Position numbers and translations under genes: made by a program
Assembly (NCBI GenBank): GCA_030426845.1
Contig: JAUHXR010000024.1
Location: forward strand, 1 to 49,386
Origin: Polyangia bacterium
GTDB taxonomy: Bacteria > Myxococcota_A > Polyangia > Polyangiales > Sandaracinaceae
DNA length: 49,386 nucleotides
Reading direction: 5' to 3'
Notes under the pieces: model-generated
What the model saw: the letters and a program-made list of their open reading frames with translations, nothing else
What the model was told of the DNA's origin: nothing
The model's database searches: none
Part shown: positions 1-49,386 of the stretch, in pieces
How positions within the stretch are numbered: the first letter of the stretch is position 1
How the letters are laid out: each line of letters begins with the position of its first letter

Positions 1-24
1 ATGGCGGGAGGCGCCGATGCGTGA
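1..24 (+). CDS. Possible C-terminal end of pyruvate dehydrogenase E1 alpha (truncated by window edge)
   Basis: Frame 1 is open from the window edge and ends in TGA at 22-24, overlapping the ATG of the next gene by 8 bases. Only seven codons are visible, so nothing can be recognised in them. The identity is inferred from gene order: an E1-alpha gene directly before E1-beta and E2 is the usual arrangement of heterotetrameric PDH operons. Confidence 0.3.
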   Translation: MAGGADA

Positions 25-1000
25 GGTCCGCTGCCGGGACGCGCTCCGCGAGGCGATGGCCGAGGAGATGCGCCGCGACCCCAACGTCTTCCTCCTCGGC
101 GAGGAGGTCGGCCACTACCAGGGCGCCTACAAGGTGACCCAGGGTCTGCTCGAGGAGTTCGGCGAGCGCCGCGTGATCGACACGCCGATCGCGGAGGCGG
201 GCTTCGCCGGTGTCGCGGTCGGGGCCGCGATGGCGGGGCTGCGGCCGATCGTCGAGTTCATGACCTGGAACTTCTCGCTCGTCGCGTTCGACCAGATCGT
301 GAACAACGCGGCGAAGATGTACCAGATGAGCGCGGGCCAGTTCCCCGTGCCGGTCGTGTTCCGTGGGCCGAACGCCTCGGCGCGTCAGGTCGGCTCGCAG
401 CACAGCCACGCGGTCGAGGCCTTCTACGCGAACGTACCGGGCCTGATCGTCTGCTACCCGTCCACCCCGCGTGACGCCAAGGGGCTGCTCAAGACCGCGA
501 TCCGCTGCGACGACCCGGTGGTCTTCCTCGAGGGCGAGACCCTCTACAACGTCAAGGGCGAGGTCCCCGACGAAGAGGAGCTCATCGAGTTCGGCAAGGC
601 GCGCGTCTCGCGCGAGGGCACCGACGTGACCGTCGTGGTCTGGGGTCGCCCGCACCCGATGGTCCTGAAGGTCGCCGAGGAGATGGCGGCGGACGAGGGC
701 GTGAGCTGCGAGGTGATCGACCCGCGGACGCTCCGGCCGCTCGACCACGAGGCGATCGTCGCCTCGGTGAAGAAGACCAACCGCTGCGTCGTGGTGCACG
801 AGCACTGGCCCTACGGCGGGCCGGGCGCCGAGATCGTCGACCGCGTGCAGCGCGAGGCGTTCGACCACCTCGACGCGCCGGTGCTCCGGGCGACCAACCT
901 GGACGTGCCGATGCCCTACGCCGCCCACCTCGAGAGCGAGGTGATCGTCACGGAGGCGCGGATCCGCGCCGCGATCCGCAAGGTCTGTTACCTGGACTGA
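17..1000 (+). CDS. pdhB: Pyruvate dehydrogenase E1 component, beta subunit
   Basis: Beta subunit of the thiamine-diphosphate E1 enzyme, which decarboxylates pyruvate and passes the acetyl group to the lipoyl arm of E2 in the cytoplasm. The 327-residue length fits the family. The N-terminal half carries the transketolase pyrimidine-binding domain, including LGEEVGHYQGAYKVTQGL near residues 26-43, IDTPIAEAGFAGVAVGAAM near 54-72 and the QIVNNAAKMYQMSAGQ stretch near 94-109. The C-terminal half is the transketolase C domain, with VIDPRTLRPLD near 234-244 and a late HEHWPYGGPGAEI motif. The ATG at 17 has GGAGG at 7-11. It is followed after 12 bp by the E2 gene, so both are probably on one transcript. 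Branched-chain 2-oxoacid dehydrogenase is the main alternative; the E2 partner looks more like PDH. Confidence 0.93.
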   Translation: MREVRCRDALREAMAEEMRRDPNVFLLGEEVGHYQGAYKVTQGLLEEFGERRVIDTPIAEAGFAGVAVGAAMAGLRPIVEFMTWNFSLVAFDQIVNNAAKMYQMSAGQFPVPVVFRGPNASARQVGSQHSHAVEAFYANVPGLIVCYPSTPRDAKGLLKTAIRCDDPVVFLEGETLYNVKGEVPDEEELIEFGKARVSREGTDVTVVVWGRPHPMVLKVAEEMAADEGVSCEVIDPRTLRPLDHEAIVASVKKTNRCVVVHEHWPYGGPGAEIVDRVQREAFDHLDAPVLRATNLDVPMPYAAHLESEVIVTEARIRAAIRKVCYLD

Positions 1001-1012
1001 GGGGAGCTCGAG

Positions 1013-2290
1013 ATGGCCAAGATCGTCGGACTGCCGAAGCTCTCGCCCACCATGGAGGAGGGGACCCTCGCGCGCTGGGCCAAGGCCGAGGGCGATCGGG
1101 TGGAGATCGACGACCTCATCGCCGAGGTCGAGACGGACAAGGCCACCATGGAGTGGCGCGCGTTCGACGCGGGGGTCCTGCTGAAGATCCTCGTGGAGGA
1201 GGGCGCCGAGCTGGCGCCGGACGCGCCGGTCGCGATCTTCGGCGAGGCGGGCGAGGACATCAGCGGCCTGCTGGCCGAGCTGGAGTCGGGCGGTGGCCCG
1301 GCGCCGGTCGCGGCGGCGCCGGCCGAGCCGAGCAAGGAGCCGAAGAGCGACCAGGCGCCGCCGACCGAGGCGTCGCACGGCGAGGGGTCGCCCGCCGCGC
1401 GCCACGGCGAGCCGCGCCCGCGCGCGGAGGGCCGGGTCCTCGCGTCGCCGCTCGTGCGGCGGCTCGCGCGCGAGCACGACCTCGACCTGCGCGCGATCGA
1501 CGGCAGCGGCCCCGGTGGCCGCGTGATCAAGCGGGACGTCGACGAGGCGCTCTCACGTCCCCGCGCGGCGGCCGCGCCCGCGCCGGCCCGCGGGGAGCGT
1601 CAGCCGCCGCGTGTCCAGAAGCTCTCGTCCATGCGCAAGACGATCGCGCGTCGGCTCACCGAGTCGAAGCAGACCGTCCCGCACTTCTACTTGACGATCG
1701 ATCTCGACGTCGGCCCGCTCATGGCGGCCCGCAAGCAGATCAACGCGGAGCTCGCGGAGCACGGTGAGAAGGCCTCGGTCAACGACCTGATCATCAAGGC
1801 GGCGGCGGTCGCGCTGCGCCGGGTGCCCGACGCCAACGCGAGCTTCATGGGCGACTCGATCCACTACCACCAGGTGGTCGACGTCTCGGTCGCGGTCTCC
1901 GTCCCGGACGGCCTCGTCACCCCGGTGGTGCGCGACGCCGACCTCAAGTCGATCCGCGAGATCTCGGCCGAGGTCCGCGAGCTCGCGGGCCGCGCGCGCG
2001 ACAAGAAGCTCGCGCCCGACGAGATGATGAACGGCACGTTCAGCGTCTCGAACCTCGGCATGTACGGCATCGAGGAGTTCGCGGCAGTCATCAACCCCCC
2101 CGAGGGCTGCATCCTCGCGGTCGGCACGCTGCGCGAGGAGCCGGTGGTGAAGGGCGGCCAGATCGTCCCCGGCCAGCGGATGCGCGTGACCCTCAGCTGC
2201 GATCACCGGGTGGTCGACGGCGCGCTCGGCGCGCAGTGGCTGGCCGCCTTCAAGAAGATCATCGAGCAACCGATCTTGATGCTGGTGTAG
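1013..2290 (+). CDS. pdhC: Dihydrolipoamide acetyltransferase, E2 of pyruvate dehydrogenase
   Basis: E2 core subunit that transfers acetyl groups from its lipoyl arm to CoA. The 425 residues show the standard order. A single lipoyl domain covers residues 1-78, with the lipoylated Lys at about 43 inside ETDKATMEW. An Ala/Pro-rich linker follows. The peripheral subunit-binding domain lies at about 141-180 (ASPLVRRLAREHDLDL, GPGGRVIKRDV). The catalytic domain starts near 205 and ends with DHRVVDG, which places the catalytic His near 398. MRKTIARRLTESK and the EEF..INPPE region are typical of PDH-type E2. An AGGGGAGCTCGAG-like purine-rich stretch precedes the ATG. No E3 gene is in the window. A terminator-like hairpin follows the stop. 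Confidence 0.95.
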   Translation: MAKIVGLPKLSPTMEEGTLARWAKAEGDRVEIDDLIAEVETDKATMEWRAFDAGVLLKILVEEGAELAPDAPVAIFGEAGEDISGLLAELESGGGPAPVAAAPAEPSKEPKSDQAPPTEASHGEGSPAARHGEPRPRAEGRVLASPLVRRLAREHDLDLRAIDGSGPGGRVIKRDVDEALSRPRAAAAPAPARGERQPPRVQKLSSMRKTIARRLTESKQTVPHFYLTIDLDVGPLMAARKQINAELAEHGEKASVNDLIIKAAAVALRRVPDANASFMGDSIHYHQVVDVSVAVSVPDGLVTPVVRDADLKSIREISAEVRELAGRARDKKLAPDEMMNGTFSVSNLGMYGIEEFAAVINPPEGCILAVGTLREEPVVKGGQIVPGQRMRVTLSCDHRVVDGALGAQWLAAFKKIIEQPILMLV

Positions 2291-2295
2291 CCGTC

Positions 2296-2319
2296 GCAGG
2301 GCGCCCCGCGCGCCCCTGC
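2296..2319. terminator. Weak hairpin between convergent genes
   Basis: GCAGGGCGC at 2296-2304 can pair with GCGCCCCTGC at 2310-2319, with one bulged base. It lies in the 50-bp gap between the convergent E2 and FAD-oxidase genes. There is no T-tract, so intrinsic termination is only a possibility. Confidence 0.25.
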
Positions 2320-2340
2320 CCGTGCCCCCGCCGGCCCGGC

Positions 2341-3768
2341 TCAGCAGGCTCCGTGCCCTCGCCCCGGCAGGACCTTGTCCGGGTTGAGGATCCCGCGCGG
2401 GTCGAGCTGCGCCTTGAGCCCGCGCTGCAGCTCGATCAGCGCCGGCGCCTGCTCGATCGGCAGGTGATCGCGCTTCAGCGCGCCGAGCCCGTGCTCGCCG
2501 GTGAGGGTGCCGCGCATCCCCACCACCGCCTCGAGCAGCGCGTCGATCGCCGGGCCGACCCGCGCGCGCTCCTCGTCGTCGTCCCAGAGGAAGTTGACGT
2601 GCAGGTTCCCATCCCCCGCGTGCCCGTAGCTCGGCATGCGGATGCGGTGCCGCTCCGAGATCACACGCGCCCGCGCGAGCAGGTCTCCGATGCGCGACCG
2701 CGGCACCACGACGTCCTCGGAGAGCTTGTGGGCGGCCCGCTCCCGGAGGAGCCGCGACATCTGGCGGCGGACGTTCCACAGCCGCTCGCGGTCGGCCCCG
2801 TGCTTGGCGACCAGCACCTCGAGCGCGCCCGACTCGAGCCACCGGCTCCCCAGCCGCTCGAGCTGGCGATCGACGGTCTCCTCGTCGCCGTCGATCTCCA
2901 CGAGGAGCAGGGCCCGCGCGCCCGTCGGCACGTCGATCACGCGGTGCTCGCGCAGCACCTCGAGCGTGATCGCGTCGAGCAGCTCCACGCACCGCGGCAC
3001 CACGCGCTCGCGCAGGCTCACGCCGACCGCGTCGGCGATCGCGCCCTCGCTCGCGAGGAAGACCACCATCGTGCGCACCGCCTCGGGCTTCGGCACCAGG
3101 TGCAGCGTCACCCGGGTCGTCAGCGCGAGCGTGCCCTCGCTCCCGACGAGGAGGCTCGTCAGGTCGTAGCCGGTGACCCCCTTCTTCGTGCGCCGGCCGA
3201 CGTTGAGCCGCGTCCCGTCGGCGGTCACCACCTCGAGGCCGAGCACGTAGTGGCCGGTCACGCCGTACTTGAACGCGCGCGGCCCACCCGCGTTCGTCGC
3301 GACGTTCCCGCCGATCGTGCAGCTCGCCCAGCTGTTGGCGTCGGGCGGGTAGAACAGCCCCTCGGCCTCCACCGCGCGGTGCAGCTCGCCGAGCACGAGG
3401 CCGGGCCGCGCGACCGCCACCGCGTCGCCGACGTGGATCTCCTCGAGGTCACGCCACCCGTCGAAGGCGAGCACCCAGCCCGGCCGCAGCGGCACCGCGC
3501 CGCCCGCGCGCCCCGTCCCCGCGCCGCGCGCGACCACCGGGACGCCATGTCGATGGGCGACCTGCATCGTCCGGCAGAGCTCGTCGGTCGATCCCACCCG
3601 GACGACCGCGTCGGGGAGGATCGGCGCGGCCTCGCTCTCGTCGCGGGCGTGGGCCTCGCGCGTGTCCGCGTCGGTGCGGATCGCGCCGCTCGGGAGTACG
3701 CGGCCGAGCGCGGCGAGGGCGGTGTCCGTGACGAGGGGAGACGAGGCAGACACGGCCGGAGCTTGCAT
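2341..3768 (-). CDS. FAD-linked oxidase, GlcD / D-lactate dehydrogenase type
   Basis: Flavoprotein that probably oxidises a D-2-hydroxy acid such as glycolate or D-lactate and feeds electrons to the respiratory chain. The N-terminal FAD_binding_4 (PCMH) fold covers about residues 50-230. It includes VVARGAGTGRAGGAVPLRPG, GLFYPPDANSWASCTIGGN and NAGGPRAFKYGVTGHYV. The C-terminal FAD-oxidase_C domain carries PSYGHAGDGNLHVNFLWD and LTGEHGLGALKRDHL. About 475 residues is normal for GlcD. The ATG at 3766-3768 was chosen over the TTG one codon upstream; neither has a clear ribosome binding site. The family does not fix the substrate. No GlcE or GlcF subunit is nearby, so a single-subunit enzyme is more likely than a glycolate oxidase complex. 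Confidence 0.85.
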   Translation of the reverse strand: MQAPAVSASSPLVTDTALAALGRVLPSGAIRTDADTREAHARDESEAAPILPDAVVRVGSTDELCRTMQVAHRHGVPVVARGAGTGRAGGAVPLRPGWVLAFDGWRDLEEIHVGDAVAVARPGLVLGELHRAVEAEGLFYPPDANSWASCTIGGNVATNAGGPRAFKYGVTGHYVLGLEVVTADGTRLNVGRRTKKGVTGYDLTSLLVGSEGTLALTTRVTLHLVPKPEAVRTMVVFLASEGAIADAVGVSLRERVVPRCVELLDAITLEVLREHRVIDVPTGARALLLVEIDGDEETVDRQLERLGSRWLESGALEVLVAKHGADRERLWNVRRQMSRLLRERAAHKLSEDVVVPRSRIGDLLARARVISERHRIRMPSYGHAGDGNLHVNFLWDDDEERARVGPAIDALLEAVVGMRGTLTGEHGLGALKRDHLPIEQAPALIELQRGLKAQLDPRGILNPDKVLPGRGHGAC

Positions 3769-3796
3769 CAAATGGGAACGGGCCGCCCGCCGGGGG

Positions 3797-3802
3797 TATG
3801 AT
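3797..3802 (+). promoter_or_regulatory. Candidate -10 element (TATGAT) for the lipoprotein gene at 3813
   Basis: TATGAT ends 10 bases before the ATG at 3813 in a very GC-rich setting. A GGAAC at 3775-3779, spaced 17 bases upstream, resembles an ECF-type -35. If the hexamer is a -10, the ATGs at 3798 and 3801 lie inside the promoter and cannot be the start. Confidence 0.35.
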
Positions 3803-3812
3803 GATCCCGCGT

Positions 3813-5258
3813 ATGCGCCGTCCGCTCTCTCCCCTCGTACCCCCGGCCCGAAGTCCGATCCGGGAAACCGGTGAGTTATCGGGTCCGAGGTCGTGCGGCG
3901 GGCGACGCCGGAATGGCGCCGCCATTTCGGGGAGCGCGCCGCCCGAGATCGGGCGCGAGGGCCCCCGCAAACCCGGAACGCACTTCGGAGCGGGGGTACT
4001 AGTCTGCCTGGTCTGCCTCTCGACGCTGAGCGCGGCCTGCGACGACGGCATGCCTCCGCCTCCGCCGCCGTTCGACGGAGGCCCGCGCGACGCGGGCGTC
4101 GACGCCGGCCCTCGGCCCGACTCCGGGCCGTTCGACGCCGGCCCTCCGCTCACCCTCGACGCGGGCCCGCCGCCCACCGTGAGCTGCGCGCCGCTCGACA
4201 CCCCACCCCTCGAGCTCGGGCGCGACACCCGCCCCGCCGAGCGTCAGATCACGCTGCTCGGCGCCGCCGCCGAGTTCGGCGTGGCCTGGGTTCAGTCGCC
4301 CGCGGTCGCCGACGAGGTCCGCTTCGTGCGGGCGCCCAGCCGCGGCACGGTTCCCGGCGCGCTCATCATCGCCAACCCCAGCCTCGCGAGCGACGTGGCC
4401 GCCACGCGTCGCGCCGACGGGAGCTACCTGCTCCTCTGGGACGACAACTCGCATGGACCGGTCGAGCTGAGCTCGCGCCGCCTCGGGCCCGACGGGCTGC
4501 CGCTCGCGGAGGCGGTGCGCGTGACCAACGAGCCCCTGCGCGAGCAGCGACCCTCGCTCGTCGCGACCGCCACCGGCGCGGTCGCGACCTGGACCCAGAT
4601 CGACGGCCGCACCGGCGTCGCGCGGGCCGCCCTCGGCGCGCTCACCGCCGACGGCGCCGCCGCGGGGGCGCCGAGCGACCCTGGCTTCGTGACCCCGATC
4701 GCGGTGCGCCGCTTCCCGTCGGGGCCCGCGGTCGTGTGGAACGACGCCGGCGCGCTCTACGCTCAGCCGGTCGACGACGCGGGCGCGCTGACCGGCGCGC
4801 CGCTCCGGCTCGACTCCGAGGGCAACGCGGTCGGGCTGCCTCGCGTCGCGTCGGTCGCCGACCGGGCCGGGCTCGTCTACGTCGCTGCGGTGGCCGGCGT
4901 CTCCGCCCAGGTCCGCTTCGTCCCGCTCGACGACACCGGCGCGCCGAGCGCGGCCGAGCGCGTGGTGTCGACGCCGCCGAACCAGGGCACGGCCCCGGCG
5001 GTCGTGGCGCTCGGCGGGGGTTACGTCGTCGCCTACCGCGAGCTCGGCGGCGGCGCCGCGGTCCTCCGGTACGCGCTGCTCGACCCGTTCGGTAACCGGG
5101 TCGGGGACGGGACGCTCGCGACCACCTCGGCGACCGGCGGCTCGGTCGAGATCGCGGCCGCCGGCGACGGGCGGTTCGCGGTCGCGTGGGTCGACACCAG
5201 CGACGCCGCGTCGAAGCGGTTCTTGCTCAGCCGAGTGGAGTGCACCGATGGGATGTAG
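3813..5258 (+). CDS. Putative lipoprotein with beta-propeller-like repeats
   Basis: I do not recognise a named family. A hydrophobic segment ending in LSTLSAAC looks like a lipobox. It is followed by CDDGMPPPPPPFDGG and an Asp-Ala-Gly-Pro-rich linker, then about 360 residues of repeats of the type FGVAWVQ, YLLLWDD, AVATWTQ, PAVVWND, YVVAYREL and FAVAWVD. This pattern fits a multi-blade beta-propeller on the cell surface. Oddly, about 70 residues precede the lipobox, and no in-frame ATG, GTG or TTG lies closer to it. Either the n-region is unusually long or the start is non-standard. The ATG at 3813 is preferred because the two earlier ATGs fall in a probable -10. The stop overlaps the next gene by 11 bases, so the two are co-expressed. 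Confidence 0.65.
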   Translation: MRRPLSPLVPPARSPIRETGELSGPRSCGGRRRNGAAISGSAPPEIGREGPRKPGTHFGAGVLVCLVCLSTLSAACDDGMPPPPPPFDGGPRDAGVDAGPRPDSGPFDAGPPLTLDAGPPPTVSCAPLDTPPLELGRDTRPAERQITLLGAAAEFGVAWVQSPAVADEVRFVRAPSRGTVPGALIIANPSLASDVAATRRADGSYLLLWDDNSHGPVELSSRRLGPDGLPLAEAVRVTNEPLREQRPSLVATATGAVATWTQIDGRTGVARAALGALTADGAAAGAPSDPGFVTPIAVRRFPSGPAVVWNDAGALYAQPVDDAGALTGAPLRLDSEGNAVGLPRVASVADRAGLVYVAAVAGVSAQVRFVPLDDTGAPSAAERVVSTPPNQGTAPAVVALGGGYVVAYRELGGGAAVLRYALLDPFGNRVGDGTLATTSATGGSVEIAAAGDGRFAVAWVDTSDAASKRFLLSRVECTDGM

Positions 5259-6354
5259 CCTCGGGAGGCCGGCGCCGGTTCGAGCCCCCTCGCGGGTTGT
5301 CGACGCGCACGTCGGGTGGACGCTCGCGCTCGCGCTCGCGGCGCTCGGTGCGATCGGCTGCGACGACGGGCCGCCGCCTCCGCCGCCGCCCGGGGTCGAC
5401 GCGGGGCCGCGGATGGACAGCGGGCCCGGGGACGCGGGAGCTCCGGGCGACAGCGGGCCTGACGCGGGGCCGCGCCGCGACGCGGGCCCGGGCGTCGGCA
5501 TGGACGCGGGCCGCGACGCCGGCCTGACGGTCGGCGAAGAGGCGGGGATCGTGTTCCGCGACGCCGCCCCGATCGACGCCTCCGAGCGCGACGCCGAGAT
5601 GCCGGACGCGAGCATGTGCCTGACGGACGGCGGCTTCGACTACTGCGGTTGCGCGACTCGGGCTCCGTGCACGAGCGACGGAGACTGCGCGGTCGGCGAG
5701 GCCTGCGCGAGCGATCCGGGCTGTGGCGTGCGTCGCTGCTCACCGGCCGGACACCCGTGCAGCGGGTCGGCGGACTGCCCGGGCGGGAGCACCTGCACCT
5801 CCGGGGTCTGCCGCTCCGACGACCCCACGTGCAACGACTCGCGCGACTGTCCGCCTGGCTACGCCTGCGAGACGGGCGCCTGCGTGGATCGCCGCGTGGC
5901 CTGCAGCGTCGGCGCGGAGTGCCCCCTCGGCTACTACTGCGAGACGCGCATCAGCGGCGGGCACCCGTTCTGCAACCGGTTCTCGCGCCCGTGCGCCACC
6001 GACTCGAGCTGCTTCGCGCGCGCGCTCTGCCGCGACGTCGACGGGGACGGCGCGACCGAGTGCATCGGCCGTGGGGTCTGCACCTCCAACAGCATGTGCA
6101 CCGTCGCCGGCGAGGTCTGCGGGACCTCGTCGCGGCTCGCCGCGTCGTGCGAGGCCTACGGCTACTGCCGCACCGGCGCGGACTGCGCCAGCGGCTACTC
6201 CTGCGTCGATCTCTGGGGCGACGGCCTCACCCACTGCGTGCGTGACGGCGGGAGCTGCGCCCGCTCGTCGGACTGTCCCACCGGCGCGGTGTGCGCCCCG
6301 CCGACCGACGCCGACTCCCCGCGCTGCATCTCCGCGCCCCTGGCATTGCCTTGA
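5248..6354 (+). CDS. Cysteine-rich lipoprotein with tandem disulfide modules
   Basis: Predicted surface lipoprotein of 368 residues. The signal peptide ends in LGAIGC with the lipidated Cys at about 38. A poly-Pro stretch and a long Asp-Ala-Gly-Pro-rich linker (about residues 40-110) follow. The rest is a chain of roughly eight short Cys modules such as CTSDGDCAVGEAC, CSGSADCPGGSTC, CNDSRDCPPGYAC and CARSSDCPTGAVC. They fit a C-x(4-6)-C-x(5)-C pattern resembling Dickkopf/EGF-like modules seen in myxobacterial secreted proteins. The even Cys pattern argues for disulfides and an extracytoplasmic location. Its ATG lies inside the end of the preceding lipoprotein gene (ATGGGATGTAG), so the pair is translationally coupled. 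Function unknown; adhesion or binding is a guess. Confidence 0.75.
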   Translation: MGCSLGRPAPVRAPSRVVDAHVGWTLALALAALGAIGCDDGPPPPPPPGVDAGPRMDSGPGDAGAPGDSGPDAGPRRDAGPGVGMDAGRDAGLTVGEEAGIVFRDAAPIDASERDAEMPDASMCLTDGGFDYCGCATRAPCTSDGDCAVGEACASDPGCGVRRCSPAGHPCSGSADCPGGSTCTSGVCRSDDPTCNDSRDCPPGYACETGACVDRRVACSVGAECPLGYYCETRISGGHPFCNRFSRPCATDSSCFARALCRDVDGDGATECIGRGVCTSNSMCTVAGEVCGTSSRLAASCEAYGYCRTGADCASGYSCVDLWGDGLTHCVRDGGSCARSSDCPTGAVCAPPTDADSPRCISAPLALP

Positions 6355-6372
6355 GCCCATCGCCTGAGACCT

Positions 6373-6389
6373 GTGAAAACTTTTCGCAC
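6373..6389. promoter_or_regulatory. Short AT-rich inverted repeat upstream of the VWA gene
   Basis: GTGAAAA and TTTTCGCAC form a near-perfect inverted repeat (one extra G) in the 137-bp gap 6355-6491. It could be an operator or the residue of a terminator for the upstream lipoprotein pair; nothing decides between them. Confidence 0.25.
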
Positions 6390-6450
6390 TTCCGCAACGA
6401 TCGAAGAGGCCGACGGCGGATCCTCCTGGCCGAAGGGTTCGGCTCCTCCG

Positions 6451-6466
6451 TGGCACATTTCTTGTG
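6451..6466 (+). promoter_or_regulatory. Candidate sigma-54 promoter for the VWA lipoprotein gene
   Basis: TGGCAC, five bases, then TTGTG matches the sigma-54 -24/-12 layout, with a perfect -24 element and one mismatch in the -12 element (TTGT instead of TTGC). It ends 25 bases before the ATG at 6492, giving a predicted leader of about 15 bases that still holds an AGGTG ribosome binding site at 6481-6485. Confidence 0.35.
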
Positions 6467-6491
6467 TGCTCCGGCACCCGAGGTGCGCCGC

Positions 6492-8951
6492 ATGAACAGA
6501 ACCCTCGCTCGGTCCCTCGCTGCGTGCCTGCTGCTGGCGCCGGCGCTCGTTGGCTGCGAGGAGGGCCCCTCCGGCGTCGGATCGGGTCGCGGCTACGCCG
6601 ACGAGGACGCCGGTACCTGCATGACCGCCGCCGCGGGTTGCCCCTGCGAGGCCGGCGAGGGTCCCGAGAGCTGCTACCTGGAGCCGGTCACCAACGCCGA
6701 AGGCCACATGGTCTGCACGGCCGGCCAGCGCTACTGCCGCGACGGACGGTGGACGGGCTGCGAGGGCCTGACCAGCTACATCCTGAGCACCGGCTCGGCG
6801 CTGATCGAGGGCCCGAGCGCCTGCAACGCGTGCGACCCGGCCTGCGCCTTCAGCTCCGACACCCCCGGGCCCGCCGACCTCACGCCGGCAAACTCGACCG
6901 GCGTCATCTACGACCCGGGCCGGATGGGCGTGACCCTTCCGTCGAACGGGACGACCGTCCTGCCGCTCCCCGACACCGACGGCGACGGCGTCCCCGACGA
7001 CTACGACCTGTTCCCCGGCGACGGCACGCGCGACGGCTTCACCGAGAACGGCGGCCTGTTCCACGAGCTGCTCTTCAACGACACGGCCGGGCCGGACCCG
7101 ATCACCCTGTCGACCGCGCTCTCGACCGCCGACATCTACTTCCTCATCGACCGCACCGGCTCGATGGCGGGCGAGATCGCCAACCTGCAGTCGGCCCTCA
7201 CGATGGGCACGATCCGCCCGGGCTGCACCGGCGGGGTCATCGGCGCGATCCGCTGCATCATCCCGGACGCCTGGTTCGGCGTCGGCTACATCGGCGAGTT
7301 CCCGGTCTCCCCGTACGGCGACTCGAACGACGTCCCGTACATGAACCTGCAGAACATCACCGGCGACACGGTCGCGGCGCAGACCGCGATCAACGGCCTG
7401 ACCACCAACGGCAACATCGACTGGTACGAGGCGCTGGGCACCGGCCTCTACTCGACCGTCACGGGCATCGGCTACGGCTCCTGGATCCCGAACGCGCCGG
7501 CGTGCCCCAACCCGGGCGAGTGGGGCTACCCGTGCTTCCGGCCCGGGTCCATCCCGATCATCATCGCGATCACCGACGCGCCGTTCCACAACGGGCCGAA
7601 CTCGGCCTACGACTACGACCCGGCCGACTTCGCCAACTACCAGCTGCCCCCGGCGCCCTACGTCACCGGCAACGACACGCTCGCCGGCGCGCACGATCTC
7701 GGCGACATCACCGGGATGTGGGTCGGCGCCACGGGGAACACCGGTGGCTACGGCAACGACCTCGACTTCGGCTGCAACTCCAACTCGGCCGATACGATCT
7801 TCCGCTTCACGCTCACCGCGAGCCAGACGGTGACGATCACGACGCAGGGCTCCGGGTTCAACACGGTGCTCGGGGTGTTCGACGTGCCCACCCTGACCGG
7901 CTTCTGCAACGACGACTACGCCGGGACGCACTCGACGATCGTGCAGACGCTCGCGCCCGGCGACTACTACGTGGTCGTCGACGGCAACTCGGCGGCCGGT
8001 TCCTACCACGTCGCGATCGGCGACCCGTGCGCCTCGGGCAACTGCGGCGGTCCGCCGTCCTGGACGGACACCGTCAACGCGCTGCGGGCCCGCAACGTCC
8101 GCACGATCGGCGTCGAGTCGAGCGAGGGCTACCTGGACGCGCTGACCAACCTCGAGGACCTCGGGGTGGCCACCGGCTCGGTCGACGGCGTCGGCTCGCC
8201 CTTCGTGTTCAGCATCGCGGGCGACGGCTCGGGCGTGAGCAACGCGGTCGTGGACGCGGTCGACGAGCTCGCCAACTACCAGCGGATGGACATCACCGCG
8301 CAGGGCGTCGACAACCCGGCCACCGCCGGCTTCGACGAGACGACCTTCATCGAGACGCTCACCGCGGTCTCGTTCCCGGCCGGGCGCTGCGCGGGCATCT
8401 CCGGCACCGACACGTTCCTCCAGTGCCTGCCGGGCACCAGCGTCAACTTCGCGGTCACGTTCCGCAACGACGTCGTCATGCCCACGGCCACCGCCCAGGT
8501 GTTCGACTTCGAGATCCGCGTCATCGGTGACGGCACCGTCAACCTCGACACCATCCCGGTCCGCATCGTCGTGCCGCCGGAGCGGCCCACCTACCCGCCG
8601 GCCGGCTCCTACTGGCGCGACTACGACAGCACCCTCTACTGCCAGTCGAACGAGCGGCCCGACTGGGGCGCGCTCAACTGGTCGCTCGCGACGCCGCCCG
8701 GCACGAGCGTCACGTTCGAGATCCGCGTCTCGGACGATCTGCCGACGATCGCCAGCCGCACGCCGGTCACGTTCACCGTGCCGCCGGCCACCCCGCCGCA
8801 GGACGTGGGTGCGCTCCTCGACACCGCGCTGGTCCCGCGCGGTCAGCCGTACATGCGGGTCACCGCGGTGCTGAACACCAGCTCCGACATGGTCTCGGTC
8901 CCGACGCTCTACAGCTTCGACCTGACCTACACCTGTCGCCCCGTCGAGTAG
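6492..8951 (+). CDS. Von Willebrand factor A lipoprotein with inserted PPC-like domain
   Basis: Predicted surface lipoprotein of 819 residues. The signal peptide MNRTLARSLAACLLLAPALV ends in a lipobox at VGC, and the Cys-rich region after it is short. A calcium-binding thrombospondin-type-3-like loop, DTDGDGVPDDYD, is near residue 161. The VWA domain starts near 215 with the MIDAS-like DRTGSM at about 220. It appears interrupted by a PPC-like beta-sandwich at about residues 394-512 (TIFRFTLTASQTVTITTQG, GDYYVVVDG). VWA-like sequence resumes at NALRARNVRTIGVESSEGY and ends near 596. Another 220 residues, probably Ig-like strands, follow. The ATG at 6492 was chosen over upstream in-frame starts because it begins the signal peptide and has AGGTG six bases upstream. 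Metal-dependent adhesion is likely but unproven. Confidence 0.8.
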   Translation: MNRTLARSLAACLLLAPALVGCEEGPSGVGSGRGYADEDAGTCMTAAAGCPCEAGEGPESCYLEPVTNAEGHMVCTAGQRYCRDGRWTGCEGLTSYILSTGSALIEGPSACNACDPACAFSSDTPGPADLTPANSTGVIYDPGRMGVTLPSNGTTVLPLPDTDGDGVPDDYDLFPGDGTRDGFTENGGLFHELLFNDTAGPDPITLSTALSTADIYFLIDRTGSMAGEIANLQSALTMGTIRPGCTGGVIGAIRCIIPDAWFGVGYIGEFPVSPYGDSNDVPYMNLQNITGDTVAAQTAINGLTTNGNIDWYEALGTGLYSTVTGIGYGSWIPNAPACPNPGEWGYPCFRPGSIPIIIAITDAPFHNGPNSAYDYDPADFANYQLPPAPYVTGNDTLAGAHDLGDITGMWVGATGNTGGYGNDLDFGCNSNSADTIFRFTLTASQTVTITTQGSGFNTVLGVFDVPTLTGFCNDDYAGTHSTIVQTLAPGDYYVVVDGNSAAGSYHVAIGDPCASGNCGGPPSWTDTVNALRARNVRTIGVESSEGYLDALTNLEDLGVATGSVDGVGSPFVFSIAGDGSGVSNAVVDAVDELANYQRMDITAQGVDNPATAGFDETTFIETLTAVSFPAGRCAGISGTDTFLQCLPGTSVNFAVTFRNDVVMPTATAQVFDFEIRVIGDGTVNLDTIPVRIVVPPERPTYPPAGSYWRDYDSTLYCQSNERPDWGALNWSLATPPGTSVTFEIRVSDDLPTIASRTPVTFTVPPATPPQDVGALLDTALVPRGQPYMRVTAVLNTSSDMVSVPTLYSFDLTYTCRPVE

Positions 8952-9010
8952 CCGAGGCGCCGCTCTCCGGTAGCGCGCGGCGCGGCCGCGTGGGATACGG
9001 GGCGAGGCCC

Positions 9011-9973
9011 ATGGCAGCGGACAAACCACCGTCGCCGTCGCGCAAGCGCAGCGCGGCCTGGCTCGCGCTGCTCGCGATCGCCGCGGTCGAGCTCGTCGGC
9101 CACTACGTGATCCAGGCGCGCGTGATCGCCGCGGACGACTGGGCCGCGGCCGCGGCGCGGGTGCGGAGCGAGTGGCGCGAGGGCGATCTGATCGTGGCTG
9201 CGCCGGAGTGGACCGATCCGCTGCTGCGTCGCGAGCTCGGCGACGTGATCGGCCTGTCGATGGCGGGGCGCGACGACGGGGTGGACGGCTACGAGCGGCT
9301 CTGGACGATCAGCGCGCGGGGCCACCTCCCGCCCGAGGCGCCCGAGGCCGAGCCGGAGCTCGACGAGGAGGTCGGGCCGCTGCGGATCCTGCGCTGGCGC
9401 CTGGACTCGCCCCGCGTCCTCTACCGCTTCGTCGATCACGTCCGGGACGCGCGCGCGACGATCGACCTCGGCGGGCAGGCCCGCCCGTGCACGTGGCAGA
9501 GCCAGGGCCGCCCCCGCGGCGGCGGGCTCGGCGCGGGCCCCGTGGTGCCGGCGGAGCGCCACGTCTGCGACCCGCGGCGCTCATGGCTCTGGGTCGGCGA
9601 GACGGTGCAAGACGACCTGCATCTGCAGCCGCGCCGGTGCGTCTGGCAGCACCCGGCGGGCGGCGAGGACGGGATCCGCGTGACCTTCCCGAGCGTGCCC
9701 CTCGGCGAGGAGCTGGTCCTCGGCGGCGACTACTACTACGAGCACGAGCGCAACCTCGAGCACGGCCCGACCCAAGTGTCCGTCTCGCTCAACGGCGAGG
9801 TGATCGCCGAGATGACCCACCGCGACGGAGACGGCTGGAAGCGCCTCGTCGCCTCGACGCAGGTGCCGGCCCGCGGCGAGGCGAGGGCGGGCGAGGTCAC
9901 GGTGGAGGTCCGCGCCCAGGATCCGACGCTCCGCACGTTCTGCTGGAGCGCCTACACCCGGGAGGCGCGGTGA
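9011..9973 (+). CDS. Single-pass membrane protein, partner of the adjacent glycosyltransferase
   Basis: Not a recognised named family. The 320-residue protein has a basic N-terminus, one membrane segment (AAWLALLAIAAVELVGHYVI, about residues 14-33), then a large extracytoplasmic part. That part ends in a beta-rich region (VTFPSVPLGEELVLGGDYY, QVSVSLNGEVIAEM) resembling a carbohydrate-binding or jelly-roll fold. The ATG at 9011 has GGGGCGAGG just upstream; an in-frame GTG at 8990 is the alternative. Its stop overlaps the GTG of the next gene (GTGA at 9970-9973), which indicates translational coupling. The obvious inference is that it works with the GT-C transferase, for example by presenting the acceptor, but the sequence alone does not prove this. 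Confidence 0.6.
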   Translation: MAADKPPSPSRKRSAAWLALLAIAAVELVGHYVIQARVIAADDWAAAAARVRSEWREGDLIVAAPEWTDPLLRRELGDVIGLSMAGRDDGVDGYERLWTISARGHLPPEAPEAEPELDEEVGPLRILRWRLDSPRVLYRFVDHVRDARATIDLGGQARPCTWQSQGRPRGGGLGAGPVVPAERHVCDPRRSWLWVGETVQDDLHLQPRRCVWQHPAGGEDGIRVTFPSVPLGEELVLGGDYYYEHERNLEHGPTQVSVSLNGEVIAEMTHRDGDGWKRLVASTQVPARGEARAGEVTVEVRAQDPTLRTFCWSAYTREAR

Positions 9974-11865
9974 GCGCGGCCGAGAGCCCCGCGGGCCGGG
10001 CGGTGGGCTGGCGCGACCACGCGGTCGGGCTCGCCCTCGCGGTGGCCTACGTCGCCGTGCTCCTCGCGAGCTCGGTCGGGCTCGGGATGAGCCGCGACGA
10101 GGGCTTCTACGTCGACGCAGCCAACCGCTACGCGGGCTGGTTCGAGCAGCTCGGCGAGGACTCCTCGGTCGCCTTCACGCGGGAGTCGGTGGACTCGTTC
10201 TGGAACGTGAACCACGAGCATCCGTCGCTCGTGAAGGGCCTCTTCGCGCTCTCGCACCTCGCGCAGCAGAAGTGGGAGCTCTTCGAGCTGCCGTCGATGT
10301 CGTACCGCTTCGTCGGCATGCTGAGCGGCGGCCTGCTCCTCTGGCTGATCTACGTCTTCGGTGCGCGCGCGTTCGGGCGCGGCGCGGGGGCCTTCGCCGC
10401 GCTCGCCTTCGCGCTGATGCCGCGGGTCTACTACCACTCCCAGCTCGACTGCTTCGACGTCCCGATCGTCTTGATGATGACGCTGGTGGCGTATTGCTAC
10501 TGGCGCTCGCTCACCGACTGGCGATGGGTGGCCGCCGCCGCGCTCGCCTACGGGCTCTGCCTCGAGACGAAGCACAACGCGTGGACGCTCCCCGCGATCC
10601 TCTGGGTGCACTGGGTCTTCGTGGCCCTCGGCCGCGCCCGCGGCGCCTCGAGCCAGGGCTGGGCGTGGCGGGCGTTCCTGACCGTCGCGATCGTCGGGCC
10701 GCTGCTCGCGTTCGGGGTCGCGCTCTTCACCCTCGTGCTCGTCCCGGTGATCCCGCTCCCGCTCATCAACGTCTGGTGGGTCGGGCTCATCGCCTTCCCG
10801 GTCTACCTCGGCGCGCTCTACCTCCTCGGGCGCCGCGCCGGGGTGGCGGACTGGCGCCGCTTCGTGCCCACCGGCTGGGTCGCGATGGTGATCGTCGGGC
10901 CGCTGATCTTCGTCGCGCTCTGGCCGTGGATGTGGTTCGACACCGCGATGCGGTTCCGCGAGTACGCCGCGTTCCACCTCAACCACGCGCACTACAACAT
11001 GGCGTACTTCGGGGTGAACTACTTCCGGCCGCCGCTGCCCATCAGCTACCCGTGGGTGATGACGCTCTTCACCGTCCCGCTCGTCACGCTGGCGCTCGCG
11101 GTGGCGGGGCTCGGCGCGCGGGTGAAGGCGATCGCGCCGCCCGCGTGGCTCGCGAAGCTCTGGCCCAGCGCGGAGCCGGAGGCGGACGAGGCGCGCACCG
11201 ACGTGCTCTTCGTGGGCCTGCTGCTCGCGCCGCTCGTCGTGATCAGCATGCCGTGGACGCCGATCTTCGGCGGCACCAAGCACTGGTTCAGCGCGTACCC
11301 CTTCGTCGCGCTCTACGCCGGGTTCGCCTTCGCGCGCGTCGTGCAGGCGGCGCGCGAGCGGCTCCCCGACGTCGGCGCGTGGCCGCGTCGCCTCGTCCCG
11401 GTCCTCGTCGCCGGGCTGCTCCTTGCCGCGCCGCTGGTCGAGACGGCGCACAGCCGCTTCTTCGGCCTCTCGCACTACACCTTCGCGGCGGGCGGCGTCC
11501 CGGGCGCGGCCGACTACGGCATGAACCGGCAGTTCTGGGGCTTCACCACCGGGAGCCTCGCCGGCTGGTTCAACGAGCAGATGCCCGACGGCGGCACGGT
11601 CTACCCGTGCGACACGACGTGGACGGCGTGGCGGATGCTCCAGCAGGACGGCTTGCTCGATGAGCGCATCCGCCCGGTCGGTGATCTGCCCACCGCGGAC
11701 TACGCGATCGTCCACCACGAGCATCACTTCGTGGAGGTCGACTACCAGATCTGGGCGGCCTGGGGCTCGGTCCAGCCGGTCCACGTGCTGACCTACGACG
11801 GGGTGCCGATCGTCAGCGTCTACGAGAACCCGCGCCGCGCCCGCGCTCAGCCGCCGAGTCGGTAG
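9970..11865 (+). CDS. GT-C family membrane glycosyltransferase (PMT/ArnT-like, GT39/GT83 type)
   Basis: Polytopic inner-membrane enzyme expected to move a sugar from a polyprenyl-phosphate donor to a lipid or protein acceptor on the periplasmic side. The 631 residues carry a first membrane segment, then the acidic loop motif SRDEGFYVDAANRY with Asp-Glu at about 43-44. NVNHEHPSLVKGLFALS corresponds to the conserved family motif EHPPLxK. About ten further hydrophobic segments follow. A late periplasmic domain contains FNEQMPDGGTVYPCDTTW. The GTG start at 9970 overlaps the stop of the membrane-partner gene. The last 19 bases overlap the convergent gene on the minus strand. The family is clear; donor and acceptor cannot be read from the sequence. 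Confidence 0.8.
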   Translation: MSAAESPAGRAVGWRDHAVGLALAVAYVAVLLASSVGLGMSRDEGFYVDAANRYAGWFEQLGEDSSVAFTRESVDSFWNVNHEHPSLVKGLFALSHLAQQKWELFELPSMSYRFVGMLSGGLLLWLIYVFGARAFGRGAGAFAALAFALMPRVYYHSQLDCFDVPIVLMMTLVAYCYWRSLTDWRWVAAAALAYGLCLETKHNAWTLPAILWVHWVFVALGRARGASSQGWAWRAFLTVAIVGPLLAFGVALFTLVLVPVIPLPLINVWWVGLIAFPVYLGALYLLGRRAGVADWRRFVPTGWVAMVIVGPLIFVALWPWMWFDTAMRFREYAAFHLNHAHYNMAYFGVNYFRPPLPISYPWVMTLFTVPLVTLALAVAGLGARVKAIAPPAWLAKLWPSAEPEADEARTDVLFVGLLLAPLVVISMPWTPIFGGTKHWFSAYPFVALYAGFAFARVVQAARERLPDVGAWPRRLVPVLVAGLLLAAPLVETAHSRFFGLSHYTFAAGGVPGAADYGMNRQFWGFTTGSLAGWFNEQMPDGGTVYPCDTTWTAWRMLQQDGLLDERIRPVGDLPTADYAIVHHEHHFVEVDYQIWAAWGSVQPVHVLTYDGVPIVSVYENPRRARAQPPSR

Positions 11866-12401
11866 GGGATCTCGAGCGCGCCGCTGCCGCAGCCGCTCGT
11901 GCCGCGCGAGACGGCCTGGAAGCGCAGGGTCACGTCGCGGCCGCCGGGGATCGTCGAGCCCAGCGGGTTGGGCACCTCCACGTCGATCACGCCGTCGCCC
12001 GGGACCGGATCGCCGCCCTCGCCGTCCGCGACCGTGAGGATGTTGAACACCTCGACCTCCGGCGTGCCGGCGTCGGGGTTCGCGCCAGGGTCGGGGATCA
12101 GCAGGGTGACCGCGACCTCGTGCGCCGGCGCCGACTCGGGGCAGCGCTCGAGCTCCACGTGGATCCGCGCGGTCGCCATGATGTCGCCCGGCGTGAGCGC
12201 GTCGGGGCTCACCGTCGCGGCGCGCACCTCCGCCCACTCGTACGGCTGGCAGACGAGCACCGGCTCCCCCGCGCAGCTGCGCCCGAAGTCGCTGTTGTCG
12301 CACCCGGCGAGGCCGGCGAACGCGAGGAGCAAGGTTCCGAGCCGGGTCGGGAGCAGAGCCGCGAGCAGGGCCGCGAGGCGTCCGAGGGCGCGGTGGTCCA
12401 T
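11847..12401 (-). CDS. Small putative lipoprotein
   Basis: No recognised family. The 184-residue product starts with a hydrophobic signal ending LAGLAGC, with Cys at 34 followed by Asp-Asn. Asp at +2 is the inner-membrane retention signal in Escherichia coli, but its meaning in myxobacteria is uncertain. The mature part is probably an all-beta domain (VAVTLLIPDPGANPDAG, VTLRFQAVSRGTSG) with four Cys residues. It converges on, and overlaps by 19 bases, the end of the glycosyltransferase gene. The 64 bp between its start and pssA hold no clear promoter hexamer. Confidence 0.6.
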   Translation of the reverse strand: MDHRALGRLAALLAALLPTRLGTLLLAFAGLAGCDNSDFGRSCAGEPVLVCQPYEWAEVRAATVSPDALTPGDIMATARIHVELERCPESAPAHEVAVTLLIPDPGANPDAGTPEVEVFNILTVADGEGGDPVPGDGVIDVEVPNPLGSTIPGGRDVTLRFQAVSRGTSGCGSGALEIPYRLGG

Positions 12402-12465
12402 CGCCCGGGAGTCTGAGCGCTGCCTGGAGCCGCGTCGAGGCGCCCTCGGCGCAGAGCCGGCGCGC

Positions 12466-13290
12466 TCAGTCGAGGTCGTCGTCGCTCAGCGCGTCGACGC
12501 GGCGGCGGCGGGCCGCGCGGCGGCGCATCCCGACCCGGAGGCCGCGCGAGACGTTGAACAGCGTCTCGGCGACGCCGAGGGCGAGGTAGCAGACGAGGAG
12601 CGCGACGAGCGCGAAGCTCGGGTGGAAGCGGATCGCCGCGGCCGCGCTCACCGCGACGGCGGCGCCGATCATCGCGAAGGTCCGCCAGCCCCAGCGAAGG
12701 TCCTTGAACGAGCGGAACTTGATCGTGCTCACCATGAAGAAGCCGAGGGTCAGCACCACCGAGAGCACGATCGCCGGCGCGCGGTGGAGCGTGCCCTCGA
12801 CCGCGTGGTTGGCCACGACCAGCGAGACGAGCACGCCGGCCGCGCCAGGAATCGGGAGGCCCACGATGTACTTGCCGGGCTTCTTGGGTGCGCCCTTCTC
12901 GCCCATCGCGAGGACGTTGAAGCGCGCGAGGCGGATCGCGCCGCAGGCCACGAGCGAGAACGCGGCCAGCGCGCCGCCGAGGCCGAGCGGCTCGAGCGAC
13001 CACTGGTAGACGAGCACGGCCGGGGCCACCCCGAACGAGACGACGTCGGCCAGGCTGTCGATCTGAACGCCGAACGCCGACTGCGTCTTGGTGAGCCGCG
13101 CGACGCGTCCGTCGATCATGTCGAAGAACATCGCGAACACGATCAGCAGCGACGCGCGGTAGAACGCGTCCGCGTCCGGGGCGTCGAGGCAGAGCAGGAT
13201 CGCGTAGAAGCCGCAGAAGATGCTCGAGAGCGTGAACAGGCTCGGGAGCAGGAAGAGAGCCTTCCGCAGGTTCAGCCGAGGACGCTTCAT
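12466..13290 (-). CDS. pssA: CDP-diacylglycerol--serine O-phosphatidyltransferase
   Basis: Makes phosphatidylserine from CDP-diacylglycerol and serine, the precursor of phosphatidylethanolamine, at the inner membrane. The CDP-alcohol phosphotransferase signature is complete: Asp57, Asp60-Gly61, Ala64-Arg65, Gly74, Asp78 and Asp82, within FFDMIDGRVARL and FGVQIDSLADVVSFG. About eight hydrophobic segments cover the 274 residues. The N-terminal LFLLPSLFTLSSIFCGFYAI is typical of the PssA subclass rather than PgsA. The C-terminus is a basic tail ending in an acidic SDDDLD. The ATG at 13290 has a GAGGGGGGAAG ribosome binding site. No phosphatidylserine decarboxylase is adjacent. Confidence 0.92.
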   Translation of the reverse strand: MKRPRLNLRKALFLLPSLFTLSSIFCGFYAILLCLDAPDADAFYRASLLIVFAMFFDMIDGRVARLTKTQSAFGVQIDSLADVVSFGVAPAVLVYQWSLEPLGLGGALAAFSLVACGAIRLARFNVLAMGEKGAPKKPGKYIVGLPIPGAAGVLVSLVVANHAVEGTLHRAPAIVLSVVLTLGFFMVSTIKFRSFKDLRWGWRTFAMIGAAVAVSAAAAIRFHPSFALVALLVCYLALGVAETLFNVSRGLRVGMRRRAARRRRVDALSDDDLD

Positions 13291-13378
13291 TCGATCTTCC
13301 CCCCCTCGCGCACGAGACGAGTGTACCCCGAAGGGGCGGCGTGTCCCGCGCGCCTTCGGCCCTCTTACGGTGAGGCGC

Positions 13379-14215
13379 TCAGGGATCTTCCTGGGAGTCC
13401 GCGGCGAAGAGGGCGTGGTTGCGCAGCCGGAAGATGGGGTCGGCGTCGTAGGCCGCCTCGAACGCCTCGGCCGCCTCGACCAGGCGCCCGGCCTCGACGA
13501 GCAACGCGCCGCGGGCCTCACCCGCGAGCGGGCCGCCGGCCTCGGCGTAGCGATCGACCGCCTCGAGCCGCAGGTCGAGCGGCGCGGGCGTGGCGTGGAG
13601 CGCCAGCCACCCCCAGTGCGCCTGGAGCTCGATCTCGCTCAGGTCCTCGGTGGTGGCGCGGCTGTGCATCGTGTTCCAGCGCGCCTTGAACGCGGTGCGC
13701 ACCACGAACCGCGGCGCGATCTGGCGGTCGCCCGCCGCCATCCCGTAGCGGCGGAGCATGTCGACGAAGCGCCCGAGCGCGGCCCGCGTCGCGTCGGGAG
13801 CCAGGTCCCCGGCCAGCGCCCGGTCCATCTCGGCGACCGCGGCCGCGCGGAGCTGCGCCGGCGCCTCGGGCCCGTGCGCCTCCTCGACCGCGGCGAGCGC
13901 GGCGAGCAGCCGGCGCCGCCGATCGACGGCGTCGGGCGGGTAGTCGTCCGCGTCAACCTCGGCGGTGTTGGTCTCGCGGTAGACGGTCCACCACGCGTCC
14001 GCCGCCTCGGAGGTGGGCGCGGCGGCCGCGGCCTCGGCGTCGTCGGCGCGCTGGGCGGCGACCGCGTCGGGCGCGAGCGCGAGCGGCGGCACCTCGAGGG
14101 GCGGCGCGGCGATCGGTCGGCTCCACGCGATCATCAGCAGCGCCGGCAGCGCGAGGGCGAGGGCGAGCGCGATCTGCGGGCCGCGTTGGCCGCGGCTCGG
14201 GCCAGGCTCACTCAC
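13379..14215 (-). CDS. Membrane-anchored protein with TPR-like C-terminus
   Basis: Not recognised. The 278-residue product has one N-terminal membrane segment (IALALALALPALLMIAW), an Ala/Pro-rich linker, then an all-helical domain. The last 60 residues (EARGALLVEAGRLVEAAEAF, EAAYDADP) look like a TPR helix pair. The GTG at 14215 was chosen because GAGGAG lies eight bases upstream. An in-frame GTG at 14248 would add 11 Arg/Ala-rich residues. The gene is divergent from the PilZ gene, and the roughly 100-bp region between them holds two hairpins. The 88 bp between its stop and the pssA start carry only the pssA ribosome binding site and nothing else I can name. Confidence 0.6.
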   Translation of the reverse strand: MSEPGPSRGQRGPQIALALALALPALLMIAWSRPIAAPPLEVPPLALAPDAVAAQRADDAEAAAAAPTSEAADAWWTVYRETNTAEVDADDYPPDAVDRRRRLLAALAAVEEAHGPEAPAQLRAAAVAEMDRALAGDLAPDATRAALGRFVDMLRRYGMAAGDRQIAPRFVVRTAFKARWNTMHSRATTEDLSEIELQAHWGWLALHATPAPLDLRLEAVDRYAEAGGPLAGEARGALLVEAGRLVEAAEAFEAAYDADPIFRLRNHALFAADSQEDP

Positions 14216-14265
14216 TCGACGGGCTCCTCGGGCTGCGCGCGCGCTCACTCACCTTGACTTCGGCT

Positions 14266-14295
14266 CCTCGATCCGAGGATAACCGCTCTTCGGTT
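14266..14295. promoter_or_regulatory. Two tandem hairpins in a divergent intergenic region
   Basis: CCTCG-ATC-CGAGG at 14266-14278 and AACCG-CTCTT-CGGTT at 14281-14295 are both perfect inverted repeats, three bases apart, in the leader of the PilZ gene. They could shape the PilZ leader RNA or be operator half-sites. Confidence 0.4.
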
Positions 14296-14320
14296 CTTCG
14301 AGGGTGAGAGGGATGTTCCC

Positions 14321-14629
14321 GTGAACACCGGACGGCGCGTCCACGAGCGATACGAGCGGCGACTCCGGGTCGTCGTGCGGGGCGACGGCTCGGTGATCGA
14401 GTGCGTCACCAAGAACATCTCGCTCGGCGGGATGTACCTCATCACCGACAACGACCTGCCCTACGGCACCCCGGTCGAGCTCGACCTCTACCTCCCCGCG
14501 CTCAAGGAGGAGGTCACCATCCAGGCGGTCGTCCGCTGGGTGAAGCCGGACGGCATGGGAGTGCAGTTCGGCAGCCTCCGCGCGCGCGAGGTCTGGGCGT
14601 TCAACCAGCTCTTCCGCGAAGGCGACTGA
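14321..14629 (+). CDS. Stand-alone PilZ domain protein
   Basis: Predicted cytoplasmic cyclic-di-GMP receptor of 102 residues consisting only of a PilZ domain. Both ligand motifs are visible: an Arg-rich RxxxR segment at residues 5-14 (RRVHERYERR) and the N-x-S-x-x-G motif at Asn32-Ser34-Gly37 (NISLGGM). VRWVKPDGMGVQF near the end is a typical last strand and resembles the short PilZ paralogues that are numerous in myxobacteria. The GTG at 14321 has GAGAGGG eight bases upstream. There is no neighbouring diguanylate cyclase or phosphodiesterase, so the partner process is unknown. Effector-type PilZ proteins in this group often relate to motility or surface change, which is inference here. Confidence 0.85.
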   Translation: MNTGRRVHERYERRLRVVVRGDGSVIECVTKNISLGGMYLITDNDLPYGTPVELDLYLPALKEEVTIQAVVRWVKPDGMGVQFGSLRAREVWAFNQLFREGD

Positions 14630-14664
14630 CCCTCCGCCGAGCCGCTCGCTCGCTCGAGTCGTTC

Positions 14665-14725
14665 GCCGCTCGAGCCGCTCGCCGCTCGAGCCGCTCGCCG
14701 CTCGAGCCGCTCGCCGCTCGAGCCG
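14665..14725. repeat. 16-bp tandem repeat array A (3.8 copies)
   Basis: The unit GCCGCTCGAGCCGCTC is repeated perfectly three times, with a 13-base fourth copy. Degenerate half-units lie on both sides, out to about 14641 and 14740. Each unit holds a CTCGAG palindrome. It fills the gap between the convergent PilZ and SprT-like genes. Confidence 0.9.
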
Positions 14726-14740
14726 TCAGCGTCGAGCCGC

Positions 14741-15460
14741 TCAGCTCTTGAGCAGCGCGGAGAGGTTCTCGTTCTCCCAGCGCACCGCGCGGCGGTAGTC
14801 CGGGTGGGCGCGCTCGCGCCGGCGGAACTCGGGGGTGTGGTACTCGAGCCGACCGCCGACCTCGCGCGGCGGCACGACGTGATGGAGCAGCTCGTGGAAC
14901 ACCACGAACTCCACGAAGAAGCGGGGCACGAACGCCTGGTCGAGCGACGGGTGGATGCGCACGAGCTGCTGGTCATGGGTGTAGGTGCCGAGGCGGATGC
15001 TGCGCCGCCGCTTGCCCTGCGGCGGCTTGCGACCCCAGGTGATGCGGACCCCGTCGACCGCCCCCTCGAAGTAGCGGGCGCCGACCTCGGCCGCGATCGC
15101 GTCGAGGTCGTGGTGGCGGCCGCGCGTGCGGAGGAGCACCCGCGCGCCGCGCCGCTTGATGCGGTGGCGGTTCGCCTCGATGTAGCGCCCGACCGCCGCG
15201 CTGGCCCGGCGGTCGCCGTCGGCGAGGTAGCTCAGCAGCTCCTCGATCACCCCGCTGGGAGCGTCGAGGAACATGTGGTGCAGTCGGATCTCGAGGCGCG
15301 GTCCGCGGTGGCGCGTGGCGATCATCGTGCGCCGGTTGTCGGTGACGATCAGGTCCGCAGGGACGCCGAGCGCGCGACGGATGCGCGCCTCGAGGCTCGC
15401 GCGGCCGAGCGGGCGCGCCGGGCGACGGGGCGGGCTGTCGAAGCGGAGGGCGAGCTGCAC
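14741..15460 (-). CDS. SprT-like / M48-like zinc metallopeptidase domain protein
   Basis: Putative zinc-dependent peptidase of 239 residues. The HExxH motif is clear in VVFHELLHHVV, and a downstream Glu in YHTPEFRRRERAHPDY could be the third ligand. A basic central region (HRIKRRGARVLLRTRGRHHD) and an N-terminal domain with LIVTDNRRTMIATRHRG come first. This layout resembles SprT/Wss1-type or YgjP-type proteins, many of which process DNA-bound or ribosome-related substrates; which one is open. The GTG at 15460 with GAGG upstream was preferred over a longer frame beginning at 15550, whose extra residues look non-coding. The gene is bracketed by two different 16-bp tandem arrays, one touching its stop side and one about 90 bp upstream of its start. 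Confidence 0.7.
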   Translation of the reverse strand: MQLALRFDSPPRRPARPLGRASLEARIRRALGVPADLIVTDNRRTMIATRHRGPRLEIRLHHMFLDAPSGVIEELLSYLADGDRRASAAVGRYIEANRHRIKRRGARVLLRTRGRHHDLDAIAAEVGARYFEGAVDGVRITWGRKPPQGKRRRSIRLGTYTHDQQLVRIHPSLDQAFVPRFFVEFVVFHELLHHVVPPREVGGRLEYHTPEFRRRERAHPDYRRAVRWENENLSALLKS

Positions 15461-15551
15461 GGCTCCCCTCAGATGACATCCCCGATCGATCGCGTCCAGC
15501 GCGGGGCGCCGCCGGTCGGCGGCCCACGCGGCTACGCCGGAGAGCCCCACG

Positions 15552-15663
15552 CGCGCCTCGGGCTCGGCGCGCCTCGGGCTCAGCGCGCCTCGGGCTCAGC
15601 GCGCCTCGGGCTCGGCGCGCCTCGGGCTCGGCGCGCCTCGGGCTCGGCGCGCCTCGGGCTCAG
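15552..15663. repeat. 16-bp tandem repeat array B (7 copies)
   Basis: Seven uninterrupted copies of CGCGCCTCGGGCTCRG, where R is G or A. The last copy runs into the stop codon of the PpiD-like gene (TCA on the plus strand at 15660-15662). The array therefore forms the start of that gene's 3' untranslated region and lies in the upstream region of the SprT-like gene. There are no spacers, so it is not a CRISPR array. The rest of the 15461-15660 gap shows nothing recognisable. Confidence 0.92.
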
Positions 15664-17453
15664 CCCTCGGCGGTCTCGGGCTCGGCGGGCGCGTCGTCCT
15701 CTTCGTCGTCCGCGCCGTCCTCCGCCTCCTCGTCCGGCGTGCCGTAGAAGAGGACCGAGTCGTTGATGCGGATCGCGCCGTCCGACTCCGCGCGCGCGCG
15801 CAGCCGGCCGATGTAGGCGCTGAGGACCTCGAGGCGCTTCTGCGCGACGAGCCGACCCTCGATGCGCTCGCGCGTCTCGGCGTCGAAGCCCTCCTCGTCG
15901 GCCACCGTGCGCTCGGTGAGCTGGAACACGAACCAGCTGTCGCCGAGCTCGAGCGGCGCCTCGGGGAGAGGCTCCTCGAGCGTCATCTCGAACGCGGCCT
16001 GGGTGAGCGGACCGCTGTCGAACGGGCCGGGCACCGCGCGCTCGCTGCGACCGAAGGTGAGGGTCTCGCGGACCTGCGGCGCGTTGGGCGCGCGCTCGGG
16101 GGTGTCGTCTTCCTCCGGGACCGCGTCGGGGTCGCCCTCGGCGGGGTCACCCTCGGCGGGGTCACCCTCGGCCGGGTCGCCCTCGACCGCCGGCTCTTCC
16201 CAGCCGTGCAGCAGCCGCTCGTCCAGCTCGTCGGGCGTGTGGCCGTCGCGGAGGTAGGCGAGGGCCCGATCGGCGTCCTCGCGCGCCAGCTCGCTCGCGC
16301 GGGCCCGGCGGTAGAGGTCGTCGGCGATCTCGCGCTTGGCCTCGGCCTCCGGGACGTCGCCGCTGCGCCGGCCTTCGACCTTGAGGATGTGGAAGCCGAA
16401 GCGGCTCTCCACCAGCTCGTCGCGGATCGTGTCGACCTCCTGGGTGAACGCCGCCTCCTCGAAGGGCGCCACCATGCGGCCGCGCGGGAACCAGCCGAGG
16501 TCGCCGCCCCGGGCCGCGCTGCCCTCGTCGTCGCTGTTCTCGCGGGCGAGCTGGGCGAAGTCGGCCCCCGCCTGGACCTGCGCGAGGAGGCCCTCGGCGC
16601 GCGCCCGGGTGGCGGCGCGGTCGGCGTCGCTCGCGTCGCTGGCGACCTCGATGAGGATGTGACGCGCCCGCGTCTGCTCCTCGAGGTTGGTGTAGCGGTG
16701 CCGCTGGCGACGGTACTCCTCGTCGATCTCCTCGGCGTGGCCCTCCATCCAGCCCTCGACCGCCGCGTCCGTCACCTCGACGCGCTCGCGGTAGTAGGCC
16801 GGGTCGAAGCGGACGTAGCTGAGGCGCGCGCGGTCGTTGTCCTGGACGTACGCGTCCCACACCTCGCGCGGGCTGACCGTGACCGAGGTGGTCACCATCG
16901 AGCGCACGTCGTTGGCGAGGGTCTCCTCCTCCTGCCAGGCCCCGAACTCCTCGAGGCTGCGGCGGAGGTGGTGCTGGACGTAGCGGCGGAAGTAATCCGC
17001 GCTGAAGTTGCCCTCACGCTCGCGGAACGAGACCGGGATCGCCCCCTGAGGGTAGCCCTCGGGCGAGTTCACCGGGCCGCCGAGCAGGACGACCTCGTCC
17101 TCGGCCGCGCGCCGCAGGACCTCGCGGCGGTCGGCGGTGAAGCCGAGCCGGCGGGCCTCGCGGACGAGCAGCGCGCGCTCGATCAGGCCGTCGAGGGTGT
17201 ACTCGCGGAGCCGGAGCGTGCGGGCGCGGTCCGCCGGGTAACGGTTGAACCCGACCAGCACGTAGGCGGCGCGGAAGTCGCCCTCGCTGATGGACTCACC
17301 GTAGACCTGGGCGGCGTAGCCGGGACCGTCGGAGGCGCAGCCTTCGTTGCTGGGGGTCCCGAAGCCGACGACGGCCATGATCAGGACCAGGACGCTGACG
17401 ATGAGCACCAGGAAGAAGGACTGGATCTTCTGACCGATAGAGAGTTCGGACAT
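15660..17453 (-). CDS. ppiD: PpiD-like membrane-anchored peptidyl-prolyl isomerase
   Basis: Periplasmic folding factor anchored to the inner membrane; it should help outer-membrane and secreted proteins fold. In the 597 residues, a single N-terminal anchor lies at about 11-32 ([20 protein letters not shown]). A SurA_N/PpiD-type helical domain with [11 protein letters not shown] follows. The parvulin (PpiC) domain spans about 262-361, from [10 protein letters not shown] through [20 protein letters not shown] to [12 protein letters not shown] low-complexity acidic linker of four EGDPA repeats follows, then a second, degenerate rotamase-like region near the C-terminus ([14 protein letters not shown]-type). 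Length and layout match PpiD of other proteobacteria (about 620 residues). The ATG at 17453 has no strong ribosome binding site but a TATGGT 11 bases upstream. Confidence 0.85.
16129..16188. repeat. 15-bp in-frame repeat in the PpiD linker (4 copies)
   Basis: Four tandem copies of GGGTCRCCCTCGGCG, the last one divergent, encode the EGDPA repeats on the minus strand. The 15-bp period keeps the frame, so copy number could vary without breaking the protein. Confidence 0.85.
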
Positions 17454-17464
17454 GAGGGCGGCGA

Positions 17465-17470
17465 ACCATA
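17465..17470 (-). promoter_or_regulatory. Candidate -10 element (TATGGT) for the PpiD-like gene
   Basis: On the minus strand TATGGT lies 11 bases before the ATG at 17453. It fits the recurring short-leader pattern in this window. No convincing -35 is visible. Confidence 0.3.
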
Positions 17471-17480
17471 GAGGAGGGGG

Positions 17481-18068
17481 CTACCCCCGGCAAGGCGGGT
17501 CTTCGGCGTCCGCCCAGGCCAGGAGCCAGGCGAGGGTCTGGCCCTGCTCGATCGCGTCGTGCAGGCCGTGGTGCGGGGCCGGGTTGGCGGGCGGGGCATA
17601 GCCCGCCGCCTCCATCGCGGCGAAGAGGGGCCGCCGGCGGGTGACCCGGAAGAGCCCCATCGCGAAGCTGGCGATGTCGAAGCCAGAGTGGCCGAGCGGG
17701 TTCTTCGCGGTGTAGCGCTGCAGGTAATAGGTGACGTAGGCGTGGTCGAAGCTCGACGGCCAAGCGGCGGACTTCACCGGCTCGCCGCTCCGCTGTAGCT
17801 CCTGGAGGTAGGCGGTGAAGCGGGCCATCGCGTCGGCCGGCGCCTCACCGTGCGCGTCCAGGTGGGCGCGCGTGAGGCCATGGATCGCCATCGCTTCGGG
17901 GATGTCCACCGCGCCCTCGGTCGCCGACAGCTCGGCGTAGAAGGTCTGCGCCTCGTCTACCGCCCAGCGGCCGTCGATCTTTCGGACGGGCGCGGCGCCG
18001 AAGCTGACCATGGCGTGCAGGCCGGGACAGGGCCCCGAGGCCTCGACGTCGATCGAGAGGTAGATCAT
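17481..18068 (-). CDS. DEDDh-type 3'-5' exonuclease
   Basis: DnaQ/RNase T superfamily nuclease of 195 residues consisting of the exonuclease domain only. The catalytic residues can be placed: Asp7 and Glu9 in LSIDVEASGP (Exo I), the Asp in SSFDHAYVTYYLQRY (Exo II), and the HxxxxD pair in HHGLHDAIEQG (Exo III). These give the DEDDh set with two Mg2+ sites. It lacks the extra domains of polymerase III epsilon or exonuclease I. An RNA- or oligonucleotide-trimming role is therefore as likely as DNA proofreading. Its ATG at 18068 is 44 bp from the divergent small membrane protein gene; the gap contains TATGCT at 18075-18080 on the plus strand. Confidence 0.82.
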   Translation of the reverse strand: MIYLSIDVEASGPCPGLHAMVSFGAAPVRKIDGRWAVDEAQTFYAELSATEGAVDIPEAMAIHGLTRAHLDAHGEAPADAMARFTAYLQELQRSGEPVKSAAWPSSFDHAYVTYYLQRYTAKNPLGHSGFDIASFAMGLFRVTRRRPLFAAMEAAGYAPPANPAPHHGLHDAIEQGQTLAWLLAWADAEDPPCRG

Positions 18069-18112
18069 GGCTGCTATGCTGAACGGGCCGCGCGGGCGGC
18101 GATGGGTACGAG

Positions 18113-18430
18113 ATGACGAAGAAAAAGAGCAAGAAGGACAAGAAGCGCGAGCAGCGGGACCAGCTCGCGGCCGAGGAGGAGGCCGCGCAAACCGCGTTCG
18201 AGCAGCGGCGGCGACTCTACCGGATGGCCGCGGTGGCGGTCCCGATCGTGGCCGGGGTGGGCGCGCTGGCGATCTATCTCGGGCTCGACGACCGTCAACT
18301 CGCCGCGCTCACCGCGATGGTCGGGCTCGCGATCTGGGTGCCGGTGCTCCTCGGGGCGCTCGGGAGCCGCATCGAGCCCCGCGATCGGACGCGGGCCGGC
18401 AGCATCGACTTCGGCAGCAAGCGCCGGTGA
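18113..18430 (+). CDS. Small two-helix membrane protein
   Basis: Not recognised. The 105-residue product begins with a Lys-rich charged helix (MTKKKSKKDKKREQRDQ), probably coiled-coil, then two membrane segments (AAVAVPIVAGVGALAIYLGL and ALTAMVGLAIWVPVLLGALG). A basic tail ends in IDFGSKRR. A double-pass protein with both ends in the cytoplasm is predicted. Its TGA overlaps the GTG of hrpB (GTGA at 18427-18430), so it is translated together with the helicase. No functional link between the two is established. Confidence 0.65.
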   Translation: MTKKKSKKDKKREQRDQLAAEEEAAQTAFEQRRRLYRMAAVAVPIVAGVGALAIYLGLDDRQLAALTAMVGLAIWVPVLLGALGSRIEPRDRTRAGSIDFGSKRR

Positions 18431-20796
18431 CCGCGCTGCCGATCGACGGCCTCCGCGAGGAGGTCGTCGACGCGGTGCGGCGCGGCCCGCTGGTCCTCGC
18501 GGCCCCGACCGGCTCGGGCAAGTCGACCCAGGTCCCGCGCTGGCTGCCGGGGCGGGTGGTGATGATCGAGCCGCGCCGCGTGGCGTGCCGGAGCCTCGCC
18601 GCGCGCATCGCGGAGCTCGAGGGCGAGCCGCTCGGCGAGTCGGTGGGCTATCGGGTCCGCGGCGAGGCGCGCCGGAGCGCGCGCACCCGGATCGAGCTGA
18701 TGACCCCCGGCATCGCGCTGCGCGACCTCGACGCGGTGCGCGCCGCCGACGCGGTGATCCTCGACGAGTTCCACGAGCGCCGGCTCGACACCGATCTGCT
18801 GCTCGGCCTCCTCGACGCGCGCCCGGGCCTGCTCGTGATGAGCGCGACGATCGACGGCCCGCGCGTCGCGTCCCACCTCGGCGGCGCCTACCTCGAGGGC
18901 GAGGGCCGGCTCCACCCGGTGGAGGTCCGCTACCTCGGCGCGGGCGCCGAGCGGCCGCGCCGCGACGACCTCGCGGCCCGCGTGCGCGACGCGGTCGTTC
19001 GGTCGGCCGTCGACCCCGGCGATGTGCTGGTGTTCCTGCCCGGTCGGGCCGAGATCGACGCCTGCGCGGTCGCGCTGTCCGGGCTGGATCTGGACGTGCG
19101 CCCGCTCCACGGCCGGCTCCGGCTGGAGGAGCAGACGCGCGCGTTCGAGGCGGCCGGGCGGCGCAAGGTGGTGCTGGCGACCAACGTGGCCGAGACGTCG
19201 ATCACGATCCCGGGGATCGGCGTGGTCATCGACGCCGGCTTGGTCCGCCGCACGCGCTACCACCGAGGCCGGGCGTTCCTGACCCTCGCCGCGGTCGCGA
19301 AGGACAGCGCCGAGCAGCGCGCGGGCCGGGCCGGCCGTACGGGGCCGGGGATCGCCTACCGGCTCTGGAGCGAGGCCGCGGTGCTCGAGCCGCGCACGCC
19401 GCCCGAGATCCACCGCGAGTCGCTCGTCCCGATGATGCTCGCGGCGGCGAACGTCGGCCGCGCGCTGGAGCGCCTGCGGTTGCTCGACGCGCCCAAGGAC
19501 TACGCGGTCGCGGACGCGCGCGAGGAGCTCACGGCGCTCGGCGCGCTGGACGCCGAGGGCGGGCTCACGGCGATCGGCGAGGGCCTGTTCACGCAGCCGC
19601 TCGACCCGGCCCACGCGCGGCTCGTGATCGAGGCGCTCGAGGCCCGCGCGCGGGGCGAGGACGATCGGCTCGGCGACGTCATCGACCTCGTGAGCGCGCT
19701 CGCGGTGGGGCGGCCGCTGTTCACGCGGCCGGTGTCCGATCACGCGCCGGAGGACGACCTGCGCGAGGCGGGCTGCGACGTGGTGGCGATCCTCCGTGCG
19801 ATGCGCGAGGGCGAGCCGCGCCGGCACGGGCTCGACGGCTGGGTGCTCGGCGAGGCCCGACGTGAGGCGCGCCGGATGCGCCGCGCGCACGGGCTCGATG
19901 AGCGCGACGACGGTCGGGTGGATCGTCGCGCGCTCGCAAGGCTGTTCCTCCGCGCCGACCCGCGGATCGCCCACGTCGCGCGCCGCCGCAAGCACCGCCT
20001 CGCCCTCGCCAGCGGGGGCACCGAGGCCTCGCTCGGCCGCGAGTCGGCCGCCCAGCGGGTCGAGGCCGAGCTCGAGGCGGCCTGCGTCCTCGAGTCGCGC
20101 GCGCTCGACGCGGGCCGAAGCCGCGGCGCGATCCTCGCCACCTGTGTGATGCCGGTGCCCGTGGCGTGGCTCGCCGAGGCCGGGCTCGGGCGCGAGCGGG
20201 TGGGCCGCGTCGCGATCGAGGACCGCCGGGTGATCGCGACGGTCGAGCGGGTGTTCGCCAAGCGCGTGCTCGAGACCCGCGAGGAGGCCCCGCGCGGCGC
20301 GCTGGCGCGCGAGGCGATCGCGTCGCTGGTGCTCGACGGGCGGCTGCTCAAGGGCGCGCGCGCGCGTGTCGAGGAGGGCCTGCGCGACTGGGGGCTCGCG
20401 GCGCGGCTGCGCGACGCGGGGCGCGAGGTCCATGGGGTCCCGCTCGAGGTGCCCCCCGGCCCGGTGCCGACCGCCGAGGCCCACCTCCTCGCGCGCCTCG
20501 AGGAGCTGGGGGTCGAGAGCGGCGACGACGCGGCCCTGCTCGCGGTGGACGACCTCGCGCCGCCGGAGCTCGCGCCGTGGGTGCGCGACTTCCTCGACCG
20601 CGAGTACCCGCGCAGCCTCGCGCTCGGCGACGCCTTCTACGAGATCGACTACGACCTCGGGCGCCGGCAGGTGATCCTGCGGATGGTGCGCGGCACCCGC
20701 GACACCGCGCCGCCGGCGAGCTACCTGCCTCGGTTCGAGGGCCTGCGCGTCTGCGTCGAGAGCCGGCGCGCGATGCACGTGGTGCGCGAGCGCTGA
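18427..20796 (+). CDS. hrpB: ATP-dependent RNA helicase HrpB
   Basis: DEAH/RHA-type superfamily 2 helicase of 789 residues. It has Walker A in APTGSGKSTQVPRW (about residues 26-38), the HrpB-type DEFHER box at about 113-118 and SAT at 139-141. Motif V/VI regions appear in NVAETSITIPGIGVVIDAG and EQRAGRAGRTGPG (about 296-308). The helicase-associated HA2 domain and the HrpB-specific C-terminal domain follow (TYDEIDYDLGR-like segment near the end). DEFH in place of DEAH separates HrpB from HrpA. The GTG start at 18427 overlaps the preceding stop. In Escherichia coli the role of HrpB is poorly defined, so no process can be named. Confidence 0.9.
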   Translation: MTALPIDGLREEVVDAVRRGPLVLAAPTGSGKSTQVPRWLPGRVVMIEPRRVACRSLAARIAELEGEPLGESVGYRVRGEARRSARTRIELMTPGIALRDLDAVRAADAVILDEFHERRLDTDLLLGLLDARPGLLVMSATIDGPRVASHLGGAYLEGEGRLHPVEVRYLGAGAERPRRDDLAARVRDAVVRSAVDPGDVLVFLPGRAEIDACAVALSGLDLDVRPLHGRLRLEEQTRAFEAAGRRKVVLATNVAETSITIPGIGVVIDAGLVRRTRYHRGRAFLTLAAVAKDSAEQRAGRAGRTGPGIAYRLWSEAAVLEPRTPPEIHRESLVPMMLAAANVGRALERLRLLDAPKDYAVADAREELTALGALDAEGGLTAIGEGLFTQPLDPAHARLVIEALEARARGEDDRLGDVIDLVSALAVGRPLFTRPVSDHAPEDDLREAGCDVVAILRAMREGEPRRHGLDGWVLGEARREARRMRRAHGLDERDDGRVDRRALARLFLRADPRIAHVARRRKHRLALASGGTEASLGRESAAQRVEAELEAACVLESRALDAGRSRGAILATCVMPVPVAWLAEAGLGRERVGRVAIEDRRVIATVERVFAKRVLETREEAPRGALAREAIASLVLDGRLLKGARARVEEGLRDWGLAARLRDAGREVHGVPLEVPPGPVPTAEAHLLARLEELGVESGDDAALLAVDDLAPPELAPWVRDFLDREYPRSLALGDAFYEIDYDLGRRQVILRMVRGTRDTAPPASYLPRFEGLRVCVESRRAMHVVRER

Positions 20797-20813
20797 AGCC
20801 AGCGAGGCTCCTG

Positions 20814-20819
20814 TATAGT
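20814..20819 (+). promoter_or_regulatory. Candidate -10 element (TATAGT) placing transcription start at the ATG
   Basis: TG-TATAGT ends six bases before the ATG at 20826. A -10 at this distance would start the RNA at or next to the start codon. There is no clear -35. Confidence 0.4.
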
Positions 20820-20825
20820 CGCCGC

Positions 20826-22043
20826 ATGCTGCGCAGCCGAGCGCGCCGGGGCCTGCACGCGTCTGCGTGGATCTGCGTCGGGGCCCTCGCGATCGCGGCG
20901 CCGGCCGGCGCGCAGGAGGCGGTGGTCGCGGTGGACGGCCCGGCGCCGGCCGAGCGCGTGGCGCGCTGGCGGGATCGGCTCGAGGCGCAGGCGGGCGGCC
21001 CGACCCGGCTCGCGGAGGCGGCGACGCGCGCCCGCCCGGGTGGGACGGTCGAGTCCGCGCGGCTCGAGGCGGTCTCCGCGCTCGAGACGCTCCTGACGCG
21101 CGCGCGCGCCGACCGCGCGCGGCTCCGCGAGGGGGACGCGCTGCGCTCGCTCTCGCGGGCCGAGGAGCTGGTCGCGCACAACCTCGACCTGCCGGGGATC
21201 GCGGCCTGGTACGCGGAGATCCAGCTCGCGATCGCGATCACCGCGGCCCAGGCCGGTCAGCGCGGGCTCAGCGAGGCCGCGCTCGCGCGCGCGGCGTCGG
21301 TGGATCCGACCCGGATCGTGCAGGCGGCCGAGGCCCGGCCCGAGGTGGTGAGCCGGGCCCGCACCGCGCGGCGGGCCCGCGCGACCGCGCCGCGGGGGCG
21401 CTTCGAGGTCCGCGCGGACGTGGACGGCGCGACGATCGCGATCGACGACGCGGAGCAGGGCCCGCTGCCGCGCGCGGTGGAGCTCCCGGTCGGGCCGCAC
21501 CTCGTGCGGATCGACGCGCCGGGCTACCGCTCGTGGGCGCAGCTCGTCGAGGTCCGCGAGGGGGCGCGCCCGCCGCTCGTGGTCTCGCTCTCGCCCACGA
21601 CCGCGCTCCGCGCGGCGGCCGCGGCAGAGCGCGCGGCCGAGGCGGGCGATCGCGACGCGCTGGTGGCGTGGCTCGGCGGCTGGCCCGAGGCGCCGGCGGT
21701 GCGGCTGCTGTGGACGGGCGACGGCCCGATGGATCGGGCGCTCACCCAGGCGTGCGGCGCGGAGCGGTGCGGCGCGCTCCAGCGCCTCGAGGCCGACGAC
21801 TGGCCCGTCACCCTCTGGCGCGGCGGCGACCCGACCGCGCTCGCGCCCGCCCTGGCGTGGCTCGCGGCCGAGCCGCGTGAGCGACCGGTGAGCCTCGCCC
21901 TCCACGAGCGCTGGGAGCTGTGGGTGGCGGTCGGCGCGGCGGCGCTCCTCGGGGCCGCGATCGCGATCGGCGCCGGCGTCGACTACGCCCAGCGCGAGCC
22001 CGCGCGTCAGGTCACCGCCCGCTGCCCGTTCTGCGAGCTCTGA
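20826..22043 (+). CDS. Secreted/anchored PEGA-domain protein
   Basis: The 405-residue envelope protein carries a signal peptide ending near APAGA-Q (residues 29-30). A helical domain of about 150 residues rich in Ala, Arg and Glu follows. A PEGA domain sits at about 190-255 (FEVRADVDGATIAID, GPHLVRIDAPGYRSW). Near the C-terminus is one membrane segment (WVAVGAAALLGAAIAIG, about 366-385). A CPFCEL tail contains a CxxC. PEGA domains in myxobacteria are commonly attached to surface or kinase-linked proteins. The helical part may be TPR-like. No catalytic motif is seen, and function is unknown. Confidence 0.65.
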   Translation: MLRSRARRGLHASAWICVGALAIAAPAGAQEAVVAVDGPAPAERVARWRDRLEAQAGGPTRLAEAATRARPGGTVESARLEAVSALETLLTRARADRARLREGDALRSLSRAEELVAHNLDLPGIAAWYAEIQLAIAITAAQAGQRGLSEAALARAASVDPTRIVQAAEARPEVVSRARTARRARATAPRGRFEVRADVDGATIAIDDAEQGPLPRAVELPVGPHLVRIDAPGYRSWAQLVEVREGARPPLVVSLSPTTALRAAAAAERAAEAGDRDALVAWLGGWPEAPAVRLLWTGDGPMDRALTQACGAERCGALQRLEADDWPVTLWRGGDPTALAPALAWLAAEPRERPVSLALHERWELWVAVGAAALLGAAIAIGAGVDYAQREPARQVTARCPFCEL

Positions 22044-22088
22044 TCGGCGCCGCCTCGTGCCGGCTCTGGTACGCTGGCTCGACCGCGC

Positions 22089-22928
22089 ATGAGCCAGCCG
22101 CCGGACCTCGAGGGGCTTCGAACCAACCTGCGCGACGCGCTCGAGGCGCCCGAGTCGGTGACGGGGCTGTCGCTCGACTCGGACGCGACGCTCGACGCGT
22201 CGGACGCCATCCGAGCCTGCCCGAACCTCGCGACGCTCACCCTCATCAGCCCGCACGTGCGCCTCGAGACCCTCGAGCATCCGCGCCTGCGGCAGATCAG
22301 CATCACGGGCGCCCAGCGGCTCGAGCTGCCCGCGACCCCCCCCGAGGATCTGCGGCGCTTTCGCCTCGGGTCGTGCGCGGTCGAGCGGCTGCCGGCGATG
22401 CTCGCGGCCGCGCGCTCGCTGAAGGAGCTCGAGGTCGAGCGCACGCCCCTCGCCACCCTCGAGGGGTTGCCGCTCGGCGGACGCCTCCGCGTGCTGACGG
22501 TCCGCGACGGCGCGTTGCGCGAGGTCCCGCCCGCGGTGCTCGCGCTGCCCCACCTCGAGCAGCTCGACCTCGAGGGCAACCGCATCGCCGAGCTCCCGAC
22601 GGAGGTCGGCCTCGCCGGTCGGCTCCAGAAGCTCGTGCTGCGCCGCAACGCGCTCACCGCGCTGCCGGATGCGCTCGGGACGCTGAGCGGGCTGCGCACC
22701 CTGGACCTCGGCGAGAACCAGATCGCCGCGCTGCCAGAGAGCATGACCGGGCTGTCGAAGCTCCAGACGCTGTCGGTGGAGCGGAACCCGTCGATCGCCA
22801 ACGTGCTGACCGTCGCCCAGGCGCTCGGCCGAGGCTCGCTCCGCGCGCTCTACATCAAGGGAGCGCGGCTGCCGCGCGCCGACGTGAAGGCGCTGATGGC
22901 GATGAAGCGCCCGGCGGTCTACCGCTGA
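22089..22928 (+). CDS. Leucine-rich repeat protein
   Basis: Cytoplasmic LRR protein of 279 residues with no signal peptide. At least six repeats of the LxxLxLxxNxIxxLP type run from about residue 110. Examples are LEQLDLEGNRIAELPTEVG, LQKLVLRRNALTALPDALG and LRTLDLGENQIAALPESM. The first 100 residues hold more degenerate repeats (LATLTLISPHVRLETL). The repeats fit the bacterial/Shoc2-like LP class that forms a curved protein-binding surface. TACGCT at 22070-22075, 13 bases upstream of the ATG, is a possible -10. The partner is unknown. Confidence 0.75.
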   Translation: MSQPPDLEGLRTNLRDALEAPESVTGLSLDSDATLDASDAIRACPNLATLTLISPHVRLETLEHPRLRQISITGAQRLELPATPPEDLRRFRLGSCAVERLPAMLAAARSLKELEVERTPLATLEGLPLGGRLRVLTVRDGALREVPPAVLALPHLEQLDLEGNRIAELPTEVGLAGRLQKLVLRRNALTALPDALGTLSGLRTLDLGENQIAALPESMTGLSKLQTLSVERNPSIANVLTVAQALGRGSLRALYIKGARLPRADVKALMAMKRPAVYR

Positions 22929-22984
22929 GCCGCGGGCCGGCGGCGCGCGCTCCTCCGTCACGGGAGTCCGGCGGCGATGTGGGC

Positions 22985-22990
22985 TACGAT
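22985..22990 (+). promoter_or_regulatory. Candidate -10 element (TACGAT) six bases before a start codon
   Basis: TACGAT ends six bases before the ATG at 22997, the same geometry as at 20814. It predicts a leaderless message for the small lipoprotein. Confidence 0.35.
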
Positions 22991-22996
22991 CGACCC

Positions 22997-23704
22997 ATGA
23001 CTTCTGCTCGCGCCTCGCAGTTGGCGCTCGTCCTGGCTGCCTTCCTCGCGTCGGTCTTCGGGTCGTCGTGCGACGGCACGATCAGCGTGACCTTCCAGAC
23101 GGGCGCGCAGGAGTTCGCGGTCTCCACCGACGCGCTGACCATCCCGATGGAGCTCCGCGACGGCGACCGCATCGCCGCCGCGCCGTGCGGCCCGATGGGG
23201 CTCTGCCCGCCGAGCGACGTGGTGACGATCACCTGCGAGGCGGGGGTGTGCGACCCCGCGCCCAAGACGGTGACCGGCGTCGGCGGGGTGATCGACGTGA
23301 GCGCGCTGCTCGCGGAGACGCGCGAGGTCGGCCTCAGGGTCGTCGACGCCTACGAGGTCCTCGACGTCGCCTACGACGTGCAGCTCAACACGCTCACGGT
23401 GCCCACCGCGCCGGTCGAGGTCTACTGGGGTCCGAGCAGCGCGACCACCGTCGACGAGTCGCTCGGCGTGCGGCACTTCGGGACGATCCCCGCGATCCAG
23501 GCCGGCCAGATGGGCGCGGGGCAGCTCGCGCTCGACGGGGCCGGCGTGGCCGCGCTCAGCGACTACCTCGTCGACACCGCCCCGCAGGTTCGCTTCCTCG
23601 TGCAGACCACGGTCGACCTCGACCCGGGGGATCCCGTCCCCGAGGGCAGCGTGCGCGTGTCGGTGAACGCAACCGTCCGAGCCGTCGGCTCGATCGTCGA
23701 TTGA
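22997..23704 (+). CDS. Putative lipoprotein
   Basis: Not recognised. The 235-residue product has a signal peptide ending SVFGSSC with Cys25, followed by Asp. The mature part appears all-beta, with a disulfide-prone segment APCGPMGLCPPSDVVTITC. Near the end, long strands (VRFLVQTTVDLDPGD, VRVSVNATVRAVG) suggest an Ig-like fold. It ends 4 bp before the acetyltransferase gene, so the two may share a transcript although their roles seem unrelated. Confidence 0.65.
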   Translation: MTSARASQLALVLAAFLASVFGSSCDGTISVTFQTGAQEFAVSTDALTIPMELRDGDRIAAAPCGPMGLCPPSDVVTITCEAGVCDPAPKTVTGVGGVIDVSALLAETREVGLRVVDAYEVLDVAYDVQLNTLTVPTAPVEVYWGPSSATTVDESLGVRHFGTIPAIQAGQMGAGQLALDGAGVAALSDYLVDTAPQVRFLVQTTVDLDPGDPVPEGSVRVSVNATVRAVGSIVD

Positions 23705-23708
23705 CCGC

Positions 23709-24428
23709 GTGACCCTCGGCGCTGACCTACGCGCCGATCTGCGGGCGCTCGAGGTGCCGCGCGCCGGGCCGCTGATGGTCCACGCGAGCATGCGAGCGGT
23801 GGGCGGCGACGCGGGCGCGCTGTTGAGCGCGCTCCTGGCGCACCTCGACCCGGACGGGACGCTCCTGATGGTGCTCGGCGCGGACGCGGATGAGCCGTTC
23901 GACGCGGCGACGACCCCGGTCGACGTCGAGGACATGGGGATCCTCGCGGAGGTCTTCCGCACCTGGCCGGGTGCGCGGGTCAACGACCACGCGGCCGCCC
24001 GCTACGCCGCGCTCGGCCCAGACGCGGCCGCGCTCCTCGAGCCGACGGTGCTCCACGACTACCACGGCGCCGGCTCGGTCCTCGAGCGGTTGACCCGGCG
24101 CGGCGGCGCGGTGCTCCGCCTCGGCGCGGACCCCGACACGTTGACTCTCACTCACTACGCCGAGCACCTCGCGCGCGTCCCTGAGAAGCGACGCAGGCGC
24201 GTCCGCTACGTGCGCGCGGACATCGGCGAGCAGTGGATCGAGGCGCTCGACGACACCGACGGCATCGCGGAGTGGAGCGAGGGCGACTACTTCCCTTGTG
24301 TGCTGCGAGACTTCCTGGCCGAGGGCCACGCGCGGGTCGGCCGCGTCGGCGGAGCCCGCGGCGAGCTCCTCGACGCCCGCTCCTTCGTCGACTTCGCGAT
24401 CGCGTGGCTGGAGCGGGAGCTGGCCTGA
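23709..24428 (+). CDS. AAC(3)-family aminoglycoside N-acetyltransferase homologue
   Basis: Acetyl-CoA-dependent N-acetyltransferase of the Antibiotic_NAT family (AAC(3)/YokD). Family landmarks are visible: LMVHASMRAVGG near the N-terminus, where known AAC(3) enzymes have VHSSL/MR-G; NDHAAARYAALGPDA; HDYHGAGSVLERL; and GAVLRLGADPDTLTLTHYAE, equivalent to the LLGxGxDxxTxxHxAE motif. At 239 residues it is somewhat shorter than typical AAC(3) enzymes (about 260-280). The GTG start is 4 bp after the lipoprotein stop. No mobile-element sequence surrounds it and its composition matches the neighbours, so it looks like a resident gene. Whether it modifies an antibiotic or a native amine cannot be told from sequence. 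Confidence 0.8.
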   Translation: MTLGADLRADLRALEVPRAGPLMVHASMRAVGGDAGALLSALLAHLDPDGTLLMVLGADADEPFDAATTPVDVEDMGILAEVFRTWPGARVNDHAAARYAALGPDAAALLEPTVLHDYHGAGSVLERLTRRGGAVLRLGADPDTLTLTHYAEHLARVPEKRRRRVRYVRADIGEQWIEALDDTDGIAEWSEGDYFPCVLRDFLAEGHARVGRVGGARGELLDARSFVDFAIAWLERELA

Positions 24429-24438
24429 CGGCGCCGGC

Positions 24439-25848
<1,410 letters not shown>

Positions 25849-25887
25849 TTATCCTCCGGCCTCCAATGCCGCAGAGCAGGGGGATTC

Positions 25888-26496
25888 GTGGCGTCTGAGT
25901 CCACACCGCCGCCGCCGACATCCGGCGGCAACCTCAAGTACGCGATCATCGGCGTGGTGCTCCTGGGCGCCACGGCCGCCATCTGGTTCGGGATGCAGAG
26001 CTGCGAAGAGCCGCCCCCCGACCCGGTCGCGACCGCCATCCCCGACGCGGGGCCGGGGGTCGAGCGCTCTACCGACGTGGTGGACGACATGATCCTCCCG
26101 GACGACGAGCCCGACGCGGGGCCTGGCCCCGACGGCGGCCCGCCGCGCGTGCGCTACGTGACGCGCTACGTCGGAGGCGGGGGCGGCGGCAACTGGAGCT
26201 GCTCGGGCACGATGGACGCCGCGGCCGCGAGCCGCGCGCTCGCGGGCAGCCGGCTCCAGTTCCGCAACTGCTACGAGCGGCGCCTCAAGGCGAACAACAC
26301 CCTCGAGGGTGACGTCTCGCTCCAGGTCCGCGTCGGCCGCGGGGGCAGCGTCACCGGCGTCCAGACGGGCGGGAGCCTGCGCGACGCCCAGGTCCTCTCG
26401 TGCATCCGCGGCATCGCGCAGCGCATCCGCTTCCCCGCCCCGACCGGCAACTGCGCGGTCGCGGCGACCACGATCCACCTCACCCCGCAGAACTGA
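25888..26496 (+). CDS. Membrane-anchored AgmX/PglI C-terminal domain protein
   Basis: A 202-residue protein with one N-terminal membrane segment (YAIIGVVLLGATAAIWFG, about 18-35). A Pro- and Asp-Ala-Gly-rich linker follows, then a C-terminal domain at about 118-200. FRNCYERRLKANNTLEGDV, VQTGGSLRDAQVLSCI and RIRFPAPTGNCAVA are characteristic of the AgmX/PglI C-terminal domain, a TonB-like fold common in myxobacterial motility and envelope proteins. Three conserved Cys residues could form disulfides. GTG at 25888 has an AGGGGG ribosome binding site. The next gene starts 11 bp after the stop, so the two are probably an operon. An energy-transfer or envelope-spanning role is inference. Confidence 0.8.
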   Translation: MASESTPPPPTSGGNLKYAIIGVVLLGATAAIWFGMQSCEEPPPDPVATAIPDAGPGVERSTDVVDDMILPDDEPDAGPGPDGGPPRVRYVTRYVGGGGGGNWSCSGTMDAAAASRALAGSRLQFRNCYERRLKANNTLEGDVSLQVRVGRGGSVTGVQTGGSLRDAQVLSCIRGIAQRIRFPAPTGNCAVAATTIHLTPQN

Positions 26497-26506
26497 CAGG
26501 ACGGCG

Positions 26507-27343
26507 ATGGACTATCTCAGAGGCTGGAAGGCCCTCCAGCAGGACCCCCAGTGGATCGGCAAGGTCGTCATCGGCTCGGTCATCCTGCTGACCGGCATGT
26601 GCATCCCGGTGGTCGGGCAGATCGTGCTCATCGGCTGGCTCTCGCTGGCCCTGCGCCGCGCGGTCTGCGGTCAGGACGCGCCGCTCCCGCGGCTCGAGTT
26701 CGATGTCGACTACCTCATCAAGCTCCTCAAGTCGGGCTTCAAGCCGTTCCTCGCGCAGATCCTCTGGAGCCTGCCGATGTTCGGCGTGGTCGTCGTCACC
26801 TGGTGCTGCATGTCGGGGGTCAGCTTTGCGGTCTTCGGCGCGCTGAGCAGCGGCGGCGGCGGCGGTGAGGCGATCGGGCTCGTCAGCCTCCTCGTCACGC
26901 TGGTCGGCTACCTCGTCATGTTCGTCGGGATGTTCTTCGGCGGGATGCTCCTCCAGATCGGCGTGACCCGCGCGGAGATCGCGGACGACCTCGGGCCGGC
27001 GCTCCAGTTCAAGGAGACGGTCAACATGACCAAGATGCTCTTCAAGGAGCTGTTCATCGGGAGCCTCGTGCTCGGGATGGTCGGCTTCGTGGGGATGCTG
27101 ATCGCGGCGTTCACCCTCTACCTGGGGCTGCTGCCCGTCGTCATGATCCTCATGACGATCACGACCTTCTACCGGGCCGAGCTCTACCGCGTGTACCTCG
27201 AGAAGGGCGGCCAGCCGATCCCGGTCGGCACGCTCGCGATCGAGGGCGGCGACGCGCCGCTCGTCCAGGCGCCGGGCCAGACCGCTGCGCCGGGGCCGCA
27301 CCAGGGCGGCGGAGGCTGGGGCCCGCCGCCGGTCCAGTTCTGA
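26507..27343 (+). CDS. Polytopic membrane protein, DUF4013-like
   Basis: The 278-residue integral membrane protein opens with MDYLRGWKALQQDPQWIGKV. Its layout fits DUF4013: VVIGSVILLTGMCIPVVGQI as first membrane hairpin, several further segments, two Gly-rich loops and the cytoplasmic LGPALQFKETVNMTKMLFKEL helix. The C-terminus is Pro/Gly-rich (HQGGGGWGPPPVQF). Function is unknown for the family. It is co-transcribed with the AgmX-domain gene and followed by a strong terminator-like hairpin. Confidence 0.75.
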   Translation: MDYLRGWKALQQDPQWIGKVVIGSVILLTGMCIPVVGQIVLIGWLSLALRRAVCGQDAPLPRLEFDVDYLIKLLKSGFKPFLAQILWSLPMFGVVVVTWCCMSGVSFAVFGALSSGGGGGEAIGLVSLLVTLVGYLVMFVGMFFGGMLLQIGVTRAEIADDLGPALQFKETVNMTKMLFKELFIGSLVLGMVGFVGMLIAAFTLYLGLLPVVMILMTITTFYRAELYRVYLEKGGQPIPVGTLAIEGGDAPLVQAPGQTAAPGPHQGGGGWGPPPVQF

Positions 27344-27367
27344 GGCTCGACCGCTCCGAATCGAGAA

Positions 27368-27397
27368 GAGGCCCGTCGCGAGATCGCGGCGGGCCTC
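27368..27397. terminator. Bidirectional terminator-like hairpin
   Basis: GAGGCCCG at 27368-27375 pairs perfectly with CGGGCCTC at 27390-27397, and an inner CGCG/CGCG extends the stem. It lies between two convergent genes. There is no T-tract on either side, as is usual for hairpins in such GC-rich genomes. Confidence 0.6.
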
Positions 27398-27455
27398 GGC
27401 CGTTTGGGCGGGGTCGCGTCGTGCAGGCTCGGTTCGCGCGGCCCTCGCCTCGCGC

Positions 27456-28013
27456 TCAGCTCGCCTCTTCGATGTCCCGCCCGCGCTGGTGCAACGACTG
27501 CCGCGAGATGCGCAGCAGCCGGCCGGCGTGGGTCTTGTTGCCGCGGGCCGCGCCGAGCGCCTGATCGCGCAGCGTCTCGCGCACCATCTTGAGCATCTCG
27601 GACTGCGTCACGCGGCCGACCATCGCCCGGAGCCTCGGCTCGAGCACCGGGTGCGTGTCGAGCGCGCGCAGCATCAGGTCGACGACCCGGGTGGGCGAGG
27701 GACGCGAGCGGCGGAACGTCCGCACGCCCTGGCGACCGAGCTCGAACGCCTCCTCCTGCGTGACCTCGGTCGACCACGCCGCGATCGCCGGGGCGGGCGA
27801 GCTGTGGGTCAGCCGCTCGATCAGCTCGACCCGCTCGCTGGGCCGGAAGAGGTCGAGGTCCACCAGCACGCCGTCCTTCGCCTGGGAGCGCATGGAGAGC
27901 GAGACCTGACCGAGCCTGGCGGCGAAGGACACGTTGGCGCCCGCCGCCTTCAGCGCGCGCTCGGCCTCCGTCCGCCAGGGATCGGCGTCCACCACGAGCA
28001 GCACGTCCGACAT
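27456..28013 (-). CDS. Receiver-like protein with Fis-type HTH, lacking an AAA+ domain
   Basis: Predicted regulator of 185 residues with two parts. The N-terminal 115 residues have a response-regulator-like fold. LLVVDADPW supplies the acidic pair at Asp9 and Asp11, and VLVDLDLF holds an Asp in the phospho-acceptor strand, but the conserved Lys region is not obvious. The C-terminal 60 residues are the Fis/HTH_8 domain of NtrC-type activators (LGAARGNKTHAGRLLRISRQ, SLHQRGRDIEE). The central sigma-54 AAA+ domain is absent, so it cannot itself drive sigma-54 promoters and may act as a DNA-binding adaptor or repressor. The ATG at 28013 starts the conserved fold; the upstream frame extension looks non-coding. 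The Ser/Thr kinase gene lies upstream on the same strand. Confidence 0.7.
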   Translation of the reverse strand: MSDVLLVVDADPWRTEAERALKAAGANVSFAARLGQVSLSMRSQAKDGVLVDLDLFRPSERVELIERLTHSSPAPAIAAWSTEVTQEEAFELGRQGVRTFRRSRPSPTRVVDLMLRALDTHPVLEPRLRAMVGRVTQSEMLKMVRETLRDQALGAARGNKTHAGRLLRISRQSLHQRGRDIEEAS

Positions 28014-28066
28014 GGTGAGGGGCACGATCCGAGGATGCCAAGGGCGTCCCCATCCCACATCGCACC

Positions 28067-28107
28067 TAAGTACCAATTTTGTTTGAAATGATCCGTTATC
28101 GCAGGAT
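28067..28107 (-). promoter_or_regulatory. AT-rich island upstream of the receiver/Fis gene
   Basis: About 40 bases with unusually low GC for this window separate the kinase stop from the regulator gene. On the minus strand they contain TTTCAAACAAAATTGG followed by TACTTA, a -10-like hexamer at 28072-28067. This is the most promoter-like stretch of the 111-bp gap. A matching -35 is not clear. Confidence 0.35.
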
Positions 28108-28124
28108 TGAGGCCGGAGGCTTCG

Positions 28125-29975
28125 CTACCGCGAGCGGACCTGGATCGACGGATTCTCCGCCTCGAGGTTGGCGAAGACCGACACCGTCTGGCCCGGACCG
28201 AGCTCGATCCGGCGGCGGACAGGTGCGGCGAGATACTCGTTGCGCAGCTCGATGGTGTGGCTGCCCGCGCGCACGCTCAGGCTTCGGATCGGGGTGTTCC
28301 CGACCGGTCGTCCGTCCAGATGAACCTCCGCCCACGGGGCCGCGGTGACCACCAGGGTCGCCCGGGCGGCGGGCGCCTCCGGCCCCGTCTCCGGCTCCGG
28401 AGTCCCCGAATCCATTGAGGATCCCGCGTCCGGCGGGGCTGTCGGCGGACCGGCATCCGGGGTGACGGGGGCGCCGGCGTCCTCGATCGGGGGTGGTGTC
28501 TGGGTCGGGGTCGTCCCGCCGCGGTCGGGGGACTCGCCGGGGCCGGTGAGCGCCGCGTAGCCGCCCGCCGCCACGACGACCAGGCTCGCGAGCCCGAACC
28601 AGAGCCCCCTCCGGCTGGGGCGCTCGTCCGCCCGGCCGCGCCGGCCGGCGATCGCGCGGGTGCTCGGCCCGTCCTCTTCTCCTTCCAGCTCGTCGGGGAC
28701 CTCCCCGGGCGCCGAGGACTTCGTGGGCTCGCCGAGCTCCAGCCGGTCGTCTGCCTCCTCGGGCTCTGCCTCCTCGGGCTCTGCCTCCTCGGGCTCTGCC
28801 TCCTCGGGCTCTGCCTCCTCGGGCTCTGCCTCCTCGGGCTCTGCCCCCTCGGGCTCTGCCTCCTCGGGCTCGTCGCGGGCCGGCTCGTCGGGCTCGACCG
28901 GGGTGAGGCTGCGCCGCCCCTCGATGGGGCGGGTGCCCACCGGCTCGTCGTCGTCCGCCGGTGCGGCCGGCATCGGGGGCGGCAGCTCGCTCTCGCTCAT
29001 GAGCTGCTCGAAGTCGCGGTTCGCGGCCAGGGTCCGCACCTGCCCGCCGGACTCCGGCGGCCCGTCCTCCGTCGAGTCGTCCCCGCGCGCCTCGCGCATC
29101 CGCTGGACCTGGCTCTCGGCGAGAATCGCGCAGGCCCCCAGCTCCGGCGCGACGCCCTCGGGCGAGTGGGTGGCGAGGAACCCGCGCAGCGCCCGCCCCA
29201 GCTCGCGCGCGGTCTCGAAGCGCTGGCCGGGGTCGCGCTCGAGGGCGCGGAGCACGATCGCGCGGAGCGCCGGCGGGACCTCGCTCGCGTCGCCGAAGCG
29301 CGGCCCGGGCGCCTCGAGCGCGGCCCGGCTCTGCTCCACCGTGGTGGCGGGGAACGCCTGGCGACCGGCGAGCGCCTCGAACAGCGCCGCGCCGAGCGAG
29401 AAGATGTCGCTCGACGGGCTCGCCTCCCCCTCGAGCTGCTCGGGCGAGAGGTAGCCAGGGGTGCCGAAGAGCTCCTTGCTCTCGTCGTCGGCGGGCGCGG
29501 CGATGCCGAAGTCGAGGAGCCGCGAGTGGCCCTCGTGATCGACGATCACGTTCCGCGGGGTCACGTCGCGGTGCACCACCCCGAACCGCTCGTGCGCGTA
29601 GTGGAGCGCGTCGCAGATCTCCGCGCCGAGGTGCGCGACCAGCTCGGGGGCGAGCGCGCCCTGCTGGAGGATCTGCGCGAGCGTCGCGCCCTCCACGTAC
29701 TCCATCGCGAGGAAGTAGACGCCGTCGACCACCCCGAGCTCGAACACCGGCACGATGTGCGGGTGGCTCATCTGCACGAGGGTCTTCGCCTCCTGCACGA
29801 ACATCGACACGAAGCGCGGATCGCTCGCGAGCTCCGGCAGGACCTGCTTCACGACGAGCCGCTTCTCGAAGCCGCCGAGGCCCCGCAGCCGCCCGAGGTG
29901 GACGCGCGACATGCCGCCGCGCGCGATCTCCTCGTCGAGCAGGTACTTGCCGAAGGTGCGGACGGATGGGGTCAC
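28125..29975 (-). CDS. Membrane-anchored Ser/Thr protein kinase with PEGA tail
   Basis: Hanks-type kinase of 616 residues. The kinase domain covers about 8-280: a Gly-rich loop (EEIARGGMSRVHLG), Lys43, Glu62, HRD at 135-137, Asn142, DFG at 155-157 and GTPGYLSPEQ. All residues needed for ATP and metal binding are present. In the catalytic loop the usual Lys after HRDxK is replaced by Thr (HRDVTPRN). An acidic low-complexity linker (about 368-408) carries eight tandem EPEEA-type repeats. One membrane segment follows at about 456-476, then a short Pro/Asp-Ala-Gly linker and a C-terminal PEGA domain (about 545-610; VVTAAPWAEVHLDGRPVGN, IELRNEYL) outside the membrane. The start is GTG. It is divergent from the Kelch-like lipoprotein gene, 69 bp away. 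Confidence 0.9.
   Translation of the reverse strand: MTPSVRTFGKYLLDEEIARGGMSRVHLGRLRGLGGFEKRLVVKQVLPELASDPRFVSMFVQEAKTLVQMSHPHIVPVFELGVVDGVYFLAMEYVEGATLAQILQQGALAPELVAHLGAEICDALHYAHERFGVVHRDVTPRNVIVDHEGHSRLLDFGIAAPADDESKELFGTPGYLSPEQLEGEASPSSDIFSLGAALFEALAGRQAFPATTVEQSRAALEAPGPRFGDASEVPPALRAIVLRALERDPGQRFETARELGRALRGFLATHSPEGVAPELGACAILAESQVQRMREARGDDSTEDGPPESGGQVRTLAANRDFEQLMSESELPPPMPAAPADDDEPVGTRPIEGRRSLTPVEPDEPARDEPEEAEPEGAEPEEAEPEEAEPEEAEPEEAEPEEAEPEEADDRLELGEPTKSSAPGEVPDELEGEEDGPSTRAIAGRRGRADERPSRRGLWFGLASLVVVAAGGYAALTGPGESPDRGGTTPTQTPPPIEDAGAPVTPDAGPPTAPPDAGSSMDSGTPEPETGPEAPAARATLVVTAAPWAEVHLDGRPVGNTPIRSLSVRAGSHTIELRNEYLAAPVRRRIELGPGQTVSVFANLEAENPSIQVRSR
28751..28870. repeat. 15-bp in-frame tandem repeat in the kinase linker (8 copies)
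   Basis: Eight consecutive copies of CTGCCTCCTCGGGCT on the plus strand, one with a single T-to-C change, encode the EPEEA-type acidic repeat of the kinase juxtamembrane linker. The near-identity of the copies points to recent expansion. Confidence 0.92.
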
Positions 29976-30030
29976 GTCGGGTCGGGCGCGCGGCTCGCCC
30001 CCCGGGCGCGCGGGCGGCGTGGAGAATCGA

Positions 30031-30036
30031 TAGAAT
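30031..30036 (+). promoter_or_regulatory. Candidate -10 element (TAGAAT) for the Kelch-like lipoprotein gene
   Basis: TAGAAT ends eight bases before the ATG at 30045, inside the short AT-rich end of the 69-bp divergent region shared with the kinase gene. Confidence 0.35.
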
Positions 30037-30044
30037 CATACCGG

Positions 30045-31874
30045 ATGACGCGCACGCTCGGTCCCTCGCTCGCGCTCGCGCTGGCGACCGCGATCGCCGC
30101 CGCGGCGGGCTGTGAGCCGCCGCGCGAGGGCGTCGAGGTGGAGATCCGCCCGGCGCAGGATCGGACGTGCCAGCCGTCGCGCGTGCTGCGCGTCGATCTT
30201 CAGCCCCTCGCGGACACCCCGATCGCCGCGCGCCCGCCGCAGCGCCTCGACCTCGACGCGGAGGCGGCGGTGCAGACCCTCGAGCCGTTCGAGCCCGGGA
30301 CCGCCGCGGTGCGGGTGAGCGCCCAGGCGGCGGACGGCTGGGACGGCGGCGCGATCGTGCGCTTCGACGACGCCCGCGACCGCCTCGTGGCCGCGATGCT
30401 CCCGATCGGGCGCGCGTGCGAGCTCGCCGACCCGGCGCTGACCCTCCGCGAGGGCGCGGCCGCGACCGCGCTCGGCGACGGTCGCTTCGTGCTCGTGGGC
30501 GGCGACACCGACGCCTTCGTCTCCGACGAGGTCGCGGTCGTGAGCCCGGGCGAGCAGCTCGCGGACCTGACCACCGTCGAGCTGCTGCGCGAGCGCACGC
30601 TGGCCACCGCGGACTGGATCGGCGGCGCCCGCGTGCTGGTGGCCGGCGGCACCGCGATGGGCGGACCCGGTATCCGCGACACCTTCGTGGTGCTCGACGT
30701 CGACCGCGGCGAGCGGGTCACCGGGCCGCTGCGGACGCCGCGCTACGGCCACGCGTCAGCGCGCCTCCCCGACGGGCGGGTGCTGCTCGTGGGCGGGCTC
30801 GGCGCGGACGGCGCGCCGGTCGGGCAGGCCGAGGTGATCGACGCCGAGGCGCTCGTGAGCGCGGGGGCGGGGTCGTCGGTCGCTCGCCACGGAGCCCGCG
30901 CGCTGGTGACGGGCGACGGCCGGGTCACGGTGGTCGGCGGGCTCGCCGGCGCGCCCGAGGAGCCGGTCGCCGCGATCGAGCGGTTCGAGGGCGGCGCGCT
31001 CCGACGGGTCGGCGATTGGGAGGGCGGCGCGCGCGCGTCGGCCGCCTACGCGGCGCTCACCGGAGACCGCGTGGTGCAGGTCGGGGGTCAGGGCGCGAGC
31101 GGCGAGTGGAGCTCGGACATCGTCTTGCTCCTGCCGGACGACACCCAGGTGGTCGTCGAGGGCGCCATGCCCGTGATCGAGGCGCCGCGCGCGGTCGCGC
31201 TCCCGGACGGTCGCCTCTTCGTGATCGGCCGGCGCGCCGGGGACGCGGTGCGCGAGACCGCGGTCGTCGACCTCGGCGGCACGCGCCCGGCCCCGCCAGC
31301 GCCCACCCACACGCGGCCGCTCGAGATCCCCTCGACCGCCCTGCCGCTGGCCGACGGCTCGATCGCGCTGGCGAACCCGGACGGCGTCGACGTGCTCCGG
31401 CTCGACCTCGGCTCGAGCTACGACGACCCCCCCGCAGGGATCGACCCCGGCCAGCTCGCGCAGCAGTCCCTCGTGAGCCTCGACCTCGCCGCGCGCTGGA
31501 CGCGCGAGCCTCCGCCGGGGAGCGCCCGCGGCCCGCTCTTTGCCCGAGTCGACGGCGCGCGCCTCGAGCTGCCGCGGAGCCGCTTCGGCCGGCTGGAGCT
31601 CGAGGTCGAGGCGACCGGCCCGTTCGAGGTGCTGCTCCTCGCCGACGGCCAGCCCGCGCGGGTGATCGCGGTCGACGACGCGGGCGCGCGCGGAGGCGGC
31701 TGCGCGGTGTCGGTCGGTCAGGGCGCGCTCGGCGCGGTCCGCGACGGAGGCCAGCTGACCATCACGCGCGGCGGCCAGAGCGCCACCTGCCCGATCGACG
31801 AGGACGCCCGCCTCGGCGTCGCGCTCCGCCTGCCCGCGGGCAGCGGCGTCCAGCGTCTCCACGTCGTGCGCTGA
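30045..31874 (+). CDS. Kelch-like beta-propeller lipoprotein
   Basis: Predicted surface lipoprotein of 609 residues with lipobox AAAAGC at Cys23. After about 100 residues come Kelch-type repeats recognisable by Gly-Gly ends: GRFVLVGGDTDAF, ARVLVAGGTAMGGPG, GRVLLVGGLGADGAP, GRVTVVGGLAGAPEE, DRVVQVGGQGASGEW and GRLFVIGRRAGD. This is about one six-bladed propeller over residues 140-420. A C-terminal beta domain follows (FGRLELEVEATGPFEVLLLA) with two Cys residues that could pair. It is divergent from the PEGA kinase and may share control with it. No catalytic site is seen. Galactose-oxidase-like Kelch enzymes are an unlikely alternative because no copper-ligand pattern is visible. Confidence 0.8.
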   Translation: MTRTLGPSLALALATAIAAAAGCEPPREGVEVEIRPAQDRTCQPSRVLRVDLQPLADTPIAARPPQRLDLDAEAAVQTLEPFEPGTAAVRVSAQAADGWDGGAIVRFDDARDRLVAAMLPIGRACELADPALTLREGAAATALGDGRFVLVGGDTDAFVSDEVAVVSPGEQLADLTTVELLRERTLATADWIGGARVLVAGGTAMGGPGIRDTFVVLDVDRGERVTGPLRTPRYGHASARLPDGRVLLVGGLGADGAPVGQAEVIDAEALVSAGAGSSVARHGARALVTGDGRVTVVGGLAGAPEEPVAAIERFEGGALRRVGDWEGGARASAAYAALTGDRVVQVGGQGASGEWSSDIVLLLPDDTQVVVEGAMPVIEAPRAVALPDGRLFVIGRRAGDAVRETAVVDLGGTRPAPPAPTHTRPLEIPSTALPLADGSIALANPDGVDVLRLDLGSSYDDPPAGIDPGQLAQQSLVSLDLAARWTREPPPGSARGPLFARVDGARLELPRSRFGRLELEVEATGPFEVLLLADGQPARVIAVDDAGARGGGCAVSVGQGALGAVRDGGQLTITRGGQSATCPIDEDARLGVALRLPAGSGVQRLHVVR

Positions 31875-31919
31875 CGGGAGCCACCCGAGCAGCTCACCCC
31901 AACAAGCTCGAGAGGTCTC

Positions 31920-33632
31920 TCAGCGGCTGCGGAGCTGGGCGACGAGCGCGTTCAGGGCCTCGCGCGCGGGGTCGATGAGCGCCGCGTCCTGGGTCTCGAG
32001 GGCGGCGCGGAGCCGACCGAGGGCCTGGCCGAGCAGCTCGCGCTCGTAGCCGCTCGTCTCGACGTAGAGGGCGTCGGCGCGCGCGAGCGCGGTGCGGTTG
32101 GGGAGGCTGTCGCGCGGGTGGAACTTGATGCGCGTCATCGCCTCGCGGGCGCGCTCGATCTGGGTCGCGCTGAGCTTGCCCGGGCGGCGCTCGAGCACGA
32201 GGTGGCTCACCCGTCCGGTGTCCATCACGGTGGCCTCCACCTCGAGGATGCCGTTCAGGTCGTAGGTGAAGCGCACGTCCACCCAGGCCTCGCCGGCGCG
32301 GCGGTGCGGGAGCTGCGTGACGAGCATCTCGCCGAGCTTCTGGTTGTCCTTGCAGAGCGAGTGCTCGCCCTGGAAGACCTCGACCTGGAGCTGCGTCTGG
32401 CCGTCCTCGAGGGTGAAGAACCGCTCCACCCGGCTCGCCGGGATCACCGTGCCCCGCTCGAGGATCGGCGAGAAGAGGCCCGAGACGACGCGGGTCCCCA
32501 TCTTCGTGCCGCTCGAGATGCCCATCGTGAACGGCGCGACGTCCGTCACGACGAGGTCGTCCACCGCCTCGTCGCCCGCCTTGAGGCCGGCCTGGATCGC
32601 CGCGCCCTGGGCCACCGCCTCGTCCGGGTGCAGCTCGGTGTGCGGCCGCTTGCCGAAGAGCTCCACCGCGAGCGCGACCACGCAAGGGGTGCGCGACGCG
32701 CCGCCCACCATCAGCACCTCGTCCACGTCGGTCGGCGCGAGGCGGGCGTCGCGCAGCGCGCGGCGGATCGGGTCGCGGAGCCGCGCGAGCAGGGGCGCCC
32801 AGGCGCGCTCGACGTCGGCCCGGGTGAGATCGAACGCGACGTCGCGGCCGGCGAGCGACGGGAGCAGGAGCTCGGCGCGGTCGACCTCGCTGAGCTGGCG
32901 CTTGGCGCGTTCGGCCGCCTCGCGGAGGCGCGCGCGGATCTTCGGCGCGTCCGCGTCCAGCCCGTGGGACTCGCGCGCGCGGTCGGCGAGGAGCGTGAGG
33001 ATCGCGTCGGTGAAGTCCTCGCCCCCGAGCCGGGCGTCGCCGGCCGAGGCGCGGATCTCGATCACGCCCTCCATGATCTCGAGGACGGTGACGTCGAACG
33101 TGCCGCCGCCGAGATCGATCACCACCGCGGTGAGCTCGCGCTCGAGGTGATGCAGGCCGTAGGCGAGCGCAGCCGCGGTCGGCTCGTTGACGATGCGCTC
33201 GACCGTGAGCCCCGCGATCGCGCCCGCGTCCCGGGTGGCCTGGCGCTGGGCGTCCCCGAAGTAGGCGGGCACGGTGATCACCGCCTCGTCGATCGGGTGG
33301 CCGAGGGCCTCCTCCGCGTCCTTCACCAGCGCGCGCAGCACGAGCGCCGACAGATCCACCGGGCTCATCTCGCGGTCGCCGAGGCGCAGCGTGGCGTCGG
33401 TCCCCATGTCGCGCTTGAACGCGAGCGCGGCCGACTCGGGGTGGGTCGCGGCCCGGGCCTTGGCCGCGGCGCCGACGAGGAGGCTCCCGTCGTCGTCCAC
33501 CGCGACCGCGCTCGGGGTCAGCCGCTCGCCGAGCGCGTTGGGCAGGAGCACCGGCTGGCCGGCCTGGAGCACGCCGACGAGGGAGTTGGTCGTCCCGAGG
33601 TCGATGCCGACGATCGTCTTGACGCGCGTCAT
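31920..33632 (-). CDS. hscC: HscC-type Hsp70 chaperone
   Basis: Specialised DnaK paralogue of 570 residues. The ATPase domain has VGIDLGTTNSLVG near the N-terminus, IDEAVITVPAYFGDAQRQAT, VIDLGGGTFDVTVLEI and VLMVGGASRTPCVV. The peptide-binding domain follows (DVAPFTMGISSG, IPASRVERFFTLEDGQTQLQ, YDLNGILEV). The helical lid is short and lacks a DnaK-like tail. Size and NALGERLTPSAVAVDDDG fit the HscC group (Escherichia coli HscC, 556 residues) rather than housekeeping DnaK. Its ATG overlaps the stop of the J-like gene by 4 bases (ATGA at 33629-33632), so it is translated with its likely co-chaperone. No GrpE is in the window. Confidence 0.88.
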   Translation of the reverse strand: MTRVKTIVGIDLGTTNSLVGVLQAGQPVLLPNALGERLTPSAVAVDDDGSLLVGAAAKARAATHPESAALAFKRDMGTDATLRLGDREMSPVDLSALVLRALVKDAEEALGHPIDEAVITVPAYFGDAQRQATRDAGAIAGLTVERIVNEPTAAALAYGLHHLERELTAVVIDLGGGTFDVTVLEIMEGVIEIRASAGDARLGGEDFTDAILTLLADRARESHGLDADAPKIRARLREAAERAKRQLSEVDRAELLLPSLAGRDVAFDLTRADVERAWAPLLARLRDPIRRALRDARLAPTDVDEVLMVGGASRTPCVVALAVELFGKRPHTELHPDEAVAQGAAIQAGLKAGDEAVDDLVVTDVAPFTMGISSGTKMGTRVVSGLFSPILERGTVIPASRVERFFTLEDGQTQLQVEVFQGEHSLCKDNQKLGEMLVTQLPHRRAGEAWVDVRFTYDLNGILEVEATVMDTGRVSHLVLERRPGKLSATQIERAREAMTRIKFHPRDSLPNRTALARADALYVETSGYERELLGQALGRLRAALETQDAALIDPAREALNALVAQLRSR

Positions 33633-35422
33633 GGGCTGGGTCCTCCGGGCTCGCTCGTCGGGCACATCGCCTCGAGCGACGCGAGCATGTCGCGCACGTG
33701 GTCCGCGGCGCGGGCGGCGACCGGCGTCCCCTCGGCCTCGAGCCGCGCGAGCAGCCGCTGGGTCGGGGGCGCCTCGACGCGCGCGCCGAGGCAGTCGCCC
33801 GCCGCCACCGCCTCCTCGAGGCGCTCCGCGGCCGCGCACTCTCTCGCGCTCAGCCCGCACGCGCTCGCGGTCCACGACGCCCCCCGTGAGGTCGCAGGGC
33901 GCTCGTAGGCTGGCTGCACGAACGGCGTCGGCGCCGCTGGCCGGGGGGGGCGCGAGGGCGTGAGGCCGTCGCAGCCGATCCGACCGAGCGCGCTCAGCAG
34001 CGCGAACGCCGCGAACGCGAGCCACCACCCCGGCGCCACCCCGCCGGCGAGCTTCGGGTGGCTCATGGCCGCCGGGTCGCGCAGGGTGTCTTGCACCATC
34101 GAGGCGAGGGTCGGTGCCCGGCTCCGGAGCAGCGCCAGGAGCGCGTTCGCGTCGGCCCGGTGGAGGCTCGCCCACCGCGCGAGCGGTCGGGTGAGCTCGT
34201 CGAACGCGCCCTCGGCGGCCATCCGGAGCAGGATGCCGTCGGCGTCCTCGGGGATGTGCGACCACAGCGGGAGCAGCTCGCCGAGGAAGAGCAGGCGCAC
34301 CGCGTCGTGCTGGCCGAGGTTACGCGCGAGGCCCGCGCGCTTGAGGGTGTCGTCGAGGCGGACGATGAGCGCGCCGGCCTCCTCGGCCGCGCCCTCCCAG
34401 GCCAGCTCGACGATCAGCCCGAGGGCCGCGCCGGGGTAGGCGTGCGGCTCGTCCGGGAGCCGATCGATCAGCTCCTGCGCGAGGGCGACCGCCTCGGCGG
34501 TCGCGCCCCGGTGCGCGAGGACCTTCGCCGCCGCGTAGGGCGCGGTCTCTCGCAGGCCCTCGAGGCTGCGGTTCGAGACGTGGCCGGGCGCGCGGGCGGC
34601 GAGCCGCTGCGCGAGCCGAGGCCGCAGCTCCGCGGAGGCGTCCTCGACGAGCCGCGCCGCGTCGGCCCCGCGGTCGGCGTCGAGCAGCTCGTGGAAGAGC
34701 CACTCCCGCAGCTCGTCCGAGCGCGGATCTTCGGCGAGCGCGGCCTCGAGCCGCGCGACCCGCTCGTCCTTCGGCGCGTCCTGGAGCTCGCGGCCGAGGC
34801 GCATCGCGGGCGTGGGGTTGCGGAGCCGCGCCAGCTCCTCGCGCAGGTGGCGACGGGTGCCGGGGTCCATCCGCGGCAGGAGCGCCTCCGCCTCGTCGAG
34901 CCGATCGAGGGCCGCGAGCTCGCGGAACAGCCAGTCGGCGAGCTCGGGCGACGCGGGGTCGGCGTCGAAGGCCTCCGAGAGCCGAGCGACGCGCGTGTCG
35001 GCGTCGGCCTCCACGAGCTCCTGGTCGAGGGCGTCGAGGACCGCGTCCCAGCGTCGCCACCGCGCCTCGGCGTCTTCGGCGTCCTCTTCCTCGGGGCCTG
35101 CTTGTTCGGCGTCGGACGGCGTGTCCTCGCGGGGTTCGTCCCCGGGTGCGTCGCCCTCCCGGACCGAGCCGTCGCAGCTCCCCTCCGCCGCCGTCTCCGT
35201 GGGCGCGGGCGTCGGGTCGGCCGTCGGCTCGGGTGCCGTGTCCTCCGGCGGCAGCCGCGCGTGGAGGCGCGCGACCTCGTAGGCCTCGCGCACGCGCTGG
35301 AAGCCGTCCGGGTCGCGCTCGGGCTTGTGCTGCTTGACCTTGCGCAGGTACGCCCGCCGCACCGCCTTCGCGTCGTCGCGGGCGGTGACCGCGAGGAGCG
35401 AGCGCGCCTCGGCGAGGTTCAT
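33629..35422 (-). CDS. J-domain-like membrane protein, probable HscC partner
   Basis: A 597-residue protein. The first 55 residues look like a J domain: ARSLLAVTARDDAKAVRRAY, LRKV, then FQRVREAYEVARLH. The loop carries HKPERDPDG (His32 to Gly40) instead of the canonical His-Pro-Asp. An acidic low-complexity region (about 58-120) and a long helical solenoid of TPR/HAT-like repeats (about 125-440) follow. One membrane segment is near the C-terminus (GWWLAFAAFALLSALG), then a short Cys-containing tail outside. It overlaps hscC downstream and the 2TM gene upstream by 4 bases each. The context says it delivers substrates to, or stimulates, the Hsp70 at the membrane; the changed HPD makes classical ATPase stimulation uncertain. 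Confidence 0.75.
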   Translation of the reverse strand: MNLAEARSLLAVTARDDAKAVRRAYLRKVKQHKPERDPDGFQRVREAYEVARLHARLPPEDTAPEPTADPTPAPTETAAEGSCDGSVREGDAPGDEPREDTPSDAEQAGPEEEDAEDAEARWRRWDAVLDALDQELVEADADTRVARLSEAFDADPASPELADWLFRELAALDRLDEAEALLPRMDPGTRRHLREELARLRNPTPAMRLGRELQDAPKDERVARLEAALAEDPRSDELREWLFHELLDADRGADAARLVEDASAELRPRLAQRLAARAPGHVSNRSLEGLRETAPYAAAKVLAHRGATAEAVALAQELIDRLPDEPHAYPGAALGLIVELAWEGAAEEAGALIVRLDDTLKRAGLARNLGQHDAVRLLFLGELLPLWSHIPEDADGILLRMAAEGAFDELTRPLARWASLHRADANALLALLRSRAPTLASMVQDTLRDPAAMSHPKLAGGVAPGWWLAFAAFALLSALGRIGCDGLTPSRPPRPAAPTPFVQPAYERPATSRGASWTASACGLSARECAAAERLEEAVAAGDCLGARVEAPPTQRLLARLEAEGTPVAARAADHVRDMLASLEAMCPTSEPGGPSP

Positions 35423-36228
35423 CGGCGCTCTCGACGGCGTCGCGCCCGCGCCTCGGACGCCTCCGTCTCTTCGTCCTCGTCGACCTCCACGCGCGCCCTC
35501 GGCGGCGCGGCCGCTCGCGCTGTCGGTGACGCTGGAGCGGAGGGCGCCGGGGCCTCACCTTTCTGGCGCGCGACGTAGCGCCCGAACTCGCTGTCCGGGT
35601 TGGTGCGGTCGCGCTCCTGCGCCTCGCGGAGCTTGCGCGCCGCCGCGCTCAGGAGCAGCGCGACCCCCTCCTCGATCACCTGCTCGAGCTCCTCGCCGGC
35701 CTGGCGATGGCGGTCCTTCTGCCGCTGCCGCGCCGCCTCGCGCTCGGCCTTCGCGCGCCTCTTCGCCTTGCGCGCCTCGCGCTGCGCTCGCGCCTGGGCC
35801 TCGCGCCGCGCCTGGCGGTTGAGGCGCTTGCGCTCCTTCTCGATCTCCTCTTCGCTCGGCCCGCGGAACGCCTTGAAGGTCTGCATCGCGAGCGCGACGC
35901 CCCAGCCGAACGCGACCCACGCGACCCACGGGCCGATGAAGCCGAGGAGGTGCATCCCGACGAGGCCGCCGACGATCGCGAGGTAGCTGACGAGCTGGCG
36001 CAGCCAGCGGTCGCGCGCGCGCCGCTTGAGCTGCTCGTAGAGCTCCTCGACCCCGCGCTCCGCCTCCAGCTCCTGGATCGCGCGATCGACCGACGCCTCG
36101 TCGAGGCCGACCTCGCGGGCCGCGTCGACCAGCTCGTCCCGGGCGAAGCCGTCCTGCTGGGCGACCTGCCGCTCGAGAGCCCGGCGGAAGATCGCCTCGA
36201 CCTCGTCGTCGCTGTAGCGCCCGGCCAC
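35419..36228 (-). CDS. 2TM-domain protein with charged coiled coil
   Basis: The 269-residue protein opens with YSDDEVEAIFRRALERQ and ELVDAAREVGLDEASVDRAI, an N-terminal helical motif commonly found before 2TM domains. A membrane hairpin follows at about 80-118 (LVSYLAIVGGLVGMHLLGFI and WVAWVAFGWGVALAMQTF). Then comes a long, highly charged helix (about 125-200, rich in Arg, Glu, Lys and Ala) and a Pro/Ala tail. It starts with GTG, 8 bp after the asnS stop, and its stop overlaps the J-like gene. Function unknown; the position suggests a membrane scaffold for the J/Hsp70 pair. Confidence 0.65.
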   Translation of the reverse strand: MAGRYSDDEVEAIFRRALERQVAQQDGFARDELVDAAREVGLDEASVDRAIQELEAERGVEELYEQLKRRARDRWLRQLVSYLAIVGGLVGMHLLGFIGPWVAWVAFGWGVALAMQTFKAFRGPSEEEIEKERKRLNRQARREAQARAQREARKAKRRAKAEREAARQRQKDRHRQAGEELEQVIEEGVALLLSAAARKLREAQERDRTNPDSEFGRYVARQKGEAPAPSAPASPTARAAAPPRARVEVDEDEETEASEARARRRRERR

Positions 36229-36236
36229 GCCCGCGC

Positions 36237-37646
<1,410 letters not shown>

Positions 37647-37942
37647 GGCGCGACTTGGATAGCACGCTCCCGGCGCCCGCGCGTGGTCGTTGGACAGCGG
37701 CCGCGGGGTTGCCTCGTTCTCGGGGCGATGGGGGCGCGGGCGCGCGCGATCGGGCTCGCCGGGCGGCGGCTCGCCGGGTGCCTGCTCGCCGCGCTGGCGC
37801 CGACCCCGAGGGCTGCCGCCCAGGCGGTGGTCCCGCCCGGGCCGGAGCGGCTCGTACCGGAGATGCTGTGGGCCGCCGCGCGCGGTCGATCCCTCGGATC
37901 GCCTCTGCCGTCGCGCCGACGTAGGATGCGCGCTCGTCCATC
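37647..37942. promoter_or_regulatory. Divergent promoter region between asnS and the potassium operon
   Basis: A 296-bp region without a convincing gene. On the minus strand TATCCA at 37661-37656 lies nine bases before the asnS ATG. On the plus strand TAGGAT at 37922-37927 lies 15 bases before the transporter ATG. Both resemble -10 elements. The middle is plain GC-rich sequence with an open frame from 37728 whose start looks like a signal peptide, but the frame runs out of phase into the transporter gene. Confidence 0.4.
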
Positions 37943-40006
37943 ATGCGGGAGCCGGAACGCGCGCGGATCGCTCCCCGCGGCCGCCAGCGGTCGCGGCCCT
38001 ACGCGACGACGAGCGGCGCCCTCCTCGCCGCGGCCGCCGCGCCGTTCAGCGTCGTCGAGCGCGCGACGGGATCGCTGCTCGACGCGCCGCGCTGGCTCCA
38101 GGGCGCGGCCGGGCTCGACGCGCTCGTCCTGCTCGTCGCGGCCGTCGTCCTCGTGCGCCGCCCGCGCGCCGGGCGCCTCCTCGCGACCCTCGGGATCCTG
38201 GGCGCGCTGGGCCTGGCCGCGCCGCACCTGATCGTCTCGCCGCTCTCCGCGCTCGCCGCCCTCGTCCTCAGCACGGTCGCGCTGGCGCTGCTGCATCGGG
38301 TCGCGGCGCCCCTGCTGCAGCCGAGCCCCGCCCGGCGTCGCCCGGTCCGCGAGGGACAGGCGCAGGGCGCCGCGCTCGCCGCGCTGGTGGGCTGGACCCT
38401 GGTGGCGCTCGCGCCGGTCGAGCGCTCGGTGCTGGACACGCTGACCGTGGGGTGGGCGCTCGCCTGCGCGACCGTGCTCGGGGTGGACTGGGCCATCGCG
38501 AGCCTCCGCGCCGTGCGGGTCCGCGCCGCCCTCGTCCTCGGCGCCGGGATCGGCTCGGTCGCGCTCGTGCCGCTGCTGTGGGGCGACGGCTGGTGGGTCA
38601 CGAGCGCGCTCGTCCTCGCCGCCTCCGCCACCGCGGGCCTGGTTCGACCGCGGCCTCGCCGCTCGGCCCTGACCACGTTCTGGGATCCGCTCCTCGGTCA
38701 CCCGGAGCGCCTCTTCGTCGGCACCTTCGCCGCGCTCTGCCTCGGCGGGACGCTGCTCCTCGCGCTGCCTCAGAGCGCGAGCGGCGGCGCGACGATCGGG
38801 TTCGTCGACGCGGCCTTCACCTCGACGAGCGCGGTCTGCGTGACCGGGCTCGCGGTGCTCGACACACCGGTCGACTTCACCGCCTTCGGCCAGGTCGTGA
38901 TCCTGGTCCTGATCCAGATCGGCGGCCTCGGGATCATGACGTTCTCAACGATCGCGTTCTGGGCGCTCGGCGGCCGGATGAGCCTGCGGCACGAGGGCGC
39001 GGTCGCGAGCCTCATCAGCTCGCGCCACCGGGGGCACCTGTTCCTCAGCGCCAAGCGGATCGTCCAGCTCACCCTCGCGATCGAGGGCGCCGGCGCCGCG
39101 GTCCTCGCGGCCCTCTTCATGGCGCGGGGCGACTCGGTCGGGGTGGCGCTCTGGCGCGGCATGTTCACGTCGATCTCGGCCTTCTGCAACGCCGGCTTCG
39201 CCCTCCAGAGCGACAGCCTCGTTTCGTACCAGGGCTCCCCCTTCGTGCTGCACACGGTGGGCGCGCTCATCATCCTCGGCGGCCTCTCGCCGCTCGCGAT
39301 GCTCGCGATCCCGGCCGTCCTGCGGCGCTCGGCCGGCCCGGTGTCGGCCCAGGCGCGGCTCAGCCTGAGCGCCTCGCTCGTCTTGCTCGTCGTCGGGTTT
39401 GCGTTCCTGCTCGCGTTCGAGTGGGACGACTCCCTCGGCGGCCTGAGCGTGGTCGACAAGGTGCACAACGCGTGGTTCCAGTCGGTCACGCTGCGGACGG
39501 CGGGCTTCAACTCCGTCGACCTGACGCGGATGCGCTCGGCCACCCTCGTGCTCACGCTCGCGTGGATGTTCATCGGCGGCAGCCCGGGCGGCACGGCGGG
39601 CGGGGTCAAGACGACCACCGCGGCGGTGCTCGCGCTCTCGGTCGTCCAGGCGATCCGCGGCCAGTGGACGCTCGAGGCGTTCGGTCGCCGCATCCCGGAG
39701 CGCACGCGGGCCAAGGCCGCGGTCGTCACGATGATCGCGCTGGGCACCGGCGCGCTGGCGCTCGTCGCGGTGCTGCTCACGCAGGACATGTCGGAGCGGC
39801 TCGCGGTCTTCGAGGTCGTCTCGGCGCTCGGCACGGTGGGGCTCACGATCGGGGGCACCGCGGCGCTCGACGGAATCGGCAAGGCCATCGTGATCGCCTG
39901 CATGTTCGTGGGTCGGGTGGGCGGCCTCACCCTCTTGATGTTCCTGAGCAGCCGCCGCGCGCCGCCCGCGCTGCGCCGTCCAGAGGAGGAGATCGATGTC
40001 GGGTAG
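37943..40006 (+). CDS. ktrB: TrkH/KtrB-family potassium channel subunit with extra N-terminal membrane domain
   Basis: Ion-translocating subunit of a K+ uptake system. The four pore motifs are present in order: TSTSAVCVTGLA (about residue 293-304), SISAFCNAGFAL (about 410), LRTAGFNSVD (about 516) and ALGTVGLTIGG (about 629). Each has the filter Gly. The intramembrane Gly/Ser-rich loop appears as FIGGSPGGTAGGVKTTT. Ktr-type proteins are usually about 450 residues; this one has 687. The additional first 240 residues hold about seven hydrophobic segments of unrecognised type. It is followed by a KtrA-type gene 9 bp downstream. Whether uptake is K+ only or K+/Na+ coupled cannot be told. Confidence 0.88.
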   Translation: MREPERARIAPRGRQRSRPYATTSGALLAAAAAPFSVVERATGSLLDAPRWLQGAAGLDALVLLVAAVVLVRRPRAGRLLATLGILGALGLAAPHLIVSPLSALAALVLSTVALALLHRVAAPLLQPSPARRRPVREGQAQGAALAALVGWTLVALAPVERSVLDTLTVGWALACATVLGVDWAIASLRAVRVRAALVLGAGIGSVALVPLLWGDGWWVTSALVLAASATAGLVRPRPRRSALTTFWDPLLGHPERLFVGTFAALCLGGTLLLALPQSASGGATIGFVDAAFTSTSAVCVTGLAVLDTPVDFTAFGQVVILVLIQIGGLGIMTFSTIAFWALGGRMSLRHEGAVASLISSRHRGHLFLSAKRIVQLTLAIEGAGAAVLAALFMARGDSVGVALWRGMFTSISAFCNAGFALQSDSLVSYQGSPFVLHTVGALIILGGLSPLAMLAIPAVLRRSAGPVSAQARLSLSASLVLLVVGFAFLLAFEWDDSLGGLSVVDKVHNAWFQSVTLRTAGFNSVDLTRMRSATLVLTLAWMFIGGSPGGTAGGVKTTTAAVLALSVVQAIRGQWTLEAFGRRIPERTRAKAAVVTMIALGTGALALVAVLLTQDMSERLAVFEVVSALGTVGLTIGGTAALDGIGKAIVIACMFVGRVGGLTLLMFLSSRRAPPALRRPEEEIDVG

Positions 40007-40015
40007 GAGGATCGT

Positions 40016-40675
<660 letters not shown>

Positions 40676-40680
40676 TCGCC

Positions 40681-41352
40681 ATGGAGCTACGTCGCGAGCT
40701 GCTCTGGACGGTCGGCGCGCTGGCCGTCCTCAACCTGATCCTCGCGTTCGGCGCGATCGGTCTCTTCGCGCGGATGGGGCCGGCGATCGAGCGGATCCTC
40801 GACGAGAACGTGTACTCGATCGTGGCCGCCGAGGAGATGCTCCTCGAGCTGTCCCACGCGGGCGGCGCGCCGCTCACCGAAGACGCCGAGGCGCGGGTGA
40901 TCCAACAGCTCGAGAACGCAAAACGCAACGTCACCGAGGACGCGGAGCGGCCGGTGCTCGCGTCGCTCGAGCGCAGCCTGCCTCGCGCGGCCGCGGGCGA
41001 CGCGGAGGCGCGGCGCGAGGCGGTGGCGTCGGCCCGCGCGCTCATCCAGATCAACCGCGACGCGATGGACGAGGTCGACCAGGACGCGCGCCGGCTAGGC
41101 GCGGCCGGCGCCTGGTCGGCGGTGTTCCTCGGGTTCCTCTCGTTCCTCTTGAGCCTGCTCGTGGTCGTCCGCTTTCAGCGGCGGTTCGTCCGGCCGCTGG
41201 TCGACCTCCACCAGGTCCTCGAGCGCGCGCGCGAGGGCGACCGGCTCCGCCGCTGCCGGGTCGGCGACGGGCCGGCCGAGGTCCGTCAGGTCGCCGAGGC
41301 GGTCAACCGGCTGCTGGACGAGCGGCTCGCCCGGGAGGCCCGGCGGGGCTGA
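40681..41352 (+). CDS. HAMP-domain membrane protein without output domain
   Basis: The 223-residue protein is built like the sensory half of a chemoreceptor or histidine kinase. An N-terminal membrane segment (LLWTVGALAVLNLILAFGAI) comes first, then a helical periplasmic domain of about 110 residues. It contains ERILDENVYSIVAAEEMLLE, resembling four-helix-bundle sensors. A second membrane segment (AVFLGFLSFLLSLLVVVRF) and a HAMP-like segment follow (RRFVRPLVDLHQVLERAREG, EVRQVAEAVNRLLDERL). It stops there, with no kinase, cyclase or methyl-accepting part. It starts 5 bp after ktrA, so it belongs to the potassium operon. A role in sensing for, or coupling to, the transporter is inference. Confidence 0.75.
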   Translation: MELRRELLWTVGALAVLNLILAFGAIGLFARMGPAIERILDENVYSIVAAEEMLLELSHAGGAPLTEDAEARVIQQLENAKRNVTEDAERPVLASLERSLPRAAAGDAEARREAVASARALIQINRDAMDEVDQDARRLGAAGAWSAVFLGFLSFLLSLLVVVRFQRRFVRPLVDLHQVLERAREGDRLRRCRVGDGPAEVRQVAEAVNRLLDERLAREARRG

Positions 41353-41388
41353 TCACCCGGCCTGATCGGGCGGAACGCGCGCGGGGAC

Positions 41389-41892
41389 TCAGAGGCAGAA
41401 CGTGCGGGGCAGGCAGCCGTCGTCGACGGTGGTGAACCCCGGGCAGTCGAACGCCGAGCAGTAGACGATGCCGCGGTTGTCCCACTCGCAGAGCCCGTCG
41501 TCGGTGCAGGCCTCGCACGTGGTGCGGGCGCCGCACGGGGCGGGCTCGTCGCACGTCGCGACCCCGCCGCCGCACGCCTGACCGAAGGCGCTGCACCCGT
41601 CGCCGGGGCACCAGGCGCAGCCGGTGGCGAGCACGCACCGGTCGCACAGCGCGTGGACGCGGCAGGGATCCACCGCGACCGTGCAGTCGTCCCAGCGCCA
41701 GTCGGCACAGATGCCCTCGTCCGGCCCTAGGCTGTTGCCGTCGACGCAGCCGCGACCGGGGCACCACCCGCAGCCGTCGCGCCCCGTGCACTCGGCGCAG
41801 TCCTCCGCGAAGTCGCAGAACGGCTCGTCGGGCGCGAGGAGGCAGCCGGTCAGGCAGAGCGCTGCGAGGGCAATGAAGCGTGCGGAGTTCAC
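41389..41892 (-). CDS. Cysteine-rich lipoprotein with PSI/plexin-like modules
   Basis: Predicted lipoprotein of 167 residues, with a signal ending LCLTGC at Cys17. The mature part contains about three modules with the pattern C-x2-C-x5-C-x2-C: CAECTGRDGCGWCPGRGC, CDRCVLATGCAWCPGDGC and a degenerate CEACTDDGLCEWDNRG. These resemble PSI (plexin-semaphorin-integrin) repeats, which are disulfide-bonded and usually serve as small structural or interaction units. The GTG at 41892 overlaps the protease gene stop by 4 bases. It is the last gene of a three-gene envelope operon and converges with the HAMP gene across 36 bp that show no strong hairpin. Confidence 0.75.
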   Translation of the reverse strand: MNSARFIALAALCLTGCLLAPDEPFCDFAEDCAECTGRDGCGWCPGRGCVDGNSLGPDEGICADWRWDDCTVAVDPCRVHALCDRCVLATGCAWCPGDGCSAFGQACGGGVATCDEPAPCGARTTCEACTDDGLCEWDNRGIVYCSAFDCPGFTTVDDGCLPRTFCL

Positions 41893-43469
41893 AGTCCCAG
41901 CTCCCACTCCGCGAACAGGGTGGCCGCCCGGTAGGGATCGTCGGCGGCCCGCGCCATCTCCTGCCACGCGACGCCGACGCTCCAGTCACCGAACCCGACG
42001 CCGGCCGCGCCGCGGTACGCGACGCCGGTGCCGTGGGTGTGCTCCTCGGCCACCGAGAAGCCGGGGGTGTACTCCACGCTCACGAAGCCGTGGAGCATCG
42101 GCGGGCCGAGCTCGAGCTCGAGGCCGAGCCGGGCCACGCCGGCGAAGACGAGGCGCTCGCGGAACCCGCCGAGCGCGAGGTCCGCGCCGACCACGAAGGC
42201 GACGCGCGCGTAGGCGCCGCGCCCGAGCCGCAGCCGGAAGAGCGCGCCGAGGGTGCCGACGCCGCCGTTCACCGCGGGGGCGTTGGGGGTCTCCTCGGGC
42301 ATCAGGCCCGCGCCGACCTGGAGCGCGATCGCGGCGATCGGCAGCGTCTCGGTCTCGACCTCGCTGTCCGGCGCGACGAGCGACGGCCCGGTCGCGGGGC
42401 CGGTGATCTGGGGGGCGGCGCTGCCGGCCGGCGACGCGCTCGCGGGGGCCGCGGGCGGCGCGGCGGGGGTGGGCTCGACGCGGGTCGCCGGGGCGCTCCC
42501 CCCGACCTGCGCTCCCCACGCGTCGGCCGACTCGCGCAGGCCGTTGACGAGGCCGCGGGTCACCGGGTCGGCGCCGGCGACGTCGACCGCGCCGGCGCGC
42601 GCGAGGAGCGCAGCGGCCACCGCGTCGGCCTCGATCGCGAAGGCCGCGGACTCGATCGGGCCCTCGGGCCTCGCCTGCTGCAGCCGCCCGACGCGGGCGT
42701 CGAGCTCGAGCGTCGTGTGGCCCGAGAGGCGCTCGAGGAGCATGTCGATCGCCGGTCGACCGCTGGGCGGCGCCTCGCCCCCGGCGGCGCGGGCCTCGCG
42801 CAGCGGCGCCGAGAGCGCGTCGATCGGCTCCATGATCGCGAGCCCCTGCGCCCCGGCCTGCGGGTTGGCGCCCTGGCTGATGATCCCCACCAGCGCGCCG
42901 CGCGCCGTGATCACCGGGCCGCCCGAGTTGCCCGGGTTCACGCTCATCGACAGCTGGACCCGGCCGTCGTTCAGGGGGCGCCCGATCTGACCCGACACCG
43001 CCGCGGGAGACATCTCGCGCATGTCGAGCGGGTAGCCGCTCGCCGAGATGGGGTCGCCGAGGGTGAGGGCGGGCGGCCGATCGGGCAGCGCGATCGGCGA
43101 GTCCAGCTCGCCCGAGACCCGGAGGATCGCGAGGTCGCGTTCGGGCAGCCGGCGCGCGACCACCGCGGGCATCCCGCGCTCACCGCCCGGCGGGATGACG
43201 ATCAGGATCGCGGCGTCGTCGACCACGTGCCCGGCGGTCGCGATCCAGCCGTCGGCCACGAGGACGCCGCTGCCGTGCGACGCCGCGAAGTCGTAGCGCG
43301 GGGACTCGCCGGTGGGGTAGGCGCGCGCGAGCGCGATGATCCGGACGGTCGCGCGGTCGATCGGGCGGAGCGCGACCTGCGCCCGCGCGGTCGGCGCCGC
43401 GACCAGGGCGAGGCCCGCGGTGAGCAGGGCGGGGAGGAGCCCCGCGAGGATCGAGCGGAGCGCGCTCAC
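41889..43469 (-). CDS. Secreted trypsin-like serine protease with C-terminal beta-rich domain
   Basis: A 526-residue exported protein with a signal peptide ending APTARA-Q (about 30). The protease domain is HtrA/trypsin-like with the full triad: His81 in TAGHVVDD, Asp112 in RDLAILRV and Ser182 in NPGNSGGP. There is no PDZ domain. An Ala/Pro linker (about 335-365) follows. The last 155 residues are alternating amphipathic strands (IAAIALQVGAGLMP, LFRLRLGRGAYARVAFVVGA, LVFAGVARLGLELELG) that look like an outer-membrane barrel or lipocalin-like sheet. Anchoring of the protease in the outer membrane is therefore plausible. GTG start; GTGA overlaps on both sides show translational coupling with the two lipoprotein genes. 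Confidence 0.82.
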   Translation of the reverse strand: MSALRSILAGLLPALLTAGLALVAAPTARAQVALRPIDRATVRIIALARAYPTGESPRYDFAASHGSGVLVADGWIATAGHVVDDAAILIVIPPGGERGMPAVVARRLPERDLAILRVSGELDSPIALPDRPPALTLGDPISASGYPLDMREMSPAAVSGQIGRPLNDGRVQLSMSVNPGNSGGPVITARGALVGIISQGANPQAGAQGLAIMEPIDALSAPLREARAAGGEAPPSGRPAIDMLLERLSGHTTLELDARVGRLQQARPEGPIESAAFAIEADAVAAALLARAGAVDVAGADPVTRGLVNGLRESADAWGAQVGGSAPATRVEPTPAAPPAAPASASPAGSAAPQITGPATGPSLVAPDSEVETETLPIAAIALQVGAGLMPEETPNAPAVNGGVGTLGALFRLRLGRGAYARVAFVVGADLALGGFRERLVFAGVARLGLELELGPPMLHGFVSVEYTPGFSVAEEHTHGTGVAYRGAAGVGFGDWSVGVAWQEMARAADDPYRAATLFAEWELGL

Positions 43470-44476
43470 TGCGTCCTCCGCTGGGTGCGGACGCCGTAGC
43501 GGAACAGCGACGTCCATCGGAGCGGGTCCGGCGCGACCGGGAGCTGCTGGAGGTGCTCGGTCATGCAGCGCGCGGCCCCGGGCGTGAAGTCGTTCTGGAC
43601 GATCGAGACGTTGCCGATCCCGCTCGGGCCCACCGTGAACTGCGCGATGAGGTCGCCGGTCTGCTGGAGCAGCGCGGGCTCGCGCTCCGCCGCGCGCGCG
43701 AGGCAGTGCCGGAGCTGATCGAAGCGGCCGTCGAGCTGCGCGCGCAGCGCCTCGATGTCGGGCGGGTGGCCCCCGGGGACGGGCGGCGCGCCTTGGTAGG
43801 GCAGCGCGGTGAGGCCGCCGGCCGGCGCGCCGACGCCGTAGCCGCCGCCGCCGCCTGCCATCGGGTCGTGGGGCCCGGGGTGGATCGGGCCCGCCGAGGC
43901 GGCGCCCGCGGAGTAGCGGGCGTCCGGATCCAGGCGCCAGACGAAGCTCCAGTGCTGCTCACCCCGCGCCGTCTCGAGCCGCAGCTCGGTGGTCTGCGCG
44001 TCGAGCAGATCGGCGCCCTCGAAGCACACGTCGGTCGCTTGGTGCTGCACGCCGACCCGCGGCACCCGGTAGCCGGTGCTCCAGCCGGGGCGGCCGTTGC
44101 GCTGCACGGTCCAGCGGCCGACGAACGCGCGGCTCGTCTCCTCCACCACCACCTCGGCGCTGTCCCGGACGGATGCCAGCCGGAAGCGGTAGTCCCCGAG
44201 CGCCGCGCGTCCCGGGTCGAGCGGGTGCGCCCAGTGCGACACCTGCACGCACACGCGCCCGGGCTCCGCGGTCCGCAGCGCGGCCCGGTCGACCAGCGAT
44301 CCCGACGCGAAGCCGTAGGCCTGCTCCGCCTCCGGGTCGGGGCGCGCGATCTGCGTCGCGGCCTCGACGAGCGGGGTCGCGCTCGGGTGCGGCACGGTGA
44401 CGGTCGCCCGCACCCGCGCGTAGGGCTGGCAGCCCGCGAGCGACAGCCACAGGAGGGCGGTGACGAGGCGCGACAC
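43466..44476 (-). CDS. Lipoprotein with AgmX/PglI-like C-terminal domain
   Basis: The 336-residue lipoprotein has its signal ending LSLAGC at Cys16. A middle beta domain (about 60-190) is followed by a Gly/Pro-rich linker containing GGGGGYGVGAPAGG. The C-terminal domain runs from about 245: LRHCLARAAEREPALLQQ, AQFTVGPSGIGNVSIVQNDF and AARCMTEHLQQLPV. This resembles the AgmX/PglI TonB-like domain with its conserved Cys pair. It is the first gene of the operon with the protease and PSI lipoprotein. The GTG at 44476 lies six bases after TATCGG on the minus strand, so a leaderless message is likely. The job of the operon is not known. Confidence 0.75.
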   Translation of the reverse strand: MSRLVTALLWLSLAGCQPYARVRATVTVPHPSATPLVEAATQIARPDPEAEQAYGFASGSLVDRAALRTAEPGRVCVQVSHWAHPLDPGRAALGDYRFRLASVRDSAEVVVEETSRAFVGRWTVQRNGRPGWSTGYRVPRVGVQHQATDVCFEGADLLDAQTTELRLETARGEQHWSFVWRLDPDARYSAGAASAGPIHPGPHDPMAGGGGGYGVGAPAGGLTALPYQGAPPVPGGHPPDIEALRAQLDGRFDQLRHCLARAAEREPALLQQTGDLIAQFTVGPSGIGNVSIVQNDFTPGAARCMTEHLQQLPVAPDPLRWTSLFRYGVRTQRRTQ

Positions 44477-44482
44477 GCGTCC

Positions 44483-44488
44483 CCGATA
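44483..44488 (-). promoter_or_regulatory. Candidate -10 element (TATCGG) for the protease operon
   Basis: On the minus strand TATCGG lies six bases before the GTG at 44476, which puts transcription start close to the start codon. The rest of the 219-bp divergent gap up to 44695 contains only GC-rich sequence and a GACGGAGG ribosome binding site for the plus-strand gene. Confidence 0.35.
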
Positions 44489-44695
44489 GTCGGTCGGCCT
44501 GCGTCGAGCAAGCCGCCCGGCCCCTGGGCCCCCCCCCGCGGGCGGCGGCCCGGCGAGGCGCGCGATTCTTCACTGAGGGGAAGCTCACGCCCCAGGGTCA
44601 GATGGGCGCCTGGCCTCGCGAAGCCCCTGATGACCCCACCGACATCGCCCGCGCATCCCGCGCGAGCCCGCGTGGGGTCGAGACGGAGGTTCATC

Positions 44696-46006
44696 ATGAC
44701 CACCCACACCACGGCCGCCGCCCGCTGGCGGCGCACCCTCGCGAGGCTCGGTGTCGCCGCGCTCGCGATGGGCGGCACCCTCGGGACGGCGGCGACGTCC
44801 CACGCCTACCTCGTCGATCCGGGCGGGGGCGGCAGCGGGCCCAGCGTCCTCTGCAGCTACGCGCAGCGCGCGGAGTGCAGCGGCATGGGCGGCACCGCGC
44901 ACATGGAGGACGGGGAGTGCCACTGCCTCGTCTTCGAGTGGGTACCTCGCCGCGTGATCAACGCGTCGGACGGCGACGTCGGGCTCGTACCGATCGACGG
45001 CCGGGGGAGCCCCACGGTGACCACGCTGACCCGCGAGATCGGCCAGTTCCACCGGCACACCGTGATGTTCCACGACTCTGGGCGACAGACCCGACACGAC
45101 ACGATGTTCGTCGACGACGCGGAGGACGGAACGATCGACGGCGAGGACTACGTCGGCCGCGTCCTGCTGGGCGCCGCGGGCCTCAACGGCAACGACCTTA
45201 ACAACGGCGCGCCCGGCGCGATCACGCAGACGATCGACCAGACCTACGCCATCGAGCGCCTCGCGAGCACCGGGCTGATCCTCAAGCCGGCGCTCGTGCT
45301 GTCGTGGGACTACGGCTTCGCGACGCTGGTCGAGGCCGATCGGGAGGCGTTCGTCGACGCGGTGACCGACGCCCTCGCCACCGACGCCTACTACAAGCTC
45401 AGCGACTACACGATGCAAGATTCCATGTCGCTTCCGTTCGACACCGATCGGCGCTCGGGGGACCTCCGCGGCTCGCACTGCGCGGGCTACATCGCGGAGT
45501 TCTACCGAGATCAGGGGTTCTCCCTCCCGGACGTCGCCTACCCGGCCGCGCTCCGCGACGATGTCGCCGGCATCCTCTACACCCAGGTCCGCGCGGAGTG
45601 CCGCGCGGGGCTGACGGGGTGGGGGCAGCTCGGCTTCCTCTTCCGCGCGTGCGGCACGGTGGCCAACCAGGTCGTCAACTGCTTCGCCGATCTCGGCTGC
45701 GGGAACCGGAGCAACGACTGGGAGGACGGGGTCGGGACGGGGTCGGCGACCTCGCCCGACAACCTGCTCCCCGACGTGTTCCGCTACAGCGGCTCGACCA
45801 CCTACGACTGGGACGGCACCGAGCTGTCGGACCCGGGCTCGGCGGGGCCCTACGTCCCGCTGACCGGCGGGACCCTGACGACCCACCCCGGGACGACAGA
45901 CCCCGACACCGGGTCGACCGCCGGCAACAGCGCGTCGCCGTTCCAGCGCGTCGAGGCCCAGCGCCTCGCCGGCGGCTACTACACCTACACGGACATGGTG
46001 CTTTGA
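44696..46006 (+). CDS. Secreted protein, possibly a permuted NlpC/P60-papain-like hydrolase
   Basis: The 436-residue exported protein has a long signal peptide with an Arg pair (ARWRRTLARLGVAALAMG) and a likely cut at SHA-Y near residue 37. A Cys-rich stretch (about 53-77) comes next. Two short motifs resemble the order seen in YiiX/YaeF-type permuted papain folds. A His motif, IGQFHRHTVMFHDSG (His121), comes first, and a Cys motif, GSHCAGYIAEFYRDQG (Cys262), comes later. If so, His121 and Cys262 would be catalytic. The similarity is weak and by eye only. The C-terminal part is low-complexity (TTHPGTTDPDTGSTAGNS). The next gene starts 2 bp after the stop, so the two are an operon. Confidence 0.6.
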   Translation: MTTHTTAAARWRRTLARLGVAALAMGGTLGTAATSHAYLVDPGGGGSGPSVLCSYAQRAECSGMGGTAHMEDGECHCLVFEWVPRRVINASDGDVGLVPIDGRGSPTVTTLTREIGQFHRHTVMFHDSGRQTRHDTMFVDDAEDGTIDGEDYVGRVLLGAAGLNGNDLNNGAPGAITQTIDQTYAIERLASTGLILKPALVLSWDYGFATLVEADREAFVDAVTDALATDAYYKLSDYTMQDSMSLPFDTDRRSGDLRGSHCAGYIAEFYRDQGFSLPDVAYPAALRDDVAGILYTQVRAECRAGLTGWGQLGFLFRACGTVANQVVNCFADLGCGNRSNDWEDGVGTGSATSPDNLLPDVFRYSGSTTYDWDGTELSDPGSAGPYVPLTGGTLTTHPGTTDPDTGSTAGNSASPFQRVEAQRLAGGYYTYTDMVL

Positions 46007-46007
46007 C

Positions 46008-47243
46008 ATGAACGAGCACGACCCGCGGCGCACCCTGGCGGGGGCGCTCGTCGCCCTCGTCGCGATCCTCTCCCTCGTCTCCTACCTCGGCCACGAGCCG
46101 GCGGAGGAGCCGGTGAGCGTGGAGTCGACGCGCCCCCCTCGACGCCCGGCGCGCGGCCACCACGCCAGCGCGTCGGCCCCCGTGGACGACTGGAACGACG
46201 CAGGCGTGCCGCGCCTCGCGAGCGCGTCGGTCATCCAGGTCGAGGAGGCCGATCTCATCGAGCGGGTCGTGCTCGAGCCGAGCAGCGCGTGCGTGGGCGA
46301 TCAGGTCCGCGTGCGCGCCCTCCTCCGCCCGGGCGCGCGGTCCGCGAAGGTGTTCGTGGACGGCGCGCCGGGGGCGGTGCAGGTCGTCGACGCGAGCGAG
46401 GTCGGCGAGCAGCCGATCCGCGTCCTCGCCCGGAGCTGGGGCGACACCTACGAGGTCGCCCACGCGAGCCTCGAGGTCCGCGACTGCCCCGACCTCGGCC
46501 GGCTGCGCGCCCGCGCGAGCGCCCGCGCGGTGGCCGAGCACGACTACGTCTTCACGCTGTCGCCGCGGCCCGCCGGCGAGGTCCGGTGGGACTTCGGGGA
46601 CGGCGAAGAGGCGCGCGGCGTGAGCGCCCGGCATCGCTACCGCGCGCGCGCCGACCGGCCGCAGTCCACCTACCTCGTCTCCGCGTCCTACGACGGACCG
46701 GTCGGGGTCGAGGAGACCTTCGTCGCGGTCACGGTGGTCGAGCACGCGGGCATCGCCGCGCGGACGCCGTTCCCGGTGCTCGAGGCGGAGGGCGAGCGCT
46801 TCGCGACGTGGTCCGAGGGCGACGGCGCGCGCACCACCCAGCGCCTCACCAACGATCTTCGTGAGCCCGTCCGGCTCGAGGTGGCCGAGGTCCGAGCCTT
46901 CCCGTGCGACGGGTCGGCGCCGTCGGTCACTCAGCTGCCCGCGGCCGAGGTGAGCGACGTCACCGAGGTGCCCCCCGGAGCCAGCGTCGAGGCGGGCCTC
47001 CACGTGCCCGCGAGCGTCGCCGAGGGGTCGGTCTGCCAGGTGCTCGTGAGGCTGGGCGGGCACGCGGGCGAGCGCCTCGTCACCAGCGTCGTCGGGCTCG
47101 ACACCGGCGTCCCGGAAGACCGCGAGCGGGTCGAGGATCGCGAGCTCGTGGCGCTGCTCTCGCGCGTCGTCGCGGAGCGCGGGGCCGGGCCCGTCACCGC
47201 CGAGGACCTCGCCGCCTACCGCGCGAGCCAGCCGGCGCCCTGA
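46008..47243 (+). CDS. Membrane-anchored PKD-like domain protein
   Basis: The 411-residue protein has one N-terminal anchor (LAGALVALVAILSLVSYLG, about 10-28). A basic linker and a set of beta-sandwich domains follow. VRWDFGDGEEARGVSARHRY (about 190-209) is a clear PKD-type motif. The next strands, YLVSASYDGPVGVEETFVAV, complete it. The last third has VRLEVAEVRAFPCDG and a helical C-terminus (LVALLSRVVAERGAG). It follows the putative hydrolase by 2 bp and probably works with it outside the membrane, for example as a binding partner; this is inference. A 41-bp gap separates it from the convergent sulfatase-fold gene. Confidence 0.65.
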   Translation: MNEHDPRRTLAGALVALVAILSLVSYLGHEPAEEPVSVESTRPPRRPARGHHASASAPVDDWNDAGVPRLASASVIQVEEADLIERVVLEPSSACVGDQVRVRALLRPGARSAKVFVDGAPGAVQVVDASEVGEQPIRVLARSWGDTYEVAHASLEVRDCPDLGRLRARASARAVAEHDYVFTLSPRPAGEVRWDFGDGEEARGVSARHRYRARADRPQSTYLVSASYDGPVGVEETFVAVTVVEHAGIAARTPFPVLEAEGERFATWSEGDGARTTQRLTNDLREPVRLEVAEVRAFPCDGSAPSVTQLPAAEVSDVTEVPPGASVEAGLHVPASVAEGSVCQVLVRLGGHAGERLVTSVVGLDTGVPEDRERVEDRELVALLSRVVAERGAGPVTAEDLAAYRASQPAP

Positions 47244-47284
47244 ACCGTCGGTGGCCGTATACGCGGAGTACTCGGTCGCGGCCC

Positions 47285-49378
47285 TCAGAGCCCTTCGCAC
47301 TGGGCGCCGCTGAGCAGGCCCTGGCGGCAGCACACCGCGGCGTCGATGTAGCCGATCTGGCAGAGCTGGCGCCGCGACTCCTCATCCATCTCGACCTGGG
47401 TGCCCTCGACCGCGCCCTCGTCGGCGCGAGCGCGCGCCTCCTCCAGGACGCCCATCAGCGCCTGGACGGACTCGCGCTGGGCCTCGGCCCGGTTGTCCTG
47501 CTCACCGACGTCGTCGGCGACGCGGTAGAGCTCGACCGGCTCGAGGCCGCGCGGGTTGTTGGGGTTGGCGACGATGAGCTTGAGCTCCTCGAAGTCGCGC
47601 AGCTCGCGCACGCTCTCGAGGATGTTCCCCTCGTGGCTCTCCTCGGCGTAGACGCGCGTCGTGCCCTCCTCGAGGCTGCCGCCCTGGACGCCCTCGGGCG
47701 CCTCGAGGCCGATCACGTCGAGCACGCTCGGCATCAGGTCGATGCTCTGCACCCAGTGGCTCACGTGGGTGCCGGCGCGCGCGTTGGCGGGGAGCTTCAC
47801 GAAGAGCGGCACGTGGACCTGCTCGTCGTAGAGCGTGGTGCCGTGCCAGAAGCCGCCGTGCTCGCCGAACTCCTCGCCGTGGTCGGCGGTCACGATGATC
47901 ATCGTGTCGTCGTAGACGCCGCGCTCGCGCAGCGCGTCCATCAGGCGACCGAAGTGCTCGTCCCAGTAGGTGATCTCGCCGTCGTAGAGCTCGCGGAGCT
48001 CGCTCGCCTCCGACAGGTCCGGGTGCTGGTGCGCGGCGCGCGAGTAGCCGGTGCCGTCGTAGGGGTGCGGGAAGTACGGGTCGTGCGGGTCCATGTACCC
48101 GGCGAAGAGGAACCACGGCGAGCCCTCGGGCGCGGCGGTGTCGAGCCAGGTCACGATCTCGCGGTTGACCGTCTCGGCGTCCTGGTAGGCGCTCCCCGGC
48201 TCGACCTGGCCGTTCGCAGCGCGGTAGCGCTCGATGCCGCGGCGCAGGGCCTGGACGAGCAGGAGCTTGGCCGCGTTGTCGTCGGCGCCGAGCACGAACT
48301 CGGGCTCGAGGAAACGGTACGTCTCGAAGCCCTGGTTGAAGTTGAAGTAGGGCCCGACGTTGAAATTGGTGACCACGCCGTTGGTGGCGTAGCCGTGCTC
48401 CTGAAGCACCTCGGGGAGGGTCACGACCTCGTCGGGGAGCGCGTCGGGCTTTCCCATCACGCCGTGGCTCGAGGCGTAGCGGCCGGTGAGGATCGACGCG
48501 AAGCTCGGGCGGGTCCAGCTCGCGTTGCTGAACGCCTGGTCGTAGCGCACCGCGTCCTCGGCGAAGCGGTCGAGGTTCGGCGTCGAGCCCTCGCGGTAGC
48601 CGTAGGCGGGCAGGTGATCGGCGCGCAGGGTGTCGACCACGATGACGATCACGTTGGGCGCGCCCTCGGGCGCGGCCGGACGGCTCGGCGCGCCGTTCGC
48701 GTTGGCGTGCGGGCCGACGAAGGTGGTGACGAGCGCGACCGCGACGACCACGAGGCCGACGAACGCGGGCGAGCCCCACGCCTTGAGCATGAAGCGCCCA
48801 GCGCGCCCGCTCGTCCAGAGGCGGATCCCGAACGACAAGATGAGGTAGATGAGCGCGGCCGCGCCGGCGCAGGCGAGGAAGACGAGCGCGCCCTCCTTGG
48901 ACTTCCAGACGAGCTCCTCGTGGAAGACGTCGCGCCGCACGCGGAACGCGCCGAGCGCGAGGCCCATGAACGCGACCAGGAACGCGGTGAGCCGCGCGTA
49001 GGCCTGCGGCTCCGGCACCGCCTCGCGCTTCATCCACCGGCCGATCACGGTCGAGGCGAGCATGAAGCCGCCGCCGCCGAACGCGCAGAAGATGCCGTAG
49101 GCGACCGCGCCGTAGGCGAGCACGCCGTAGCCCACGCGCCCGCCGCCGTCGGCCGCGATCACGCCGCCCTCGGCGAGGCCGACGATCATCCCGGCGAGCA
49201 GGCCGGCGCCGAGGCCGAGGGTCACGCCTTTGCCGACGCGAGGCCAGTCCGCCTCGGGCACGTCCGGGAGGTCGGCGTAGATCTTGTCCTCGCGCTCGGA
49301 GTCCTCGACCACGAGCTGCGCGTCGTAGCCCTGGCGTCGCAGGAGGAAGAACGGGACGCCGATGGCGGACACGCACAT
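47285..49378 (-). CDS. Sulfatase-fold membrane enzyme (alkaline phosphatase superfamily); start may lie outside the window
   Basis: A 697-residue protein counted from the ATG at 49378. The frame stays open to the window edge, so the real start may be further upstream. The first 225 residues hold about five or six membrane segments, then a large periplasmic sulfatase-like domain. VVDTLRADHLPAYGY (Asp249) is metal site one, NASWTRPSFASILTG is the nucleophile region, and DPHDPYFPHP and VTADHGEEFGEHGGFWHG give the remaining metal ligands. Thr289 stands where sulfatases have the Cys or Ser that becomes formylglycine, and the following Arg of CxPxR is Phe. Membrane domain plus Thr nucleophile recalls LtaS/EptA-type phosphotransferases, although annotation pipelines would call it a sulfatase. 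A Cys-rich tail ends the protein. Confidence 0.8.
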   Translation of the reverse strand: MCVSAIGVPFFLLRRQGYDAQLVVEDSEREDKIYADLPDVPEADWPRVGKGVTLGLGAGLLAGMIVGLAEGGVIAADGGGRVGYGVLAYGAVAYGIFCAFGGGGFMLASTVIGRWMKREAVPEPQAYARLTAFLVAFMGLALGAFRVRRDVFHEELVWKSKEGALVFLACAGAAALIYLILSFGIRLWTSGRAGRFMLKAWGSPAFVGLVVVAVALVTTFVGPHANANGAPSRPAAPEGAPNVIVIVVDTLRADHLPAYGYREGSTPNLDRFAEDAVRYDQAFSNASWTRPSFASILTGRYASSHGVMGKPDALPDEVVTLPEVLQEHGYATNGVVTNFNVGPYFNFNQGFETYRFLEPEFVLGADDNAAKLLLVQALRRGIERYRAANGQVEPGSAYQDAETVNREIVTWLDTAAPEGSPWFLFAGYMDPHDPYFPHPYDGTGYSRAAHQHPDLSEASELRELYDGEITYWDEHFGRLMDALRERGVYDDTMIIVTADHGEEFGEHGGFWHGTTLYDEQVHVPLFVKLPANARAGTHVSHWVQSIDLMPSVLDVIGLEAPEGVQGGSLEEGTTRVYAEESHEGNILESVRELRDFEELKLIVANPNNPRGLEPVELYRVADDVGEQDNRAEAQRESVQALMGVLEEARARADEGAVEGTQVEMDEESRRQLCQIGYIDAAVCCRQGLLSGAQCEGL

Positions 49379-49386
49379 CTCGGCGA

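Follow-up and report, generated by a model that had tools for sequence, protein, structure and literature searches.

Threonine is described as the nucleophile of EptA, MCR-1, LtaS and YejM in one source (PMC7576196) and of the ENPP enzymes in another (PMC11677397). According to the former, the soluble domains of LtaS and EptA hydrolyse and their transmembrane (TM) domains are needed for transfer, and a Mg-dependent phosphatase activity has been reported for YejM. The gene described below encodes a protein in which catalytic chemistry of this already known kind is joined to a membrane domain from another family, and the fusion is new so far as the open-access literature searched shows. No paper on the architecture LPG_synthase_TM/PF03706/UPF0104 plus sulfatase/PF00884 was found in that literature, which leaves most subscription journals outside, so that a description elsewhere is possible.

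Reading frame, contig junction and spread of the fusion

The window, meaning the whole stretch of DNA that was analysed (49,386 nucleotides from a Sandaracinaceae bacterium), is an entire contig (C8), and a gene on its minus strand extends past the right-hand contig end. The minus-strand open reading frame at 47285-49378 encodes 697 aa (P0001, whose residue numbers are used throughout) and is a real reading frame with a third-position GC of 0.98. Its stop is located at 47285 and its earliest in-frame ATG at 49378, and the frame stays open, with no in-frame upstream stop, up to the window end at 49386. Judged by the ORF calls and the contig end, the window contains the C-terminal ~700 residues of the gene (47285-49386, minus strand), and the 5' part is located on contig C460.

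The window ends (49260-49386) in the same 127 bases with which C460 begins, an exact suffix-prefix overlap whose full-length copies were found at just these two places in the assembly, the third match being 44 bases at 82%. A query taken from the N-terminal region of the nearest homologue hit the start of C460 (57% identity, correct orientation). The C460 part comprises 391 residues counted from its earliest start codon and the last 39 of these are residues 1-39 of P0001. Since the gene is truncated by the contig end and the exact overlap is unique, the halves were joined into a protein of about 1049 aa (352 + 697). The C460 part matched PF03706 (LPG_synthase_TM) with an E value of 2.8e-26 and 93.2 bits against a gathering threshold of 33.4, over positions 3-289 of the 302 in the profile. 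The domain order of the joined protein is an LPG_synthase_TM domain (MprF/YbhN-type translocase), five TM helices and a sulfatase-like domain.

LPG domains as such are common in this genome, which has seven PF03706 matches. A second match to the LPG part was located at C28:12-788 (33% identity), likewise at a contig start.

In the relatives search, 34 of 56 genomes, own included, had a match at E <=1e-30, which is loose enough for paralogues to pass as well. Eighty of the 160 loci confirmed in the genome collection were kept, and these were mostly from Myxococcota or 'Deltaproteobacteria' bins, other labels being Chloroflexi, Fermentibacteria, Eisenbacteria, Hydrogenedentota, Spirochaeta and Thermodesulfobacteriota. 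The top-scoring locus belonged to a Sandaracinaceae bin. Most homologues had frames of ~1000 residues with at least 300 residues ahead of the part visible in the window, and PF03706 was found in three of the four homologues scanned whole (P0002-P0004, E 9.4e-21 to 8.7e-25), the fourth being a short form. The LPG domain was encoded in the same ORF at 63 of the 80 loci, was cut by a contig end at three and was absent from the ORF at fourteen. One of the fourteen (L103) has an overlapping LPG frame in another reading frame, and at the other thirteen, several of them short loci, the family LPG profile matched none of the ORFs present.

Two profiles were run against 282 sampled genomes of the phylum. 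The C-terminal profile, with four candidates scored per genome, matched 103 genomes at E <=1e-100, in 99 of which there was a single match. At the same threshold the whole-protein profile (979 positions) matched 104 genomes, and by hand count 52 of the 282 had a single match from position 9 or earlier to position 949 or later, spanning all three parts. In two further genomes (the source genome and G231) each half is on a contig of its own, and the matches in G047 and G276 started within the LPG part. Most of the remaining matches started after the LPG part and lay in frames of ~650-800 residues. Short forms thus equal the fusion in frequency, and the fused architecture is itself found again in many related bacteria.

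That the fusion is an artefact of assembly or frame, so that the window gene would be a stand-alone membrane sulfatase-like protein, is highly improbable. The two halves are on separate contigs in the source genome and short forms occur in other genomes, as this explanation would have it, but the 127-base overlap is exact and unique and the identical one-ORF fusion was present at the 63 loci mentioned above. The single-contig genome G001 also has the fusion, in a 1034-aa frame matching positions 6-977 of 979.

Nucleophile position and metal site

The sulfatase-like (alkaline phosphatase (AP) superfamily) domain comprises residues 241-557 (47708-48658, minus strand) and was identified by PF00884 at E 1.5e-51, or 5.0e-52 in the genome search. 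Its score of 176 bits (cut-off 25) assigns the protein to the Pfam Sulfatase/AP superfamily, whose AP fold it shares. A match to SGSH_C (PF16347, E 9.1e-11) at residues 505-571 (47666-47866, minus strand) overlaps the end of this domain, and Phosphodiest was a further, weaker Pfam match in P0001.

Translation of the ORF places the motif TRPSFASILTG at residues 289-299 (48482-48514, minus strand). The earlier note had put it at 48503-48530, an interval that includes the Thr codon and the start of the motif (FSNASWTRPS) and leaves ASILTG outside. Its reading of the motif as a formylglycine (FGly) signature CxPSR with Thr for Cys and Phe for Arg was borne out, as T289 (48512-48514, minus strand) and F293 fell on those positions in phmmer alignments with solved FGly enzymes such as 4upk. 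The S1 sulfatase signature C-x-P/A-x-R, with Cys (or Ser) at its head, is accordingly absent from this protein. A Thr was found at position 289 in 87 of the 87 family ORFs having a residue there (88 distinct ORFs aligned, one gapped, the rows not being independent and L043 excluded as a distant match), and on this alignment the conservation is not due to chance.

S287 and W288 were as invariant as T289 within the family. Ser287 was considered as the nucleophile and is less likely, judging from paralogues with the motif NWTKPS that have Asn at 287 and retain Thr at 289, a pattern that favours Thr289. In the P0001 model the strand at 277-283 leads into a helix that begins with T289. Taken from conservation, alignments and this helix start, Thr289 is likely the nucleophile and a predicted metal ligand, and neither alignment nor the helix position in the model favoured another Cys or Ser in its place, the outcome the earlier note would have accepted as contradicting it.

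The remaining predicted active-site residues were invariant as well. D249 in VVVDTLRAD (48632-48634, minus strand) is a predicted metal ligand and is followed by T250, where FGly rows of the survey described below have a second Asp. D499-H500 in ADHGEEF (47879-47884, minus strand) are also predicted metal ligands, at the place where FGly rows have D-N, so the D-D plus D-N ligand set of the FGly sulfatases is replaced here by D249-T250 and D499-H500. H432 in YMDPHDPY (48083-48085, minus strand) is the predicted catalytic His and H512 is part of a WHG motif (47843-47845, minus strand). The complete set of residues invariant in 64 aligned members was D249, R252, S287, W288, T289, H305, H432, D499, H500, H507 and H512.

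An hhalign comparison with E. coli EptA covered residues 423-561 (26% identity, probability 82.5), with D249 and T289 outside the aligned part, and paired H432 with the His of SHGP, D499-H500 with SDHGE and H512 with the His of YLHG. The comparison with YejM covered residues 238-610 (E 4.4e-13) and placed D249 on D268 and T289 on T302, with YejM G450-R451 at the position of D499-H500. The two alignments together suggest a one-metal site with a Thr nucleophile and two further His, of a phosphate type and EptA-like.

A survey of PF00884 proteins was assembled from 38 rows, eight from the own genome and 30 from three relatives, for which 36 places had been listed. The nucleophile column of the eight own places had Thr in seven, Ser in one and Cys in none, and an FGly-type motif was absent from all eight, in an assembly that is 95% complete and from which one such gene could be missing. 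The relatives G001 and G012 do have FGly-type sulfatases. Over the whole survey eleven rows were FGly-type (C-x-P/A-x-R), five of which (L125, L127, L134, L136, L142) the profile alignment had displaced, so that they were classed by eye on the motif, and the others had Thr in 23, Ser in three and Cys without the Arg in one, the column reading being less sure for the distant rows L004, L008, L150, L152 and L153. The first metal site was D-D in 11 of 11 FGly rows and the second was D-N in all ten that were readable. None of the 27 non-FGly rows had D-D, and 25 had D-H, the other two being gapped there. Thr at the nucleophile position is the commoner state in the surveyed rows and the substitution alone is ordinary.

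The earlier note had also claimed that the formylglycine-generating enzyme (FGE) could not mature this site. Cys and the +4 Arg are indeed both lacking, and the point carries little weight because none of the PF00884 places in the genome is FGly-type and non-FGly sites prevail among the rows surveyed (27 of 38). Formylglycine chemistry was set aside for the own genome, which has 16 PF03781 (FGE-fold) matches yet no FGly-type motif in the eight PF00884 places found.

The phylogeny proposed in the earlier note was carried out on 55 rows consisting of 16 of the 64 rows of the family alignment (every fourth), 37 of the 38 survey loci, L007 having been dropped as too short, and EptA and YejM. Twenty rows with SWTRPS formed one group (98/100), apart from the eleven FGly rows, which were set apart at 90/92. 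Ten NWTKPS paralogues formed another group (100/100) with L149, the Cys row without Arg, inside it, and the two groups adjoin (90/91 for the pair). L008, a row with Thr in the column and a branch of 5.03, was placed beside the FGly rows at 90/84, and EptA and YejM were long branches without a resolved placement, results that like the position of L149 go against a clean split.

These results bear on whether the protein is a true sulfatase with Thr in place of FGly, which is very unlikely. Among the relatives listed, sulfatases come nearest to it in sequence and fold as a whole, but its metal set is D-T/D-H and not D-D/D-N, the +4 Arg is lost, and most non-FGly rows lie apart from the FGly rows in the tree. 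Family searches label the protein a sulfatase, and its active site points to a probable phospho-enzyme, as do those of the 27 non-FGly rows of the survey.

Membrane parts, structure models and gene neighbourhood

Five TM helices were predicted at residues 48-221 (48716-49237, minus strand), with model helices at 48-77, 85-115, 123-151, 161-190 and 202-221. TM helix 1 includes an acidic residue, E70 (49169-49171, minus strand), and an R149-D150 pair in FRVRRDVFHE is located at the end of TM helix 3 (48929-48934, minus strand). Both features were invariant in the two alignments A1 (64 rows) and A4 (33 rows). The third loop is positively charged, which goes against a simple positive-inside reading with an outward catalytic domain.

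The mean pLDDT was 90.2 for the P0001 model and 86.6 for that of a full-length homologue (L015), and both models have five long helices ahead of the catalytic domain. The homologue model also has two interrupted helices, at 99-113/120-134 and 262-275/287-297, which by eye appear to resemble the RtMprF helix pairs named TM3a-3b and TM7a-7b in the source describing them (PMC8131360). The LPG part had no relative in a PDB sequence search, and TIGR00374 'flippase-like' scored under its cut-off (37.6 against 43.2). For the TM part the same type of search (E up to 10) returned a HIG1 domain protein (1.4e-4), a teichoic acid flippase construct (1.1) and TRF1 (2.3), all three of which we regard as composition artefacts.

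The fold matches of the catalytic domain among those listed were S1 sulfatases and phosphonate monoester hydrolases with Z scores of 33.5-40.9 (rmsd 2.4-3.9 over 342-388 residues) and included YejM (Z 33.6, rmsd 3.0, 324 aligned). These lists were filled by the catalytic domain, and the absence of MprF and LtaS from them is no evidence against either. The resemblance to LtaS and the phosphoethanolamine transferases that the earlier note had drawn holds for the five predicted TM helices, the likely Thr nucleophile and, by alignment, the ligands H432, D499-H500 and H512, and does not extend to the nearest solved relatives listed, which are FGly sulfatases and phosphonate monoester hydrolases.

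The similarity to YejM in fold and in profile alignment raises the question of whether the protein is mainly a regulator or sensor like LapC/YejM, using the fold to bind lipids, and the E. coli K-12 annotation of YejM is indeed lipopolysaccharide signal transducer. This is an unlikely function here, as the predicted ligands are all invariant in the family and YejM has Gly-Arg in place of D499-H500, and even YejM has the reported phosphatase activity mentioned above (PMC7576196).

A GC3/length rule predicted 946 genes in the 80 loci, the targets among them. These were clustered, and from each of 20 clusters a single representative was scanned. Genes near the clade of the window included an FG-GAP protein (17 loci) and Ppx/GppA (10 loci), those near a second clade FeoB (14), GpsA (14) and FeoA (10), and those near a third glycosyltransferases, a Wzx-like gene, a UDP-sugar dehydrogenase and a PF01663 cluster. 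The PF01663 cluster, a phosphodiesterase from the one representative scanned, was found at 17 of the 80 loci (22 genes), mostly in a clade other than that of the window, and some short forms were located in polysaccharide loci beside a gene of this cluster. Among the 20 clusters scanned in the 80 loci, none of the conserved neighbours of the window's clade names a substrate. Fourteen other gene calls of the window were scanned, and four were without a family and those with one were mostly housekeeping.

Candidate activities and comparison with known systems

Domain order, conservation, residue correspondences, and the fusion with its distribution come from sequence and models. A tentative case can be made from them for an inner-membrane enzyme in which phospholipid presentation would be coupled to Thr-dependent phosphodiester cleavage and head-group transfer (or hydrolysis), a proposal that falls a little short of what we would call probable. 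The N-terminal LPG_synthase_TM domain would bring or accept a phospholipid, the putative substrate, across the membrane, and the five-helix membrane domain would be followed by the sulfatase-like domain on the outer face. We infer that one metal is held by D249, D499, H500 and T289. T289 would attack the phosphodiester of the presented lipid to give a phospho-Thr intermediate, and the head group would pass to an envelope acceptor (a glycan or another lipid) or to water with the help of H432 and H512.

Several results weigh against this coupled enzyme. The closest solved catalytic relatives listed are sulfatases and phosphonate monoester hydrolases, the EptA alignment is limited to a stretch without D249 and T289, and no neighbour in the clade of the window points to a substrate. 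The N-terminal domain is without a PDB sequence relative and fell below the TIGR00374 cut-off, and the topology is made less simple by the charge of the third loop. Forms lacking the LPG part are frequent (14 of 80 loci, the whole span being present in 52 of the 104 matched genomes), and our confidence was lowered slightly once the whole-protein scan had revealed this.

It is possible, and rather doubtful, that the protein is a self-contained translocate-and-transfer enzyme with an MprF-type scramblase and an AP phosphotransferase in one polypeptide. The phospholipid donor would then be shown on the outer leaflet and its phospho-head group moved to an envelope acceptor.

A membrane-anchored hydrolase with the same Thr chemistry and water as the acceptor is likewise conceivable without being probable, hydrolase activity being nearly as likely as transfer. 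Such an enzyme would act on lipids or lipid-linked glycans by taking off their phosphate or phosphodiester groups, and in the forms that have the translocase domain this domain would recycle or present the substrate or product. The nearest solved phospho-acting relatives among those listed do hydrolyse (4upk, 2vqr, 4uph), and the PF01663-cluster gene close by at 17 of 80 loci is in keeping with this activity, but that cluster occurred mostly in another clade and was not seen in the window's own. The five-TM plus Thr layout is also like that of EptA, LtaS and YejM, the first two of which are transferases according to PMC7576196.

Thr for Cys being ordinary, the fused architecture is the moderately interesting feature of this gene. 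Its lipid translocase domain hints, concretely and testably, at a lipid as the donor, and the fusion connects two families that often lack known partners. Coupling, if true, would represent a new way of supplying donors for envelope modification, and if translocation and transfer are indeed combined, many Myxococcota and some other phyla would share in this protein a conserved system for modifying the envelope.

The NWTKPS-type PF00884 paralogues of the same genomes share the Thr at the nucleophile place and the D-T...D-H ligands and form the neighbouring tree group, and differ in having Asn at 287 where this family has Ser. Phosphonate monoester hydrolases and S1 sulfatases (4upk, 2vqr, 6hr5) are nearest by sequence and fold among the structures listed, whereas at the nucleophile position the aligned enzymes have Cys(FGly) with the +4 Arg against T289 and F293 here, and no solved member is known to have a translocase domain. 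LapC/YejM (PbgA) also has five TM helices and a periplasmic AP-fold domain with the counterparts of T289 and D249 noted above, and is without equivalents of D499-H500 and without an LPG domain.

EptA has five TM helices. EptA and MCR have TM helices ahead of an AP-superfamily domain and a Thr nucleophile, as is predicted here, and the D-H and His ligands of EptA in SDHGE...HG align with the present protein within residues 423-561. EptA and MCR differ in having Glu as the first ligand, where D249 is found here, and the present protein is nearer to sulfatases by overall sequence and has the extra N-terminal LPG_synthase_TM domain. The NCBIfam EptA/MCR models scored far under their cut-off (best 42.6 bits against 561), as did the LtaS equivalog (E 9.9e-7, 27.7 bits against 970). 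LtaS has a Glu ligand and is not known to carry an LPG domain. It combines, as here, a TM domain with a Thr-type AP domain, which in LtaS acts on lipid head groups (PMC7576196). The protein may work like EptA, MCR and LtaS though it is not filed as a member of these families. A test against MprF found no aminoacyl-phosphatidylglycerol synthase domain among the matches, the C-terminal domain being PF00884. MprF likewise has a flippase domain fused to a domain acting on lipid head groups, that catalytic domain being an aminoacyl-lipid synthase with GNAT folds (PMC8131360), in place of which an AP-superfamily domain is found here.

The contig end and the rest of the window

The last 127 bases of the window (49260-49386) are identical to positions 1-127 of C460, the contig of the same genome that encodes the N-terminal LPG_synthase_TM part of the gene. 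This exact overlap has the look of an assembly-graph break at k = 127, and further genes of this assembly that reach the end of a contig may be divided likewise. Convergent with the sulfatase-like gene are two adjoining plus-strand genes encoding products of 817 aa (43553-46006), for which a Pfam scan returned no family, and 411 aa (46008-47243), for which the scan gave a sub-threshold PKD match. Elsewhere in the window, TrkH and TrkA-like potassium uptake genes lie side by side (37943-40675), and GC-rich tandem repeats with units of 15-16 bases, approximately 7 to 8 copies and 87-98% matches were located at 14634-14742, 15551-15661 and 28750-28871.

Gene neighbourhoods of the family

In 17 of the 80 loci, the neighbourhood of the family gene holds a member of one sequence cluster whose scanned representative is a PF01663 phosphodiesterase, including short-form loci lacking the LPG domain (L084-L091, L098, L101, L109 and L110) and fused loci (L089, L095, L100, L112 and L115). 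The PF01663-cluster gene and the family gene frequently overlapped by a few bases, and glycosyltransferase, Wzx-like and UDP-sugar dehydrogenase clusters were also present in several of these loci.

A separate clade (L092, L096, L099, L102, L104-L107, L111, L116, L117, L120, L122 and L123) featured feoB and gpsA clusters upstream of the fused gene, each in 14/80 loci, and a feoA cluster in the same position in 10/80, the three occurring together only in part of the clade's loci.

Tandem ORFs and nucleophile-column variants

In a Chloroflexi bin (L103:8306-16621), four ORFs that match the profile of the family lie in tandem, and the LPG domain occupies its own frame, which overlaps the first of the four.

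Among paralogues, Ser replaces Thr at the nucleophile column in L003 (on contig C464 of this genome), L135 and L143, with the motif TRSIRS or SRSLRS. L149, a member of the neighbouring NWTKPS group, carries Cys at this column (TWCMPAV) without the Arg of the formylglycine motif.
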